Positions 1 through 64,000 of a stretch of 64,000 nucleotides of DNA are shown piece after piece (positions within the stretch are counted from its first letter, which is position 1; every line of letters starts with the position of its first letter). The position numbers and the translations under genes were made by a program. Source of the stretch: Campylobacter showae CSUNSWCD (lineage in GTDB: Bacteria > Campylobacterota > Campylobacteria > Campylobacterales > Campylobacteraceae). The notes under the pieces are model-generated. The model did no database searches and had not been told where the DNA came from. It was given only the letters and a program-made list of their open reading frames with translations. The stretch covers positions 1 through 64,000 of the forward strand of contig NZ_AMZQ01000013.1 of the NCBI RefSeq assembly GCF_000313615.1, read 5' to 3'.

Positions 1-41
1 TGACTTCGTGAGATTAAACTTGATATCGTTTGGAGATAAAT

Positions 42-69
42 TTACGCCGCGAAGGTGCGGGTTTGGCGG
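42..69. repeat. Dispersed intergenic hairpin repeat, copy 1
   Basis: This is a divergent copy of an intergenic element whose core is CCGTAAAGATACGGGT. Here the core reads CCGCGAAGGTGCGGGT, preceded by TTACG and followed by TTGGCG, so the self-complementary arms CCGC/GCGG are kept. Other copies lie at about 22231, 23341, 31759 and 55804. Function is unknown. Confidence 0.4.
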
Positions 70-156
70 ACAAGCAAATAAAATACGGGTGTCAAATTTA
101 AAAATTAGCCGCGCAAATTTTAGTATAATACCCCAAAATTTAACTAGGCAAAAACG

Positions 157-1263
157 ATGATAAACGACGAATTTTACATGTCTCTAGCCATAAAAAAGGC
201 TTGGGAGTTTCAAATTTTAACCTACCCAAATCCCGCCGTCGGCTGCGTGGTTTTGGATGCCAGCGGTAGGTTGCTTTCAGTCGCTGCGCATAAAAAGGCG
301 GGCTTTTTACACGCCGAGCCAAGCGCGATTTTGTTGGCGCTTTGCCAAAAAAGCGAGGCGTTTTTAAGGGATTTTTTACGCGCGTATAACGCGGCTTTTG
401 GCGTCAAATTTGAAAGTGCTGCTGAGCTTGAAAATGCGGACTTACAGCCAAATTTCACCTACGAATACATCCTGCAAAATCACGGCGATCTGCTAAAAGG
501 CGCCAAGGCCTACGTGACGCTCGAGCCCTGCGCCCACCGCGGCAAAACTCCGCCATGTGCCGAGCTTTTAAAGCGGCTAAAATTTGCCGAGGTCGTCATC
601 GCTAGAGGCGACGAAAACGCCGTGGCAAGCGGCGGCGCTGAAATCCTGAAAAGCAGCGGCATATCGGTCAAATTTGACGTGTTAAGGCGCGAGGCGGACA
701 ATCTAGTAGAGCCGTTTCTCGCGTGGCAGAGCGGAAATTTTAGCTTTTTCAAGCTCGCTCTTAGCGCAAACGGCGTCGCAGTCGGTACCGCGCAGAGCAA
801 GATCATCTCAAATCTAGCCAGCCGTACCCACTCTCACCGCCTGCGCAGCGTGGCCGAGCTGCTAGTTATCGGGGGCGCTACCGTCCGCGCCGACCGCCCG
901 AGGCTAGACACCAGGCTGATAGAGCGCGGCAAAAATCCAAACGTGATGATATACTCGCGCGAGCGCGAGTTTGACGCGTCTATACCGCTGTTTGGCGTGG
1001 AAGGCAGGAGCGTGCGCGTGTCAAGCGATATAAACGAAGCTTTTGCGCCGCGTTTAACGATGTTTGAGGGCGGCGAAAACGCACTAAAAGCCCTAGACGA
1101 ACGTGTAAAATGGCTACTACTCTACCGCTCGAGCGAGTTTTTAGACGCACCCGCGGCGAGGTTAAATTTAAAGCTCAAACCGCTATTTCACGGCGAGATT
1201 GAGGGCGACGTTTACGGATGGTATAAATTTGAGCGAGATTTGGCTAGAGTGCGTCAAATTTAG
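157..1263 (+). CDS. ribD: Riboflavin biosynthesis deaminase/reductase RibD
   Basis: Predicted bifunctional diaminohydroxyphosphoribosylaminopyrimidine deaminase and 5-amino-6-(5-phosphoribosylamino)uracil reductase, catalysing two early cytosolic steps of riboflavin synthesis. The N-terminal cytidine-deaminase-like domain shows NPAVGCVV, the zinc/proton-shuttle motif HAE and the second zinc motif TLEPCAHRGKTPPCAELL. The C-terminal half has the reductase signature around SLASNGVAVG-like residues and VIGGATVRADRP. Between HAE and PCAHRG there is an insertion of roughly 40 residues compared with enterobacterial RibD. At 368 aa the length is normal for the fused enzyme. The start follows AACTAGGCAAAAACG, with no strong Shine-Dalgarno sequence. 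The reductase half looks shortened and divergent towards the C-terminus, as is common in this class. Confidence 0.88.
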   Translation: MINDEFYMSLAIKKAWEFQILTYPNPAVGCVVLDASGRLLSVAAHKKAGFLHAEPSAILLALCQKSEAFLRDFLRAYNAAFGVKFESAAELENADLQPNFTYEYILQNHGDLLKGAKAYVTLEPCAHRGKTPPCAELLKRLKFAEVVIARGDENAVASGGAEILKSSGISVKFDVLRREADNLVEPFLAWQSGNFSFFKLALSANGVAVGTAQSKIISNLASRTHSHRLRSVAELLVIGGATVRADRPRLDTRLIERGKNPNVMIYSREREFDASIPLFGVEGRSVRVSSDINEAFAPRLTMFEGGENALKALDERVKWLLLYRSSEFLDAPAARLNLKLKPLFHGEIEGDVYGWYKFERDLARVRQI

Positions 1264-1294
1264 CTAAATGATTTTATAAATTTAAAGGAGAAAA

Positions 1295-2149
1295 ATGAAA
1301 GAAATAACGCTAAACGGAGCGAAATTTCAGGTCGCGGCAAACACGATGGAGGAGCTGAAAAACGAGGCTCTGGGCGATAAAAACGGCGAGATGTATAAAT
1401 TTCTAGCTAAATTTAACGCGAGCGAGCCCGATATCTTTATCCTAGACGGCTTTGCGACGAAGGAAAATTTAGAGCTAAAAGACGGCTCAAACGTCGTATT
1501 TATCAGGCGTGGCGTGATGCCCGGGCGAGAAGTGCTAAAGGCCATGATCGCCTCCAGAAACAGCCCCGAGCTAAACTCGGCGCTAGCTAGCGGTTGCGTG
1601 GGAGTGGCGGGACTTGGCGGCCTTGGCTCAAATATCGCGCTAAGCCTAGCGCGCACGGGAGTCGCCAAGCTCGTGCTGGCCGACTTTGACGTCGTGGAGC
1701 CTAGCAACCTAAACCGCCAGCAGTACTTCGTCCGCCACATCGGTATGAAAAAGACGGACGCGCTAAAAGAGCTCATCGCCGAGGTAAATCCATTCGTCGA
1801 GGTCGTGACGCACGACGTGACGCTAGACGCGAGCAACGTAGCCGAGATCTTCGCGCCGTGCGGCGTCATCTGCGAGGCATTTGACAACGTCGCGGGTAAG
1901 GCGATGATGGTAAACGAGGCGGGCGCGAGTCTACGGGACAAAAAGATCGTCGGCGCGTCGGGCATGGCGGGGTACTTTAGCTCAAATCTCATAAAAACGG
2001 TCAAATTTGCGCGAAACGTCTATCTGTGCGGCGATCTGCAAAACGCTGCGGGCGTAGGGCAGGGGCTTATGGCCGCTCGCGTGGCGATCTGTGCAAATCA
2101 CGAGGCAAACCTTGCTATTAGGCTTTTGATGGGGCTTGAGGAGGTTTAA
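1295..2149 (+). CDS. thiF: ThiS adenylyltransferase ThiF with N-terminal ThiS-like segment
   Basis: E1-like enzyme predicted to adenylate the C-terminus of the sulfur carrier ThiS for thiazole formation in thiamine synthesis. Residues 1-75 look like a ubiquitin-fold ThiS-like domain (MKEITLNGAKFQVA start). Residues 95-284 form the Rossmann nucleotide-binding domain with GLGGLGSN, then DFDVVEPSNLNRQ, the usual aspartate/arginine ATP-site residues of ThiF/MoeB. No CxxC zinc pairs are evident, consistent with the short epsilonproteobacterial ThiF form. A clear AAAGGAG Shine-Dalgarno lies upstream of the ATG. MoeB is an alternative family name, but length and the N-terminal domain favour ThiF. 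Confidence 0.85.
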   Translation: MKEITLNGAKFQVAANTMEELKNEALGDKNGEMYKFLAKFNASEPDIFILDGFATKENLELKDGSNVVFIRRGVMPGREVLKAMIASRNSPELNSALASGCVGVAGLGGLGSNIALSLARTGVAKLVLADFDVVEPSNLNRQQYFVRHIGMKKTDALKELIAEVNPFVEVVTHDVTLDASNVAEIFAPCGVICEAFDNVAGKAMMVNEAGASLRDKKIVGASGMAGYFSSNLIKTVKFARNVYLCGDLQNAAGVGQGLMAARVAICANHEANLAIRLLMGLEEV

Positions 2150-2451
2150 ATTTGACTGCGGCGTGGTGTTTGGCGAGCGGTTTGGCATTTTTAACTCGCG
2201 CTCAAATTTAGCTTTGGCGAGTTTTTGATTGCGTTAAATTTGATCAAATTTCATTGCGATAAAGTTGAGAGTTTGCGTTTTGTTGCGTCAAATTTGGCTC
2301 GCAAATTTGTACTAAAATCGGATAAATTTTACTTGCCTGGTATTTGAATTAGCTGTTTGCGCTTGGTTGGCTGCACCGAAGTCTAGTTTCAAATTTTATC
2401 GCTAAATTTAATCCAAATAGGCGCTTATCCAGCAAGAAAAATTTAGCTACA
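2150..2451. other. Intergenic region, no gene seen
   Basis: About 300 bases between convergent thiF and the hypothetical gene at 2452. It is rich in the word CAAATTT. I see no coding potential with a ribosome-binding site and no convincing terminator hairpin. Confidence 0.5.
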
Positions 2452-3204
2452 CTACTTCATATTCGGACGAAACGAGCGTTTTACGTCAAAGCCCTTACCG
2501 GCGATTTTTATATCGTTTGGGATTGCGCCTGCTGGGGCTTGGGCGTCCTTTTTGGCGGATAAAAACTCTACTAAGCTTTGCCAAACGAAATCAGCATCCA
2601 GATAAAGCCCTATCGCGCTAAGTTGCGGATTTATCGCTACAAAGTCGGTAGTTTTCGTTTTTTTAAAAAGCACGATCGGCGCATTTAAAATCTCGTCTGC
2701 GCTTATCGCTTTGCCGTCGCGAACGATGTTTTTTAACGATTTTTCACAGGTGGCGTCTAGGGGGTATTTTATGTCGAGCAAAATATCCTCTCTCGTGGCG
2801 CGATCGCCTATCTGCCAAAACTGCGAAACGGGATAGGCGCGCAAATCGTTGTTAAACGTCAAGATCCCAGTTTTGTTATCGGTTTCTTTTAGATCGAGGC
2901 TGGTATAGATCTCGCCATCAGCGGCGAAAATATGAACTAATTTTTTACCGATAAAGATGATAGAGTGTAGCAGGCGCGGCACATCGTTGATGTCGGTTTT
3001 GTTTAAATTTATAAATTTACCGCCCGCAAATCGGTGTCCGCCCAGTTTTCGCTCAAAATCTATTTGATCTATTTTGTTTAACTTCCATAGCTTATCCGCG
3101 CTTACCGGAGTCGAGTTTCTACGGTCGTAGACTAGCGTCTCGTCAAGGCCGTATTTTGAGACCATAAAGTCGTAGTTGTCTTTAAATTTCGAGATTATTT
3201 TCAC
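2452..3204 (-). CDS. Conserved hypothetical protein, 250 aa
   Basis: A 250-residue soluble protein with no signal peptide or membrane segment. It begins MKIISKFKDNYDFMVSKYG, contains a VYDRR segment near residue 26 and ends in a basic tail GFDVKRSFRPNMK. I do not recognise a catalytic motif. It lies directly downstream of sppA on the same strand (15 bp gap), so the two are probably co-transcribed. Related campylobacters are thought to carry a hypothetical gene at the same place next to the protease, which suggests a conserved but undefined partner. Its AT/GC and codon use resemble the neighbours, so it is unlikely to be a recent arrival. Confidence 0.75.
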   Translation of the reverse strand: MKIISKFKDNYDFMVSKYGLDETLVYDRRNSTPVSADKLWKLNKIDQIDFERKLGGHRFAGGKFINLNKTDINDVPRLLHSIIFIGKKLVHIFAADGEIYTSLDLKETDNKTGILTFNNDLRAYPVSQFWQIGDRATREDILLDIKYPLDATCEKSLKNIVRDGKAISADEILNAPIVLFKKTKTTDFVAINPQLSAIGLYLDADFVWQSLVEFLSAKKDAQAPAGAIPNDIKIAGKGFDVKRSFRPNMK

Positions 3205-3219
3205 GTCGCGCCTTTAAAT

Positions 3220-4089
3220 TTACCTTGCCTTAGCTTCAAAAAACGCCGAGATTAGCGAGTTAGTGCCTTGATTTATAAATTTTTGCATCGCTTTTTCGTA
3301 GACGGACGGCTTTTCCCAGACGGGCTCGGCCACGCCGCTTAGCTTTTCTAGCTCGGCGCGCGCCGAATAATAATCGCTCACCTCGTCGATGAGCCCGAGT
3401 TTTGCGGCATCGCTGGCGAGAAATACCCGCGCGTTTGCCCACTCTTTGCTTTTGTTCGCGTCTAGATTTCTATCGGCTGCCACGTCGCTTACGAACATCT
3501 CGTAGCTAGCGTTTACGAGCTCTTGTAGCTGCTCGCGCTCGACTTTGCTCCACTGGCGCACAAAGGTCCCCGCCTCTTTATACTCGCCCGCCTTTACGAC
3601 TTGCTGTGAGACGCCGATTTTTGCTGCTAGCTCGCTAGCGTCGGCGCCTTGCATTATCACGCCGATCGATCCGATAAACGCGCCCGGATTTGCCAAAATC
3701 CTGTCCGCGCCCGCACCTGCGTAGTAGCTCCCGCTCGTCATCGACCCGCCCACATACGCGACCACTGGCTTTTTGGCGCGCAGATTTTTGACCGCGAGGT
3801 GCAGCTCGACGCTAGGCGCTAGCGCGCCGCCCGGACTATCGATATAAAGCAGCACGCCCTTGATGTTACCGTCCTTGCGCGCGGCTTCGATCTTTTCTAG
3901 CGCCTCGTTTGCGTCCATGATCGCGCCTGAGAGGTTGATTTGTGTTAGATTTGGCGGATTTACGCTCTCGCCTTTGCCGCTAAAAAATATCAAAAATACG
4001 ATGAGTAAAAAGAGCATCGCCTTAAAATAGGTGTTTATGAACCTAAAAATCGCCACAATCGGCGCAAAAATAAATCTCAAAAATCCCAT
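3220..4089 (-). CDS. sppA: Signal peptide peptidase SppA (S49 family)
   Basis: Membrane-bound serine protease predicted to degrade cleaved signal peptides in the inner membrane. Residues 20-37 form one hydrophobic helix (KAMLFLLIVFLIFF) that anchors the N-terminus. The S49 core follows: YIDSPGGALAPS around residue 83, the nucleophile motif MTSGSYYAG with Ser119, the GSIGVIMQ strand near 140, and the general-base Lys in GEYKEAG at about residue 171. The length of 289 aa fits the short SppA form found in Bacillus and epsilonproteobacteria rather than the double-length E. coli enzyme. The ATG has an AAAGGAAAAAA Shine-Dalgarno. Confidence 0.9.
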   Translation of the reverse strand: MGFLRFIFAPIVAIFRFINTYFKAMLFLLIVFLIFFSGKGESVNPPNLTQINLSGAIMDANEALEKIEAARKDGNIKGVLLYIDSPGGALAPSVELHLAVKNLRAKKPVVAYVGGSMTSGSYYAGAGADRILANPGAFIGSIGVIMQGADASELAAKIGVSQQVVKAGEYKEAGTFVRQWSKVEREQLQELVNASYEMFVSDVAADRNLDANKSKEWANARVFLASDAAKLGLIDEVSDYYSARAELEKLSGVAEPVWEKPSVYEKAMQKFINQGTNSLISAFFEAKAR

Positions 4090-4361
4090 TTTTTTCCTTT
4101 AATTTATTTAAAATCGGGGCGCATTTTACCATTTAAATTTATAAATTTAGCTAGCGGGCCAGATTTGAGATGTGGAGTTAAATTTTGTGGCTATTCTCTA
4201 GCGTGTGTCAAATTTTACTCGTCGTTTGGTTAAATTTGGCGACGCAGTTTGTTTAGATTAGTTTAAAGGCGCAAATTTAGCCTTAAACTCGACATCTAAA
4301 TTTGCGTAAAAATCGGTTTTGATTTAACTTACTTTAAAGCGTACGTAAGGCCGGTGACGGG

Positions 4362-5771
4362 CTAGAATTCTGCATTTGTTTCCCAAATTGCATCTTGGGC
4401 TTTTGCATCCACTGCTGCAAGCTCGGCTAACTTGCAAAACGCCTCCCAAATCTCCTCGCGCTCCATAGTGTCGATGCTATGCTTGGCGTCTATCGCGTTG
4501 AAAACGGCGATAAATTCTTTTAAAATTTCGGTTTTCTCAGTCTTGAGCTCGTCTCTTGCGGGCTTTGCTTCGAGCGCGCTTAGCTTCTTATGCGCATCTA
4601 TGTAAGCTTTCATAGCTTTTTTGGCTGTCGCCGCACTCACGCCCTCTCTGCCGTCCCAGCCGCGTAGCGGGTTGTTTAAATTTGCCGCTAGCCACTGCTT
4701 GCTTCGCGGTTGTCTGACTGCGAAGTTTTCTATATCTTTAAACTGCGCTCTAGCGGCCTCACAGGCGCTTTTGGGTGCTGACCAGAGCCAAAGGCGCTTT
4801 AGATGCGGTAGTTGCGCCCTCGTCGGAAAGCGTTCAAATCCGTAAACGTCGCTTAGCCAGACGTCTTTTAGGTGTTTAAATTTGGCAAGCGCGTCGATGT
4901 TTTTTAGCGTGCCGCCCTGTGCGTTAATAAAAATTTCGCGCAAATTCGGAAAACTCGCCGCAACGCATGCAAGATCTATGTACTCGCCGCGTTGCGAAAA
5001 TATTCGTAGATCGCGCAGTTTCTCAAGCCCGCGAATGCAAAACTCGCCGCCGTTTAGCTCTAGCTGAACACTCAAAAGCTCACCGTCAAAGGGGCAGCGC
5101 ACGCTCTTTAGCCGCGAGGTATCGCCATTTATCGCGAGTCGCCACAGCGAGCCGTTTAGCGTGATCTCCTCCGTGCCGCTTGCGTGCAAGACGAGCTGCT
5201 GCAAGCGCGTGCGCGAGATATCTAGGCTTTTGCCGACGCAGTTTAGCTCAAGCTGCGTCATCATCGGCGTCGCTCCTAAAAAATCTTTCAAATTTTCATC
5301 CCAAATTTTGCTTTTTATCTCGTAGCAAAACGGATTTTTACGCGCTAAATCGGCGTAGAATTCTCTGCTTTGGGGCTGCGAAATTTCAAGTTTTTTCTTG
5401 CGAGCGGATTTAAATTTGGCGCGAATATCCTTGGGAAGCTCGTTCCATGCAAGCTGCATGTAGATCTGTTCGATGCTTTGCAGGCTCACGCACTCGGACG
5501 GCTCGCAAATCGAAGCGGCATTGCCGATGAAAACGGGCTTGGCATCTAAAATTTCATCCGTGCCGAGATAAAATTCTCCGCGCTCCCAAAAGTGATGATC
5601 GAAGTAAAACGGCTTAAGCTTAGCCGCTTCTTTTAGGCTGGGCGGCACGCTCGTAAAGCCGTCCAAAACGAGCGCGACGAGCCCCATCTGAGCGCTTAGG
5701 ATCTGCGCGGTAAAATACGCGTCCCGCCTCTTAAGCTTTACAGCGAAGAGATCGCCGATTTTGGTTTCCAT
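4362..5771 (-). CDS. Imm26-like N-terminal domain plus leucine-rich-repeat protein
   Basis: A 469-residue soluble protein with no signal peptide. Residues 1-90 (KIGDLFAVKLKRRDAYFTAQ) resemble the Imm26 domain, a small beta-rich fold found in immunity proteins of polymorphic toxin systems. Residues 180-345 contain irregular leucine-rich repeats (repeating LxxLxxLxL patterns such as LKDVWLSDVYGFERFP). The last 120 residues are helical and charged. No linked toxin is visible in the window. It stands alone between sppA and mqnX with its own AAAGGAGAAAAAA Shine-Dalgarno. The Imm26 link rests on the N-terminal pattern only and the role is inferred. It may instead be a housekeeping LRR scaffold. Confidence 0.65.
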   Translation of the reverse strand: METKIGDLFAVKLKRRDAYFTAQILSAQMGLVALVLDGFTSVPPSLKEAAKLKPFYFDHHFWERGEFYLGTDEILDAKPVFIGNAASICEPSECVSLQSIEQIYMQLAWNELPKDIRAKFKSARKKKLEISQPQSREFYADLARKNPFCYEIKSKIWDENLKDFLGATPMMTQLELNCVGKSLDISRTRLQQLVLHASGTEEITLNGSLWRLAINGDTSRLKSVRCPFDGELLSVQLELNGGEFCIRGLEKLRDLRIFSQRGEYIDLACVAASFPNLREIFINAQGGTLKNIDALAKFKHLKDVWLSDVYGFERFPTRAQLPHLKRLWLWSAPKSACEAARAQFKDIENFAVRQPRSKQWLAANLNNPLRGWDGREGVSAATAKKAMKAYIDAHKKLSALEAKPARDELKTEKTEILKEFIAVFNAIDAKHSIDTMEREEIWEAFCKLAELAAVDAKAQDAIWETNAEF

Positions 5772-5833
5772 TTTTTCTCCTTTAAATTCGCTTTGCGGCG
5801 TGCCTCTGGCGGGGCGGCAAATTTAAATCGTCG

Positions 5834-7063
5834 CTAAATTTGCTTTAAATTTACCTCTGCGCCGCCAACAAATAGCCGCTCGCAGCCCCTCGCGTGCAAG
5901 ATGAGCATGAGCGGTAGCTGCGTCGCGTCAGCGTCTGCAAAACCGCCGTAGAGCGCGAGGTCGGCTAGCTTGCCCCCTTTTATCTCGCCTACTTCTAAAT
6001 TTAGCGCGCTTGCGGCGTTTTTAGTCGAGGCTAAGAGTAAAATTTTAGCCAGCTCTAGCGGATCAAAATCTGCATGAATGAGCAAATTTGCCCGCAGTTC
6101 GTCAAGGAAATTTAAGCTCATATTTGAGCTAAGCCCGTCCGTGCCGATGTTTACGCTCACTCCCGCATCCAGCGCGGCGCGTAAATTTAGCGTGCGTTTG
6201 CTAAGCAGCCTGTTTGAAACCGCGCAGTGTGTGAGACTGTGAAGCTCGCGGTCAAAGCCCGAAAAATCATCCGCCCAAACGCAGTGTGTAAAGAGCGTGC
6301 GAACGCCAGCAAACATCGCCACAAACGAGCTTGGCGTATAAAGTGGGCGCGCAGCGGGTTTAAATTTGCCCAGCCACTCTTTAAAGCCGCCCGTGCCGCC
6401 CTCTAGCCAGTTTTTTTCGTGACGGCTTTCCATAAAATGCGTTGAGACGACTAAGTCCCGCTCGCGGGCTAAATTTAGTGCCGCGGCAGCTAAATCAGGG
6501 TGCGTAGAGTAGGGCGAGTGCACCGAAACAGCGGGCGTAAAAAGCGGACTTTTGCGCTTTTGCGACGCTTCAAAGCGAGTGATAAAATTTGCCAAATTTT
6601 GCTCGAGCGCAGCTTCGTTCGTGCCTAAAATTTCGTTAAAAAACACGACTCTGCCGCCGCAGTTCGCGCAGGCGTCTAAATCTCCGCCAAAGCTAGAAAC
6701 CGCTGCGAAGCTAGCCACGCCGCTACGCTGCATGGTTTTTATCGCAGCGGCGATGACGGCGTTGTTTGCCGCCTGTGAGAGCGCGCCGCGAGAGGCGATA
6801 ACCGAGCTTAGCCACTCTAAAAAATCGCCGTAAACGAGGCTGGTTTTGTTTGCGCTAAACTCCAGATGCACGTGCGGGTTGATGAAAGCGGGCGCCAAAA
6901 CGGCGTCCGGGTACTCAAAAAACCGCGCGCCATCGTATCTTTTTCGCAGCTGCTCGGCCTCGCCAACGGCTTTGATACGTTCATCAAAAGCGACCGCCGC
7001 ATCCTCTAAAACGGTAAAATTTTCGTCGCATAGCATTGTAAATTTTGGTTTAACGATGATCAT
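5834..7063 (-). CDS. mqnX: Aminofutalosine deaminase family amidohydrolase
   Basis: Metal-dependent amidohydrolase predicted to deaminate 6-amino-6-deoxyfutalosine to futalosine in the alternative menaquinone pathway used by Campylobacter. It carries the amidohydrolase signature PAFINPHVHLEFSAN (HxH metal ligands), the SVHSPYSTHPDL segment, the THFMES metal histidine, FTHCVWA, and the terminal catalytic aspartate in VNIGTDGLSSN. At 409 aa it has the usual family length. The AAAAACAGGAGCTTAAAAA leader supplies a Shine-Dalgarno AGGAG. It is divergent from aroQ across a 92-bp gap. Substrate choice cannot be proven from sequence, but this is the standard campylobacter placement beside sppA and aroQ. 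Confidence 0.82.
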   Translation of the reverse strand: MIIVKPKFTMLCDENFTVLEDAAVAFDERIKAVGEAEQLRKRYDGARFFEYPDAVLAPAFINPHVHLEFSANKTSLVYGDFLEWLSSVIASRGALSQAANNAVIAAAIKTMQRSGVASFAAVSSFGGDLDACANCGGRVVFFNEILGTNEAALEQNLANFITRFEASQKRKSPLFTPAVSVHSPYSTHPDLAAAALNLARERDLVVSTHFMESRHEKNWLEGGTGGFKEWLGKFKPAARPLYTPSSFVAMFAGVRTLFTHCVWADDFSGFDRELHSLTHCAVSNRLLSKRTLNLRAALDAGVSVNIGTDGLSSNMSLNFLDELRANLLIHADFDPLELAKILLLASTKNAASALNLEVGEIKGGKLADLALYGGFADADATQLPLMLILHARGCERLFVGGAEVNLKQI

Positions 7064-7155
7064 TTTTTAAGCTCCTGTTTTTCGTGATTGTAGCGAAAAT
7101 TTAGCTTAAAAAATGTATAATCAAGGCTAAATTTAAATCTTTTAAAAGGCTAAAA

Positions 7156-7638
7156 ATGGAAACAAAATCTAAACTAATGGTCATCCAAGGCCCGAATATC
7201 AACATGCTGGGCACGCGCGAGCCTGATATCTACGGCTCGATGAAGATGGAGGATATCCACGCGCAGATGAAGCTTTTTGCCGAGCAAAACGGCATCGAGA
7301 TCGAGTTTTTTCAGAGCAATTTCGAGGGCGAACTCGTCGATAAAATCCAAGAGTGCTTTGGCGAATTTGACGGCATCATCATAAATCCAGCCGCCTACAC
7401 GCACACCTCTATCGCAATCCGCGACGCTATCGCAGCCGTCGGCCTCCCGGTCATCGAGGTACATATCAGCAACATCCACCGCCGCGAAGAATTCCGCCAA
7501 AAAAGCCTCATAGCGCCGGTGACTGCGGGGCAGATCGTGGGCTTTGGGCCTGTGGGCTATCACCTAGCTATGATCGCTATTTTACAAATTTTCGAGCAGA
7601 TAAAAGCTCTAAGAGCCGCGAGAGAAAAAGCGGAGTAA
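7156..7638 (+). CDS. aroQ: Type II 3-dehydroquinate dehydratase
   Basis: Cytosolic enzyme of the shikimate pathway that dehydrates 3-dehydroquinate to 3-dehydroshikimate. The N-terminal [21 protein letters not shown] has the type II signature with the catalytic tyrosine. [41 protein letters not shown] and the active-site loop are all present. It is 160 aa, normal for AroQ, with a short C-terminal extension. It begins a short run aroQ-pepP-folK leading into the flagellar genes, and the next gene starts 12 bp downstream. Confidence 0.95.
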
Positions 7639-7650
7639 GATAGGGCGAAG

Positions 7651-8676
7651 TTGAAAAATTTTATCCTAAAGGACGAAAATGCCGTTTACCACGAGTGCGG
7701 ATACAGCTGCGATAACGCGATATTTTTGAGTCTTGCGGGGCGCAAATTTTTCCTCACCGATGCGCGTTATAGCATTGAAGCGCGCGAACTTTGCAAAGAC
7801 ACCGAAGTGATCGAGGTCGAGCGAAATTTGATAAAAGACGCACGGCTGTTTTTGCGAAAGGCGGGCGCTCGTGAGCTTAGCTACAACCCGTACGATTTTA
7901 GCGCGGGCGAGTGGGAAGCCCTAAGCAAGGGGCTTGGGATAAGATTTAAGGCGCGGGCGAATTTTTCGCAAATTTCGCGCATAGTAAAATCAGAAGACGA
8001 GATAAAAATTTTAAAACGCGCGGCGCAGCTGGGCGCCGAAAGATTTGACGAATTCGCCGCGTTCGTGCGCGCTAGCGGTGAAGGAATGAGCGAAGAGGAG
8101 CTGTTTTTTAACGCCGAGCTCATCTTTAAGAAAAAGGGCGAGCTTGCGCTTAGCTTTTCGCCTATTGTCGCTATCAACGAAAACGCCGCCAAAGCGCACG
8201 CATTGCCCGGTAAAAAGCGGCTGCGACAGGGCGATTTGCTCCTGCTTGACGCGGGGGTTAAATTTAACCGCTACTGCTCGGATAGGACGCGTACGGCGTG
8301 CTTTGACGAAAATTTTAACTTCGGCAAAGAGCAAAATTTTAAAAACGCCAAGCGGCAAGAAATTTACGAAATCGTAAAAGAGGCGCAGGCTCTTGCTATC
8401 GCGGCGGTTATGCCCGGCAAAAAGGCGCGCGAGATTGACGCGGCGGCTAGGGATTTTATCGCCTCTAAGGGCTACGGCGAGGCGTTTTTTCACAGCACGG
8501 GACACGGCGTGGGAGTCGATATTCATGAGCTTCCGTTTATCTCAAAGCGCGGAGAGGTCGTGCTAAAAGAGGGGATGGTCTTTAGCGTGGAGCCGGGGAT
8601 TTACTTGCCTGGCGAGTTTGGCGTGCGCATCGAGGACGTCGTGGTCGTGCGCGAAAACGGGGCCGAAATTTTATGA
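7651..8676 (+). CDS. Aminopeptidase P family (Xaa-Pro peptidase)
   Basis: M24-family metallopeptidase that removes N-terminal residues before proline. The N-terminal creatinase-like domain (residues 1-115) is followed by the pita-bread catalytic domain. Metal ligands are seen in LLLDAGVKFNRYCSDRTRT (two Asp), FHSTGHGVGVDIHE (His), and the two Glu in FSVEPGIYLPGEFGVRIED. The start codon is TTG at 7651, preceded by an AAGATAGGG sequence; no better ATG lies nearby. The stop overlaps the folK start (ATGA), indicating translational coupling. It is 341 aa, typical of the short PepQ/PepP-like form. The exact symbol (pepP or pepQ) is not determined. Confidence 0.88.
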   Translation: MKNFILKDENAVYHECGYSCDNAIFLSLAGRKFFLTDARYSIEARELCKDTEVIEVERNLIKDARLFLRKAGARELSYNPYDFSAGEWEALSKGLGIRFKARANFSQISRIVKSEDEIKILKRAAQLGAERFDEFAAFVRASGEGMSEEELFFNAELIFKKKGELALSFSPIVAINENAAKAHALPGKKRLRQGDLLLLDAGVKFNRYCSDRTRTACFDENFNFGKEQNFKNAKRQEIYEIVKEAQALAIAAVMPGKKAREIDAAARDFIASKGYGEAFFHSTGHGVGVDIHELPFISKRGEVVLKEGMVFSVEPGIYLPGEFGVRIEDVVVVRENGAEIL

Positions 8677-9173
8677 GGGTAGCGGGGGCGAGACGGTTTG
8701 GCAAATGCCTCTTTTTCCCGAAGGTTTTTGATTTTAGACCGGGCTTTAAAAATAGCGTTATTTTGGGGCTTGGCGGTAATATCGGCGACGTGAAAAAGCG
8801 CTTTAATGGGCTGTATTTTAAACTTAGCCGAGACAGCAGGTTTCACATCGTAGAAAACTCGGCGCTCCTCATAAACGAGGCGTTTGGGTTTAAGGAGCAG
8901 GCTGATTTTACAAATGCCGTAATGCTCGTGCAAACGAGCCTTGCCGCGAGGCAAATTTTAAAAATAACGGCAAATTTAGAAAAGCGTTTCGGACGCGTGA
9001 GAAGCTTTAAAAACGCGCCTAGGACGCTTGATATAGATATTTTGTATTTTAGCGGACGAAGTAGAAACGACGCGCGGCTAACATTGCCCCATCCCGGCGC
9101 ACAAAGCAGGGCTAGCGTGATTTTGCCGCTTGGGACGATGAAGCGCGTTAGCAAAAGCGGAGTGAGATTTTAA
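8673..9173 (+). CDS. folK: Hydroxymethyldihydropteridine diphosphokinase FolK
   Basis: Transfers pyrophosphate from ATP to 6-hydroxymethyl-7,8-dihydropterin in folate synthesis. The core begins at about residue 26 with VILGLGGNIGD; FTNAVMLVQTSL, LEKRFGRVR and the HPPK signature RTLDIDILYF are clear, followed by LPHPGAQSR. The first 25 residues are an N-terminal extension. The ATG at 8673 overlaps the previous stop by one base pair step (ATGA), which supports that start. At 166 aa the protein is normal in length. As in other campylobacters it lies directly upstream of flhF. Confidence 0.92.
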   Translation: MRVAGARRFGKCLFFPKVFDFRPGFKNSVILGLGGNIGDVKKRFNGLYFKLSRDSRFHIVENSALLINEAFGFKEQADFTNAVMLVQTSLAARQILKITANLEKRFGRVRSFKNAPRTLDIDILYFSGRSRNDARLTLPHPGAQSRASVILPLGTMKRVSKSGVRF

Positions 9174-9285
9174 AATTTAGCGGCTGCAAAGCCTAAATTT
9201 GAAGCGGGAACGAAAAATGCATAGCCTTTGCCGCGACGATTTTGGCTAGAGGCGGCTAAATTTAGCGAGAAACGAAGGAGAAGAT

Positions 9286-10695
9286 TTGGCGACGAAGTTT
9301 TATACGTTTACCGGCGAGAGCAGTATGGAGGCGCTCAAAAAGGCGCAGGCTCAGTGCGGTGAGAGGGCGATCTTGGTAACGACGAAGCAAATTCAGCCAA
9401 AGACGATAAATAAAAAGCCTCTTTATGAAATTTTAGTTAGCGTCGAAGAGGACGCGAGCGAGCAGAAAAAAAATCAACCTCAAAAGCAAAATTTAAAAGG
9501 CTACGAGGAGTTTTTGCGCGCTCAGGCAGCAAAAGAGGAAAGACCGCAAAAGATCATTTTAGACGAGCGCGAGCTTTTTGAAGTCGAAGCTCAAAGCGCT
9601 TTAGCTGCGGCAAATTTTAGCCAAAACTCCACGAACTCAGCCTCGCAAAATCAAAACTACAAAACCGCTCAAAACAGCGGCGAGGACATACTCCTAAACA
9701 TCTCAAAAGCCGCAAAAGAGATAAGCCAAATAGCAAATATCGAAACTATGCCTAGTCGCCAAGATCAAAACTACGATAAAAAGATAGACGACGTCGCAAG
9801 GCAGGTAAGTATGCTAAGCGAAAAAGTAAATATGATAGCCGATATGTTCTGGGAGGAGAGAGCGGGCGCTAGAAACAACCTAAGCATACCGCCCGAGTTT
9901 GCCGGCATCTATAAGGACGCCAAAAATAGCGGCATGAAAGAGGAGCACCTAGAGCAGATAATGAAAATAACCGTGGAAAATATGTCGCCCCAGATGAAGG
10001 CTAATCCTACTGCGGTTAGGAGATATTTTAGTTCGTTACTTAGAAAGATGCTGCCGTGCAGAAGCGAAGAGGATGATAGAAAACAAAAGATAATGATGCT
10101 AGTTGGACCGACCGGAGTTGGTAAAACCACGACTCTTGCTAAACTTGCTGCAAGATTTGCTTACGGAGACGGTAGGCGAGTAAAAACAGGCATTATCACG
10201 CTTGATACCTACCGTATCGGGGCGGTCGAGCAGCTGTTTCAATACGCAAAGATGATGAAGCTACCGATCCTTGACGTTATCGAGGTTGAGGACTTTAAAA
10301 ACGCACTAAAGCAGCTAAATCACTGCGAAGTGATCCTAATAGATACCACGGGCAGCTCGCAGTACGATAAAGAAAAGCTATCAAGACTAGAAAAGTTTAT
10401 AAAAAGTACGGATGCGCATATAGACGTGCATCTGGTGCTATCGGCCGGGGCAAAGATCGAAGATATGCTTGAGATTTACAACGGTTTTAGCTTTCTTGAC
10501 ATCGATACGCTGATTGTCACTAAATTTGACGAGACGAAGATTTTCGGAAATGTATTTTCGCTAGTTTACGAGACGAACAAGCCGGTTAGTTTTTTCTCCG
10601 TCGGACAGGAAGTGCCAGACGATATCTTGGTGGCAAAGAGCGAATTTTTAGTAAGCTGCGTATTAGAGGGATTTAGTAAGGAACATAATGAATAA
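9286..10695 (+). CDS. flhF: Flagellar biosynthesis GTPase FlhF
   Basis: SRP-type GTPase that sets polar flagellar position and number and, in Campylobacter, is needed for sigma-54 flagellar gene expression. Residues 1-60 form the basic N-terminal region, residues 60-200 a Gln/Asn-rich linker, and residues 270-469 the NG domain with the P-loop GPTGVGKTTTLAKLAARF, the DTYRIGAVEQL motif and TGSSQYDKEKL, the usual SRP GTPase G-motif region. The start is TTG with AAGGAG 6 bases upstream. It is 469 aa. The stop overlaps the flhG start by 8 bases. It is the first gene of the flhF-flhG-orf-fliA-fliM-fliY run. Confidence 0.95.
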   Translation: MATKFYTFTGESSMEALKKAQAQCGERAILVTTKQIQPKTINKKPLYEILVSVEEDASEQKKNQPQKQNLKGYEEFLRAQAAKEERPQKIILDERELFEVEAQSALAAANFSQNSTNSASQNQNYKTAQNSGEDILLNISKAAKEISQIANIETMPSRQDQNYDKKIDDVARQVSMLSEKVNMIADMFWEERAGARNNLSIPPEFAGIYKDAKNSGMKEEHLEQIMKITVENMSPQMKANPTAVRRYFSSLLRKMLPCRSEEDDRKQKIMMLVGPTGVGKTTTLAKLAARFAYGDGRRVKTGIITLDTYRIGAVEQLFQYAKMMKLPILDVIEVEDFKNALKQLNHCEVILIDTTGSSQYDKEKLSRLEKFIKSTDAHIDVHLVLSAGAKIEDMLEIYNGFSFLDIDTLIVTKFDETKIFGNVFSLVYETNKPVSFFSVGQEVPDDILVAKSEFLVSCVLEGFSKEHNE

Positions 10696-11554
10696 TCAGG
10701 CTGAGAAACTAAAAGGCATAGTGGCTGCCCAAGCCAAGGCAAAAACTACGTATTTTATCGCCGTAACCAGCGGAAAGGGCGGAGTCGGCAAAAGCACTAT
10801 AAGCGCAAATTTGGCTAACGTCTTGGCCAAAAGCGGGTATAGAGTCGCTCTTTTTGACGCGGATATCGGGCTAGCGAATTTAGACGTTATATTAAACGTA
10901 CGCGTTAATAAAAATTTGCTCCACGTACTAAAAGGCGAATGTTCCTTAAAAGATATTTTGATCGAGATAAAGCCGAATTTGACATTGATTCCTGGCGAAA
11001 GCGGTGAGGAAATACTAAAATTTAACAATCAATTTTTATGCGAGCAGTTTTTTGCCGAATCGGCGAACCTTGACGGGCTTGATTTTATCATCATCGATAC
11101 GGGCGCTGGTATAGGCGGAAACACGCGGTTATTTTTAGAGGCTGCCGATGAGGTCGTGGTGGTTACTATGCCCGATCCTGCCGCGATAACTGATGCCTAT
11201 GCCGTTATAAAAATCACATCAAAAGACAAAGACAATCTTTTGATGGTTTTTAATATGGTAAAAAACGAAAAAGAGGCGATGAGGATATTTGAGCATATCC
11301 AAAAAGTAGCCAAGGCAAATATCGAAAATCCGCTAAATTTGGAGTTTTTGGGAGCTATTAGCGAGGATAAAAACGTCTCTCGTAGTATAAAACAGCGCAC
11401 GCTATTTACCGACGATAGCGAATTTTGTCTGCCGAGCTTGGAGTTAAATCAGATAGCTCAAAGGCTTATTTCAAGATTGGAACAAAAAGTGCTTAAAGAT
11501 GGTCAAGTCAATAGCTTTAGCGCCTTTTTTAGGCGTATGATAGAGCAATTTTAA
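10688..11554 (+). CDS. flhG: Flagellar number regulator FlhG (ParA/MinD ATPase)
   Basis: P-loop ATPase of the MinD/ParA family that works with FlhF to limit polar flagella and, in Campylobacter, also affects cell-division placement. The deviant Walker A SGKGGVGKSTISANLA lies near residue 28, followed by FDADIGLANLD, IIDTGAGIGG (Walker B region) and the MPDPAAITDAYA loop. It is 288 aa, and the C-terminal region (FSAFFRRMIEQF) is an amphipathic helix likely used for membrane contact. It overlaps flhF by 8 bases. Confidence 0.95.
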   Translation: MNNQAEKLKGIVAAQAKAKTTYFIAVTSGKGGVGKSTISANLANVLAKSGYRVALFDADIGLANLDVILNVRVNKNLLHVLKGECSLKDILIEIKPNLTLIPGESGEEILKFNNQFLCEQFFAESANLDGLDFIIIDTGAGIGGNTRLFLEAADEVVVVTMPDPAAITDAYAVIKITSKDKDNLLMVFNMVKNEKEAMRIFEHIQKVAKANIENPLNLEFLGAISEDKNVSRSIKQRTLFTDDSEFCLPSLELNQIAQRLISRLEQKVLKDGQVNSFSAFFRRMIEQF

Positions 11555-11569
11555 TATTAGGATTTAATT

Positions 11570-11923
11570 TTGAAAGCGGAAAATTTTATAGCATTTTTTA
11601 CTGTTTGCGGATTTTTTACGGGAGTCGTTTTTTCGACGTTAAAGTTGAATGATCCAATACAAATACTACTTTATACTTTTGTGATTACGTTTTTCTTTTA
11701 TCTCGTGATTCACGTTATCATAATGAACTATATCGACGTAAGATTGTCGGTTAAAAAGAGATTTGATAAAGAACAATATGAACAAGCAGCTGATTATCTT
11801 ATAGCTGAACTTGGAGTAAGAGAAAAGCGTATAGATAATATTTTAAGCAAGATAACTAGCGAAAATATACTAATAAAGCAAACGCTAGGCAAAAATGGCG
11901 AAAGAAATGCAAAAGCCGCATAA
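11570..11923 (+). CDS. Small membrane protein between flhG and fliA
   Basis: A 117-residue protein with two predicted transmembrane helices (about residues 6-24 and 30-52, rich in F, V and I), followed by a charged cytoplasmic tail of about 60 residues. The start is TTG after TAGGAT. The 3' end overlaps fliA by 29 bases, so it is translated with the flagellar operon. Campylobacters keep an integral membrane protein gene in this slot. Its role is not established; position suggests something in flagellar assembly or placement. Confidence 0.75.
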   Translation: MKAENFIAFFTVCGFFTGVVFSTLKLNDPIQILLYTFVITFFFYLVIHVIIMNYIDVRLSVKKRFDKEQYEQAADYLIAELGVREKRIDNILSKITSENILIKQTLGKNGERNAKAA

Positions 11924-12602
11924 TCCTTATGCCTCAAATTTGAAAAAGGAACAAGACGAGGTCGTGCTAGCCTACACGCCCGCTCTTCGTGCGATGGCTT
12001 TCAGGCTAAAGGAGCGCTTGCCCGCTCATATTGACGTTGGCGACCTGATCGGCGCCGGGCTGGAGGAGATGGTAAAGCTCTCTAGAAAATACGACAAAGA
12101 GCAAAACGACTCGTTTTGGGGCTACGCGCAAAAGCGAGTTTACGGCGCGATGCTTGATTTTTTACGCGGGCTTGACGTGGTTAGTCGCTCGGACCGAACT
12201 TTGGTAAAGTCTATCGAAGCTTTGGTAAATGAGTATTTTAATAAATTTGAGTGCGAACCCGACGATGCGTATATCGCAGGAAAGCTAGGTATCGACGTAG
12301 AAAAAGTAAGCGAAGCAAGGAACGTGAGCGCCGTCGTCGCCGTCTTAAACATCGACGATCAAATGGAGCTAATGAGCGAGGAGAATACGCTAGAACGGGT
12401 CGAAAAAGAGGATTTGATAGAAAAGATAACTCAAATTTTAAACGAATTTGAGGAGCGCGATCAGCTCATCGTACAGCTTTATTATTACGAAGAGCTGAGC
12501 TTAAAAGAGATCAGCGAAATTTTGCAAATAACCGAAAGCAGAATCTCGCAGATCCATAAGCGCTTGATGGAAAAAATAAGAAAAAAGCTTGAGGGTAAAT
12601 AA
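11895..12602 (+). CDS. fliA: Flagellar sigma factor FliA (sigma-28)
   Basis: RNA polymerase sigma factor for late flagellar genes. The sequence shows region 2 (GDLIGAGLEEMVKLSRKYD and FWGYAQKRVYGAMLDFLRGLD), region 3, and region 4 with the helix-turn-helix (LKEISEILQITESRISQIHKR). It is 235 aa, normal for FliA. The ATG at 11895 lies inside the upstream membrane-protein gene, and an alternative ATG nine codons or fewer downstream is possible. The final TAA shares bases with the fliM ATG (TAATG), giving tight coupling. Confidence 0.95.
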   Translation: MAKEMQKPHNPYASNLKKEQDEVVLAYTPALRAMAFRLKERLPAHIDVGDLIGAGLEEMVKLSRKYDKEQNDSFWGYAQKRVYGAMLDFLRGLDVVSRSDRTLVKSIEALVNEYFNKFECEPDDAYIAGKLGIDVEKVSEARNVSAVVAVLNIDDQMELMSEENTLERVEKEDLIEKITQILNEFEERDQLIVQLYYYEELSLKEISEILQITESRISQIHKRLMEKIRKKLEGK

Positions 12603-13711
12603 TGGCGGACATTTTAAGTCAAGAAGAGATAGACGCGCTACTAGAAGTCGTGGACGACGACGATGCTAGCGAATCTATCGGCGAAAAATCAAAAAAAGAA
12701 GAACAGCAGCAGGTAATAATTTACGATTTTAAACGCCCAAACCGCGTGAGTAAAGAGCAGCTGCGCGCGATAAAGGGCATACACGACAAGCTTGCGAGAA
12801 ATTTGGCTTCTCAAATTTCAAGCGTTATGAGAAGTATCGTGGAGATCCGTCTGCACAGCGTCGATCAGATGACGTACGGCGAGTTTTTGATGAGTTTGCC
12901 AAGTCCCACTAGCTTTAACGTCTTTTCGATCAAACCGCTTGACGGCAACTGCGTTTTGGAGATAAACCCGAGCATCGCGTTTCCGATGATAGATCGCTTG
13001 CTAGGCGGTAACGGCGAGGGCTTTGAGACTAGCAGGGAGCTAACCGATATCGAGGTAAATTTACTCGATGCGATCCTGAGGATGATGATGCAGCGCCTAA
13101 AAGAGAGCTGGTCGATGATCACCGATATGTATCCAAACGTCGAGGCAAAAGAAAGTAGCCCAAACGTCGTGCAAATCGTAAGCCAAAACGAGATCGTGAT
13201 AATGGTCGTCATGGAGATCATTGTAGGCAACTCAAGCGGCATGATAAATATCTGCTATCCGGTTATCTACCTTGAACCGATCTTAAGCCGCCTAGCCAAC
13301 CGCGATATAATGCTTGGCGAAACGAGCGCGAAAAAGAGCCGAAACAAAGAGTTAAAAACGCTAATAGGACGCGCCGAGGTGCTATATGAGGCGATACTGG
13401 GCAAAAGTATCGTTAGCGTAAACGAGTTTTTAAATTTAAAAGAGGGCGACATACTGCGTCTTGACCGCTCGGCAAACGACAAAGCTATAGTTACGATCGA
13501 TAAAAAAGAGGTATTTTTAGCCGAAGTCGGGCTGCATAGATTTAGAAAATCTATCCGTATAGAAGAGCTAATCAGAAGCGACAAAGACGAGATCAAAAAC
13601 ATCCTCGAGCAGTATGAGGAAGAACGCAGGTCAAAACTAATGAGCACTGAGCATGAGGACGAATACTACGATGATGATGATATATTAGGCGAGGATGAAA
13701 ACAATGAATGA
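12602..13711 (+). CDS. fliM: Flagellar motor switch protein FliM
   Basis: C-ring protein that binds CheY-P and sets the direction of rotation. It begins with the CheY-binding motif ILSQEEIDALL. The middle domain (residues 45-230) includes VRSIVEIRLHSVDQMTYGEF-like sequence and GGNGEG, and the C-terminal SpoA domain spans 260-340. It is 369 aa, with an acidic tail (EHEDEYYDDDDILGEDENNE). Overlaps with fliA upstream and fliY downstream show one transcript. Confidence 0.96.
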   Translation: MADILSQEEIDALLEVVDDDDASESIGEKSKKEEQQQVIIYDFKRPNRVSKEQLRAIKGIHDKLARNLASQISSVMRSIVEIRLHSVDQMTYGEFLMSLPSPTSFNVFSIKPLDGNCVLEINPSIAFPMIDRLLGGNGEGFETSRELTDIEVNLLDAILRMMMQRLKESWSMITDMYPNVEAKESSPNVVQIVSQNEIVIMVVMEIIVGNSSGMINICYPVIYLEPILSRLANRDIMLGETSAKKSRNKELKTLIGRAEVLYEAILGKSIVSVNEFLNLKEGDILRLDRSANDKAIVTIDKKEVFLAEVGLHRFRKSIRIEELIRSDKDEIKNILEQYEEERRSKLMSTEHEDEYYDDDDILGEDENNE

Positions 13712-14537
13712 TTTTTTTAAAATTTTCGTAAACGAGGTAAAGGCTACAATTGAAGGGCTAACGGGTAGGACGCCTGAAATAGGCGAGAGAAACGAATACG
13801 ACGCACCCAAACAAGAAGGCATAAAGCCGCCTCTAGCCGTTGCAAACATAGCCGTTAGCGGCGATACGACCGCAAAAATGATACTAGTAGCCACGCCGGT
13901 GCTAATGAGCGCGATCGGGGAGTGGATGCTCGGAGAAGAAGAGATCTCGCGCAACGAAAATTTAAGCGAGGACGAGCTAGACGCCGCAAAAGAGGTGTTT
14001 TCAAATATTATGGGTGCGTTTTCCACGAGCCTTGGCGCGCAAAAAGGCATGCCGAAGCTAAATTTCGAAGTCGCAAAGGTAAATTTCCTCGACGAGAGCG
14101 CAAATTTTGATTTGAACGCATTTGAAAAAATATACGTCTATTCCATTAAAATCGGAGACGTCAGTGAGCAAATCGCCGTCGTGCTTGACTTTGCATTGGT
14201 GAAATTTTTAAATAAAGATCACAAAGAACCGGCCCAGCAAGCAACTCCTGCAAAAGGCGATTTAAGCATCGAGGAAATGCGAAATATCGGGCTCATAATG
14301 GATGTACGCCTGCCGCTTCACGTGCGTATCGGCTCAAAAAGAATGCTGCTAAAAGACGTGCTCACGATGGACATAGGTTCTGTCATTGAGCTAAATCAGC
14401 TAGCAAACGATCCGCTTGAGATCTTGATCAGCGACAAGGTCGTAGCTCTAGGCGAGGTCGTCATCGTAGACGGCAACTTCGGCATCCAGATCACTCAGAT
14501 CGGCACGAAAAAAGAGCGCTTAGAACAGCTTAGATAA
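13704..14537 (+). CDS. fliY: Flagellar motor switch protein FliY (FliN/FliM-type)
   Basis: C-ring protein with a C-terminal SpoA (FliN) domain, residues 195-275, marked by MDVRLPLHVRIGSKRMLLKDVLTMDIGSVIEL, where the pattern is that of FliN. The N-terminal half contains a CheC/FliM-like region (SAIGEWMLGEEE and LDAAKEVFSNIMGAF). I prefer the ATG at 13704 (MNDFFKIF), which overlaps the fliM stop as ATGA; an in-frame ATG at 13695 would add three residues. It is 277 aa. A hairpin terminator follows at 14556, closing the operon. Confidence 0.93.
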   Translation: MNDFFKIFVNEVKATIEGLTGRTPEIGERNEYDAPKQEGIKPPLAVANIAVSGDTTAKMILVATPVLMSAIGEWMLGEEEISRNENLSEDELDAAKEVFSNIMGAFSTSLGAQKGMPKLNFEVAKVNFLDESANFDLNAFEKIYVYSIKIGDVSEQIAVVLDFALVKFLNKDHKEPAQQATPAKGDLSIEEMRNIGLIMDVRLPLHVRIGSKRMLLKDVLTMDIGSVIELNQLANDPLEILISDKVVALGEVVIVDGNFGIQITQIGTKKERLEQLR

Positions 14538-14555
14538 GGTTAAATTTAGAAATAA

Positions 14556-14573
14556 GAGGCTAAATTTAGCCTC
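14556..14573 (+). terminator. Hairpin terminator after fliY
   Basis: GAGGCTAAATTTAGCCTC is a perfect 9-base inverted repeat followed by GCTTTAG, just downstream of fliY. It is a plausible intrinsic terminator, though the T tract is short. Confidence 0.55.
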
Positions 14574-14650
14574 GCTTTAGCTAGGTTGCTCCTTTTTCTA
14601 AAATTTGGGCGCATAACTACGGCGCGTAAATTTAACCGCAAAGAGAAATA

Positions 14651-15247
14651 ATGGATGAAATTTTAAACGATCTGGTCAAATTTAGGGATTTTGCGACTTA
14701 TAAAAATCCTAGCGTTACGTTTTTCGGCTCGGCTAGATTTGACGAAAATAGTAAATACTGTAAAATGGCTTTTAACCTAGCAAAAGAGCTTGCCGACGGC
14801 GGTTTTGCCGTCGTTAGCGGCGGCGGGCCTGGCGTGATGGAGGCCGCGAACAAAGGAGCGTACGAGAGCGGCAAAAGTCCGTCAATAGGTCTAAATGTCG
14901 TGCTTCCGTTTGAACAAGTGACGAATAAATACGCCACGAGCAACTTTGTTTTCTCAAATTTATCCGCTCGCAAATTTGCCCTCATCGAGCGCTCGAGTGC
15001 GTTTTTGGTGTTTCCTGGCGGCTTTGGGACGCTTGATGAGCTGTTTGAGATACTAGTACTCGCGCAAATCGGCGCCAAAAAAGCTAAAATTTTCCTCATC
15101 GGCAGCGAGTTTTGGAGTAAGCTTGATGATTTCATCAAAACTACGCTGATACGCGAAAAAGCCGTCAGCGAGGAGGATCTTTTGCTTTATACGATCAGCG
15201 ATGATCTAGACGCCGTGCGGGACGAGATTTTGGGGATTTTGGACTGA
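14651..15247 (+). CDS. LOG-family protein (Rossmann fold, lysine-decarboxylase-like)
   Basis: 198-residue cytosolic protein of the TIGR00730/LOG family. The family motif is visible as VVSGGGPGVMEAANKGAY near residue 55 and PGGFGTLDELFE near residue 120. In characterised members this pair forms the nucleotide-monophosphate phosphoribohydrolase site. The substrate here is unknown. The ATG has AAAGAGA upstream. It is the first gene after the flagellar terminator and appears monocistronic. Confidence 0.85.
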   Translation: MDEILNDLVKFRDFATYKNPSVTFFGSARFDENSKYCKMAFNLAKELADGGFAVVSGGGPGVMEAANKGAYESGKSPSIGLNVVLPFEQVTNKYATSNFVFSNLSARKFALIERSSAFLVFPGGFGTLDELFEILVLAQIGAKKAKIFLIGSEFWSKLDDFIKTTLIREKAVSEEDLLLYTISDDLDAVRDEILGILD

Positions 15248-15617
15248 GTAAAAAGATAAAGTATTGGGCTAATTTTTAGGTTTTGCGTCAAATTTTATCT
15301 ATCAAAAAACAGTAGCAAACATGCCGAGCGCCGGCTAGGCTTGCGATCCTAAGCTTATCAAATTTATAGCGTATTAAGCTAATTTTTATATAATCGCACC
15401 GAATTTATACGAATTTGCCTTATTGTGGGGCTAGGGCGAGATTTGTAAATTTACAAACACTTTTACAAAAAATCACAAGCGATGAATCACGAGACGAATT
15501 TAAGCGTTGTGCAGAATTTTTGCGTCAAGGCTAGGCATGTAGCCTGCCGCAGACCGAAAATTTCAAGCTCGTTTAAAAGCGCTCGTGAGGCGCGCTTGCC
15601 CTACAAAGGAAAGAGAA
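15248..15617. promoter_or_regulatory. Upstream region and long leader of mnmA
   Basis: A TATAAT box at 15389-15394 (TTTTTATATAATCGC) is the best -10 element, which would give mnmA a leader of roughly 220 nt. The leader holds several short inverted repeats (for example TTGTAAATTTACAA at about 15449). An ORF from 15482 lacks a ribosome-binding site and looks spurious. No known riboswitch is recognised. Confidence 0.35.
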
Positions 15618-16634
15618 ATGAAAATACTAATAGCCATGAGCGGCGGCGTCGACTCCACCATGAGCGCCAAAATGTTGCTAGAAGCGGGTCACGAGGTCGT
15701 GGGCTGCTATATGAAACTACACAAAAAGCCCGGCTACCACGAGCAAAACATCGACAAAGTCGCCCGCGCGTGCGAGTATTTGGGCATAAGCTATCATGTG
15801 CTCGATCTGCAAGACGAGTTTGATAGATACGTCTATACGCCATTTGTTGGTGCTTACAAAGAGGGGCGCACGCCAAATCCATGCGCGCTTTGCAACCGCT
15901 TTATCAAATTTGGCGAACTGTTAAAATTTGCCAAAAGTATCGGCTGCGAAAAGCTCGCCACCGGCCACTATATCCGCGTGCAAGAGGGCATGATCAGAGT
16001 CGCCGCCGATCCTAGCAAGGATCAGAGCTACTTCGTCGCGCAGGTGCCAAAAGAGATCATAGCCGATATGCTTTTCCCGCTCGGGGACAAATTTAAAAAA
16101 GATATAAAAGAGCTGGCAAAATCTTTGCCTAGCTTTCGCGAATACGGCGAGCAGGCCGAGAGCAGCGAGATTTGCTTCGTCGAGGATACCTATATCGAGG
16201 TGCTAAACAAGCACTACGAGACCGACCTGCCCGGCGACGTGGTCGATAGTGCCGGCAAGGTGATCGGACGACACAACGGCTACATGCACTACACGATCGG
16301 CAAGAGGCGCGGATTTGAGGTGTTTGGGGCGCACGAGCCGCATTTCGTGCTCTCTATTGACGCGCAAAATAACCGCATCGTCGTCGGGCCTAAAGAGGAG
16401 CTTGAGCGCGGTAAAATCGCGGTAAATAGCCTAAATTTGTTCGTGGACGAGAGCGAGTTTGACTGCGACGTCAAGGTGCGCTATCGCAGCATCGGGCTAA
16501 ACGCGCACGTAAAGGTGCTAGAGGGCGGCACTGCCGAGATCGAGCTAAAGCAGAGCGCGTTTGGCGTGGCTAGCGGGCAGCTCGCGGTATTTTACAGAGG
16601 CGAGCTAGTTATAGGTAGCGGATTTATCCTGTAA
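15618..16634 (+). CDS. mnmA: tRNA-uridine 2-sulfurtransferase MnmA
   Basis: Cytosolic tRNA-modifying enzyme that makes s2U34 in tRNA-Lys, Glu and Gln. It has the PP-loop MSGGVDSTMSA at residues 6-16, GCYMKLH, the catalytic Cys in NPCALCNRFIKFGEL, TGHYIRV, KDQSYFVAQV, and the second catalytic Cys in SSEICFVED. The C-terminal HYTIGKRRG motif is also present. A start further upstream would add 11 residues, but the ATG at 15618 follows AAAGGAAAGAG and gives the family N-terminus MKILIAMSGG. It is 338 aa. Confidence 0.95.
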   Translation: MKILIAMSGGVDSTMSAKMLLEAGHEVVGCYMKLHKKPGYHEQNIDKVARACEYLGISYHVLDLQDEFDRYVYTPFVGAYKEGRTPNPCALCNRFIKFGELLKFAKSIGCEKLATGHYIRVQEGMIRVAADPSKDQSYFVAQVPKEIIADMLFPLGDKFKKDIKELAKSLPSFREYGEQAESSEICFVEDTYIEVLNKHYETDLPGDVVDSAGKVIGRHNGYMHYTIGKRRGFEVFGAHEPHFVLSIDAQNNRIVVGPKEELERGKIAVNSLNLFVDESEFDCDVKVRYRSIGLNAHVKVLEGGTAEIELKQSAFGVASGQLAVFYRGELVIGSGFIL

Positions 16635-16646
16635 ATTTACGCCTTT

Positions 16647-16676
16647 AAATTTGATCGCTTCGGGCGGTCAAATTTT
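16647..16676 (+). terminator. Terminator after mnmA
   Basis: A 12-bp stem (AAATTTGATCGC with GGCGGTCAAATTT, one G-T pair) closed by a TTCG tetraloop is followed by TTTTACTTTTTAT. It is a strong intrinsic terminator and could serve both strands because the DUF488 gene is convergent. Confidence 0.75.
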
Positions 16677-16770
16677 ACTTTTTATAATTTTTGTTTTATG
16701 TTATCTATAAACTTAAAGCGGATTTAAAAATCGGCCTAACATGGCAAAAAATATAAAAATAAAAGTTAAT

Positions 16771-17139
16771 TCAAATTTTGCTTTCAAGCAACTCTAAAAG
16801 TACCGCAATGTGGCTTAAATTTATATCTTTAGTCGCGGTTAATAGAGCGATTTTGCCGTGCTTTTTTTCTAGAGTTTTTAGCTCGTTCAGCCCTGCCGTC
16901 GCCTCTTTATCGGCTAGCTCGGTCTTAAATTTAACTTTAAATTCCTCAAATCTAGCCTCTTTGTCCTCATGAAACCAAGACCTAAGCTCGTTTGACGGAG
17001 TAACGGATTTTAGCCATAAAAACGAGCAAAATATCTCCTTTTTCACTCCGCGAGGATAGAGTCTATCGACGAATACGCCGTAAAAATCGCTATTTTCATC
17101 GCTTTTTATAAAATCGTAAATTCTGAAAGCCTGAAACAT
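16771..17139 (-). CDS. DUF488 (YeaO-like) family protein
   Basis: Small soluble protein of the DUF488 family, whose function is not established. Visible family features are VDRLYPRG near residue 30, FLWLKSVTPSNELRSWFHED in the middle and KIALLTATKDINLSHI towards the end. I choose the ATG at 17139 (MFQAFRIYDF, 122 aa), which has GGGGATC six bases upstream; an earlier in-frame ATG at 17160 would add seven residues. It stands alone between mnmA (convergent) and the divergent DUF748 gene. Confidence 0.8.
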   Translation of the reverse strand: MFQAFRIYDFIKSDENSDFYGVFVDRLYPRGVKKEIFCSFLWLKSVTPSNELRSWFHEDKEARFEEFKVKFKTELADKEATAGLNELKTLEKKHGKIALLTATKDINLSHIAVLLELLESKI

Positions 17140-17407
17140 TTTTGATCCCCGGTTTGACAAATTTGATTCCGAATTTTACAGTAAAATCGCTATTTTGTCG
17201 ACTAGATTTTAAATTATCTCCGTAGTTTACGGGTGCCAAGTTTTGTCAAAAAGAGATCTTGCGCCGTATTTGATTTTTGTTTATTTGCATCAAATATCGG
17301 CTTTAATTTTCTAAGAAACGGCGCTAATTTTTCGTATGAATTTGCCAAAATAACCGCTCTTTAATCAAAATCCTTGTAAAATTCGCCAAAAAAATCGAGG
17401 CAAATTT

Positions 17408-20400
17408 ATGCAAAAAAGTAAAAAAATCGCTCTTATTATCCTGGGTTCACTTGCGGGCTTGCTACTCATCTACACGCTTGTCGGCTTTTTTGGCGTACCT
17501 TACGCGCTCAAAAATACGCTGCCCGCAAAGCTAAAAGACATGAACGCTAGCCTTAGCGTGGCGGAGGCTAAATTTAACCCCTTTACCTTCGAGCTAAACG
17601 TCACTCGCCCCGAGCTAAACACGACCGCGCCGCTTTTTAGCGCGGAGCAAATCGACGTCAAGCTTAAGCCTTTTTCGTTATTTAACAAGCTAGCAGAAGT
17701 CGATATATTGCGCCTTGAAAGCCCTAGCGTAAATATCGCTAGAGATAAAAACGGCACGCTAAATTTAGCCGCATTTTTAGGCGAGTCAAACGCTACTAGC
17801 ACCGAGAACAACGAAACTAGCAGCATAAATTTCGCTCTAAACAGCACAAAGATAATCGGCGGCTCGTTTGCCTACTCGGACGAGAGTTTAAAACAGCCGT
17901 TTAGCGCCAAATTTGAAGGCATAAACTACGAAATCTCAGGCATAAATACCGAGCAAAATAGCGCGGGCAAGCATGTTTTTGATGCAAACTCCACGCTAGC
18001 GCAAAAGCTAGACTGGCAGGGTGGCATCGACCTCGCGCCGCTTCGAGTTTACGGTGAGCTTAGCCTAAAGGACTTTAACGTCCGTCCCGTCGCTCTTAGC
18101 TTCATCGACACGCAAGATCTACGCATAAACAGCGCGCTTATAAACGCTAAAATGAGCTACGAACTAAGCGAGGACGGCGGCGTTATCAAGGCTGGTTTAA
18201 AAAACGCAGCTTTAAATTTAAAGTCGTTTGAAGCGCAGCTAGACGGGCAAAATTTGAGCCTAGAGGAGCTTGATCTGCCCGCCATCAAGATAAGCGCCGA
18301 CGTTAGTGAAAAAAGGAGCTTTGCGGCCGATATTAGTGAGATAAAATTTAAAAATACGAGCTTTAAAGGCGAGGCGCAGGCAAATTTAAACAGTCTAAAT
18401 TTAAGCGGCATCGCACTCAAGGCCGATATAAACGAAAAGGGCGATATAAACGCCTCCGCAGCGCTCAAAGCCCTGGGCGTTAGCGGGATAAATTTAACCG
18501 AAAAAAGCGTCGGCGAGATAAAGCTAAAAGACGCGAACGCAAGCGAGCTGGATGCTAAAATAAAAGGGCAAAATATCGCTGCTAGCCTAAAAAATTTGAC
18601 GCTTAACGTCGCCTCCGCTCCCGTAGGTAAAAACAGCGCGGCAAGCCTAGAAAAACTCATCGTAAACGCGCCTAAATTTACGCTAGAAAATAACGCCAGT
18701 GCCGCTTCTATCGGCGAAGTAAAAGTGCAAAAAATCGCGCTAAAAACAAAAAACAAAGAGCTTGCTACCATCGCTGAAATCGGCGTGAAGGACGCGGATT
18801 TTGATCTAGCCAAAACCGCGCTTCGCATCGAAAGCATCAACATAAATAAGCCTAAATTTGCAACCGATATAAAAGAAAACGGCGAACTTAGCGCTATTAG
18901 CGAGCTTGGTTTAAACAGCGAAAAAACAGCCGCCAAAACAAAAGCAAAAAGCAAAACCGAAAACGCGAAAAAATCTACAAAATCTCAAAAAACGGCAGAA
19001 AAAAACGCCGCGAAAAAGAGCCAAAAAACCGAGCAAAAAAGCGCGAAAAATATGGAAAACGGTTTTAAATTTAGCGTCAAAACCTTCTCTGTTACGGGTG
19101 CTGATATCGGCGTAACGCACATTTTCGAAGGTCAAAAGATAGCGCATAAATTTGACGGGCTAAATGTAAATTTGCAAAATATCAGCGAAAATTTAGCTGC
19201 GCCAGTGAGTGCCAAAATCGACATGAAAAGCTCGCAAAAGCTAAATTTGGCTATTAAGGGTAAAATCACGCCAAAGCCTCTAAATATCGAAGCGGACGTG
19301 AAGCTAAGCGATGCAAATTTGCCTCGCTACTTCGTCTACGCTAAAAACTACCTGGACGCGAGTCTAAAAAGCGGTGAGCTAAATGCCGAGCTAAATGTAA
19401 AATACGCCGCGGACGCCTCCGTAAGCGGTAAGGCAAACATCGCAAACATCGAGCTTGCGGACGGCTCTGGCGACAAGGTGTTCGCTTTTAAAAATCTCAA
19501 ACTTTCTAAAATTTCGTTTGCGAAAAATTTCTTAAATTTAGAGCGCGTTACCCTGAGCGCACCGTTTTTAAAGGCGCATTTAAATAAAGAACGCGAGCTA
19601 AATCTAAGCAGTCTAGTGAAAAAGAGCGAGAGCGAAAAGGCGCAAAAAGCGGACGCAAAACAAGCCGCCCCTAAAAACGAAAAGCCTGTCGAAGCCGCAA
19701 AACCTCAGAAAAAAGAGGGCGAGTTTGACTTCGCCATCAAAAATATCCTCGTAGAAAACGGCGACGTAGACTTCTCCGACGCGTCGCTATTTATGCCGTT
19801 TGCGACCAAGATAACCAAGCTAGAAGGCGTGCTGATGGATATCGACAGCACTCGCCCGACGATGGGTACGTTTGAGGGCGTGGTCGGCAAGAGCGGCTTT
19901 AGCAAGATCGGGCTCAAGCTACTGCCGTATGATCCGAAAAAGAGCACGGAAGTCAAATTTAGCTTTAAAGATATCGATCTAGTCGACGTCACGCCTTATA
20001 GTGGACAGTTTTTAGGCTACAAGATAGAAAAAGGCAAGCTAAATTTGACCCTAAACTACGATGTTAAGGACTCTAAGCTAAACGGTAGCAACGTGGTAAA
20101 TCTAGATACTCTCACGCTTGGCGAAAAGGTCGAGTCAAAAGACGCGGTAAACCTGCCCCTATCGCTTGCTATCTCGATCCTGAGCGATCAAAACAATCAG
20201 ATAAACATCGACCTGCCGGTGACGGGCGACCTAAACGACCCGGACTTTAAATACGGCGGCATCGTCTGGGAAGCTGTAAAGAAGCTGTTTGCAGACATCA
20301 CGCTAGCTCCGTTTAGATTTTTGGGTAATATGCTCGGACTAAGTAGCAAGGATCTAAACACTATCGACTTTATGCCTGCAAATGCCGAGCTCATCGTATC

Positions 20401-20815
20401 TGAACAGGCTAAGATAGCCGACTTTATCAAGCTAACCACGGCAAAGCCTAAGATGAAACTAAGTATCACGCCCGCCTACTCGGATGTGGACGTAACGGCT
20501 CTAAAAAATGCGATACTAAACGAAAAAATAAGCCAAACGATGAATCAAACCGGTAAAGACTACGCAGGAGCGCTCGCGTCGCTGGCTCCTAAAGAAAAAA
20601 GCAGCGACGAAAAGGCGCTGAGAGAAGCTGCGCTAAAAGGCATCGAGGTGAAAAAAGAGCAGCTGCTGGAACTTGCTAACGCAAGAGCTCAGGCTATCAA
20701 GGCGGCCCTAGTGCAGGCGGGACTGACAGAGGATAGGATGATCGTTAAAAAGCCTGAAAAAACGGACGTCAAGCAGGGCGAATACTCAAGCGTGATGATG
20801 GGCGTGGCGGATTAA
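17408..20815 (+). CDS. DUF748 / AsmA-like envelope protein
   Basis: A 1135-residue protein with one N-terminal transmembrane helix (about residues 7-29) and a very long periplasmic part of repeating beta-strand units typical of AsmA-like/DUF748 proteins. Members of this class are thought to bridge inner and outer membranes and move phospholipid, which is inference here. Two low-complexity Lys/Ala/Thr/Gln-rich linkers interrupt it (residues about 505-545 and 738-770). The C-terminal 170 residues include an OmpA-like peptidoglycan region pattern (DFMPANAELIVSEQAKIADF). It stands alone with a hairpin downstream. Codon use matches the core genome. Confidence 0.8.
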   Translation: MQKSKKIALIILGSLAGLLLIYTLVGFFGVPYALKNTLPAKLKDMNASLSVAEAKFNPFTFELNVTRPELNTTAPLFSAEQIDVKLKPFSLFNKLAEVDILRLESPSVNIARDKNGTLNLAAFLGESNATSTENNETSSINFALNSTKIIGGSFAYSDESLKQPFSAKFEGINYEISGINTEQNSAGKHVFDANSTLAQKLDWQGGIDLAPLRVYGELSLKDFNVRPVALSFIDTQDLRINSALINAKMSYELSEDGGVIKAGLKNAALNLKSFEAQLDGQNLSLEELDLPAIKISADVSEKRSFAADISEIKFKNTSFKGEAQANLNSLNLSGIALKADINEKGDINASAALKALGVSGINLTEKSVGEIKLKDANASELDAKIKGQNIAASLKNLTLNVASAPVGKNSAASLEKLIVNAPKFTLENNASAASIGEVKVQKIALKTKNKELATIAEIGVKDADFDLAKTALRIESININKPKFATDIKENGELSAISELGLNSEKTAAKTKAKSKTENAKKSTKSQKTAEKNAAKKSQKTEQKSAKNMENGFKFSVKTFSVTGADIGVTHIFEGQKIAHKFDGLNVNLQNISENLAAPVSAKIDMKSSQKLNLAIKGKITPKPLNIEADVKLSDANLPRYFVYAKNYLDASLKSGELNAELNVKYAADASVSGKANIANIELADGSGDKVFAFKNLKLSKISFAKNFLNLERVTLSAPFLKAHLNKERELNLSSLVKKSESEKAQKADAKQAAPKNEKPVEAAKPQKKEGEFDFAIKNILVENGDVDFSDASLFMPFATKITKLEGVLMDIDSTRPTMGTFEGVVGKSGFSKIGLKLLPYDPKKSTEVKFSFKDIDLVDVTPYSGQFLGYKIEKGKLNLTLNYDVKDSKLNGSNVVNLDTLTLGEKVESKDAVNLPLSLAISILSDQNNQINIDLPVTGDLNDPDFKYGGIVWEAVKKLFADITLAPFRFLGNMLGLSSKDLNTIDFMPANAELIVSEQAKIADFIKLTTAKPKMKLSITPAYSDVDVTALKNAILNEKISQTMNQTGKDYAGALASLAPKEKSSDEKALREAALKGIEVKKEQLLELANARAQAIKAALVQAGLTEDRMIVKKPEKTDVKQGEYSSVMMGVAD

Positions 20816-20827
20816 ATTAGTATGGTT

Positions 20828-20848
20828 GCGGGTGTTTATTTCACCCGC
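20828..20848 (+). terminator. Hairpin after the DUF748 gene
   Basis: GCGGGTG-TTTATTT-CACCCGC forms a 7-bp GC-rich stem 13 bases after the stop codon. The T tract is weak (GTCCTCGCATTTTT), so termination is likely but not certain. Confidence 0.5.
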
Positions 20849-21148
20849 GTCCTCGCATTTTTGTTTGCCTTGTTTGCGACAAAGGATTTTTAGGCTTAAA
20901 TTTGTAAATTTGACGCGAGATAAATTCGCGATATTTTAAAGCTAGAGGTAAAATTTGTCTCAAAAATAGCTCTGTTAAAGCAGTCGGCGCCGTATAGTTT
21001 TTAAAAAGATTATTTCGTCGGTAGCCCGAACTAGCACATCAAAAGCTCAAATTTGAGCCGACAAAAGATAAAATTTATCCGCAAAAATCTACGAATTTAA
21101 GTTTTAGTTCGGTAAAATTAGAGAAAAATTTTATAAAGGTTAATCGTT
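20849..21148. other. Intergenic region upstream of prs
   Basis: No gene seen. The last 40 bases hold a -10-like TAAAAT and AAAGGTTAATCGTT before the prs ATG. The rest is AAATTT-rich spacer. Confidence 0.4.
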
Positions 21149-22078
21149 ATGAGAGGTTACAAAATCTTTTCAGGCACCGCAAATCCGGCGTTTTCAAAGA
21201 AAATTTCGCACTATTTATCGCTTCCGCTTAGCGAAGCTACCGTAAAACGATTTAGCGACGGCGAGATCAGCGTGCAGATCGGCGAGAGCGTGCGCGGTAA
21301 GGATATTTTTATCATCCAGCCTACCTGCGCGCCCGCAAACGTAAATTTGATGGAGCTTTTGATCCTAACCGACGCGCTTAAGCGTAGCTCGGCTAGCTCG
21401 ATAACGGCGGTGGTGCCGTATTTCGGCTATGCGCGCCAAGACCGCAAGGCTGCTCCTCGCGTGCCTATCACGGCAAAACTCGTGGCAAATATGATGCAAA
21501 CGGCGGGTATCGACCGCGTCGTCACGATCGACCTTCACGCAGGCCAAATTCAGGGCTTTTTCGACATCCCGGTCGATAACCTCTACGGCTCGATCATCTT
21601 TAACGATCACATCAAAAACAAAAATCTCAAAAATCCTATCATCGCTAGTCCCGATATCGGCGGCGTCGCGCGCGCTAGAAGCGTCGCAAAAGCCCTAAAT
21701 CTGGATATCGTCATCGTCGATAAACGCCGCGAAAAGGCCAACGAGAGCGAAGTAATGAACGTGATCGGCGACGTGGCGGGCAAGGACGTGATCTTGGTCG
21801 ATGATATGATCGACACGGGCGGCACGATAGTAAAGGCGGCTAAAGTCTTTAAAGAGCGCGGCGCGACCTCGGTCATGGCGTGCTGCACGCATGCGGTGCT
21901 CTCGGGAAAAGCCTACGAAAACCTCGCAGATAGCGCGCTAGACGAGCTAGTAGTGACCGACACGATACCGCTTCGCGAAGAAAACGAAAAGATAAAAGTG
22001 CTCAGCGTTGCGCCGATTTTCGGCGAAGTGATCAGGCGCGTGTATCACAACGAAAGCGTAAATTCGCTATTTGACTGA
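21149..22078 (+). CDS. prs: Ribose-phosphate pyrophosphokinase
   Basis: Makes phosphoribosyl pyrophosphate from ribose 5-phosphate and ATP, feeding purine, pyrimidine, histidine and NAD synthesis. The sequence shows FSDGEISVQIGESVRG, YFGYARQDRK, the PRPP synthase signature near DLHAGQIQGFFDIPVDNLY, and the PRPP-binding loop DVILVDDMIDTGGTI. It is 309 aa, normal length. The ATG follows TAAAGGTTAATCGTT. Confidence 0.97.
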   Translation: MRGYKIFSGTANPAFSKKISHYLSLPLSEATVKRFSDGEISVQIGESVRGKDIFIIQPTCAPANVNLMELLILTDALKRSSASSITAVVPYFGYARQDRKAAPRVPITAKLVANMMQTAGIDRVVTIDLHAGQIQGFFDIPVDNLYGSIIFNDHIKNKNLKNPIIASPDIGGVARARSVAKALNLDIVIVDKRREKANESEVMNVIGDVAGKDVILVDDMIDTGGTIVKAAKVFKERGATSVMACCTHAVLSGKAYENLADSALDELVVTDTIPLREENEKIKVLSVAPIFGEVIRRVYHNESVNSLFD

Positions 22079-22230
22079 TTTTAGGTGGCGCTTTTGCCGC
22101 TATTTTTGATTAAAATACCCCTTGGCGGCGTATGCGGTAAGCGTGCGCCGTTTTTAAATTTACGGCTATTTTTTGAAACATAAAATTTAACTCCCGATTT
22201 GCAACCAGAAAATTCAAATCAATTTTGGTT

Positions 22231-22269
22231 TATGCCGTAAAGATGCGGGTCATGCCGATCAAATTTGAC
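22231..22269. repeat. Dispersed intergenic hairpin repeat, copy 2
   Basis: Reads ATGCCGTAAAGATGCGGGT followed by CATGCCG and TCAAATTTGAC. It shares the core CCGTAAAGATgCGGGT and the TCAAATTT tail with the other copies. Confidence 0.5.
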
Positions 22270-22308
22270 CGCGTCAAATTTACCCGAAAAAGCTAGAAAT
22301 TAAACGTA

Positions 22309-22340
22309 ACTTTTCACATTTTTTTCACGGAGTGAAAAGT
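22309..22340. repeat. Nested inverted repeats built on TTTTCAC
   Basis: ACTTTTCAC (22309-22317) is inverted as GTGAAAAGT (22332-22340), and the inner TTTTCAC-GGA-GTGAAAA (22322-22338) is itself a perfect palindrome, so two mutually exclusive hairpins can form. A further GTGAAA follows. It could be a protein-binding array or part of an unannotated RNA. Confidence 0.45.
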
Positions 22341-22547
22341 GAAATAATTTATATCATTTATGCTTATCTTGTAATCCTAAATTTAATCTCTAAAGCCCAT
22401 AAAATCGGCATTTATTACTAAAATAGAACTTAAATTTATATAGCTTTAAATTTGGCGAAATTTTGAAATCAAACTTAATGAGAAAGGTAAAATTTAAAAG
22501 TTATTCACATGCGGCACGGCGGTAAAATTTGAAGTGAAATTTAAAAA

Positions 22548-22569
22548 GCGAGCCCGAATCCAGGCTCGC
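22548..22569 (-). terminator. Terminator of the YqhA-family gene
   Basis: On the minus strand GCGAGCC-TGGATTCG-GGCTCGC is followed by TTTTTAAATTT, directly after the stop codon. It is a textbook intrinsic terminator. Confidence 0.8.
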
Positions 22570-22577
22570 AAAAAGCC

Positions 22578-23081
22578 TCAGTGCTCGCCTTTGTGTAGGA
22601 AATAAAGTCCCAAGCAAAGCGCCAAAATCGAGGCCGCAAGGTAGGTCATCTCAAGCGGAGTGGTGAAATTTGCGTGCAAAACGCGCTGGAAAAAGTTAAC
22701 GATAAGCACCATGATGATGACTTTGCCTAGTTTATCTTTGAGCTCGTCGAGCGAGTGTACCTCGAGGACTTTGCTCTGTTTGGACTGCTTGAGCTCCTCG
22801 ATCTCGGAGATAAACAGCTCATAAATGCCGAAGCTAAAGATGTAAAGCACGAGCGCCATGAGGTAGAGGTCGATCGCGCCCACGATGTCGCCGACGACGT
22901 CTGAGTGGAAGTTCTCGGGGTGAAAATCGCCGAAAAAGTAGTGATAAACGGCGACGAAAGCCTTGCCTACGTCGTAGCTGGCGATGACGAAAAGTACGAT
23001 AGCGCCAAGCAAGCCAAAGACCACGGGCAGGAGCGTGAAGTTGTTGCTAAAGAGCAGGATTTTTTCAAAAGTTTTACGCAT
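22578..23081 (-). CDS. YqhA / UPF0114 family membrane protein
   Basis: 167-residue inner-membrane protein with about three to four transmembrane segments (residues 12-35, 55-85, 110-130, 140-160). It matches the TIGR00645/YqhA family in length and in the LYMALVLYIFSFGIYELFIS segment. Function is unknown in the family. The ATG at 23081 follows AAGGGAATTA. It is monocistronic with a strong terminator. Confidence 0.82.
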   Translation of the reverse strand: MRKTFEKILLFSNNFTLLPVVFGLLGAIVLFVIASYDVGKAFVAVYHYFFGDFHPENFHSDVVGDIVGAIDLYLMALVLYIFSFGIYELFISEIEELKQSKQSKVLEVHSLDELKDKLGKVIIMVLIVNFFQRVLHANFTTPLEMTYLAASILALCLGLYFLHKGEH

Positions 23082-23340
23082 TAATTCCCTTTGTTAAAAA
23101 ATAAAACGCGTATTTTATAATATTTTCCTTAAAGCTAGGACGTGGAGCAGGCTCTTGTTTAACGGTAAATTTGGGGCAGTGCGGCCGGGTCGTTTTTGTG
23201 GCGGAGTTAAATTTGAATTTTGTGGAGTTTTGCTTGTGAGCCATGCGTGGCGTCTGGACAAATTTGATTTTTTGGGGTTGTAAATTTAAGTACGATGAAG
23301 GTTTGTTGAATTTACCCGCTAAGCCTACTTGCGGTAGTTT

Positions 23341-23378
23341 GCACCGTAAAGATACGGGTGAATTTATGCGTCAAATTT
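23341..23378. repeat. Dispersed intergenic hairpin repeat, copy 3
   Basis: CACCGTAAAGATACGGGT followed by GAATTTATGCG and TCAAATTTTA. The core forms CCGTA-AAGA-TACGG. It lies in the 400-bp gap between the YqhA-family gene and asd, where no gene is seen. Confidence 0.5.
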
Positions 23379-23486
23379 TAAAAAAATAAAGCAAGTAAAA
23401 TTTAGCCGAATCTACGCCAAGGCGAGGCAAGGCGCTCCCGTCAAATCAAAGCGTAAATTCGGCAAATTTAACAAAACGCGTGCGGG

Positions 23487-24512
23487 CTATTCCTGCATCT
23501 CTATCCATTTTTGCGCGATTCTTACGGCATTGGTCGCCGCTCCCACGCGGATCTGGTCGGCGCTGCACCATAGATGTAGGACGTTTTTGCGGTAGTTGTC
23601 CGTGCGGATGCGTCCGACGTAGGTCTCGTTGGTGTCGCTTGAGATGCTTGGCATTGGATATTTTTTCGCAGCAGGCTCGTCCACGACCACGATGCTAGGC
23701 GCCTTGCGCAGGACTTCGCGCGCAGCTGCGGCGTCCACGTCTCTGTCAAAATGAATCGTGATAGCCTCTGAGTGGCTGCGAAGCACCGGCACGCGCACGC
23801 AGGTCGCGCTCACTTCCATATTTTTGTGGAGGATTTTTTGGGTCTCATTGACCATTTTCATCTCTTCTTTGGTGTAGTCGTTGTCCAAAAATACGTCGAT
23901 GTGCGGGATGACGTTAAAGGCTAGCTGGTGCGCGAAGACCTTCGGCTCGCACTCATCAAGCTTAAACTCGAAAAACTTTTGTAGCTGCGTGACTAGCTCC
24001 TCCATGCCCTCTTTGCCCGCACCCGAAGCCGCCTGATAGGTCGAGACGTCCACACGGTTGATTCCGTACGCGTCGTCTAGCGGTTTTAAAATTTGCACCA
24101 TTTGGATGGTCGAGCAGTTTGGGTTGGCGATGATGCCGCGGGTTTTCCACTGCGCGATGTCCTGCGGGTTGCACTCGGGCACGACTAGCGGCACGTCCGC
24201 GTCCATCCTAAAGTGGCTGGTGTTGTCGATGACGACGGCGCCGCTGGCGGCTGCAAATTTGGCGTATTTTTCGGATACCGATCCGCCCGCGCTAAAAAAC
24301 GCGATATCGATCTCGTGCTCGTCAAAAACCGTCTCGGTGAGCTCCACAACTTTGTGGCTTTTGCCTTTAAACTCTATCTGGGTGCCTGCGCTTTTTGCGC
24401 TTGCTAGCGGTAGTAGCTCGCCCACCGGGAAATCCACCTCCTCCATAACGCGGAAAAGCTCCTCTCCGACTGCGCCGGTTGCGCCTACGACGGCAACGTT
24501 AAATTTTCTCAT
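23487..24512 (-). CDS. asd: Aspartate-semialdehyde dehydrogenase
   Basis: NADPH-dependent enzyme that reduces aspartyl phosphate to the semialdehyde, feeding lysine/diaminopimelate, threonine and methionine synthesis. The N-terminus NVAVVGATGAVGEEL is the dinucleotide-binding loop, IANPNCSTIQMV holds the catalytic Cys, and RVPVLRSHSEAI holds substrate-binding residues. I place the start at 24512 (MRKFNVAVVG, 341 aa), where AAAGGAG lies upstream; a longer reading adds 17 non-homologous residues. It appears monocistronic. Confidence 0.95.
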   Translation of the reverse strand: MRKFNVAVVGATGAVGEELFRVMEEVDFPVGELLPLASAKSAGTQIEFKGKSHKVVELTETVFDEHEIDIAFFSAGGSVSEKYAKFAAASGAVVIDNTSHFRMDADVPLVVPECNPQDIAQWKTRGIIANPNCSTIQMVQILKPLDDAYGINRVDVSTYQAASGAGKEGMEELVTQLQKFFEFKLDECEPKVFAHQLAFNVIPHIDVFLDNDYTKEEMKMVNETQKILHKNMEVSATCVRVPVLRSHSEAITIHFDRDVDAAAAREVLRKAPSIVVVDEPAAKKYPMPSISSDTNETYVGRIRTDNYRKNVLHLWCSADQIRVGAATNAVRIAQKWIEMQE

Positions 24513-24828
24513 TTTAGACTCCTTTATTTTTACTTCTCGGTCGGCAAAGCCGCCCTGCAACAAACCTATTTGGCTTGACGCAACGTTAAAGATTTATCGG
24601 GTTTCACGGACTAAATTTAGGTTTTTGACATAAAGCTAATCGCAATCGCTCTTACCCATTAAATTTAACTCAAATTTGCGGTCAAATTTAACTTCTTTTA
24701 TATTCAAATTTGCCGCCCAAATTTGACGAGTCGCACGCCGCATTTTCAGCGTCGCCGTCTCGGCCGACTAAATTTAAAATTTAAGCTAAAATTTCGCTTA
24801 TTTTACTCGCGTAAAGCTTAAATTTAAG

Positions 24829-25998
24829 CTATTTTCTGCTGCGAGCCTGCAAAAAAAGATCGCCCGGTTGTATTTCCTCGCCTTCGCTAAGTATCGCCGC
24901 TCGTTGCACGACGGAGATTAGCTCGCGGATATTGCCTGGAAAATCGTAGTTTTCAAGCTCTTTTACCGCCGCTTCGGAAAAGCTTTTTTCGCCGAGATTA
25001 AACTCCTCGCAGCTTTGTTTCAAAAAGCGCTCTGCGATAGGCAAGATCTCCTCTTTTCGCTCTCTTAGCGGCGGGATGGCGACTGGCACGGTGTTTAGGC
25101 GGTAAAACAGATCCTCTCTAAATTTACCCTCGCTGATCATCGCGGGTAGGTTCGCGTTTGTCGCGGATACGATACGAACGTCGATCTTGACGCTTTTTGT
25201 GGCGCCAAGGCGCGTGATCTCGCGCTCCTGGATCGCGCGCAGGAGCTTTGGCTGCAGATTTAGCGGCATCTCGCCGATCTCGTCTAAAAACAGCGTGCCG
25301 CCGCTTGCTAGCTCGAACTGCCCCTTTTTCATCGCCGAGGCGTCGGTAAATGCGCCCTTTTCAAAGCCGAAAAGCTCGCTTTCTATCAAATTTTCTGGGA
25401 TAGCGGCCATGTTTATCGCGATAAACGGACCGTCCTTGCGCGGCGAGTTTTTGTGGATAAATTTGGCAAACAGCTCCTTGCCCACGCCGCTCTCGCCCAT
25501 TAACATCGCCGAAGCGTCCGTTTTTGCGACGCGCGAGGCTAAATTTAACGCATTAGCAAGCGCGGGCGAGCTAGCGACGAAATCGGTCGAATCGGCCTGT
25601 AAATTTGACCCGTTTTGCGCGGCTTTTAGACTCGCAGCAGGCAGTTTTCGGCGTAAAATTTCGACCCTTTTTATCGCCTCGTACAGCGTTTGTGCGTCAA
25701 ATGGCTTCGTGAGGAAGTCCTTTACGCCCAGGCGCACGCTCTCGATGGCTTTGTTTAGCGTCGCGTTGCCCGTCATTATAATGACGTCAAATTTACCCTC
25801 CAGGCGCTTGATGAACTCCAGTCCGTCCATCTGAGGCATGTTGATATCGGTGATGATGAGATCGACGTCCTCGCCCATTTTCTTAAGCGCCTCGACCGCG
25901 CTTTTATAGCTTTTGATTTTTAGATCGTCGTATTCGCTAAGCGCGATCTCTAGGGACTTGCGCATATTTATGTCGTCTTCTACTATTACGATGTTCAT
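24829..25998 (-). CDS. flgR: Sigma-54 flagellar response regulator FlgR
   Basis: NtrC-type activator that responds to the kinase FlgS and drives RpoN-dependent rod/hook genes. Residues 1-120 are a receiver domain with acidic residues VEDDIN, the phospho-acceptor Asp in LIITDINMPQMDG and Lys in DFLTKPFD. Residues 140-370 form the AAA+ domain: Walker A GESGVGKELFAKF, the sigma-54 contact loop, which reads GAFTDA rather than the usual GAFTGA, and FLDEIGEMP. The protein stops at residue 389 with no recognisable C-terminal helix-turn-helix, like the Helicobacter regulator. It lies just downstream of flgP/flgQ-like genes. Confidence 0.9.
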   Translation of the reverse strand: MNIVIVEDDINMRKSLEIALSEYDDLKIKSYKSAVEALKKMGEDVDLIITDINMPQMDGLEFIKRLEGKFDVIIMTGNATLNKAIESVRLGVKDFLTKPFDAQTLYEAIKRVEILRRKLPAASLKAAQNGSNLQADSTDFVASSPALANALNLASRVAKTDASAMLMGESGVGKELFAKFIHKNSPRKDGPFIAINMAAIPENLIESELFGFEKGAFTDASAMKKGQFELASGGTLFLDEIGEMPLNLQPKLLRAIQEREITRLGATKSVKIDVRIVSATNANLPAMISEGKFREDLFYRLNTVPVAIPPLRERKEEILPIAERFLKQSCEEFNLGEKSFSEAAVKELENYDFPGNIRELISVVQRAAILSEGEEIQPGDLFLQARSRK

Positions 25999-26001
25999 CT
26001 T

Positions 26002-26400
26002 TTACTCTTTGTTTTTAAATATGCTTATGATAGCCGAAGAGGGCTTAAATTTCACAGTAAAACGCACTGGAAATAGCGTGAGGTCGGTTGCGGAGTTCAT
26101 AGTTTTGTTGCGTTGGACGAAGCGGTCTTCGACCTTAAATTTGTATGGCAAAAAGCACTCGAAAAGCTCGTTTTTATGTAGATTTAAAAACTCTAGCGAA
26201 CTTTGCACAGGCCGCTTTGGGGCGTTTATTTCGCATAGATACTCGTACTCTAGCTCGCTTAGAACCATCGCTTTTGAAAGTGCGATATCGTCGTAAGCGA
26301 CAGTGTGATTTTTAGTGGAGATTTTGGCCCAGAGGATAAACTCCTCCGAGCCGTAAAGAAGCGCCGCAGCGGCAATCAGTAAGCAAAAATTTCTTGCCAC
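26002..26400 (-). CDS. FlgQ-like secreted flagellar protein
   Basis: 132-residue protein with an N-terminal hydrophobic signal sequence (NFCLLIAAAALLYGSEE), so probably exported. There are no recognisable catalytic motifs. It overlaps flgP by 25 bases and is followed after 3 bases by flgR. Position between flgR and flgP matches flgQ of C. jejuni, needed for motility and for FlgP stability, but sequence identity cannot be checked here. Confidence 0.65.
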   Translation of the reverse strand: MARNFCLLIAAAALLYGSEEFILWAKISTKNHTVAYDDIALSKAMVLSELEYEYLCEINAPKRPVQSSLEFLNLHKNELFECFLPYKFKVEDRFVQRNKTMNSATDLTLFPVRFTVKFKPSSAIISIFKNKE

Positions 26401-26882
26401 TTGCTTTGGTCTATTTTCATTTCCATTCTGACGCGATATAGCCCGTCTTTAAAGTCGTGCTCGACGATGGAAGCGTTTTTGATAAGGCCTGTTACTTGAG
26501 CCGTGATAGTCGAGTCTCTAAGCATCGCGTCTCTAACCGTATCTTTGGAGTTTATCTTGACTCCGTATAGCTTCTCGGCTAGCTGTCTGTGCGCATCGGC
26601 GATGGCAGCGCGTTTAGCTAGGGCTAGAGACTGGGCATGAGAGACGGTGTTGGTCGGAGCGATACCCTCGCCCACGGCGCCAAATACCGCATCGGCCGGT
26701 TCGATATCGTATATCATCTTTTCTTGTTTCATCACGCTTCTGATGTCTTCTTTATCGACCTTTTGGATGACGATGTCTTGCTTTGCCGATGTTGCGTCGT
26801 CGGAGGCAAAAGGGTTGTTAAAAGAGCAACCGCTCGTCAAAAATACTACTGCGCCTAAAACCGCGAATGTAATTTTTTTCAT
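26376..26882 (-). CDS. flgP: FlgP-like outer-membrane flagellar lipoprotein
   Basis: 168-residue lipoprotein: the signal peptide ends in the lipobox LTSGC (Cys19). The rest matches the LPP20-like family, with SHAQSLALAKRAAIADAHRQLAEKL typical of these proteins. FlgP forms the large basal disk under the outer membrane that raises motor torque in Campylobacter. The ATG follows AAAGGTTCAAGA. Gene order with flgQ-like, flgR and gyrA supports the assignment. Confidence 0.85.
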   Translation of the reverse strand: MKKITFAVLGAVVFLTSGCSFNNPFASDDATSAKQDIVIQKVDKEDIRSVMKQEKMIYDIEPADAVFGAVGEGIAPTNTVSHAQSLALAKRAAIADAHRQLAEKLYGVKINSKDTVRDAMLRDSTITAQVTGLIKNASIVEHDFKDGLYRVRMEMKIDQSKWQEIFAY

Positions 26883-26955
26883 TCTTGAACCTTTAAATTT
26901 AGTTGTTTTTTTGTTTGCAAATTTACTAGCAAATTGTATTCCAAAAGCACTAAAT

Positions 26956-29574
26956 TCATTCTAAATTTTCTAGCGTCTCTTCGCCGCTCTCATCCTCGCC
27001 ATCGTCGGCTTTAGGACACTTGGCGATACTGACTACGTCGTCGCCGTCCACGTTTACGACGATGACGCCGCTAGTGTTACGGCCGGCTTTGCGGATGCTT
27101 TGCATATCGACGCGTATCATCTTGCCGCTTGAGGTTAGGGCCATCAGATCTTGTTCGTCATCGACCATTACGACGCCGATTAGATCGCCGGTACGATTCG
27201 TTAGCTTCATGCAGATTACGCCCTTGCCGCCGCGATTCGTTAGGCGGTATTCGTCTGCGGTGGTGCGTTTGCCGATACCTTTTTGAGATATGCTTAGCAC
27301 CTCTTGATCGTTGTTTTCGATGACGGCTGCGCCTACGACCTCGTCGCCGGCTTCTTTAAATTTAATACCCGTCACGCCGCGAGCCGTTCTGCCCATCTGG
27401 CGGACTTTACTGAGTTTAAATTTGAGGCACATTCCCTTTTTGGTTACGATAAATAGCATTTTTTCGCTATCGTCGCTTCCTTCGGCCGCGTTTTCGTCGT
27501 TTTCTTCGCTATTTTCCTCATCGATCTGAGCTTCTATTGCCTCTATCTCGTTTATCTCGGTCTCTACGCCAAGCTCGTCGATTATATTTATCGGCTCTTC
27601 TTCGCCCTCGACGATGAGAGCCGTTACTAGCTCGTCGTTCTCGTCCAGGTTAATAGCGCGAACGCCGATAGAGCGGATGTTTTTAAATTCGCTCAAATTC
27701 GTGCGTTTTACGATGCCGTTTTTGGTGAAAAACGCGAGCGATTTGCTTTCGGCAAAATCAGTCGTCGGGATGATCGCCTTGATCTTTTCGTCAGGCTGTA
27801 GCTGGATGAGATTTACTACTGCTTTGCCTTTTGCCGTGCGGCTTCCTTCAGGGATCTTATAGACTTTGAGCCAGTAGAGCTGTCCGCGGTCGGTCACAAA
27901 CATCAGCGTATCGTGAGTGTTGCTCGTAAAGAAACTCTCGATGAAGTCGTCGTCGTACGTAGTTACCGCGACCTTGCCTTTGCCGCCGCGTTTTTGCTTC
28001 TCGTACTGCTTGCTTGGCACGCGTTTGATGTAGCCTCGGTGCGTGATAGTTACGACCATGTTTTCGTTAGGAATGAGGTCCTCGATGTCGATATCGTCGT
28101 AATCATCCACGATCTCGGTGATGCGCGGTACTTTAAATTTATTTTTTATCTCAAGCAGCTCGTCTTTGATTAGTTTTTCTAGCAAGGTTTCGCTCTTTAA
28201 AATTTCATCTAGGCGCGCGATCTCGGCCATCAGTTCGGCTAGCTCGGCTTCTAGTTTCTCGCGCTCAAGTCCCGTTAGCTTGCTTAGTCTCATGTCTAGG
28301 ATGGCATTTGCTTGTAGCTCGCTAAGGCCAAATTTTGCCACTAATCCCTCGCGAGCGCTAGGCGTATCGGCGCTATTTTTGATGAGCTCGATCACCTCGT
28401 CGATATTATCTAGCGCGATCTTTAAGCCCTCTAAAATATGAGCTCTAGCTCTAGCTTTTTCTAGATCAAATATCGTGCGGCGGATGATGACGGTTTTTCT
28501 GTGATTTAAAAATAGCTTCAAAAGCTCGATTAGGTTAAATACCTTCGGCTCTTTGTTGTTTATCGCCAGCATTATGACGCCAAAGGTGCTCTCCATCGTC
28601 GTGGATTTAAAGAGATTGTTTAGCACGATATCGCTCATAGCATCGCGTTTTAGCTCGATGACGACGCGGATGCCGTCCTTATCGGACTCGTCGCGCACTT
28701 CGCTGATGCCTTCGATCTGTTTTTCTTTGACTAGCTCGGCGATTTGCTCGATGAGGCGGGCTTTGTTCGTCTGATACGGTAGCTCGTCTACGACGATGAC
28801 GTCTTTGTTCGGCTTTTTTTCGATATGAGTTTTGGCGCGTAGTTTGACGCGTCCTCGTCCCGTGCGGTAGGCCTCTATGATGCCTTTTTTGCCAAATATT
28901 ATCCCGCCAGTCGGGAAATCAGGCCCTTTTATGTACTGCATCACCTCTTCTAGCGTCGCGTTTTTATTTTCAAGCACTAGCAAAAGTCCGTCTATCAGCT
29001 CGTCAAGGCTGTGCGGCGGGATATTCGTCGCCATACCGACGGCGATACCGCTAGAGCCGTTTAGTAGCAAATTTGGCACGCGGCTAGGTAGGACATCTGG
29101 CTCAGTCTCTCTGTCGTCGTAGTTTGGGATAAAATCAACCGTGTCTTTTTCGATATCGCGCAAGATTTCTTCGGTGAGATTGGTCATCCTAGCCTCGGTA
29201 TAACGCATCGCCGCTGCGCCGTCGCCGTCGATGGAGCCGAAGTTTCCTTGTCCGTCAACCGCCGGATAGCGCATGGAAAATTTCTGCGCCATACGCACGA
29301 GTGCGTCGTAAACGGCCGTGTCGCCGTGCGGGTGGTATTTACCGATGACGTCGCCCACGATACGCGCGGACTTCATGTATGGGCTACGACTGCCGACTCC
29401 GAGGTTGTTCATCGCGTATAGGATGCGTCTGTGAACGGGTTTTAAGCCGTCTCTGGCATCTGGCAGGGCGCGACCGACGATGACGCTCATCGAGTAGTCG
29501 AGGTAGCTCGTTTTTATCGATTCTTCGATATCGACGGCTTGGATGTCTTGATTGTTTTCAAATATATTTTCCAT
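26956..29574 (-). CDS. gyrA: DNA gyrase subunit A
   Basis: Type II topoisomerase subunit with the catalytic Tyr and the quinolone-resistance region. It is 872 aa. The winged-helix region reads [20 protein letters not shown], with Thr86 and Asp90, the quinolone-sensitive residues at positions that mutate in resistant Campylobacter. [11 protein letters not shown] carries the active-site Tyr. The C-terminal beta-pinwheel has the GyrA box-like QKRGGKG. There is an acidic insertion ([19 protein letters not shown]) between blades of the pinwheel. Start ATG follows AAGGAAAAAT. It is separated from flgP by 73 bases. Confidence 0.97.
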
Positions 29575-29759
29575 ATTTTTCCTTAAAATTTACTTGCCGA
29601 TTTTAGCTTAAATTTGATAAAAACTTGCTAAATAGATATGCTTTCTAGTGGCTTGATGATGTTAAATTTGACCGAAATTTGGGGATGTTTGAGAATTTTA
29701 CTTCGCTAGCTTTAAAATGCTAAATTTGAGTCCGCATTTTGCCTTGATTGAGTCAAATT

Positions 29760-30332
29760 TTAATACTTCGCATCCGCAAGCGTCAGCGCGAAAAGCACCT
29801 CGCAGCCGGCTTTTTGCAGCGTCCGTCTAGCTTCGTCTATCGTCGTACCCGTCGTCACGATATCGTCTATCAAGATAACGGGATATTTAGGCGTTTTTAA
29901 AAGCTTAAAATTTCGATGATTTTTTAGGCGAAAGGCGAGATCCTTGCCGTGGTAGCTGACGTTTGAGCTCGCGTGCAAGCAGGCGTAAATCGGGCGGACG
30001 TCGCGACTTTTTAACGCGCGAGCTAGGATTGCCGTATGCGAGTAGCCGCTAGTCGTTTTGTCGTCGATCGGCACGGCGTTTACGGGATAGCCGAAGCTAA
30101 ATTTGCGAGCAAAAATCTTAAAACTCAAATTTGCGAGCGCGCCGTAGACGAAAGAGCCGTGAAATAGGTGCTTTGAGTGGAGTAAATTTTTAACCTCGGA
30201 GTAGTCAAAAAAGCTGTAAATTTTAAAATCGCCGTCCAAAACGCGCGTTCTTGCGGGCGAGGCGAGCAGGTGATCTTTGCAAATTTTACAGATCACGCCC
30301 AGACTCAGATGCCCGCAGTTAGCGCATCTCAT
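29760..30332 (-). CDS. ComF-family phosphoribosyltransferase-like protein
   Basis: 190-residue protein with an N-terminal zinc-finger-like CANCGHLSLGVICKICKD (four Cys) and a C-terminal PRPP-binding motif VILIDDIVTTGTTIDEA. Both are the hallmarks of ComF, which is linked to natural DNA uptake and single-strand DNA handling. It overlaps the upstream lipoprotein gene by one base (start ATG within TGATG arrangement), so it is coupled to the two lipoprotein genes. Whether it acts in competence here is inferred from the family. Confidence 0.85.
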   Translation of the reverse strand: MRCANCGHLSLGVICKICKDHLLASPARTRVLDGDFKIYSFFDYSEVKNLLHSKHLFHGSFVYGALANLSFKIFARKFSFGYPVNAVPIDDKTTSGYSHTAILARALKSRDVRPIYACLHASSNVSYHGKDLAFRLKNHRNFKLLKTPKYPVILIDDIVTTGTTIDEARRTLQKAGCEVLFALTLADAKY

Positions 30333-30892
30333 CAGCTTTTTAGGATCTGGATCGCCGCGCGTTTTACGATGTCTTGTAGTAGCTCGTCAAAGAAGCTCTT
30401 AAACGCGCCGCTCGTGTGAATCGGGGCAAATTTGGTCTGCTCCTGCGAGACGTTTTTGGTGATGGTCTGATCGCCTCTATGCACCGTTATAGCAAGCTTT
30501 GCTGAGCCTTTTAGGTTGTCGGTGGAGTAGCCGCTTAGATTTGCTTTAAGCTCGACGATCCGCACGTCCACGACGATATCGCCAAAGTCGCTCAAATTTG
30601 CTCCCAGGCGCTTTAGCTCGGTACTAAGGCCGTCTTGCAGCCAGCTCTCGATGCTGTTTTGTAGTGTGACGTACTCCTTGACGTTGCCGTTACTGCCCGT
30701 GATCGTGGCGACAATGCTTTTGTTTGCGCGAGCGTCCTCGATGCTATTTATACGGATATTTTTTTGGTAGCCCATCTGGTTTGAGGTTGATTGATACGGA
30801 GTCAAATTCAACACCGAGCTACGCTGCGAACATCCGCTCATGACTGCGGCAAAAAGCGCGGTGGCAAGGGTGTAAAAAGCTAATTTTTTCAT
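30332..30892 (-). CDS. YajG-family lipoprotein
   Basis: 186-residue lipoprotein with signal peptide and lipobox MSGC (Cys21). The rest resembles the YajG family (NLTPYQSTSNQMGYQKN and repeated beta/alpha motifs). The family is outer-membrane associated and has no known activity. The ATG follows AAGGAAAAAT. It is the middle gene of a three-gene minus-strand run (lipoprotein 30902, YajG, comF-like). Confidence 0.8.
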   Translation of the reverse strand: MKKLAFYTLATALFAAVMSGCSQRSSVLNLTPYQSTSNQMGYQKNIRINSIEDARANKSIVATITGSNGNVKEYVTLQNSIESWLQDGLSTELKRLGANLSDFGDIVVDVRIVELKANLSGYSTDNLKGSAKLAITVHRGDQTITKNVSQEQTKFAPIHTSGAFKSFFDELLQDIVKRAAIQILKS

Positions 30893-30901
30893 ATTTTTCC
30901 T

Positions 30902-31591
30902 TTATAGTTTTGATATCTCTTCGGCGGCTTTGTTGGCGGCTTGTTTAACGAGAAGGTAGACGTAGAGGTTAAAATCCTCAGTGTCCTCGGCCTCAAGCTT
31001 GCGTACGTCTTGTCTGGTGGAGATGTTTAGCACGCGGGTTTTGTTTATGTTTTTGACGCCTAGTTTGCCTTTCATCGCCGCGCTTAGATACTGCGACGGC
31101 TCGCTATACGAGGCTGTGTAGTCGGTAAATGCAAAATCTACGCGGTAGGTGTACGGCGAGGTCTGGCTATCCACGACCATGATTCCGCGGTTTAGCAGCT
31201 CGTCTTGTAAGAAAAGATGAAAAAGCCTCTCAAGGCGCTCTTTTGGATAGAGCATTTTCGCGCCGTTTTTGGAGATAAATTTTATGCCGCTATCCGCTGC
31301 TCTTTCGTCGGCTATTTTATGGATATAGACTTTTTTGATGGCCGCGTTCGTGTCGATCCTGCTTTGAGCGATGCAGCATTTTATCGCCACGTCGCTGGTG
31401 TAGTCCGTGCCGTTTATCTTGATGCCCTGACCGCCGCTAGCACACGAGGAACAGTCTGCTTTGATACGCATTACCTCTTTGTAGCCTTTTGCGTTGCCTT
31501 CGCTAGTTTGAGCGACCTCCGGCGAGCTCTCGAATAGCCCGAAGCATCCCGTAAAAAGGAACGCCGCAAATAAAAGTATAAAATTTTTCAT
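30902..31591 (-). CDS. Lipoprotein, 229 aa
   Basis: Exported lipoprotein: MKNFILLFAAFLFTGCFGLF is the signal peptide with lipobox FTGC. The mature part has a small Cys cluster (DCSSCASGG, then IKCCIAQS), unusual for a periplasmic lipoprotein, and no recognised domain. I place the start at 31591 because AAAGGAT lies just upstream; a longer reading adds over 80 residues of non-coding-like sequence. It is followed by the YajG-family gene after 9 bases. Confidence 0.75.
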   Translation of the reverse strand: MKNFILLFAAFLFTGCFGLFESSPEVAQTSEGNAKGYKEVMRIKADCSSCASGGQGIKINGTDYTSDVAIKCCIAQSRIDTNAAIKKVYIHKIADERAADSGIKFISKNGAKMLYPKERLERLFHLFLQDELLNRGIMVVDSQTSPYTYRVDFAFTDYTASYSEPSQYLSAAMKGKLGVKNINKTRVLNISTRQDVRKLEAEDTEDFNLYVYLLVKQAANKAAEEISKL

Positions 31592-31758
31592 AAAAATCCT
31601 TTCGTAAATTTTACATTGCACAAGCAAAATTCTATCCAAATTTGAGATGAATTTCCAAATTTGCGTAAAATTTGAAGGAAATTGGAAATTCGTATAAATT
31701 TTATTAAATTTGATTTTTGAGATTTTAAAAGCGGATATAGTGCTAAATTTAGCATTTT

Positions 31759-31787
31759 CGCGGTGCGGGTCTGGGCGAGTCAAATTT
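31759..31787. repeat. Dispersed intergenic hairpin repeat, copy 4
   Basis: CGCGGTGCGGGTCTGGGCGA followed by GTCAAATTT. It keeps the right arm GCGGGTCTGGGCG and the CAAATTT tail, while the left arm is degenerate. Confidence 0.4.
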
Positions 31788-31818
31788 ACAAATTTGACGC
31801 GAGATAATAAAAGCGGCC

Positions 31819-31841
31819 GCGAGCGCAGCAAAAACGCTCGC
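31819..31841 (-). terminator. Terminator of lepA
   Basis: On the minus strand GCGAGCG-TTTTTGCTG-CGCTCGC, then GGCCGCTTTTATTA, lies just after the lepA stop codon. Confidence 0.7.
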
Positions 31842-31850
31842 AAGACGCCG

Positions 31851-33641
31851 CTAGTCTATTTTCAAAACGCTTAAAAACGCCTCTTGCGGCAAATTTACCT
31901 TGCCGATAGCTTTCATACGCTTTTTGCCCTCTTTTTGCTTTTCTAGCAGCTTGCGCTTACGCGTGATATCGCCGCCGTAGCACTTGGCGGTTACGTTTTT
32001 GCCCATCGATTTTACGGTTTCGCGCGCGATGACTTTGTTGCCGATGCTGGCTTGAATAGCCACCTCAAAGAGCTGGCGCGGCACGATCTCTTTCATCGCT
32101 TTGACGAAGTCGCGCCCCTTGGACTGGGCTTTACTTTCGGGCACGATGATGGAGAGCGCATCCACGGTCTCGCCCGCGACCTTGATATCAAGCTTTACCA
32201 GGTCGCCCACGCGGTAGTCGCTAGGCTCGTAATCAAAGCTCGCGTAGCCTTTGGTGCTCGATTTTAGCTTGTCGTAAAAGTCCATCACGATCTCGTTCAT
32301 CGGGATGTCGTACTCGAGCAGCACGCGCTCGGGTGTGATGTAGTCCATCTTAGTCTGCACGGCGCGGCGATTGTTTAGCAGCGTGATGATGTTGCCCAAA
32401 AACTCGCTTGGCGTGATGATGGTGGACTTGACGTAGGGCTCTTTGACGTGCTCGATTTTATTGACCGGCGGGAGCTGGCTAGGGTTTTGGATGCGTAAAA
32501 TTTGACCGTCGGTCTGCACGACTTCGTAGGTGACGGTCGGTGCCGTGGCGATGAGATCGAGGTCAAATTCGCGCTCCAAACGCTCCTTGATAACCTCCAT
32601 GTGCAGTAGTCCCAAAAATCCGACGCGAAAGCCAAACCCTAGCGCGACCGAGGTCTCTGGCTCATAGCTGATCGAGCTGTCGTTTAGCTTTAGTTTATCC
32701 AGAGCGTCGCGTAGGTCCTCAAATTTATCCGTTTCGATCGGATAAAGTCCCGCAAATACGAACGGCTTAGCCCGCTCAAAGCCGCCGACGGGCTCTTTTA
32801 CGGGATTACGAGCCAGCGTGATGGTATCTCCTACCTGCACGTCGCTCACGTTTTTTAGCCCCAGCACCACGATGCCGACCTCGCCCGCGCCCAAATTTGC
32901 CGTTTTTATCGGCGCGATCGGGTTTGGATACATGAGGTCTAGCACGATGTGTTTTTTGCCCGTGCCCATGACTAGGATCTCGTCGTTTTTCTTTAGCTCG
33001 CCGTCATAGACGCGCACGAGCGCCAGCGCGCCTAGGTAGTTGTCAAACCAGCTGTCGTAGATGAGCGTTTTTAGCGGTTTTTCCGTCTCGCCGCCAGGAG
33101 AGGGGATGCGCGTGATGATGGCTTCTAGCAGATCTTTGATGCCTATGCCGCTTTTGGCGCTAACCTCGATCGCGCCGCTGCAGTCAAGCCCTATAACGTG
33201 CTCGATCTCGTTTTTTACGCGAGCGGGATCTGCTGCGGGGAGATCGATTTTATTTATGACGGGGATGATTTCGAGGTTGTTTTCAAGTGCTATGTAGACG
33301 TTTGCGATAGTCTGCGCCTCTACGCCTTGACTGGCATCCACTACGAGCAGTGCACCCTCGCAGCTAGCAAGAGAACGGCTCACCTCGTAGCTAAAGTCCA
33401 CGTGGCCCGGGGTGTCGATCAAATTTAGGACGAAATTTTCGCCGCCGAGCGCGTAATTTAGGCGTACGGACTGAGCCTTGATCGTGATGCCGCGCTCTTT
33501 TTCTATGTCCATCGTGTCCATGATCTGCGAGCTCATCTCGCGGTCGCTGACGGCGCCGCACTCCTGGATGAGGCGGTCTGCAAGCGTGGATTTACCGTGG
33601 TCGATGTGAGCGATGATGCTAAAATTTCTGATGTTTTTCAT
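31851..33641 (-). CDS. lepA: Elongation factor 4 (LepA)
   Basis: Ribosomal back-translocating GTPase. GTP-binding motifs are clear: G1 [11 protein letters not shown]3 [10 protein letters not shown]4 NKIDLP. The C-terminal LepA-specific domain includes [18 protein letters not shown] and the terminal [10 protein letters not shown]. At 596 aa it is a normal length. The ATG at 33641 has a weak upstream AAAGAGTAAA. It is transcribed alone with the terminator at 31819. Confidence 0.97.
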
Positions 33642-33780
33642 TTACTCTTTTACTTTTTTGTTAAATTTTTGGCTTTTATTTTGCCTAAAATTGATTTAAA
33701 GTCTGCATAATTTTTATTTTAAACATTAAGTAAAAAATCGCTAAAATCGTAAATTTTAAAATCAAAAAAAGAGGCGCAAG
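33642..33780 (+). promoter_or_regulatory. Intergenic promoter region of the single-chain RM gene
   Basis: AT-rich 139-bp gap between divergent lepA and the RM gene. The RM gene start is preceded by AAAAGAGGCGCAAG, a Shine-Dalgarno of GAGG. A candidate -10 is TAAAAT at about 33740, but no -35 is clear, as is usual in Campylobacter. Confidence 0.3.
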
Positions 33781-36700
33781 ATGACAAATACTCGAAGTGT
33801 AGAACCAAGTGTGGCAGATGCGATAAATTCACAGCTAAAAACATATAGGCTTGATTATAAACTAGAACAAGAGTCATTAAATAGCGAGATAGACAGCGCC
33901 CTACAAGAGTATTTTACTAAAAGCGGCGGTAAGGGTGGCAATCGTCCTGACGCTAAACTGCTTTTGCAAGATGGCGGCTTAAATTTTTATCCCGTATTGA
34001 TTGGATACAAAGGCTATGAAGATAAGTTAGAAAAGCTAGACGCCGACGGCAATGTAGAAAATCGTACCGCCAAAAATGAGCCAAATTTTAAAAACATTAA
34101 AGATTACGCGGTTAATGGCGCGGTGCATTACGCAAATGCGCTTTTGCACCACACGAGTTACACCGACATAATCGCTATAGGAGTTACTGGATATAAAGAT
34201 AGCAAGGATAAATTGCAAACTAAAATCGGTGTTTATTATGTTTCAAAATCAAATTTGGGAGTAGGGCGTAAAGTAGGCGATTTTACCGATTTATCATTTT
34301 TAGAAAAGACGCATTTTAGCGATTTTACTGATAAGCTTAAAAATCTAAATTTAACCCCCGACGAACTAGAAAAAATCAAGCAAAAGCGCGAAAAAGAGAT
34401 CGCCGCGAGTTTAGTAAAATTAAATAACGACATTTATAGCAATGAAAAAGGACTTGGAGAAAATGATAGAGTTTATCTGGTTGCAGCCTCAATCATCGCC
34501 ACTCTTGGCATTCCAGGCAAAGTCGCTCCGCTCGAAAAATCAGAGCTAAAATCATCAAGCGAAAGAGGCAATACCGACGGCGAAATTTTAATGCGAAAGA
34601 TAAGAGCCTTTTTAAACGAGAAAAATTTGCCGAGCGAAAAGAAAGAGCTTATCATCCGCACTCTTTCAAACACGATACTAACCGATAATATAAATAAAAT
34701 TTCAAACGGCGAAACTCAACTAAAACGCGTTTTTTCAAAAATAGTCGATGATCTGGGGATTTATTACAAAATCGGACTAACCACCGATTTTACGGGCAAG
34801 CTTTTTAACGAGATGTATTCGTGGCTGGGCTTTACGCAGGATAAACTAAACGACGTAGTGCTTACGCCATCATACGTCGCTACGCTTTTGGCTAAACTTG
34901 CCCGCGTGAATAAAGACAGCTACGTTTGGGACTTTGCGACCGGTTCGGCGGGGCTTTTGGTTGCCGCGATGAACGAAATGCTAAAAGACGCTAAAAATAG
35001 CATAGCATCTCCTGATCAGCTAACCAAAAAAGAGGCGCATATTAAGGCATATCAACTTTTAGGCTTGGAGCTGCTATCAAGCGTCTATATGCTCGCGGTT
35101 TTAAATATGATAATGATGGGCGATGGAAGCTCTAATATCCTAAATAAAGATAGTTTGACTGACTTTGAGGGCGTTTACGGCTTCGGTAAAGACGACGAAA
35201 AATTTCCCGCAAATGCTTTTGTGTTAAATCCTCCGTATTCGGCGCCGGGCAACGGGATGGTATTCGTCGAAACGGCGTTAAATATGATGAACGGCGGCTA
35301 TGCGGCGATAATTATTCAAAATTCCGCCGGTAGCGGCAAGGCAAAAGAGATAAATAAAAGGATTTTAGCTCGCAATACCTTAATCGCAAGCATAAAAATG
35401 CCGATCGATCTTTTCGTCGGTAAATCAAGCGTGCAGACGAATGTCTATGTCTTTAAAGTCGGCGAAAAGCACGAAAAAGACGAAATAGTAAAATTTATAG
35501 ACTTTTCAAACGATGGCTATACGCGCTCAAACCGCAAAAAAGCCAGTAATAATCTAAGGGATACGGATAGAGCCAAAGAGCGTTACGAGGAGCTTGTAAA
35601 TTTGGTCCGTTTCGGCGCAAGCAAACTTGAAATTTTCACGCAAAACGAATATTACGAAGCGACGATTGATCCGAGCAATGGTGCCGACTGGAATAAATCT
35701 CGCCCCGTAGATACTATGCCGACACTAGCCGATTTTAAAAAGACCGTGAGCGACTACCTAAGCTGGGAAGTGGCGCAAATTTTAAAAAAGGATAGTCCCA
35801 AGCAAAGCTTAATTAGCGAAAGGATTGCAAATTTAGAGCGAGAATTTAAAACGAGTGGCGGGAAATTTGAAAAAATTAGGCTTGATAAATTATTTAATGT
35901 GAAGTCAAATCCACAACTAAATAAAGATAGTTTTAATTTTTCTGAGAATGGAGTTTATCCATATTTCACAAGAACAGTTTTAAATAATGGTATTGCAGGC
36001 TATGTCGATTATTTGGATGAGGAGCATAAAATATCAGGCAATTCACTGGCGGTTGGAATGCTTGGGATGCAGTTTTTTTATATGGAAAAGGATTTTTACG
36101 CGGGGCAGTTTACTAAAACTATTTATCCAAAATTTGATTATTTTAATAGCAAGGTAGCTCAATATTTTATAGTTCTTTTAAATAAAAATCAAAAAATTTA
36201 TCAAGGTAGTTTAGTTAGAGATTTTGAAAGACTTTTCTATAATACAAAAATTCTTTTGCCGACGTTAGGTGGCGAGATAAATTTTTCCTTTATGGAAAAA
36301 TTTATCGAAGAGCTCGAACGCGAACGCGTCGAAGAGCTCGACGCGTATCTTGCGGCAACTGGGCTTAAAGATTATAAGCTAACCGAGAAAGAAGAGGATG
36401 CTTTGGCTAAATTTGACGAATTTAGCCAATGGGGGGGGGTAGCGAGTAAATTTACTACCTTAGAAACATTATTTGACAATATCAAACAAGGTAGAAGGCT
36501 AAAAAAAGAAGACCAAAAAGATGGATTAGTACCGTTTGTAATGGCTGGAGTAACGAATACCGGTGTCGTAAATCATATATCAAATCCAGTAGTTACCTTT
36601 CCTAGAAATTCGATAACCGTTGATATTTTTGGAAATACATTTTATAGAAATTATGATTTTGGAGCAGGGGACGATACGGGTGTTTATTGGAACGAAAGTA

Positions 36701-36960
36701 AGGAATATTCGCAAAGTGTGATGCTTTATTTTGCTGCGGCTATATCAAGGTCGTTGCGGGGTAGGTTTTCTTACGGCAAGAAACTAAGAAGCTCACAAAG
36801 TTTAAAATTTAAAATCAATCTTCCAGCCGTAAACGACCGAATCGACTACGAATTTATGGAAAATTTCATAAAAGCTATCGAAAAACTGGTCATAAAAGAC
36901 GTTGTGCAGTGGACGGATAAAAAGATAGAAGCAACTAAAAAGGTCGTTGCTAAAATTTAG
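33781..36960 (+). CDS. Single-chain type IIG-like restriction-modification protein with G9 tract
   Basis: A 1059-residue fusion of an N-terminal nuclease-like region, an adenine-N6 methylase and two target-recognition domains (TRDs). Methylase motif I is DFATGSAGLL (residues 384-393) and motif IV is NPPY (483-486). TRD1 covers about 695-840 and TRD2 about 885-1030, each followed by an HsdS-like helical spacer (FMEKFIEEL and FMENFIKAIEK). The N-terminal putative PD-(D/E)xK motif reads RPD at 55-57 then I-G-Y-K at 74-77, so the usual Glu (position 75) is Gly. A run of nine G (36431-36439) sits between the TRDs. G8 or G10 would stop at residue 886 or 889, leaving only TRD1. Both TRD segments are more AT-rich than the methylase core. 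Confidence 0.88.
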   Translation: MTNTRSVEPSVADAINSQLKTYRLDYKLEQESLNSEIDSALQEYFTKSGGKGGNRPDAKLLLQDGGLNFYPVLIGYKGYEDKLEKLDADGNVENRTAKNEPNFKNIKDYAVNGAVHYANALLHHTSYTDIIAIGVTGYKDSKDKLQTKIGVYYVSKSNLGVGRKVGDFTDLSFLEKTHFSDFTDKLKNLNLTPDELEKIKQKREKEIAASLVKLNNDIYSNEKGLGENDRVYLVAASIIATLGIPGKVAPLEKSELKSSSERGNTDGEILMRKIRAFLNEKNLPSEKKELIIRTLSNTILTDNINKISNGETQLKRVFSKIVDDLGIYYKIGLTTDFTGKLFNEMYSWLGFTQDKLNDVVLTPSYVATLLAKLARVNKDSYVWDFATGSAGLLVAAMNEMLKDAKNSIASPDQLTKKEAHIKAYQLLGLELLSSVYMLAVLNMIMMGDGSSNILNKDSLTDFEGVYGFGKDDEKFPANAFVLNPPYSAPGNGMVFVETALNMMNGGYAAIIIQNSAGSGKAKEINKRILARNTLIASIKMPIDLFVGKSSVQTNVYVFKVGEKHEKDEIVKFIDFSNDGYTRSNRKKASNNLRDTDRAKERYEELVNLVRFGASKLEIFTQNEYYEATIDPSNGADWNKSRPVDTMPTLADFKKTVSDYLSWEVAQILKKDSPKQSLISERIANLEREFKTSGGKFEKIRLDKLFNVKSNPQLNKDSFNFSENGVYPYFTRTVLNNGIAGYVDYLDEEHKISGNSLAVGMLGMQFFYMEKDFYAGQFTKTIYPKFDYFNSKVAQYFIVLLNKNQKIYQGSLVRDFERLFYNTKILLPTLGGEINFSFMEKFIEELERERVEELDAYLAATGLKDYKLTEKEEDALAKFDEFSQWGGVASKFTTLETLFDNIKQGRRLKKEDQKDGLVPFVMAGVTNTGVVNHISNPVVTFPRNSITVDIFGNTFYRNYDFGAGDDTGVYWNESKEYSQSVMLYFAAAISRSLRGRFSYGKKLRSSQSLKFKINLPAVNDRIDYEFMENFIKAIEKLVIKDVVQWTDKKIEATKKVVAKI
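36431..36439 (+). repeat. G9 homopolymer, candidate phase-variation tract
   Basis: Nine consecutive G inside the RM gene, read TGG GGG GGG GTA. G8 gives an immediate TAG and G10 gives GGT AGC GAG TAA. Such G tracts are the usual slippage sites for phase variation in Campylobacter. This is the only G or C run of this length in the window. Confidence 0.85.
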
Positions 36961-36975
36961 CCGCATTCGTTAATT

Positions 36976-37953
36976 TTAATGACTATGCCCTAAATGTCCG
37001 CCCGCATCGTTTGACCTTACTTCGCAGATTAGCTCGTCAGCGCATTCGTTATTGCTGCTCTCAACCTGCAGCGTCGTGTGCGTGATGCCTAGATGCTCCA
37101 TTTCGTGTGATATTTCGGCCATGATCCGTTCCGCCTCGCGCACGCTCAGCTCGCCGCTGACCACTACGTGAGCCGTGAGCGCGTTTGCGCCGCTTGTTAT
37201 GCTCCAGACATGTAGGTCGTGCACCGAAAGCACGCCGTCCACGCCCCTGATCTGCGCGACGAGCGCGTCTAGGCTCACGCCTTTTGGCGAGCCCTCCATG
37301 AGGATGTTTAGGCTGTCTTTTAGCACGCCCCAGCCGCTTTTTACGATGAGCACGGCCACGAGCAGGCTAGCCGCCGCGTCCGCCCAGCCCCAGCCAAAGC
37401 ACATCATCAGCACAGCCGCCGCGATCGCGCCCACCGAGCCCGCAGCGTCGCCCAGCACGTGCATGTAGGCGCCGCGCATATTGACGTTTTCTCTCACGTC
37501 GCTGCCGCGCAGCATATAATAGGCCACGACGATATTTACGGCAAGACCCAGCGTGCTGATGATAAGCATCCCAGTGGTGGCTACTTCTGGCGGATTTTGC
37601 AGGCGCCGCGCCGCCTCGATGACGATAAAAACGGCGATGACGATGAGCGTGACGGCGTTTATCGTCGCGGCTAAAATTTCGATCCGCCTGTAGCCGAAGG
37701 TCTTTTGCAGATTGCCCTTGCGTTCGCCGAATTTAAACGCAAATAGCGAAAGCCCGAGCGCTGCGGCGTCTGATAGCATGTGCCCGGCGTCGGAGAGTAG
37801 GGCGAGCGAGTTCGTCGCTAAGCCGCCCGCGACCTCGACTAGCATAAAAGCGAATATTATAAAGAAAGAATTTCTTAAAACGACCTTGTTTGACGCGTGC
37901 GAATGTGCGCAGTGGGCGTGATTTTTGTGCATTTTGACCTCGTTTTTTGGCAA
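36976..37953 (-). CDS. Cation diffusion facilitator (zinc efflux) transporter
   Basis: Inner-membrane H+-coupled exporter of Zn2+ or similar ions, 325 aa with six predicted helices. The N-terminal tail is His-rich (HAHCAHSHAS) and the C-terminus ends GGHLGHSH, both likely metal-binding. Family metal-site residues appear in LLSDAGHMLSDAAAL and VLGDAAGSVGAI. The cytoplasmic domain carries HDLHVWSITSG. The closest class is ZitB/CzcD. It is convergent with the RM gene, 15 bases away. Confidence 0.9.
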   Translation of the reverse strand: MPKNEVKMHKNHAHCAHSHASNKVVLRNSFFIIFAFMLVEVAGGLATNSLALLSDAGHMLSDAAALGLSLFAFKFGERKGNLQKTFGYRRIEILAATINAVTLIVIAVFIVIEAARRLQNPPEVATTGMLIISTLGLAVNIVVAYYMLRGSDVRENVNMRGAYMHVLGDAAGSVGAIAAAVLMMCFGWGWADAAASLLVAVLIVKSGWGVLKDSLNILMEGSPKGVSLDALVAQIRGVDGVLSVHDLHVWSITSGANALTAHVVVSGELSVREAERIMAEISHEMEHLGITHTTLQVESSNNECADELICEVRSNDAGGHLGHSH

Positions 37954-37983
37954 ATTTTAGTTAGATTATACCCAAAAAAGCGC

Positions 37984-38118
37984 CTAAATTTTATCTATAT
38001 CGCCTTCTAGTCCGGCATCCACGCGCTTGCCGATATCTTTTAGTTTGCTAAACTCCTCTATCAGCCTAGGCGCGTCGCTGGGGCTGATCGTAAGCCTTCT
38101 AAATGCGCTATTTTGCAT
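37984..38118 (-). CDS. Small hypothetical ORF, 44 aa
   Basis: MQNSAFRRLTISPSDAPRLI begins a 44-codon frame that ends GLEGDIDKI before TAG. It has AAGGAATTTT upstream of the ATG and helical, charged composition. I do not recognise a family. It lies 30 bases upstream of the CDF transporter on the same strand and could be its leader or co-transcribed. It could also be a remnant. Confidence 0.4.
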   Translation of the reverse strand: MQNSAFRRLTISPSDAPRLIEEFSKLKDIGKRVDAGLEGDIDKI

Positions 38119-38192
38119 AAAATTCCTTCGGTTAAAATCGCGCGGATTCTAGCTGATTTTAAATTTTGCGTCAATTTTTGCAGAATTTTGGC

Positions 38193-38211
38193 TGTAATTC
38201 TTGACATTACA
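38193..38211. promoter_or_regulatory. Operator 1 upstream of the cupin gene
   Basis: TGTAA (38193-38197) and TTACA (38207-38211) separated by 9 bases. It overlaps the -35 box of the promoter at 38201. Confidence 0.6.
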
Positions 38212-38229
38212 ACGAAATTTTATTATACT
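38201..38229 (+). promoter_or_regulatory. Promoter of the cupin gene
   Basis: TTGACA (38201-38206), 17-base spacer, TATACT (38224-38229). This is near consensus for sigma-70, unusual in Campylobacter where -35 boxes are usually not conserved. The gene start is 38284 with TAAGGAGACAAAG upstream. Confidence 0.65.
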
Positions 38230-38241
38230 TCGCTTATCAGT

Positions 38242-38260
38242 TGTAAGTTATAGCATTACA
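38242..38260. promoter_or_regulatory. Operator 2 upstream of the cupin gene
   Basis: TGTAA (38242-38246) and TTACA (38256-38260) with a 9-base spacer, the same geometry as operator 1 and 49 bp from it centre to centre. It lies downstream of the -10, where a repressor would block transcription. Confidence 0.6.
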
Positions 38261-38283
38261 ACAAAAAATCTAAGGAGACAAAG

Positions 38284-38658
38284 ATGTCAAACTACAAGAT
38301 CGTTTCAACAAAAAACGAACCGAGAGTCGAGCTAAAAGACGCTCTAAATTTAAGCGGCTGTGAGCTTTCTATCAATGAGCTTCCGGCAAACGCGAGCGTG
38401 CCTTTCGTGCATTCGCACAAGCAAAACGAGGAGCTTTACTTGGTGCTAAAAGGCGGCGGTACGCTATTCATCGACGGCGAGGAAAAGGCGGTGGGTGAGG
38501 GCGATGCGATCCGCATCGATCCTGACGGCAAAAGGTGCTTCAAGGCGGGCGCGCAGGGGATGAAGTTTATCTGTATCCAGACCAAACGCGGCAGCCTGGA
38601 GCAATACACGATGAGTGATGGCGTGATAAACGAGGACGTAAAGCCAAGCTGGCTGTAA
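38284..38658 (+). CDS. Cupin-domain protein
   Basis: 124-residue single-domain beta-barrel. The metal motif is HSHKQNEELYLVLKGGG (His, His, Glu) followed by a later motif around GDAIRIDPDGKRCFKAG. Substrate is unknown. It is preceded by a consensus promoter flanked by two operators and a good AAGGAG. It is followed by a decayed oxidoreductase, then the Rrf2 regulator, suggesting a small stress or redox regulon. Confidence 0.85.
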   Translation: MSNYKIVSTKNEPRVELKDALNLSGCELSINELPANASVPFVHSHKQNEELYLVLKGGGTLFIDGEEKAVGEGDAIRIDPDGKRCFKAGAQGMKFICIQTKRGSLEQYTMSDGVINEDVKPSWL

Positions 38659-38700
38659 AATTCGCAAGGCGGGCGCGACAAATGCGGGCGTAAATTTTAA

Positions 38701-38901
38701 ACTGCCATCTCGCCTGCGGGAGACTACGACGCAGATGGCGCTCGCACCGGCAAATACGTCCTTGGCAACGATCACGTCATATTAAACTCGCAAAACGAGA
38801 GCTATATCAGCTACGCCGATCTTGCGATCGCGATCATAGACGAGCTAAAAAATAGAAATTTCGTGCAAAAACGCTTTACCGCAGTCGGCAAGAGGGCGTG
38901 A
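38701..38901 (+). pseudogene. C-terminal remnant of an NAD(P)H-binding oxidoreductase (YwnB-like)
   Basis: A 66-codon open frame ending in TGA has no start codon and follows an in-frame TAA. It reads ISPAGDYDADGARTGKYVLG and further on SYISYADLAIAIIDEL, which resembles the C-terminus of NmrA/YwnB-like oxidoreductases. The 5' two thirds are absent. A YwnA-type Rrf2 regulator follows, the usual partner of YwnB. Confidence 0.65.
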
Positions 38902-38935
38902 GCTTAAAATTTTGCGTAATTTAGCTAAAATAACG

Positions 38936-38960
38936 CCGCACGAAACCAACGTGCGGTTTT
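38936..38960 (+). terminator. Terminator after the oxidoreductase remnant
   Basis: CCGCAC-GAAACCAAC-GTGCGG then TTTT at 38957, between the pseudogene and the Rrf2 gene. Confidence 0.6.
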
Positions 38961-38981
38961 AAATTTAAATCAAGGCCGGTT

Positions 38982-39404
38982 ATGCAAATAGGACAAAAAT
39001 TTTCCATCGCTATACATATATTGCTTAGCTGCGAGTTTTTTAAGGACGAGAAAAACACGAGCGAGTTTTTGGCCGGCACGATCGGCACGAACCCCGTCAT
39101 CGTGCGAAATATAATCAGGCTTTTAAAATCGGCAAATTTGATAAACGTAAGCGCAGGTACGGGTGGGGCGAGTCTAGCTAAGAAGCCTGAGCAGATCACG
39201 CTTTTTGATATATTTTCGGCGGTAAATGAGGGCGAAAACGATATCTTTAAAATCCACAAAAACTCGCCGCCGCCTTGTCCGCTAGGAGGCAGGATCGGGG
39301 CGCTTTTGACGCCTAAATTTGCCTCCGCGAAGCAAGCGATGTTTGATAGCTTGGCGGGCGTAAATTTGCAAAATTTGCTAGACGAACTGGCGGCTAAAAA
39401 CTAA
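38982..39404 (+). CDS. Rrf2-family transcriptional regulator (YwnA-like)
   Basis: 140-residue winged-helix regulator. The N-terminal MQIGQKFSIAIHILLS and the recognition helix region TNPVIVRNIIRLLKSANLI are typical of Rrf2. It lacks the three-Cys iron-sulfur cluster of IscR/NsrR; only one Cys (PPPCPLGG) is present, as in YwnA-type members that sense small reactive compounds. It is the obvious candidate to bind the paired TGTAA-N9-TTACA operators upstream of the cupin gene, but that is inference. Confidence 0.85.
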   Translation: MQIGQKFSIAIHILLSCEFFKDEKNTSEFLAGTIGTNPVIVRNIIRLLKSANLINVSAGTGGASLAKKPEQITLFDIFSAVNEGENDIFKIHKNSPPPCPLGGRIGALLTPKFASAKQAMFDSLAGVNLQNLLDELAAKN

Positions 39405-39523
39405 AATTTGCGCCTTTTAATTTTTTCTCGTTTTAAATTTAATCCGTAATTCAAAAAACAGAAGTATTTGTAGTTTAAGAAAAATTTACTTATAATTCAC
39501 GGATTAAATTTAAAGGAGATTTC

Positions 39524-40822
39524 GTGCAACCAAACGCTAAACGCGGAATAATCCAAAAATATTTCGAGGCGAATTTGCTTCTAAAAATTTTAGCCGGACT
39601 TATTTTGGGTGCCGTTTGCGGCATCATTTTTCAAGACGCAAAGGACGCGATAGTTATCCTAAAGCCTTTTGGCGACGTATTCATAAGACTTCTTAAAATG
39701 ATCATCGTGCCTATCGTTATGGCCTCGCTCATCGTGGGCTGTAGCTCCATCTCACCTTCGGATCTTGGCAGAGTAGGGGCAAAGGTGCTGATTTTTTACA
39801 TATTGACGTCGTTTTTTGCCATCATAGTAGGGCTTGCGGTCGGGCTTATCTTGGAGCCGGGAGCAGGACTACATATAACCGGCAGCGGCGACGTAGGCGG
39901 CAAAGCCGCAAATGCGCCTAGCATGTCGTCGATACTCGTAAATTTATTTCCAACCAACCCTTTTGAAGCTATTGCAAAGGGCGAAATTTTACAAATCATA
40001 ACTTTTAGCCTATTTTTCGGCGTCGCGCTTTCGTTTTTAAAGGATAGCAAGGACGAGAGGCTTAGTAGGCTTGGAAATTTGATCTACGACGTATTTGACG
40101 GAATCAACCATATCATGTTTTACGTTATAAGATGGATCATGGAGTACGCGCCGTTTGGCGTTTTCGCTCTTATATTTATCGTCTTTTCACAGCAAGGCGT
40201 AAAGGCTTTCGGGCCGCTTTTGGGCGTCACGGTTAGCGCGTATATCGGCTTTGCGGCTCAAATTTTCGTCGTTTATTTCTTGATTTGCTTGATCGTTAAA
40301 ATCAATCCGTTTAAATTTCTAAAAAAAGTTCGCCCGCCTATGTTAACGGCTTTTGTAACCAGAAGCTCGGGTGGAACGCTGCCTATCTCGATGAAAACGG
40401 CCGAAGAAGACATGGGTATCCCAAAGCAAATTTACGGCTTTGCGCTTCCCGTGGGCGCCACCGTAAATATGAACGGCACGATCATATATCTAGGTATCTG
40501 CGCGATGTTTATCGCTAACGCCGTGGGCGTGGAGCTTGACTCTGGGGCTAAAATGACCATAATACTAACGGCCGTCCTTGCTGCCGTGGGAACTGCCGGG
40601 GTGCCTGGAGCGGGCGCGATAATGCTTTTGATGGTGCTTGAATCAGTAGGTCTAAAAGTCGAGGGCGGAAGCGCGGTAGCTGCGGCGTATGCGCTGATTT
40701 TAGGTATCGACGCGATCCTTGATATGGGGCGCACGTCGATGAACGTGACGGGTGATATGCTGGGTGCGCTAGTGGTGGCTAAAAATGAAAAAAAATTAGA
40801 CGAAAGTAAGTGGGCGGATTAG
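39524..40822 (+). CDS. Dicarboxylate/amino acid:cation symporter (DAACS)
   Basis: 432-residue inner-membrane transporter with about eight to ten helices and two hairpins. Family signatures are TRSSGGTLPISMKTAEE and GATVNMNGTIIYLGI, with GVPGAGAIMLLMVLES and the DAILDMGRTSMNVTGD motif near the end. It belongs to the GltP/SstT/DctA family; substrate (glutamate, aspartate, serine or C4-dicarboxylate) cannot be fixed from sequence. The start is GTG with AAAGGAG 6 bases upstream. Confidence 0.9.
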   Translation: MQPNAKRGIIQKYFEANLLLKILAGLILGAVCGIIFQDAKDAIVILKPFGDVFIRLLKMIIVPIVMASLIVGCSSISPSDLGRVGAKVLIFYILTSFFAIIVGLAVGLILEPGAGLHITGSGDVGGKAANAPSMSSILVNLFPTNPFEAIAKGEILQIITFSLFFGVALSFLKDSKDERLSRLGNLIYDVFDGINHIMFYVIRWIMEYAPFGVFALIFIVFSQQGVKAFGPLLGVTVSAYIGFAAQIFVVYFLICLIVKINPFKFLKKVRPPMLTAFVTRSSGGTLPISMKTAEEDMGIPKQIYGFALPVGATVNMNGTIIYLGICAMFIANAVGVELDSGAKMTIILTAVLAAVGTAGVPGAGAIMLLMVLESVGLKVEGGSAVAAAYALILGIDAILDMGRTSMNVTGDMLGALVVAKNEKKLDESKWAD

Positions 40823-40870
40823 AATTTAATAAATATTTAGATAAAATCGCTAAAAATTTAAAGGAAATAT

Positions 40871-41893
40871 ATGATTTTCATCGACGCTTGTTTAAAAAAA
40901 CCGACGCCCTATACGCCTGTTTGGATGATGCGCCAAGCTGGCAGATATCTGCCAGAATATATGGCTGTAAGAGCTAAAGCAGGGGACTTTTTATCACTTT
41001 GTAAAGACTATAAAAAAGCTAGCGAGGTCACGATCCAGCCGGTTGAAATTTTAGGCGTCGATGCGGCGATACTTTTTAGTGATATCCTCGTCGTGCCACT
41101 CGAGATGGGCATGGATCTTAAATTCGTCCAAGGCGAGGGTCCGGTATTTAGTGGTCCTATCAAGACGAAAGATGATCTGGATAGGCTGGACGTCCAAAAA
41201 TCAATCAAAAATTTAGACTACGTATACGATACGATCAAGCTAACGCGCGAAAATTTGGCACATGATAAGGCTCTGATCGGCTTTTGCGGAGCGCCGTGGA
41301 CGATAGCTACGTATATGATCGAGGGCGGCGGGACGAAAACCTATGCGGTCAGCAAGAAGCTTTTATATTCAAACCCTGAGTTTATGCATCAAATTTTAGC
41401 CAAGGTTACGGCCGCGCTCATAGGCTACATGAAAGAGCAGATAAAAGCTGGCGTAAATGCGGTGCAAATTTTTGACAGCTGGGCGGCTGCGCTTGAAGAG
41501 CAGGCTTATTTTGAGTTTGGATTTAGCTATATAAATAAGATAGTTGATAGCGTTAAGGCCGAATTCCCGCATATCCCAGTCATCGTTTTTCCAAAAGGCA
41601 TAAGCGGATATCTGGATAAAATTTCAGGAAATTTTGACGTTTTTGGCGTAGATTGGAGCACGCCGATCGAGCTTGCAAAAGAAAAACTTAGTCCAAGATA
41701 CGTCCTTCAAGGCAACATGGAGCCAACAAGGCTTTATAGTAAAAAGGCGATCGACGAAGGTGTGGATAAAATTTTAAGCACGATGAAAGGCGCGCCGCAT
41801 ATTTTCAACCTTGGTCATGGAATTTTACCTGATGTGCCAGTCGAAAACGCAAAATACTTTATCAAGGCCGTGCAAACAAGAAGCGCAAGGTAA
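40871..41893 (+). CDS. hemE: Uroporphyrinogen decarboxylase
   Basis: Decarboxylates uroporphyrinogen III to coproporphyrinogen III in heme synthesis. [15 protein letters not shown] is the signature that binds substrate, [10 protein letters not shown] and [13 protein letters not shown] follow, and [13 protein letters not shown] is the C-terminal signature. It is 340 aa, normal length. The ATG follows AAAGGAAATAT. It lies 48 bases after the symporter. Confidence 0.96.
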
Positions 41894-41929
41894 TATAAAG
41901 TAAATAGATAAGACGGAGGCGGCATCGGC

Positions 41930-42170
41930 ATCAAATTTAAGATCATATGGCGCCATGCTTAATCTTATTTTAGGCTTTAAGTCGGCCGAATGTACGCAGG
42001 GCATCAACGATACGACAGAGAGTGATGGGGCCACAATATAATAGGTCAAGATCGACGAGTTGCCCAAGCAAAGCGTCCAGATCGTAAACATAGCATCGCA
42101 ACCGTCATAGAGACGGCGCGGCAAAGGCGATCGTAGAAGGCATAAGAAAAGATTTAGCCATTTTGTCGTT
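41930..42170 (+). pseudogene. Possible remnant of a chemoreceptor signalling domain
   Basis: Short fragments in shifting frames resemble the methyl-accepting chemotaxis protein tip: KIDELPKQSVQIVNIAS near 42045 and AKAIVEGIRKDLA near 42120 look like the pattern that precedes and follows the conserved hairpin. Stops and missing segments break the frame. The rest of the 514-bp gap (41894-42407) holds no gene. Resemblance is from memory of the family and is weak. Confidence 0.3.
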
Positions 42171-42407
42171 TCTTTTTGCGTAGAGTTGTCAAATTTGACT
42201 CTTATGTATGATTTTTAAATTGGGGTAAAGCAAAATTTGAGCGAAACTAAATTTCCAAATTTTGCTTTATGCCTTTTTAAAAGTTTTTGTGTTTTTTGGT
42301 ATTTGCTACTAAATCGGCTCAAATTTAAATACTTTTATTGTTATCCGCTTTAATAAAATTTATCCTCGCTTTTAGTATAATCGCGCATCTTAAATTTAGG
42401 AAAATCA

Positions 42408-43313
42408 ATGCAAATCGTATTTGGTCCCGTTAGCTCGCGCAGGTTTGGCGTTTCGCTGGGTATCGATCTATCGCCAGCGCAAAAATGCTGTAACTTTGAC
42501 TGCGTTTACTGTGAACTCACGGCGGCAAAACCCGTCGCGGAAATAGAAAATTCGCCTAGCGTAGAGCAAGTAATCGCCGAGGTGAAGGCCGCACTTGCCG
42601 TGCATCCGCATATCGACGTCATCACGCTTACAGCGAATGGCGAACCGACGCTCTACCCGGATCTGGCGCGGCTAGTAAGCGAGCTAAATTTGATAAAAGG
42701 TCCCGCCAAAACTCTCATCCTCTCAAACGGCTCGGGCGTGCTTGATCCTAAAATTTGCGAGGCGCTAAAGGGGCTTGATATCGTCAAATTTAGCCTTGAT
42801 AGCGCGGTGCAAAAGACCTTTGCCAGGATCGACCGCTCGGGCGATAATATCGATGTTGGCGAGCTGGTGGCCACGATGGCTAAATTTAGGCGAGAATTCA
42901 AAGGCGAGCTAGTGCTTGAAATCCTGGTCGTAAAGGGGCTAAACGATACGAAGGTGGAATTTAAGGCGCTAAATGCGGCGCTAAATCAAATTTCACCAGC
43001 CCGCGTGGATATAAGTACCATCGACCGCCCTCCCGCATATCCGGTTAAGGGCGTGAGCCAGGAGCTCTTGCATGAGCTTGCGCAGCAAATTTCCGACGTA
43101 CCGTGCGTCATAGCATCAGCAAAATACGGCGATGAAAAATTTGAGCTTAGCAAAGAGGAGCTACTTGAGCTAGTAAAACGCCGCCCGCAAAGCGAAAACG
43201 ATGTAACAAATAGCTTCTCTGAAAGCTCGAAACAAAATTTGCATGAGCTTTTAGCGGACGGAAAGATAAAAATAGTAGATGCGGCGGGGACTAAATTTTA
43301 CCGACTTGCGTGA
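42408..43313 (+). CDS. Radical SAM protein
   Basis: 301-residue radical S-adenosylmethionine enzyme. The cluster motif is CCNFDCVYC (CxxxCxxC) near residue 26, with GEPTLYPD and later strand motifs of the SAM barrel. The C-terminal 80 residues form a winged-helix-like tail (LSKEELLELVKRR). Members of this group lie unlinked in campylobacters and have no known product. The ATG is preceded by TAGGAAAATCA. Confidence 0.85.
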   Translation: MQIVFGPVSSRRFGVSLGIDLSPAQKCCNFDCVYCELTAAKPVAEIENSPSVEQVIAEVKAALAVHPHIDVITLTANGEPTLYPDLARLVSELNLIKGPAKTLILSNGSGVLDPKICEALKGLDIVKFSLDSAVQKTFARIDRSGDNIDVGELVATMAKFRREFKGELVLEILVVKGLNDTKVEFKALNAALNQISPARVDISTIDRPPAYPVKGVSQELLHELAQQISDVPCVIASAKYGDEKFELSKEELLELVKRRPQSENDVTNSFSESSKQNLHELLADGKIKIVDAAGTKFYRLA

Positions 43314-43381
43314 TTTTGCGGTAAAATTTACTCTTTTTTCTACTAATTTTTTGATATCCAAAAAATTTAAGCTAAAATTTA

Positions 43382-43410
43382 TTGACAAACGGAGTTTTTT
43401 TGCCTATAAT
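43382..43410 (+). promoter_or_regulatory. Promoter of tRNA-Asn
   Basis: TTGACA (43382-43387), 17-base spacer, TATAAT (43405-43410): perfect sigma-70 consensus, located 19 bases before the tRNA 5' end. Confidence 0.85.
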
Positions 43411-43429
43411 ACGACTTCTTTTAAAACGT

Positions 43430-43504
43430 TCCGGATTAGCTCAGCGGTAGAGTAGTCGGCTGTTAACCGATTGGTCGCTGGTTCGAATCCAGCATCCGGA
43501 GCCA
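43430..43504 (+). tRNA. tRNA-Asn (GTT)
   Basis: 75-nt cloverleaf with encoded CCA. Acceptor arms TCCGGAT/ATCCGGA, D-arm GCTCAGCGGTAGAG, anticodon loop CTGTTAA with GTT at 43462-43464, and T-arm GGTTCGAATCC. It marks the left edge of the type I restriction-modification island. Confidence 0.96.
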
Positions 43505-43772
43505 TTTTGCTATTAAATCCATTCAAAATCCAAATTTTAAAATAATTTCAGCAGTTTTCCAATCTTTATTTAATATTCTAAAATATTTCAGAACAATTTA
43601 TTTCACCATCAAATATTTTACAAATCAAAATTCGATCAAACAAATTTCACCTCACTATATTATTTCTATTGTATTACTTGTCAATAGTATTAAAAATTCT
43701 TGATATTTTTTACTTTACATGATATACTTCGGCTAGTATTATTTAAAAAATAATACACAAAAAGGCTCTAAA
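43505..43772. other. AT-rich spacer at the tRNA-RM junction
   Basis: Very AT-rich 268 bp between tRNA-Asn and the half-size hsdS. No ORF and no repeated tRNA 3' end was found. ATACTTCGGCTAGTATT-like sequence occurs before the gene start. Confidence 0.4.
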
Positions 43773-44357
43773 ATGATAAATTTAAGCAAAATAGCCGAAA
43801 TAAAAACCGGCTTAGTGTTAAGCAGAAAAAAGGCTGAGGCGCATAGCCCGTCCGAGCACTCGTATAAAATAGTCTCGCTAAAGTCGTTTACAGAAGATGC
43901 CATTTACGACGATGCTTTTGCAGATGAATTTATATCTAGCGAGCAAATCAACGAGGAGTATAAAGTAAGCCTTGGTGATGTTTTGCTGCGGCTTAGAGAG
44001 CCGAATTTTGCCGTTTATATAGACAAGGAGTATAGCGACCTCGTCTATACGTCTTTGATGGTTCGCATAAGGATTAAAAGCGATAAATTTGATCCGCATT
44101 TCGTGGCGCATTATCTAAATAGCAGCGCCGTTAAAAGAGTCCTTGCGCCAGATGTTTCAGGCACTACAATAGCGATGATAGGTGTTGCAAGCATAAATAA
44201 CATAAAAATACCAACCATAAATTTGCAAACCCAAAACAAGATAGTAAAATACCTAAATTTAGCTCGCGAGGAGAGCGAAATTTTGCAAAATTTAGCAGCC
44301 CAAAAGCAAAAATACCACAAAAGTATATTTGAAAATTTAATAAAAGAGGAGAACTAA
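43773..44357 (+). CDS. Half-size HsdS-like DNA specificity protein
   Basis: 194-residue protein with a single target-recognition domain (residues 1-150) and one C-terminal coiled-coil spacer (YLNLAREESEILQNLAAQKQ). A normal HsdS has two such units, and one is encoded downstream of hsdM. The stop is followed one base later by the hsdM ATG, so the pair is coupled. It might dimerise to read a palindromic site, or act as an alternative specificity or regulatory subunit. The ATG follows AAAAAGGCTCTAAA. Confidence 0.8.
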   Translation: MINLSKIAEIKTGLVLSRKKAEAHSPSEHSYKIVSLKSFTEDAIYDDAFADEFISSEQINEEYKVSLGDVLLRLREPNFAVYIDKEYSDLVYTSLMVRIRIKSDKFDPHFVAHYLNSSAVKRVLAPDVSGTTIAMIGVASINNIKIPTINLQTQNKIVKYLNLAREESEILQNLAAQKQKYHKSIFENLIKEEN

Positions 44358-44358
44358 G

Positions 44359-45849
44359 ATGCAAAAGACCACACAAGATGCCATAAATAACGTCGTTTGG
44401 AAGGCTTGCGACACATTTCGCGGCACGATGGACGGAAGCGATTATAAAGACTATGTCTTAACGATGCTTTTTGTTAAGTATCTATCTGATTTTTATAAAG
44501 AAAAGCTTGAATTGCTTAAAGCCGAATACGGCGATAAGAGTGATAGGATCGAAGCAAAGCTAAAGAAAGAGAAATTTAAGCTTGATGAGAGTTGCACCTT
44601 TGAGTATCTTTTAGCACACAAAGAGGCTGCAAATTTAGGCGAGATAATGAACAAAACGCTAGAAAAGATCGAAGAGGACAACAAAGATAAGCTTGAAGGC
44701 ATCTTTAGAAGCATCGACTTTAATAACAAAAACAAGCTTGGGGACACGAAAGAGAGAAACGCTATCTTGCAAAATTTGCTCGAGGACTTTAGCGACACTA
44801 GGCTAGATCTTCGCCCATCTATGCTTGAAGGCAACGACATAATAGGCGACGCATACGAGTATCTTATAGCTCACTTTGCAAGTGACGCTGGCAAAAAAGG
44901 CGGAGAGTTTTATACGCCAAGCGAGGTTTCGACGCTTCTTGCAAAGCTAGTTGAGCCAAAAGAGGGCGATATGATCTATGATCCTACTTGCGGCTCTGGC
45001 TCGCTTCTTATCAAGGCTTCAAAAGAGGTCGGTAGCAAAAATTTCCGCCTTTACGGACAAGAGAAAAACGGACAAACTCACGCACTTTGCAAGATGAATA
45101 TGTTTTTGCACGAGATAAATGACGCCGTGATCGAGTGGGGCGACACGATCAGAAACCCGCTTCATCTGCAAGATAACCTTATCAAAACCTTTGACATAGT
45201 CGTGGCAAATCCCCCTTTTAGCCTCGATAAATGGGGTGCTGACTTTGCTGGGAACGATCCTTTTATGAGATTTGCTAGCTACGCTTTGCCGCCAAAGAGC
45301 AAGGGCGACTACGCATTTGTCGTGCATATGATAAAAAGTCTAAACAACAACGGCAAAATGGGCGTCGTGCTTCCGCATGGAGTACTATTTCGCGGGGCAA
45401 ATGAGGGCAAGATCCGCCAAAAACTAATCGAAGAAAATTTACTAGACGCCGTCATCGGACTACCGGCAAATCTATTTTACGGCACGAGCATCCCTGCTTG
45501 CATACTCGTTTTTAAGAAAAACCGCACAAACGAAGACGTACTATTTATCGACGCTAGCAAAGAATTTGAAAAAGGCAAAAACCAAAACTCGCTAACCGAG
45601 CAAAATATCAAAAAGATAGTCACAACCTATAAAAACAGAAGCGAGATAGAAAAATACTCCCACGTAGCAAGCCTTAGTGAGATAAAAGAGAATGACTACA
45701 ACCTAAACATCCCTCGCTATGTCGATACATTTGAAGAAGAAGAGCCTATCGATATCGAGGCTACAAAGGCTGAGATTTCACGCCTAGAAGCCGAGCTAAA
45801 AAGCGTTCAAGGCAAGATGAGCGAGTATCTTGCGGAGCTTGGGCTATGA
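44359..45849 (+). CDS. hsdM: Type I RM methyltransferase subunit HsdM
   Basis: Adenine-N6 methylase of a type I system, 496 aa. The N-terminal HsdM region (TQDAINNVVWKACDTFRG) precedes the methylase core with motif I YDPTCGSGSLLIKASKEVG and motif IV VANPPFSLDKW. It overlaps hsdS by four bases (ATGA). It is flanked on both sides by genes for specificity proteins. Confidence 0.95.
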   Translation: MQKTTQDAINNVVWKACDTFRGTMDGSDYKDYVLTMLFVKYLSDFYKEKLELLKAEYGDKSDRIEAKLKKEKFKLDESCTFEYLLAHKEAANLGEIMNKTLEKIEEDNKDKLEGIFRSIDFNNKNKLGDTKERNAILQNLLEDFSDTRLDLRPSMLEGNDIIGDAYEYLIAHFASDAGKKGGEFYTPSEVSTLLAKLVEPKEGDMIYDPTCGSGSLLIKASKEVGSKNFRLYGQEKNGQTHALCKMNMFLHEINDAVIEWGDTIRNPLHLQDNLIKTFDIVVANPPFSLDKWGADFAGNDPFMRFASYALPPKSKGDYAFVVHMIKSLNNNGKMGVVLPHGVLFRGANEGKIRQKLIEENLLDAVIGLPANLFYGTSIPACILVFKKNRTNEDVLFIDASKEFEKGKNQNSLTEQNIKKIVTTYKNRSEIEKYSHVASLSEIKENDYNLNIPRYVDTFEEEEPIDIEATKAEISRLEAELKSVQGKMSEYLAELGL

Positions 45850-46973
45850 GCGAATTTAAGAATTTACCAAGCGGATGGAAGGTCGTGAGGCTTGGGGAAA
45901 TTTGCAATGTTAAACAAGGATTGCAAATCCCTATATCGGAAAGATTTTGTGAAAATGCACAAAATAGATATTTTTATATAACAAATGAGTTTTTAAAAGA
46001 AAAATCAGAAGTCAAGTATTATATTGAAAATCCGCCAGAGGGTACCATTTGTTTTTGTGATGATATATTGATGACAAGAACTGGTAATACTGGCATGGTT
46101 GTCACGAATGTTTTTGGTGTTTTTCATAATAATTTTTTTAAAATTGCATATGATAGACAACTTATCAAAAAAGAGTATTTTGTTTTTTTGCTTACTGGAC
46201 CAAAAATACAAAACGAAATTTTAAAAAGAGCTGGGAGTTCAACAATACCAGACTTAAATCATGGTGATTTTTTAAGTATAAAAATTTCAATTCCGCCATT
46301 AGACGAGCAAGAAAAGATAGCGGAAATTTTATCTACTTGGGATGAGGCTATAAATTTAACTATAAATTTGATAGAAAGCAAAAAGCAGTTTAAAAAAGCC
46401 CTTATGCAAAATTTACTTACAGCCAAAATCCGCTTCCCTGAGTTTCAAGACGAGTGGCTAATTGTGAAATTGGAAGAGGTTTCTGAAATATATCAACCGC
46501 AAACAATTTCACAAAGTGAATTAACAGATAGTGGATTTGACGTTTATGGCGCCAATGGCATTATAGGAAAATATAGTAGGTATAATCACGAATTTGAACA
46601 AGTTGTTATAACTTGCAGAGGAAACACATGCGGTGCGGTTAATTTTACAAAACCAAAATCATGGATAACTGGTAATGCTATGGTTATAAATTTAGACAAT
46701 TCAACTAAAGCTATAAAAACTTTTATTTATTATTTACTATCAAATACAAATTTCCAATATCTAATCTCTGGCTCAGGACAGCCTCAAATTACAAGTAACA
46801 TTAGATATCATAAAATAAAACTTCCAAATTTAGACGAGCAACAAAAAATCGCAGAGGTTTTAACGGCTTGCGATGACGAGATAAATTTACTAAATTTAAA
46901 ACTAGAAAATTTGAAAAAACAAAAACAAGGCTTAATGCAAAAACTACTAAGCGCAAAGGTAAGAGTAAAATGA
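45846..46973 (+). CDS. hsdS: Type I RM specificity subunit HsdS
   Basis: 375-residue specificity subunit with two TRDs (about 1-160 and 205-345) and two conserved spacer helices. Both spacers carry the repeat PPLDEQEKIAEIL or PNLDEQQKIAEVL. The TRD coding segments are distinctly AT-rich compared with hsdM, a usual sign of domain exchange. It overlaps hsdM by four bases and DUF3800 by four bases. Confidence 0.95.
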   Translation: MSEFKNLPSGWKVVRLGEICNVKQGLQIPISERFCENAQNRYFYITNEFLKEKSEVKYYIENPPEGTICFCDDILMTRTGNTGMVVTNVFGVFHNNFFKIAYDRQLIKKEYFVFLLTGPKIQNEILKRAGSSTIPDLNHGDFLSIKISIPPLDEQEKIAEILSTWDEAINLTINLIESKKQFKKALMQNLLTAKIRFPEFQDEWLIVKLEEVSEIYQPQTISQSELTDSGFDVYGANGIIGKYSRYNHEFEQVVITCRGNTCGAVNFTKPKSWITGNAMVINLDNSTKAIKTFIYYLLSNTNFQYLISGSGQPQITSNIRYHKIKLPNLDEQQKIAEVLTACDDEINLLNLKLENLKKQKQGLMQKLLSAKVRVK

Positions 46974-47698
46974 GCCAATACGGCAAGTATATCGTATATG
47001 TAGATGAGAGCGGAGATCACTCCTTAAGCCCTATCAATAAAGAATATCCGGTGTTTGTCTTGGCTTTTTGTATATTTGAAAAACATAAATATAGCATAGA
47101 TATAGTGCCTAAACTTAAAGAATTTAAATTTAAGCATTTTGGACACGATATGGTTGTATTGCATGAAAATGAGATAAGACGAGATAAGGGGGAATTTAAA
47201 ATACTAAACTCTAAAGATAAAAAAGATAGTTTTATATCTGAGCTAACAAATATTATAGAAAATGCCGAATTTACTCTTATTTCAGCCGTTATAAATAAAG
47301 AAAAACTCGGAAGCGGAGTTGGTAGCCCTTACGATCTAGCTCTTAAATTTTGCATGGAAAGAACATATTTTTTTCTAAGAGATAAAAACGAAGCAAATAA
47401 TATAACGCATATAGTGGTGGAGCAAAGAGGAAAAAGGGAAGATGAAAGCTTGGAGCTTGAGTTTAGAAGAATTTGTGACGGATATAATTATAGGAGTATC
47501 AAAATGAACTTTGAAATAGTTATGGCAAATAAACTTAGTAATTCTGCAGGACTTCAACTAGCTGATTTAGTAGCAAGACCGATAGGACTAAATGTCATAA
47601 AGCCAGATCAAGAAAATAGAGCATTTGAAATATTGAAGCAAAAATTTAGAAGTAGCAATGGAGTTTATAATGGATATGGATATAAAATTTACCCATAA
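46970..47698 (+). CDS. DUF3800 protein within the type I RM operon
   Basis: 242-residue soluble protein of the DUF3800 family. Family features are YVDESGDHS near residue 10, VVLHENEIRRDKG in the middle and LQLADLVARPIG towards the end; the spread acidic residues suggest a metal-dependent nuclease fold, though function is not proven. It is AT-rich and overlaps hsdS by four bases. DUF3800 genes are often placed in defence loci, and its position inside the operon hints at a role with the RM system. Confidence 0.8.
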   Translation: MSQYGKYIVYVDESGDHSLSPINKEYPVFVLAFCIFEKHKYSIDIVPKLKEFKFKHFGHDMVVLHENEIRRDKGEFKILNSKDKKDSFISELTNIIENAEFTLISAVINKEKLGSGVGSPYDLALKFCMERTYFFLRDKNEANNITHIVVEQRGKREDESLELEFRRICDGYNYRSIKMNFEIVMANKLSNSAGLQLADLVARPIGLNVIKPDQENRAFEILKQKFRSSNGVYNGYGYKIYP

Positions 47699-47813
47699 AA
47701 AACAAAAGCCCTTAGGAAAATCCCTAAGAGCTTTCGCCGATCGCCAATCTGCAATCCAATGTGGAGATACTATCGAAATTCTTGTGAAAAATAACTTAAA
47801 GGATACCAAATGA
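47658..47813 (+). CDS. Small ORF bridging DUF3800 and hsdR, 51 aa
   Basis: A frame starting at ATG 47658 or 47670 runs out of the DUF3800 gene in another frame, through KKQKPLGKSLRAFADRQSAI, and ends TGA overlapping the hsdR ATG as ATGA. It would carry ribosomes from DUF3800 to hsdR. It may instead be the frame-shifted former C-terminus of DUF3800, because the frames join at KIYP then KKQKPLG. The hairpin at 47710 lies within it. Confidence 0.4.
   Translation: MEFIMDMDIKFTHKKQKPLGKSLRAFADRQSAIQCGDTIEILVKNNLKDTK
47710..47732 (+). other. Hairpin upstream of hsdR
   Basis: CTTAGG-AAAATC-CCTAAG with no T tract. It may regulate hsdR expression (for example attenuation) or simply be coding sequence. 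Confidence 0.3.
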
Positions 47814-50800
47814 CCCCAGATACTTCAGAAAATAAGATCCAGCAAAACAGCATAAATTTACTACGAAATTTGGGCTATAAATTTATAAGCAGGGAAGAAA
47901 ATTTAAGGCTTCGTGGCTCTAAATCTAGCGAGGTTTTGTTTAGGGAAATTTTAACCCAAAAGCTTTACGAGATAAACGGCTACGAGTATAAGGGCAAGCG
48001 ATATAAATTTAGCCAAAGCAGTATTTTAAAAGCGGTCGATGAGTTAGCGGGAGTTTCACTAAACGAAGGGCTAATGATCGCAAATGAAAAGATCACTAAT
48101 TTGCTCTTGCTTGGCACTAGCTTAGAGGAAAATTTAGAGGACGGCACAAGAAGAAGCTTTTCTTTTAAATTTATAGACTTTGAAAATTTGCAAAACAACG
48201 ACTTTTATGTAACGGAGGAGTTTGAAGTAAGCAGGGCAAATCAAGGCGAGATACAAAAGCACAGAAGGCCAGATCTCGTGCTTTTTATAAACGGCATACC
48301 AATAGTCGTAATAGAGCTTAAAAAATCAAGCGTGAGCCTTGAAAACGGCATAAAACAGCTACAAAAAGAGCAGGGCAAAGAGGAAATAGCGCATCTTTTT
48401 AAATACATCCAGCTAACTATCGCAGCAAACGGCAGTGAGGCAAGATACGGCACAACGGGCACGCCGTTTAAATTTTATAGCGTGTGGAAAGAGCAAGATA
48501 GCGTAAATGAAAGCCTAGAGGACGTGATAGAAGATAGAAAAATAAGTGCGCTTGATACTACGCTTTTTGCGCTACTATCTAAAGATAGGCTATTAAGGCT
48601 AATTAGGCACTATATACTGTTTGATAAAAGGGTGAAAAAGGTTTGCAGATATCAGCAGTTTTTTGCGATAGAAGAGACGCTAAAGCGAGTATCGGCGAAA
48701 AAAGAGGGCGCAAGAGTGGGCGGACTCATCTGGCACACACAAGGAAGTGGCAAGTCGCTTACTATGGTAATGCTAACAAAGCTTTTAAAACAAATTTATT
48801 CAAACTCAAAAGTTATCGTCGTAACCGACAGGATAGACCTAGATGAGCAGATACACGAAACTTTTAAAAACACGGATATAAAAGCAGGACGAGCAAGTAG
48901 CGGAAGCGATCTGATAGAAAAGCTACAAAGCGGCGTTAGCGTGATAACTACGCTCGTGCATAAATTTGAAAAGGTGCAAAACCAAAAGGTAGTGATACGA
49001 GATAGCGATATATTTGTGTTAGTAGATGAGAGCCACCGCACGCAAGGCGGAGATCTGCATAAGGCGATGAAAAAGGCTTTGCCGCTTGCTTGTTATATAG
49101 GCTTTACAGGCACGCCGCTTTTAAAGCGCGAGAAAAATAGCTTTGCTAAATTTGGCGGAGAAATTCATAGATATACGATAGATGACGCCGTCAAAGACGG
49201 AGCCGTTTTACCGCTACTTTACGAGGGGCGATATGTGGGTCAAGAGGTGCTTGATGCTGATGGGCTAACTAGGAAATTTGATCTCATATCAAAAGAGCTA
49301 AGTGATCAGGCTAAAAGGGACTTGCAACAAAAGTGGGCGAGGTTTGAGCGTGTGGCTTCGAGCGAGCAAAGGCTAGAGCTCATAGCCGTTGATATAAATG
49401 AGCATTTTAAAAAGAGTTTAAAGATGGCAAATGGCGGATTTAAGGCGATGCTTGCAACGCAAAGAAAATATGACGCCATAAAATATCATCAAATTTTTGA
49501 AGAATTTGGAGAAATAAAAACTGCTTACGTGATATCAAGCAACGAGCACGAGGAGCTTGAGGGCGGGCACAAAGAGTACGTCGCAAAGGCGTGGCAAGAG
49601 ACGATAAAAGACTACGGCGGTGAGGAGGCGTACCTAAAGCATGTCAAAAACGAATTTATTTACGGCGACGAGATAGATCTGCTTATCGTCGTTGATAAGC
49701 TTTTAACGGGATTTGACGCGCCAAGAGCAAGCACGCTTTATATAGATAAACAGCTAAAAGAGCATAATCTGCTCCAAGCCATAGCTAGAGTAAATAGGCT
49801 TTATGACGGAAAAGATTATGGCTACATTATTGATTATAGAGGGCTTTTGGGCGAACTTGATGAGGCGCTTACTAGCTATGCGTCGCTAAGCGGCTTTGAC
49901 CCGGAGGATCTAAGCGGAGCCGTGATAGACGTAAGAAGTGAGATCGTAAAGGCTAAGACCTACTATACTCATTTAGACGGGCTTTTTAGTGGCGTCAAAT
50001 TTAAAGACGACTTAGAAAGCTATGTGGCGGTTTTAGAAGACGTGCAAAAACGAGACGACTTTAAAGAGTGGCTGTCGCAGTTTGCTAGGGCGTTTAAACT
50101 AGCGCTTTGTAGTGAGAAAATTTGCGATATCTTAAGCGAAGAGGAGATAAAAGCCTATAAACAAAAGGTTAAATTTTATAACGAGCTAAGAAAGGCGGTG
50201 CAGCTAAGGTATCACGAGAGTTGCGACTTTGGCAAATACGAAGCTCAGATGCAAAAGCTACTTGATACTTATGTGAGCGCAAAAGAGGTCAATGAGCTCA
50301 CCAGGCTTGTAAATATCTTTGAGACGGAATTTGATGACGAGGTGCAAAGAGTCGAAGGTAAAAATGCAAAAGCTGATACGATAATCAGCGCCGTAAGTGC
50401 AGTGGTAAAAGAGAAAATGGAGTCAAATCCGGCGTTTTATAAATCAATAGCCAAGCAGATACAAGATATCATCGACGAGTATAAGGCAAAAAGACTGAGC
50501 GAAGAGGAAAAACTTGCCAAAGCAAAACAGCTAAAAGGCCTAATAACCGGAGCTTTAAAGCCAAATGAAGATAGATATCCAAAAGAATTTAACGGCAAGG
50601 AAATTTTGTTTGCCATTTATGATAATTTGCTTGATATTTTAGGCGATGTGGAGCTTGAGGATATAGAGGCGGTCGCTAAAAATTTGAGTATGAAATTTTA
50701 TGAAATTTATGAAAAAGCCTCTAAAAAACCGGAATGGTACAAAAATAAAGAGGTAGAAAACGAGATAACAAGCCAGATGGAAGACGCTCTTTGGGATGTC

Positions 50801-50887
50801 GAGGACGAATACGGCGTATCTATCGATGATAAAGAGAAAATTTATCAAACTATCCGTGGCATAGGGATAAGTTTTTATGCAAAGTGA
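47810..50887 (+). CDS. hsdR: Type I RM restriction subunit HsdR
   Basis: 1025-residue motor/nuclease. The N-terminal PD-(D/E)xK nuclease is intact (RPDLVLFINGIP then VIELKKS). The SF2 translocase has motif I WHTQGSGKSLTM, motif II LVDESHRTQ and motif III FTGTPL. The C-terminal helical region holds the assembly domain. It overlaps the metallopeptidase gene by 11 bases. With hsdM and hsdS it gives a complete type I system. Confidence 0.96.
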   Translation: MTPDTSENKIQQNSINLLRNLGYKFISREENLRLRGSKSSEVLFREILTQKLYEINGYEYKGKRYKFSQSSILKAVDELAGVSLNEGLMIANEKITNLLLLGTSLEENLEDGTRRSFSFKFIDFENLQNNDFYVTEEFEVSRANQGEIQKHRRPDLVLFINGIPIVVIELKKSSVSLENGIKQLQKEQGKEEIAHLFKYIQLTIAANGSEARYGTTGTPFKFYSVWKEQDSVNESLEDVIEDRKISALDTTLFALLSKDRLLRLIRHYILFDKRVKKVCRYQQFFAIEETLKRVSAKKEGARVGGLIWHTQGSGKSLTMVMLTKLLKQIYSNSKVIVVTDRIDLDEQIHETFKNTDIKAGRASSGSDLIEKLQSGVSVITTLVHKFEKVQNQKVVIRDSDIFVLVDESHRTQGGDLHKAMKKALPLACYIGFTGTPLLKREKNSFAKFGGEIHRYTIDDAVKDGAVLPLLYEGRYVGQEVLDADGLTRKFDLISKELSDQAKRDLQQKWARFERVASSEQRLELIAVDINEHFKKSLKMANGGFKAMLATQRKYDAIKYHQIFEEFGEIKTAYVISSNEHEELEGGHKEYVAKAWQETIKDYGGEEAYLKHVKNEFIYGDEIDLLIVVDKLLTGFDAPRASTLYIDKQLKEHNLLQAIARVNRLYDGKDYGYIIDYRGLLGELDEALTSYASLSGFDPEDLSGAVIDVRSEIVKAKTYYTHLDGLFSGVKFKDDLESYVAVLEDVQKRDDFKEWLSQFARAFKLALCSEKICDILSEEEIKAYKQKVKFYNELRKAVQLRYHESCDFGKYEAQMQKLLDTYVSAKEVNELTRLVNIFETEFDDEVQRVEGKNAKADTIISAVSAVVKEKMESNPAFYKSIAKQIQDIIDEYKAKRLSEEEKLAKAKQLKGLITGALKPNEDRYPKEFNGKEILFAIYDNLLDILGDVELEDIEAVAKNLSMKFYEIYEKASKKPEWYKNKEVENEITSQMEDALWDVEDEYGVSIDDKEKIYQTIRGIGISFYAK

Positions 50888-51542
50888 CGTAAAAATCATC
50901 AAAAAAGATGTAAAAAATATCACTTTAAAAGTTAGACCTAGCGGCGAAGCGATACTGACCGCGCCAAATTCGGTAAGCGATGAGCATATAAAATTTATCA
51001 TGCAAAAAAGAGCCCAGTGGATAGCGCAAAAACGTGCGTTTTTTGCTTCGTTTAAGACGCCGCAAAAAGAGTACGTAAGCGGTGAGGATTTTAGATATCT
51101 TGGGCGAAGTTATAGGCTAAAAGTGGTGCAGTCTAAGGAGGAGCGCGTAAAGCTTCAAAGGGGTTATCTAGAGCTATTTGTAAAAGATAAAAGCGACCTA
51201 AAGCGAAGAGAAAATTTGATTTATGAGTGGTATCATGAAAAGGCGATGATATATTTTTTTAACATCTTGCAAGAGTTTAACAAGATAGTAAAGCAAGATA
51301 TCAAAAGCGTAAAAATAAGGCAGATGAAAACAAGATGGGGAAGCTGCAATCCATATAAATCATATATAAATTTAAACATAGAGCTTATCAAAAAGCCAAA
51401 GGTGTGCATCGAGTATGTCGTATTTCACGAGCTAGCTCACTTGCACTATCCAGATCACTCAAAGGAATTTTATGATTATTTGAGCCTTTACATGCCTGAT
51501 TGGCAAAAACGCAAGGAGATTTTAGAGAAGGCTATGCCGTAA
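50877..51542 (+). CDS. YgjP-like zinc metallopeptidase (DUF45)
   Basis: 221-residue protein with the zinc motif HELAHLHYPDHSKEFY (HExxH and downstream His) near residue 183. It belongs to the DUF45/YgjP group of metallopeptidases. Such genes often follow hsdR in type I loci and their link to RM is unknown. The ATG lies within hsdR, 11 bases before its stop. Confidence 0.88.
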   Translation: MQSDVKIIKKDVKNITLKVRPSGEAILTAPNSVSDEHIKFIMQKRAQWIAQKRAFFASFKTPQKEYVSGEDFRYLGRSYRLKVVQSKEERVKLQRGYLELFVKDKSDLKRRENLIYEWYHEKAMIYFFNILQEFNKIVKQDIKSVKIRQMKTRWGSCNPYKSYINLNIELIKKPKVCIEYVVFHELAHLHYPDHSKEFYDYLSLYMPDWQKRKEILEKAMP

Positions 51543-51658
51543 AATATTTTTGCAACCTGAGTTTTCTAAAAAAGCGTAAGAAATATGATTTTGCTGAGCG
51601 GTTAAGTTTTTGGAAAAATCGCGCAGGTGAAACTCTCCGCGCTCCAGCGCCTAAAAGC

Positions 51659-51811
51659 TCAGTCGTAGCAGCTAATCTCGCCGCCGCACGCCATCTCTTC
51701 CTCGTCGTTATCGAGCTTAAATTTGGCGCAGTTTTGGGCGGTTTCTCGCGCTTTTTCATAGTCAAATTTGCCAAATTTAAACTTGCCTTTTTCACTAAAA
51801 TTTGCACGCAT
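51659..51811 (-). pseudogene. Small minus-strand frame, possible remnant
   Basis: A 50-codon frame MRANFSEKGKFKFGKFDYEK ending in a Cys-containing acidic tail. It has no clear ribosome-binding site and follows out-of-frame coding-like sequence at 51820-52010, so it is probably the 3' part of a frameshifted gene. No family is recognised. Confidence 0.35.
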
Positions 51812-52315
51812 CAAAACACCCGAAGCTCTTTTACGCTTAAATTTCTAAAGCCGCCGTCCGATTCTTTTTTGACGAGCAAAGTCGCCTTAAAATCCAAAAA
51901 TACCGACTTTAGCGCTCCGATCAAATTTGCCTCTGATCTTGCCGTCGTTTCCGCTAAGCCTAAGCCCTATACCGGCTAGCGCGCCTATAACGCCGCGAGC
52001 GCCGCTTTTAGCTCTTTTGTGATTAAATTTGATTTCGTATTAAAATACGAGCGAATATTAACAACTTAAACTTTCATAAAACTTAAAAAACAAATATGCA
52101 AAATTCTAACTTTGTCACTAAAATATTCTACATTAACGATTATCGGAATTTTAGGTATTTTGATAAATGAAGTAGAAAAATTTAATTTCGTAATTTGGAA
52201 TTCGGGACAAACATTTTTTGGGTTAAATTTGAAAAGGGGCGGAATGAAAAAGTCAAATTTAGACTAAACTAGTAGTGAAGCTTTTTGCGGCGATTACGGA
52301 AATTTTGTATTTAAG

Positions 52316-52338
52316 ATATATGCTAAATTTGCATATAT
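52316..52338. promoter_or_regulatory. Palindromic site upstream of fdhD, ModE-like operator candidate
   Basis: ATATATGC-TAAATTT-GCATATAT is a perfect 8-base inverted repeat with a 7-base spacer, 134 bp before the fdhD start. The same half-site and spacing occur at 56788, 58691 and 58742. A second inverted repeat TTGCTT-GATTT-AAGCAA lies at 52388-52404, closer to the promoter. Confidence 0.6.
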
Positions 52339-52472
52339 AAATCATCATCAGATACCGATAAAATCGTACTAAAAATAGTTTAAGTTTTTGCTTGATTTAA
52401 GCAATAATTCACTACAATCAAATCTTAAATTTAGATTTTCAAGCTATCATTTTGCAAAAATTAAGGAAAATC

Positions 52473-53255
52473 ATGCAACCTATTTTTACGACGCAAATCA
52501 TCAAATTTAAAGGTGCGCAAAAAAGCGCCGTGGATGATATTTTGGTGCGCGAGATCAAGCTTGAGATCTACATAAACGGCAAGCGTTTTGGCGCACTGAT
52601 GGCAACTCCGACCGATCAGGAGGCTCTGGCTGCGGGCTATCTAATCAGCGAAAATTTGATCGCGAGCCCCGAGGATATCGAGAGTATCGAGCTCTCAGAC
52701 GACGCTTTAAGCGTGCGGGTAAAGGCTAAAATCAACGAAAAACGCCTCGAGCAGTTTGACGAGGAAAAGGTGATAATCAGTGGCTGCGGGCGTAGCTCTA
52801 CGGCAAATATCGATCCAGGGGCTATGGCGGCACGCTCGATAAAGGGCGAGGTTAAATTTCACAAAGACGAAATTTTGCGCCAGATGGGGCAGTTTTACAC
52901 GCAGTGCGAGCTCTACGAGATGACTGGCTGCGTGCACACGGCTAAGCTTTTTGTTAGCGGCGAACAGTTTTACATCGGCGAGGATATCGCCCAGCACAAC
53001 ACCATAGATAAAGCCGTCGGCAAAGCGGTACTAGCAGGTGCGCAGCTGCAAAATTCGTTTTTGATGGTGAGCGGGAGGCTGAGCTCCGAGATGGTCGCAA
53101 AAGCCGTCATGCACGGCATCCCCGTGCTCGTCTCGCGCACGGCTCCGACTAGCCTTGGCGTCGTGATAGCGCGTAAATTTAACCTCACGCTATGCGGCTT
53201 TGCTCGCGGCGAAAACATAAACGTGTATAGCGGCGCGGAGAGAATCTATGAGTGA
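52473..53255 (+). CDS. fdhD: Formate dehydrogenase accessory sulfurtransferase FdhD
   Basis: Delivers sulfur from IscS to the molybdenum cofactor of formate dehydrogenase. The start at 52473 (MQPIFTTQIIKFKG) has AAGGAAAAT upstream; the longer frame from 52452 would start TTG and adds seven residues. The family core shows LIASPEDIESIEL, the sulfur-carrying Cys in IISGCGRSSTANID and the conserved EMTGCVHTAKLF. It is 260 aa. It overlaps the ModE-like regulator gene by eight bases. Confidence 0.95.
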   Translation: MQPIFTTQIIKFKGAQKSAVDDILVREIKLEIYINGKRFGALMATPTDQEALAAGYLISENLIASPEDIESIELSDDALSVRVKAKINEKRLEQFDEEKVIISGCGRSSTANIDPGAMAARSIKGEVKFHKDEILRQMGQFYTQCELYEMTGCVHTAKLFVSGEQFYIGEDIAQHNTIDKAVGKAVLAGAQLQNSFLMVSGRLSSEMVAKAVMHGIPVLVSRTAPTSLGVVIARKFNLTLCGFARGENINVYSGAERIYE

Positions 53256-54003
53256 GCAAATCCGCGAACTGATCGCAAAACTGCTAAATCCAAAGGGCAG
53301 GCTAGACTGCGGCGCGGCGTTTAAGATCGCTGCAAAGCTAGGCGTAGAGGTCGGGCTGGTTAGCGACGAGGCCGAAAAAATGGGTGTAAAGATCGACAAC
53401 TGCGAGCTAGGGCAGTTTGGCGGGCTGGAAAACGGACGCGGCAAATACACCGTGATGACGCAGCTAAAGCAGATGACCGACGAAAAGAACAGAATCCTGT
53501 GCAAAGACGCTAGAGACGCGGCTGCGGGCGTGGGGCTAAAGACGATCCGCTCGACGCTAAAAGACTATAAAATCGACGTAAAATACTGCCAGTTGGGGTG
53601 TTTTAAGGAGAAGAAAGGAAAAAAGATGAGAGTAAAAACCAAAACCTGGATAGAAAACGACGAGGGCGAGCTTATCTTCGGCAAGGGTAAAACAGAAGTC
53701 CTAGACGTCATCGCAGAGGTTGGCTCGATCTCAAAGGCCGCCGAAATTCTAGGCATGAACTATAAAAAATGCTGGACTCATCTGCAAATTTTGCAAAAAA
53801 ATCTAAAAGAGGAGCTCTTTACCACTAAGCAAGGCGGCGGAGAAAACGCCGGCACGACGCTAAACGAGCGCGCGCATGAGCTCATAAACGCCTATAGACA
53901 GCTTCAAAACGACATCGAGGATTTTGCGGATAAGCGCTTTAAGGAGCTGTTTTTGAAAAAAGACGGCGAGAAAAAAGACGAGACAAACGATAAAAAGAAA
54001 TAA
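53248..54003 (+). CDS. ModE-like winged-helix regulator with duplicated N-terminal domain
   Basis: 251-residue regulator. The C-terminal part (about residues 130-215) has a ModE/LysR-type winged helix (VIAEVGSISKAAEILGMNYK). The N-terminal half contains two copies of a compact domain, seen as LDCGAAFKIAAKLGVEVGLV ending ELGQFG and as ILCKDARDAAAGVGLKTIRS ending QLGCF. Cys residues recur in both copies. Residues past 215 are a charged Lys/Glu tail. There is no Mop molybdate-binding domain, so the N-terminal repeats may be the sensor. The gene overlaps fdhD. Confidence 0.8.
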   Translation: MSEQIRELIAKLLNPKGRLDCGAAFKIAAKLGVEVGLVSDEAEKMGVKIDNCELGQFGGLENGRGKYTVMTQLKQMTDEKNRILCKDARDAAAGVGLKTIRSTLKDYKIDVKYCQLGCFKEKKGKKMRVKTKTWIENDEGELIFGKGKTEVLDVIAEVGSISKAAEILGMNYKKCWTHLQILQKNLKEELFTTKQGGGENAGTTLNERAHELINAYRQLQNDIEDFADKRFKELFLKKDGEKKDETNDKKK

Positions 54004-54029
54004 AACCACATCAATTTAAGGGAGAAAAA

Positions 54030-54218
54030 ATGTACGTAAAACTAAACGATAGGGTCTATCTAAACAAAGATAAGATCACCAGAGTAAAGGTAGATAGCGT
54101 CCAAGACGGTATCAGGATTCGCTTTTACGAGGGGCAAAACCAAGTCGCTAAAAGCGGACGCTTCGAAACCGAAGCAAAAGCTATCGAGTGGCTAGAGAAA
54201 AATTTTATAAACAAATAA
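54030..54218 (+). CDS. Small conserved-looking protein, 62 aa
   Basis: Begins MYVKLNDRVYLNKDKITRVK and has mixed beta/alpha composition, with no signal sequence. Good AAGGGAG Shine-Dalgarno. It lies 27 bases after the regulator on the same strand and before a hairpin terminator, so it is probably the last gene of the fdhD operon. No family recognised. Confidence 0.6.
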   Translation: MYVKLNDRVYLNKDKITRVKVDSVQDGIRIRFYEGQNQVAKSGRFETEAKAIEWLEKNFINK

Positions 54219-54227
54219 TAAAATGGT

Positions 54228-54248
54228 CGTGAGCCTCTGTGGCTCGCG
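54228..54248 (+). terminator. Terminator after the 62-aa gene
   Basis: CGTGAGCC-TCTGT-GGCTCGCG stem followed by CTTCTGTGCTTT, closing the fdhD operon. Confidence 0.5.
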
Positions 54249-54401
54249 CTTCTGTGCTTTATCAAGTTAAATTTGCCGCTTTGCGGTTAAATTTAGCTTG
54301 CTCAAATTTAACCTCCAAATTTACTAAATCATTTCCACCGCAAAAGCCCCAAATTTGCGAAAATTTACTATAATTACCGCATCAAATTTAAAGAGTAAAA
54401 A

Positions 54402-55727
54402 ATGGCAAATTTAGACGAAATAAGAAAAAATATCATCCTAAAACCTGGCGTGCATTATTTTGATTTCGCGGCTTCGGGGCTTGCTTATGAGCTCGTAGAG
54501 CGCGAGATAGGCGAAATTTTAAAAACCTACGCCAACACCCACTCCGATAGTAGCTCTAGCGCGATCATCACGCAGCGTCGCTACGAGGGCGCGCGCGAGA
54601 GCCTAAAAAAGCTGCTGGGGCTTGACGAGCGGTTTTATCTCATCGCCTGCGGACAGGGCGCGACGGCTGCGATCAAGAAATTTCAGGAGCTGCTTGGCAT
54701 CTACTTGCCGCCTGCGACCAGAAGCGCGATCGGCGAGGCAAATTTACGCGCCGCACAGCTTCCGCTCGTGCTCGTTTCGCCCTACGAACACCACTCAAAC
54801 GAGCTTAGCTTTCGCGAGGGGCTTTGCGACTACCTGCGCGTGCCTCTTAGCGAATCTGGCGAGATCGATCTGCTCGCACTTGAGCGCATCCTAAAGCTAA
54901 ATGCGGGACGCCGCATCATCGGCTCGTTTAGCGCCGCCTCAAACGTCACGGGCATCATTAGCGACTATAAAAAGATCAGCGAGCTAATCAGAGCCGCAGG
55001 CGGTATCGTCGCCTTTGACTGCGCGGCGCTGAGCTCGCACGCAAATTTAGACTGCGACCATTTCGACGCGATTTTTCTCTCACCTCATAAGCTACTCGGC
55101 GGACCTGCAAGCTGTGGGCTTTTGGCGATCAAAAAAGAGTTGCTTAACAGCGACGTACCGACATTTGCCGCGGGCGGGACGGTCGCTTATGCTAACCGCG
55201 AAGGACACGTATTTTTGAAAAATCCCGAGCAGCTAGAGGAGGGCGGTACGCCGCCTATCATCGGCCTTATACGGGCAAATTTGGCCTACGCGCTGCGAAA
55301 CGAAGTCGGTTTTGAGAGGATAAAAAGCGCCGAAGACGAGCTAGCGCAGCTTTTTGAGAGCGAGCTAGCGGGCATAGATGAGGTCATAAACTACGCTCCA
55401 AAGGGCGCGCCGCGACTGCCGATAATCTCATTTAACGTGCGCGGCGTATCGGCGTATGATTTCGCCGCGAGCCTTAGCAACGACTTTGGTATCCAGACGC
55501 GCGCGGGCGTGATGTGCGCGGGGCCGTACGCTCACGATCTGCTGGGTATCAAGGAGGGGCGCATGCCAGAAAGTAAGCCCGGCTTCGTGCGCGTGAGCCT
55601 GCACTATACGCACACCGAGCAAGACGTGCGCTATTTAGTTGGCGCGATAAAATCCTGCATCAAAAAGCACCGCGAGCTCTGGGGCGAGGAGAAGGCGATG
55701 TATGAGATGTTTGGCGGGAAAATTTAA
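54402..55727 (+). CDS. Class V aminotransferase (cysteine desulfurase-like)
   Basis: 441-residue PLP enzyme of the class V (SufS/Csd-like) group. It begins HYFDFAASGLAYELVERE, has the substrate-loop YEHHSNELSFREG and the PLP-lysine motif FLSPHKLLGGPASCGLL near residue 230. Whether it acts as a cysteine desulfurase or selenocysteine lyase is not shown. The neighbouring selenoprotein makes the latter worth a check. It is monocistronic with AAAGAGTAAAA upstream. Confidence 0.8.
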   Translation: MANLDEIRKNIILKPGVHYFDFAASGLAYELVEREIGEILKTYANTHSDSSSSAIITQRRYEGARESLKKLLGLDERFYLIACGQGATAAIKKFQELLGIYLPPATRSAIGEANLRAAQLPLVLVSPYEHHSNELSFREGLCDYLRVPLSESGEIDLLALERILKLNAGRRIIGSFSAASNVTGIISDYKKISELIRAAGGIVAFDCAALSSHANLDCDHFDAIFLSPHKLLGGPASCGLLAIKKELLNSDVPTFAAGGTVAYANREGHVFLKNPEQLEEGGTPPIIGLIRANLAYALRNEVGFERIKSAEDELAQLFESELAGIDEVINYAPKGAPRLPIISFNVRGVSAYDFAASLSNDFGIQTRAGVMCAGPYAHDLLGIKEGRMPESKPGFVRVSLHYTHTEQDVRYLVGAIKSCIKKHRELWGEEKAMYEMFGGKI

Positions 55728-55803
55728 ATTTGAGCGGGTTAAATTTGACTCGCGAAAAGGTCAAATTTGAGTAAATCAAAAATACGCGGTCAAATTTGAA
55801 AAT

Positions 55804-55840
55804 TTACGCCGTAAAGATACGGGTCTGGGCGCTCAAATTT
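55804..55840. repeat. Dispersed intergenic hairpin repeat, copy 5
   Basis: TTACGCCGTAAAGATACGGG followed by TCTGGGCG and CTCAAATTTGA. This is the best-kept copy and defines the consensus. Confidence 0.55.
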
Positions 55841-55884
55841 GATTAAATTCAAAAAATAAAAAGAGTAAATTTAAGAAAGAAAAA

Positions 55885-55901
55885 GGGCGCAAAGCGCGCC
55901 C
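55885..55901 (-). terminator. Terminator of tupA
   Basis: On the minus strand GGGCGC-GCTTT-GCGCCC is followed by TTTTTCTTTCTTAAATT, a strong intrinsic terminator 47 bases past the tupA stop. Confidence 0.8.
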
Positions 55902-55947
55902 GAATTTACGCGAGTAGAGTCAAATTTGACCTAAACGCGCGTAAAAA

Positions 55948-56766
55948 TTAGTTTTTGCGCGTATTTGCGTCTGGTGTGAAAAGTGGCTTGTCAAGAAGTT
56001 TGAAGTCACCTATAAATTTCTGACCCTCTTCGCTTGTAGCCCATTTTATAAATTTCTCTGCATTTTCGATGTCAGTTTTAGGGCAGTGTTTTGGATTTAC
56101 TGCGATTAGAGAGTAGAAGTTTTTAAGATCGTTGTCGCCCTCGTTGATGATGACCATCTCAGGATGACCTTTTTGGTTTGCTTCATATTTAATGTAAGTA
56201 CCACGGTCAGTAAATGTAACGCCTTTTTGCTCAGCAGCAGCATTTATCGTAGCTAGCATGCCTTGACCTGTTTGCATATACCAGCCGTCTTTTTCAGGGA
56301 CTTCACCAGCGATCTTTTTCCAGATGCCTTTTTCTTTATTGTCTGTGCCTGATTTATCGCCACGTGAGAAGAATTTGATACCATCTTTTTTGATAAGTTC
56401 AAAGCTTTGTTTTATATCTTTGCCTTTAAATTTATCAGCAATTGATTTATCAGCGATAACGACGAAGTCATTGTACATTACGGCATTTCTTTTTAAGCCA
56501 AAACCTTTTTCTACAAATTCTTTCTCAACTTTTGGTGAGTGAACGAAAAGTATGTCCGCATCGCAGTTTTCGCCTAGTTTTAAAGCCGCTCCAGTGCCTA
56601 CGGCAGTCCATTTGATATCGACGCCGGTTTTTGCCTTATACGCAGGATAGATCGCGTCTAGTAGCCCCGTGTTATCGGTGCTAGTCGTAGTTGCCATGAT
56701 GAGTTCGCTATCGCCCGCAAACGCCAAAACGCTCGCGATTAGCGAGCCTAGTATTACTTTTTTCAT
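55948..56766 (-). CDS. tupA: Tungstate ABC transporter substrate-binding protein TupA
   Basis: Periplasmic tungstate-binding protein. The signal peptide (MKKVILGSLIASVLAFAGD) is followed by the family motif ATTTSTDNTGLLDAIYP, then VGTGAALKLGENCDADILFVH and later anion-site residues in FFSRGDKSGTDNKEKGIWKK. I place the start at 56766 (272 aa) because AAGGAGAAAC precedes it; a longer reading adds 13 residues. Tungsten is used by Campylobacter formate dehydrogenase, which fits the neighbours. The gene is divergent from tupB. Confidence 0.93.
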   Translation of the reverse strand: MKKVILGSLIASVLAFAGDSELIMATTTSTDNTGLLDAIYPAYKAKTGVDIKWTAVGTGAALKLGENCDADILFVHSPKVEKEFVEKGFGLKRNAVMYNDFVVIADKSIADKFKGKDIKQSFELIKKDGIKFFSRGDKSGTDNKEKGIWKKIAGEVPEKDGWYMQTGQGMLATINAAAEQKGVTFTDRGTYIKYEANQKGHPEMVIINEGDNDLKNFYSLIAVNPKHCPKTDIENAEKFIKWATSEEGQKFIGDFKLLDKPLFTPDANTRKN

Positions 56767-56787
56767 TGTTTCTCCTTTTTTAAAAAG

Positions 56788-56805
56788 TATGCTATTATAG
56801 CACAT
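56788..56805. promoter_or_regulatory. Palindromic site between tupA and tupB, operator candidate
   Basis: TATGC-TATTATA-GCACAT with inner symmetry TGCTAT-T-ATAGCA (56790-56802). The half-site and 7-base spacing match the sites at 52316, 58691 and 58742. On the minus strand the centre reads TATAAT and on the plus strand TATTAT, so it overlaps -10 elements in both directions, a good place for a repressor. Confidence 0.6.
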
Positions 56806-56842
56806 TAAATTAACACTTAAGAAATATGCAAGGAAAGAATAT

Positions 56843-57535
56843 TTGGACTTTCTACTAAACGGATTTTTGGAGGCCTTTAGGCTGCTTTTTAGCGGCGACG
56901 AGGAGACGTATTCGGCGATCAGGGCGACGCTTTACACTTCGAGCGTTTCGATATTTTTTGCGATTTTAGTCGGTTTTCCGCTAGGATTTACGCTGGGATT
57001 TTATGATTTTAAAGGACGCAGGGTTTTGCGTCTGCTCAGCGATACGGCGCTTGCGATGCCCACCGTTGCGATCGGGCTTATTTTGTATGCATTTATCACG
57101 CGAAACGGGCCGTTTGGCGAGTTTGGGCTGCTTTTTACGCTAAAGGCCGTGATGCTGGGACAGTTCGTGTTGGCGCTGCCTATCATCATCTCGCTAAGCG
57201 CTAGCGTCGTGGAAAATATGGACAAAAAGCACTATCTAACGATACTAAATTTACGCCTGAGCGCGCCTAGGCTAGTGGGCTGCGTGCTTTACGAGCTGAG
57301 GTATGCTCTGATGGTGGTCGTAGCGACGGCGTACGGGCGTATCGTGGCTGAGGTCGGTGTCGCGATGATGATCGGCGGAAATATCAAATATTTTACTCGC
57401 ACGATCACGACTGCAGTATCGCTAGAGACGAACAAGGGTGAGTTTGCGATGGGTATAGCGCTAGCTTTGGTGCTTATCTTTATCGCATTTGCGGTAAATT
57501 TGGCGATACACGCGCTAAAAAGGCTTAATCGATGA
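56843..57535 (+). CDS. tupB: Tungstate ABC transporter permease TupB
   Basis: 230-residue inner-membrane permease with about six helices. The ABC-permease EAA-like loop lies near ILNLRLSAPRLVGCVLYELR, before VATAYGRIVAEVGVAMMIGGN. The start is TTG with AAGGAAAG upstream. It overlaps a 33-codon ORF that leads into tupC. With TupA and TupC it imports tungstate. Confidence 0.9.
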   Translation: MDFLLNGFLEAFRLLFSGDEETYSAIRATLYTSSVSIFFAILVGFPLGFTLGFYDFKGRRVLRLLSDTALAMPTVAIGLILYAFITRNGPFGEFGLLFTLKAVMLGQFVLALPIIISLSASVVENMDKKHYLTILNLRLSAPRLVGCVLYELRYALMVVVATAYGRIVAEVGVAMMIGGNIKYFTRTITTAVSLETNKGEFAMGIALALVLIFIAFAVNLAIHALKRLNR

Positions 57536-57633
57536 AATTTGATAAATTTAAAAAATTTACGCTCGTAAAAAGCGGGCTGTGCGCGCCAAATTTGAGCCTT
57601 TTGTTTAAATTTAACAAGAAAGGCGCAAAGTGA
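57532..57633 (+). CDS. 33-aa ORF bridging tupB and tupC
   Basis: MKFDKFKKFTLVKSGLCAPN begins a small frame whose ATG overlaps the tupB stop (ATGA) and whose TGA overlaps the tupC GTG. It fills the 94-base gap between the two transport genes exactly, so it probably passes ribosomes from tupB to tupC. The product is basic and unknown. It could be non-functional and only a coupling device. Confidence 0.45.
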   Translation: MKFDKFKKFTLVKSGLCAPNLSLLFKFNKKGAK

Positions 57634-58583
57634 TAAACGTTAGAAATTTACGCCTAAACTACGGCGCGAGCGAGATTTTAAACATCCCGCACCTTGATAT
57701 CGATGTCACTAAAATCACCGCGTTAACTGGTAGCAACGGCAGTGGTAAAAGTACACTGATGCGTGTGATTTCGTTTTTACAAAAGCCCACTAGCGGCGAG
57801 GTGCGGCTGTGGGGAAGCAGCGCGCCTAGCTTAAATTTACTGCGCGACGTTAGCGTTTTGTTGCCCGAGCCCGCGCTTTTAAAACGCCCCGTGAGGGAAA
57901 ATTTTAAAGCCGTTTTAAAAAGCCGCGGAGTGCTAGGGGAATTTGACGAGCGAGCGAGCGAGGCGTTAAATTTGGTCGGGCTTGACGAGAGTTTTTTAAA
58001 CAAGCGCCACTTTGAGCTAAGCTCGGGGCAGACGCAGCGCGTTAGCTTTGCGCTAAATTTGGCGCTTAGATCGCGGCTATATCTACTCGACGAGCCGACA
58101 AATAGCGTGGACGCGGGCACGTCAAAGCTTTTCGGCAAGGCGGTGCTTTACATGTGGCAAAGATACGGCTGCGGCTTTGTGATCGCTAGTCACGACGATA
58201 AATGGCTAACCGCGATCGCCGAAGAAAACGTCTTTTTGCACAAGGGGCGCGTGTGCGAATTTGAATACAAAAATATATTCGACGCTCGGGACGGGGTTTT
58301 GAAATTTGACGAAAACGCTATCATAAATTTGCCGTCAAATTTGCGTAGCGCCACAAAGATCGCCGTAAATCCCGGCAAAATAACGCTAAGTAAAACGCCG
58401 ATTGATGGGTGCTTGAGCGGTATCTTGCACTCAGTTTCGCTCTATCTTGGCAAAGAGCTTTTGGTAAAAATCAAAATTGGCGACTTTTTGATTAAAACGC
58501 TGGCACCTAATTCGCAAAATTTTAATATCGGCGAAAATATTTATTTTAAATTTGACGAAGGAGCGTTTTTGGGGCTTGAATGA
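57630..58583 (+). CDS. tupC: Tungstate ABC transporter ATPase TupC
   Basis: 317-residue ATP-binding subunit. Walker A is GSNGSGKSTLMRVISF, the ABC signature is LSSGQTQRVSFAL, Walker B is LYLLDEPTNSVD, and the H-loop is VIASHDDKW. After residue 220 there is a longer C-terminal domain ending in a TOBE/OB-like fold (SLYLGKELLVKIKIGD), likely regulatory. The start is GTG, coupled to the upstream small ORF, with AAGAAAGG upstream. Confidence 0.92.
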   Translation: MINVRNLRLNYGASEILNIPHLDIDVTKITALTGSNGSGKSTLMRVISFLQKPTSGEVRLWGSSAPSLNLLRDVSVLLPEPALLKRPVRENFKAVLKSRGVLGEFDERASEALNLVGLDESFLNKRHFELSSGQTQRVSFALNLALRSRLYLLDEPTNSVDAGTSKLFGKAVLYMWQRYGCGFVIASHDDKWLTAIAEENVFLHKGRVCEFEYKNIFDARDGVLKFDENAIINLPSNLRSATKIAVNPGKITLSKTPIDGCLSGILHSVSLYLGKELLVKIKIGDFLIKTLAPNSQNFNIGENIYFKFDEGAFLGLE

Positions 58584-58690
58584 GCCTCAAATTTTGCAAA
58601 TTTCGCTCCTAATTTTAAATTTAGGCTTGTTTAATGCCCGTTAAAATAGCCGAGTTAAAAGTAAATATCAAAATGAAGCGTAAATGCCAT

Positions 58691-58711
58691 ATATATGCGT
58701 AAATTTCATAT
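58691..58711. promoter_or_regulatory. Palindromic site 1 upstream of the fdh operon
   Basis: ATATATGC, spacer GTAAATT, TCATAT. It matches the motif with one mismatch in the right half-site (TCATAT for GCATAT). Confidence 0.5.
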
Positions 58712-58741
58712 TTCTTTTATCCCCTAAAATTCGCTACAAGT

Positions 58742-58762
58742 AATATGCAATTAAGGCATATT
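58742..58762. promoter_or_regulatory. Palindromic site 2 upstream of the fdh operon
   Basis: AATATGC-AATTAAG-GCATATT, a perfect 7-base inverted repeat with a 7-base spacer, 122 bp before the chaperone start. Confidence 0.6.
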
Positions 58763-58883
58763 TAAGCGTATATTAATTTTTTTAATTTATTTTTTTTTAA
58801 GTATAAGAAATAAGCCAAAAAGTAGTATAGTTTCACAATCGAGAAAAATCTCAAAAAATAGACAAAAATGATAAAGGAAGGCG

Positions 58884-59609
58884 ATGACTAGCAAGGGCGA
58901 ATTTGCGGCGGGACGCGGGCTTTACTACTCGCTATTTTCGCGTTTTTTCGTTTTTAGTCTAAGTGGCGATAGATTTACCGGCCTAAGCGCGATGCTAGGA
59001 CTTGCCGCAGCTCATGCTCTAAACGAAGAATCAGCCGCTGCGATAATGCATATACAGGCAAAATTCGACGAGAAAAATCCGCAAAATTTAGCGGATGAAT
59101 TCGATGAAATTTTCCACGCTCCGCCAAGCCCGCTTAGAAACTCGCTGTCCTACTACGACGAGGGCTACGAGGTCGGGCATGCCTGCGCGAAAGTGCGTAA
59201 AATCTTAGCCCGCACCGACCTTAGGCGAGATGAGGCTAAATTTAAAGAAAGTGAAGACAACGTAGGCTTCGTGTTTGCGCTAATGAGCGAATTTATAGCG
59301 CGCGAGGGCGAGCTGGAGCTATACGGCGAGCTTGAGGAACAGCTTTTTAAAGAGATCATAAACCCAAACATCGATGAGTTTATAGAGAGTCTTTTTAATC
59401 ACGAAAGTAGCGAAATTTACAAGGACGTCGCGGTGCTACTGCAAGGATTTATCGAGTTTGAGCGCGTAGTTTTGAGCGCGCCGCGTCCTATAAATCACGG
59501 CGAAAACAAAAAGACTTTGGACGGAGTTTCAAGATCCGAAGCCATAAGAAGACAAAAAAACCGAGTGAGAAAGATAAAAGCTATGGAGGAAGAAAATGCA
59601 AAAAAATAG
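58884..59609 (+). CDS. TorD-like molecular chaperone
   Basis: 241-residue cytosolic all-helical protein of the TorD/DmsD type, which binds Tat signal peptides and helps insert the molybdenum or tungsten cofactor. Characteristic features are the N-terminal GLYYSLFSRFF, LRNSLSYYDEGYEVGHACA in the middle and FVFALMSEFIAREGE. The C-terminal tail is basic (RRQKNRVRKIK). It overlaps the small Tat protein by 14 bases. It probably serves FdhA. Confidence 0.85.
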   Translation: MTSKGEFAAGRGLYYSLFSRFFVFSLSGDRFTGLSAMLGLAAAHALNEESAAAIMHIQAKFDEKNPQNLADEFDEIFHAPPSPLRNSLSYYDEGYEVGHACAKVRKILARTDLRRDEAKFKESEDNVGFVFALMSEFIAREGELELYGELEEQLFKEIINPNIDEFIESLFNHESSEIYKDVAVLLQGFIEFERVVLSAPRPINHGENKKTLDGVSRSEAIRRQKNRVRKIKAMEEENAKK

Positions 59610-59772
59610 GCGAGAATTTTTAAAAAAGGCGGGGCTAGTCGGCGCGGTAGCGGCTACGGCCGGAGTAGCGACGGCAGCGGCGTCAAACCTAAAATACGGT
59701 AAAAGCAAAAAGACCGAGGTGCTATACAAAAGAAGCAAAAACTGGGATCTATACTACGAACAAGCGAAATAA
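59596..59772 (+). CDS. Small Tat-signal protein of the fdh operon, 58 aa
   Basis: Twin-arginine leader NRREFLKKAGLVGAVAATAG at the start, followed by a short mature part (about 25 residues, KKTEVLYKRSKNWDLYYEQA). The ATG is at 59596 inside the chaperone gene, with GGAGGAAGAAA upstream. A similar small Tat protein precedes formate dehydrogenase genes in other campylobacters. Role unknown; it may be a membrane or assembly accessory. Confidence 0.8.
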   Translation: MQKNRREFLKKAGLVGAVAATAGVATAAASNLKYGKSKKTEVLYKRSKNWDLYYEQAK

Positions 59773-59795
59773 ATAAAATTTAAGAAAGGATGAAT

Positions 59796-62630
59796 ATGTC
59801 TGAGGCAAATTTGCGTCTTATACCCAACTCAAACGCAGTCGGGCGAAGATCGTTTTTAAAAATGGCCGCGCTAGCGGGCGTTGCGGGCAGCATGAGCGGA
59901 CTGGCTGCTAGCGGCGTAACTAGAAGCGCGACCAAAGAAGAGATGGCAAATCCGTTTCCAAACTCTAAAATCGTAAAAACCGTTTGCTCGGTTTGCTCTG
60001 TTGGATGCGGAGTGCTAGCCGAGGTAGAAAACGGCGTTTGGGTACGCCAAGAGGTGGCCCAAGATCACCCGGTAAGCGCTGGCGGTCACTGCTGTAAGGG
60101 CAGCGACGTCATCGATATGGTGCGCTCTCACTGCCGTGTAAAATATCCGATGAAAAAAGTCGGCGGCAAATGGAAACGCATCAGCTACAAAGACGCGCTT
60201 GACGAGATCGGCGCAAAACTAAAAGCTTACCGTGAGAAAAACCCGGAGCAAGTTATGTTTCTGGGTTCAGCAAAAGATAGCAACGAGCAGAGCTACTACA
60301 TCAGTAAATTCTCTGCGATGTTTGGGACAAACAACCTAGATCACCAAGCTAGAATTTGACATAGCGCAACAGTCGCCGGTGTGGCGAATACGTGGGGTTA
60401 TGGAGCTATGACTAATCACCTTGGAGATATCCAAAACGCGAAGTCTATCTTTATAATCGGCGCAAATCCGGCTGTAAACCACCCGGTAGGATTCAGACAT
60501 TTTCTAAAAGCGAAAGAAAATAACGGCGCGAAGCTGATCGTGGTCGATCCAAGATACACGAGAACTGCGGCTAAGGCTGATTATTTCGCTCAAATTCGCC
60601 CAGGTACGGACATACCTTTCATGTACGGTATGATGAATCTCATCTTTGAAAACGGCTGGGAAGATAAGAAATTTATAGAAGACCGCACGTACGGTATCGA
60701 TGAGATCCGCAAAGAGGCTGCAAAATGGACGCCTGAAGTGGTAGAAGACGTAACTGGAGTACCGGCTGCGACGCTAAAAGAGATAACTGAAGTTTTTGCT
60801 AAAAACCGCCCAGGATCAGTTGTTTGGGCGATGGGTCTAACTCAGCACACCATAGGCAGCTCAAACACTCGTATCGCTCCGATCCTTCAACTAATACTAG
60901 GAAATATGGGTGTATCAGGTGGCGGCTGCAACATCCTTCGCGGTCACGACAACGTCCAAGGCGCTAGCGATATGGCAAATGCGCCCGATAGCTTGCCTGG
61001 TTACTACGCTAAAAACGAAGCCACGTGGAAATACTTCGCTAAAATGTGGAAAGTAGACTACGAGTGGCTACAAGGAAATTTCGTAAAACCTGAATGGATG
61101 TTTAAGCCGGGATTTACCCTAGCTCGCTGGTGGGCGGGCGTACTCGACGGCAAAAACGGCAATGACCCGGTTGAAAACGCAGGCGATAGCCTAAAAGCCC
61201 TAATCGTCATCGGTAACGGCATCACCTCGACCGCGCAACAAGTAAAAGTGCAAGAGGGTCTTGACGGGCTTGAGCTTTTGGTATTGCTTGATCCTTTTGT
61301 AAACGACGCTGGCGTTATAACAAATAAAAAAGACGACGTATATCTACTACCTGCGGCGACTCAGTTTGAGGGTAGTGGCACGGTCGTAGCCACAAACCGC
61401 AGCGGCCAGTGGAGAAGCCAGGTCGTAGAGCCTTTGTTTGAGAGTATGCCCGATCACGAAATTTTATTTGAGCTTGCAAAGAGAATAGGCTTTTACGACG
61501 AGCTAACTCGCACGATCAGAGACGCTAAAGGCAAGATCGAGTGGCCTGAAGCAGCTACTCGTGAGATCGCTAGCATAGTAAAAAGTATCGGTTTAACGGG
61601 CTGGACGCCGGAGCGCCTAAAACGCCATCAGGCTAACTGGGATAAATTTGACGAAAAAACGCTAATGGGCAAAGAGGGCACCGAGGTAGCGGGCGAATAC
61701 TACGGCTTGCCGTGGCCTTGCTGGACGGAAAAGCACCCTGGTAGTCCAAATTTATACGATATAAATAAACCGGTAATGCAAGGCGGTATGGGCTTTAGAA
61801 ACCGCTTCGGCCTAGAGCATAACGGCATAAATCAGCTAGCTGGCGATGGTAGCGCGCCTGTAGGCGGCGCTCAAAGCGGCGGATATCCGGAGATCAAAAA
61901 AGATAACATCGAAAAGATACTGGGCATCACGCTAACAGATGAAGAGCGCGAGAAAATGGGAGCGACGTGGGCAACCGACGCTAGCAACATAATCGCCGAA
62001 AAATGCATGGAAAAGGGCATCGTTCCGTACGGCAACGCAAGAGCTAGAGCGGTAGTTTGGACATTCGTCGATCAGATACCGCAGCACAGAGAGCCTATCC
62101 ACTCGCAGCGCCAAGATCTTGCGCAGAAGTATCCGAGCTTTGAGGATAAGCCAAACCACTACCGCGTATTTACGAAGTATAAGAGCTTGCAGCTAAGTAA
62201 GGACTTCTCAAAAGAATTCCCGATAAATCTAGTCACGGCTCGTCTCGTAAACTTTAGCGGCGCGGGTATGGAGACGCGCGCTAGTATGTATCTATCGCGT
62301 ATCACGCCTGAGATGTTTGCCGATATCCACCCTGAGCTTGCGGCTAAACACGGCATTAAACACTGGGATTTCGTATGGATTCATTCGCCGGAAGGCACGA
62401 AAATCAAAGTACGCGCCAGAATCGTACCGTCTGTCAAGCCTGATATGATTTTCTTGCCGTTTCACTTCGCCGGATACATGCAGGGCGTCGATATGACGGG
62501 TAATTTCCCTGAGGGCACGAGGCCTTATGCGGTAGGCGAGAATGCAAATACCGTCACCAACTACGGCTACGATATAGTCACTCAAATCCCAGAAACAAAA
62601 GGCGGTCTATGCCGCATAGAAAAGGCGTAA
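59796..62630 (+). CDS. fdhA: Formate dehydrogenase catalytic subunit FdhA (selenoprotein, UGA read as Sec)
   Basis: Periplasmic molybdo/tungstopterin formate dehydrogenase. It is read as one 944-residue frame with an in-frame TGA at 60357-60359 (residue 188), in LDHQARI-U-HSATVAG, the Sec site of bacterial formate dehydrogenases. The twin-arginine leader is GRRSFLKMAALAG and the 4Fe-4S cluster is in TVCSVCSVGCGVL with GGHCCKGSD. The C-terminal MGD-binding domain is present. A start at 59790 is possible, but AAAGGA sits better for 59796. A SECIS-like hairpin follows the TGA. Export partner is FdhB. No fdhC cytochrome gene follows in this window. Confidence 0.94.
60360..60390 (+). other. SECIS-like hairpin after the Sec codon
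   Basis: Eighteen bases after the TGA, GCC-GGTGT-GGC (within CGCC-GGTGT-GGCG) forms a stem with a GGU at the loop start, the feature SelB recognises in the E. coli fdhF element, at the same distance from UGA. Confidence 0.7.
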
Positions 62631-62631
62631 A

Positions 62632-63273
62632 ATGAGCGAATTTAACGATAACAATAGACTTAAATTTTACTGCGACGACGACAGGTGCATCGACTGTAAC
62701 GGTTGCGCGGTGGCTTGCGACGAGGCTCACGAGCTGCCTCTTGGTATCCGCCGCCGCCGCGTCATCACGCTAAACGAGGGTGTGCCCGGCGAGGAAATAT
62801 CGACCTCGATAGCTTGCATGCACTGCGAGGACGCTCCGTGCTCGCTGGTTTGCCCGGTCGATTGCTTTTATATCAGAGCCGACGGCGTAGTGCTACACGA
62901 CAAAGATATCTGCATCGGCTGCGGATACTGCCTATACGCGTGTCCGTTCGGCGCGCCTCAGTTTCCGCGCGAGGGAGTGTTTGGCGCCAAAGGTTCGATG
63001 GATAAGTGCACGATGTGCGCAGGCGGTCCGCTACCGACAAATAGCGAAGCCGAGCGCGAAGAGTACGGCCAGGATAGAATTTCCGAAGGCAAAGTGCCGG
63101 TTTGTGCCGCAATGTGCTCGACAAAGGCGCTGCTAGTAGGAGAATCCGCAATGATAGAAAAAATCTACGGCGATAGGGTCAAGGCTCGCGGCTACGGATT
63201 TAAAGACCTAAAACAAACTCCGACCTGGAAGCTTGCTTATTATGCGGGCGACAGGCTAAAATACAGTTTCTAA
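62632..63273 (+). CDS. fdhB: Formate dehydrogenase iron-sulfur subunit FdhB
   Basis: 213-residue ferredoxin-type electron-transfer subunit. Four Cys-rich cluster motifs are visible: CDDDRCIDCNGCAVACDE, CMHCEDAPCSLVCPVDC, CIGCGYCLYACPFG and CTMCAGG with the paired CAAMCSTKAL. There is no membrane anchor at the C-terminus (GDRLKYSF). It lies two bases after fdhA. It passes electrons from FdhA to a membrane cytochrome, which is not found here. Confidence 0.95.
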   Translation: MSEFNDNNRLKFYCDDDRCIDCNGCAVACDEAHELPLGIRRRRVITLNEGVPGEEISTSIACMHCEDAPCSLVCPVDCFYIRADGVVLHDKDICIGCGYCLYACPFGAPQFPREGVFGAKGSMDKCTMCAGGPLPTNSEAEREEYGQDRISEGKVPVCAAMCSTKALLVGESAMIEKIYGDRVKARGYGFKDLKQTPTWKLAYYAGDRLKYSF

Positions 63274-63278
63274 ATTTT

Positions 63279-63300
63279 CGCTCCGCACTTTAGCGGGGCG
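63279..63300 (+). terminator. Terminator after fdhB
   Basis: CGCTCCGC-ACTTTA-GCGGGGCG forms an 8-bp stem with one T-G pair. The downstream T content is modest (ATTAATCT), so this is probable rather than certain. The intergenic DNA after it (63301-63515) is dense in AAATTT and holds no gene. Confidence 0.5.
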
Positions 63301-63515
63301 ATTAATCTCATCAAATTTGACGCGGTTTGGCTGCGTCAAATTTGACTCAAATTTAAATTCTACTCGACTCGGTTTTAAAACTTCATCAAATTTATCCAAC
63401 TTCGGCTTTTTAAATTTAATCAAATTTTGCGCGAACGGTTTATTAAATTTGAGTGTTAAATTTGTGGTACGTGTAAATTTGAAATAAAAAAGTAGATAAA
63501 ATTTAAGTAGAAAAA

Positions 63516-63531
63516 GGGCGGTCTCCCACCC
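63516..63531 (-). terminator. Terminator of the second molybdoenzyme gene
   Basis: On the minus strand GGGTGG-GAGA-CCGCCC, a stem with a GNRA loop, then TTTTTCTAC, directly after the stop codon at 63537. Confidence 0.75.
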
Positions 63532-63536
63532 TAAAT

Positions 63537-64000
63537 TTAAGCCCTTACAGGCGACAAGTACGGATTTGCCGAGTGCATCGACATCTCGTTTTGCTCTCTA
63601 AATTTAATAAACTCCGTCTCGCTTAGACGTCTGATATTTGCTATAGTCATCTTTAGCGGCGTTATGCCTGAGAGCGGATCTGGATCGCCCGCGTTTGCTA
63701 GCTCGTTGCCGTCGGCCTCGCTATAGTGGAAGGTCGTAAATATCGTTCCTTCTCTCAGATCCGGATTTATGCGCAGTTTGGCCGCGATTTGGCCGCGTTT
63801 ATTTTGCACGAGCGCGTAGCAACCGTCTTCTAGCTCCCTCTCGCGAGCGATATCAGGGCTCACCTCTATGAGCGCACCTTCAACGCCGGCACCGTATTCA
63901 AGAGCCGGACACTCTCTCGTCATAGAGCCAGTGTGATAGTGGTATACCTTTCGTCCTGTCGTAAATAGGCACGGATATACCTCGTCCGGTACCTCGCTAA
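63537..64000 (-). CDS. Molybdopterin oxidoreductase, C-terminal part (5' end beyond window)
   Basis: Last 154 codons of a molybdopterin-family enzyme; the 5' end lies past 64000. The MGD-binding domain is recognisable in VYPCLFTTGRKVYHYHTGSM and in FTTFHYSEADGNELANAGDPDP. The sequence pattern suits a formate dehydrogenase-like or related oxidoreductase. It is convergent with fdhB and has its own terminator. Which substrate it uses cannot be told from this fragment. Confidence 0.85.
   Translation of the reverse strand, partial: SEVPDEVYPCLFTTGRKVYHYHTGSMTRECPALEYGAGVEGALIEVSPDIARERELEDGCYALVQNKRGQIAAKLRINPDLREGTIFTTFHYSEADGNELANAGDPDPLSGITPLKMTIANIRRLSETEFIKFREQNEMSMHSANPYLSPVRA

Follow-up and report, generated by a model that had tools for sequence, protein, structure and literature searches.

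A G9 tract between the two specificity modules of a fused BcgI-like enzyme of Campylobacter, a candidate slippage switch of specificity

The closest described system is HP1471 of Helicobacter pylori, the subject of a paper by Gauntlett and others (2014). In this protein a poly-G tract lies directly between the recognition domains TRD1 and TRD2, and translation of either one or two modules, with a changed specificity, has already been proposed (PMC4209511). Another paper gives G13 and G14 as the tract lengths of HP1471 and JHP1364, reports the motif TCAN6TRG for JHP1364/JHP1365 once corrected, and describes JHP1422 of H. pylori, whose TRD1 alone methylated nothing and whose TRD3 alone was active on a palindrome (PMC3936762). 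The TRD1-CR1 part of BsaXI, an enzyme with structures described in PMC11997821, acts on the palindromic ACN5GT (PMC9159934), M-half-S enzymes methylate the palindromic ACCN5GGT (PMC6158711), and the poly-G tract of NgoAV switches between GCAN8TGC and GCAN7STCA (PMC9577141). For Campylobacter, nine phase-variable R/M groups have been listed, including cj1051c (PMC6321876). The literature searched, which took in few subscription journals and no supplements, yielded neither a fused Campylobacter form, nor the family-wide placement of the tract, nor genes with several tracts, all of which are described below.

The gene considered here lies in a stretch of Campylobacter DNA of 64,000 nt, which was analysed as a whole and is called the window; its features are collected in Table 1. 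In the full protein, Pfam recognizes an N6-adenine methylase and, in two stretches, Methylase_S. Because the relatives are mostly encoded by two adjacent genes, RM and S, which is the BcgI arrangement of Type IIB, the gene is, by its domains and homologues, a fused BcgI-like Type IIB enzyme. Among the best 80 of at least 533 relatives, these two genes mostly encode about 685 aa (RM) and about 376 aa (S), the RM identity being mostly 70-80%, and several relatives match VRR_NUC, below its cut-off. The features of the class found in the window protein are a nuclease fused to an N6-adenine methylase (D57 and K77 are kept, residue 75 is Gly), an HsdS-like part with two TRDs, and homology to the two-gene RM + S set, the link being to this set and not by alignment to BcgI itself. 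The sequence-only reading had pointed to a Type IIG enzyme of C. jejuni, but for the window protein Type IIG is the wrong class: the Cj0031 kind has one TRD and a contiguous asymmetric site, and the two HsdS-like TRDs rule this model out.

The search of the PDB by sequence with the full protein gave no match at E 0.1, and the sole NCBIfam match, a MAD2 methylase, scored 36 bits, far below the cut-off of 720. The AlphaFold model (mean pLDDT 76.9, pTM 0.46) is poor in the methylase part and mostly above 80 in the specificity part. When this model was used for a fold search of the PDB, HsdS appeared at ranks 1 and 4, HsdM + HsdS chains after rank 1, and BsaXI at rank 10, each match taking in no more than a portion of the model (TM by query 0.13-0.25 for these entries). 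The model places the residues encoded by the G9 tract in the linker between helix CR1 and TRD2, where its confidence dips to 55 (residues 881-890).

Table 1. Features of the window gene and of a second system in the window (positions are those of the window)
Feature	Position	Strand	Basis
Single-chain BcgI-like (Type IIB) nuclease-methylase-specificity gene, 1059 aa	33781..36960	+	ORF, Pfam, relatives
Codon 75, GGA (Gly) instead of the Glu of D57..E75xK77; probably nuclease-inactive	34003..34005	+	alignment
N6-adenine methylase match, residues 355-488, NPPY at 483-486	34843..35244	+	Pfam PF02384, conserved columns
TRD1, about residues 695-829	35863..36267	+	Pfam Methylase_S, model strands, DNA identity to L007
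CR1 helices, residues 835-860 and 869-884	36283..36432	+	model, CR1 profile
G9 slippage tract, encoding linker residues 884-887 (WGGV)	36431..36439	+	frames, model, shuffles
TAG in frame upon loss of one G	36440..36442	+	frame reading, distance 0
TRD2, about residues 889-1018, absent from short form	36445..36834	+	Pfam Methylase_S, model
TAA in frame upon gain of one G	36447..36449	+	frame reading, distance 3 codons
CR2 helix, residues 1023-1058, absent from short form	36847..36954	+	model, CR profile
Type I system without such a tract	43773..50887		
HsdM of this system	44359..45849		Pfam
HsdS of this system	45846..46973		Pfam
ORF, presumably HsdR-like	47810..50887		

The tract is read in frame as TGG GGG GGG GTA at the place where the sequence-only reading had put it, and the frame reading also bears out the claim that a slip in either direction truncates the protein. 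The loss of one G brings in TAG at once and leaves a product of 886 residues, and the gain of one gives GGT AGC GAG before TAA, with a product of 889 residues. The cut had further been placed after TRD1, with TRD2 removed, and Pfam agrees, as the 886-residue form retains the methylase and one Methylase_S, the other being found in the removed part; the end just behind TRD1-CR1 is supported as well. This G9 is the sole G or C run of at least 7 in the window, where C runs of this length number 0. By composition 0.06 G9 runs are expected per window and 4 of 100 dinucleotide shuffles had one; composition alone leaves the tract just moderately unlikely.

The placement was then compared across the family with a 51-position CR1 profile, by which 156 loci were scanned, 144 of them with full CR1. 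Next to the relatives described above, the material came from a phylum search (108 matching genomes among 397, drawn from a larger group) through which 46 further regions were added, almost all of them with match scores of more than about 400 bits; same-place duplicates (L005, L144-L149, L151-L153, L169) and distant or fragmentary loci (L009-L030, L142, L143) were left out of the scan, and some organisms may occur twice in it. As junction repeats were counted G or C runs of at least 8 and dinucleotide repeats of at least 6, from 5 bases before to 75 after the end of the CR. Such a repeat, G or GA, is present in 45 of the 78 Campylobacterota loci with full CR1 (window included) versus 1 of 66 from other phyla, namely the G10 of L089, a Saccharicrinis locus; 33 of the 78 have none at the threshold used. 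Because the same junction is so often marked in this phylum, the placement of the window tract is not explained by chance.

In the remaining 432 kb of the same genes, just four loci contain a repeat of this kind, and in three of these (L196, L202 and L203) it stands ~690-720 bases past the end of CR1, where a later TRD border is expected. The fourth, a G10 near the N-terminus of the RM gene of L165, is the one repeat truly elsewhere, and it may mean that whole-gene ON/OFF switching also exists. Twelve relatives have several slippage tracts, placed at consecutive TRD borders: nine with two counted junction repeats (L170, L178, L179, L180, L183, L201, L207, L208 and L211) and three with three tracts each (L196, L202 and L203). 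L170 and L180 are open through both tracts, and in L180, L183 and L211 a GA repeat comes first and a G run second. The distant S genes L143 (3169-3200) and L217 have (GA)16 and (GA)17 near the CR end. Altogether 60 tracts were found, on a list that used weaker CR hits too and is slightly wider than the 144-locus set; three (L204, L205 and L209) have no readable downstream sequence, and the 57 scorable ones comprise 28 ON (in frame) and 29 OFF; where the tract is OFF, the reading frame beyond it has stayed open.

The explanation favoured here is that G9 acts as a replication-slippage switch in the linker between two half-specificity modules of the fused BcgI-like enzyme. With G9 as assembled, the chain would run nuclease-methylase-TRD1-CR1-TRD2-CR2 and would methylate an asymmetric bipartite site, whereas one G more or less would end it just past CR1, giving nuclease-methylase-TRD1-CR1. 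Two such short chains should then dimerise through CR1 and methylate a palindrome of two TRD1 half-sites, and with off-frame stops so close to the tract the short form would carry no long nonsense tail. As an explanation of the whole, a slippage switch between a two-module and a one-module enzyme of different target is moderately probable. Judging from the sequence, the tract is very likely a phase-variable hinge, and the balance lies in favour of its being a switch of specificity.

One-TRD enzymes occur in nature. Six relatives consist of a stand-alone RM with one TRD and no other S-like stretch in the DNA examined, with stop-to-stop frames of 872 (L060), 865 (L066), 897 (L097), 875 (L098), 909 (L116) and 895 (L108); L097 and L116 are mutually close and count as one. 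The order in L108 is helix-TRD-helix. The other five stop inside their CR1 match or directly behind it, and this match reaches no farther than profile position 30-45 of 51; the window short form is slightly longer at this end, stopping a few residues past the profile. L060 comes from Mariniflexile and shares 69% identity with the window protein; between its TRD and the window TRD1 the identity is 66%. L133 was dropped as a further natural one-TRD enzyme, since a CR2 remnant lies just downstream. The half forms published for BsaXI and HsdS act on palindromes, and by analogy with them and with these six relatives the window short form is probably an active enzyme of changed specificity. A change of specificity was among the outcomes foreseen by the sequence-only reading, and the proposal made for HP1471 points in the same direction.

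The main rival is a plain ON/OFF switch, in which the full-length form alone is active and the short form is dead or unstable. Cj0031 of C. jejuni is described in these terms (PMC4889913), the activity of JHP1364/JHP1365 was reported after frame correction, and the inactivity of JHP1422 TRD1 on its own also fits (PMC3936762). Still, this explanation is rather unlikely, as the tract is found at the module border and not early in the gene, stand-alone one-TRD relatives exist, the TRD1-CR1 part of BsaXI is active (PMC9159934), and other coding G tracts have their two off-frame stops farther away.

The last point comes from tracts grouped by their first nine bases downstream into 43 clusters, which partly share ancestry, so that the p values should be taken as indicative. 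For 40 of the 43 clusters, each of the two off-frame stops is met within 10 codons (null mean 16.1, maximum 27), and the nearer one is immediate in 24 (null mean 8.0, maximum 17), where the null, of 5000 draws in each case, consists of random codon positions within the same genes. The control, other coding G tracts of the same genera, is small: it has 24, 17 or 20 clusters depending on the threshold, with both stops within 10 codons in 14, 11 and 12 of them (5 of 7 in a smaller first version), and it includes the inter-TRD HsdS tract L044, four family-like loci being excluded. When the version with 20 clusters is used, the two stops are within 10 codons more often at the junction (40/43 vs 12/20, Fisher p 0.003), and the farther stop is nearer there (Mann-Whitney p 0.009). 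An immediate stop is no speciality of the junction, since 24/43 vs 8/20 is not a significant difference (p 0.29). The earlier suggestion that the adjacent stops are selected for the sake of the short form gains support from the closeness of both stops, but not from the immediate one when other coding G tracts are the comparison. An early ending in both frames, stronger than at ordinary tracts, fits selection for a usable short form.

For the cutting of DNA, the residues of interest are D57..E75xK77, presumably a PD-(D/E)xK motif. All three are kept in 150 of 152 other alignable loci, the exceptions being L197 and the distant L217, and codon 75 is GAA or GAG in the five relatives examined versus GGA in the window. 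The window nuclease is therefore probably inactive, although Gly75 could alternatively be a sequencing error, and the enzyme may methylate without cutting. Given this change of Glu to Gly, the switch would probably alter methylation without self-cutting. Cleavage on both sides of a bipartite site, a mark of BcgI-like Type IIB enzymes, may be absent here. Such a loss is not tied to the tract and is no family rule: of 46 tract-bearing loci, 43 retain D, E and K, and the window is one of the three that do not.

Eleven members of the family belong to the genus of the window, and seven have the junction repeat. The window, L004, L005 and L139 have G9 and are in frame there; L002 and L007 have G8, which is out of frame and followed directly by TAG; and in L008 the repeat in this position is (AG)10, out of frame and followed directly by TAA. 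The other four are L003 (G5, in frame), L006 (separate RM and S), L140 (G6, out of frame) and L141 (in frame). Five of these relatives (L002, L003, L004, L005 and L007) share the two flanking genes of the window, which we take to be lepA-like and cation-efflux-like. The TRD1 of the window (residues 690-828) and that of L007 have 96.6% DNA identity, the methylase parts 45% protein identity, and the same TRD type occupies the first, second or a later position in other members. Near-identical TRD1, diverged methylases and shifting TRD positions suggest that the TRD modules move while the hinge stays. The slippage switch postulated by the sequence-only reading gains support from the constant place of the tract, from ON and OFF lengths among relatives, and from the AG repeat of L008.

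Some copies of the genus decay, as is seen from a stop within the TRD1 of L004 and from an N-terminal frame break in L139. A second rival holds that the tract lengths are errors or signs of decay, the tract being a hot spot of mutation and the gene drifting with no function under selection. In favour of this are L003, L004, L139 and L140, in which the tract is lost, remnants stand out of frame or other lesions occur; moreover, the lengths come from single assemblies, one per species, in which homopolymer lengths can be errors. This rival is very improbable, as it is opposed by a tract found at the same place in many genera, with GA repeats in some, by OFF copies that keep the downstream frame open, and by the near absence of repeats elsewhere in the gene. 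Slippage of the RNA polymerase or the ribosome, which would give both forms at once from one DNA and two specificities per cell, and for which the stops in both other frames might speak because any slip would give a defined short form, is hardly credible, since tract lengths differ in frame between related genomes, as replication slippage predicts.

The preferred reading, a slippage switch of specificity, can be extended to the BcgI-like enzymes of Campylobacterota, though this extension is tentative and we would not put it at even chances. Slippage repeats would be hinges between interchangeable half-specificity modules, with the tract length setting the number of modules that are read; one tract would flip the target between palindromic and asymmetric, and two or three tracts, in relatives with more TRDs, would make a ladder of targets. 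In the window enzyme the result would be a pure methylation switch, and the same hinge would be present in a Type I HsdS of its genome. Since slippage repeats stand at the module border in numerous members of a single phylum, and hardly anywhere else in the gene, what was a single-strain curiosity becomes a pattern. This pattern raises the questions of whether phase variation changes the target rather than silencing the enzyme, and of how many methylomes a clone may have.

The window genome has 12 distinct G runs of at least 8. Locus L044 (C12:753-761, minus strand) encodes, in a frame of 410 residues, a Type I HsdS that has two Methylase_S stretches, the first at 45-201, and a G9 at about residue 224, in frame and with both off-frame stops within 6 codons; it seemingly has the same hinge in another system of this genome. 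At L040 (C7:88429-88437), the frame of a C5-cytosine methylase, matched by Pfam PF00145 from profile position 22 onwards, begins shortly before a G9 flanked by CAAT and TAGC, the same four bases on each side as at the window tract. In the Type I system of the window, which lacks such a tract, HsdM and HsdS are preceded by an ORF of 194 residues that is presumably S-like.

As for the known systems, Cj0031 resembles the window enzyme as a Campylobacter restriction-modification fusion with a G9. This Type IIG precedent, to which the sequence-only reading pointed, belongs to another class, with a contiguous site (CCYGA) and Eco57I and TaqI_C domains, and its tract is described as acting ON/OFF (PMC4889913). 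BsaXI is a Type IIB nuclease-methylase with a two-TRD specificity part, and its truncation gives a new palindromic specificity (PMC9159934), as proposed for the window short form; unlike in the window, the truncation is engineered, S is separate, and there is no slippage tract. NgoAV, a Type I HsdS of Neisseria gonorrhoeae, has its poly-G tract where the first half-specificity module ends, the truncated form being active on a symmetric site and the fused form on an asymmetric one (PMC9577141), but it is a separate HsdS working with HsdM and HsdR and belongs to another family. HP1471/HP1472 and JHP1364/JHP1365 are, like the window gene, BcgI-like (PMC4209511, PMC3936762), and the window shares with HP1471 a slippage tract between two TRDs, a link that rests on both being BcgI-like and not on alignment. 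In these systems of H. pylori RM and S are two genes, whereas the window enzyme is a single fused chain in which Gly takes the place of the nuclease Glu. This kind of switch is already known; it is extended here by a fused form that may not cut and by a pattern across the family.
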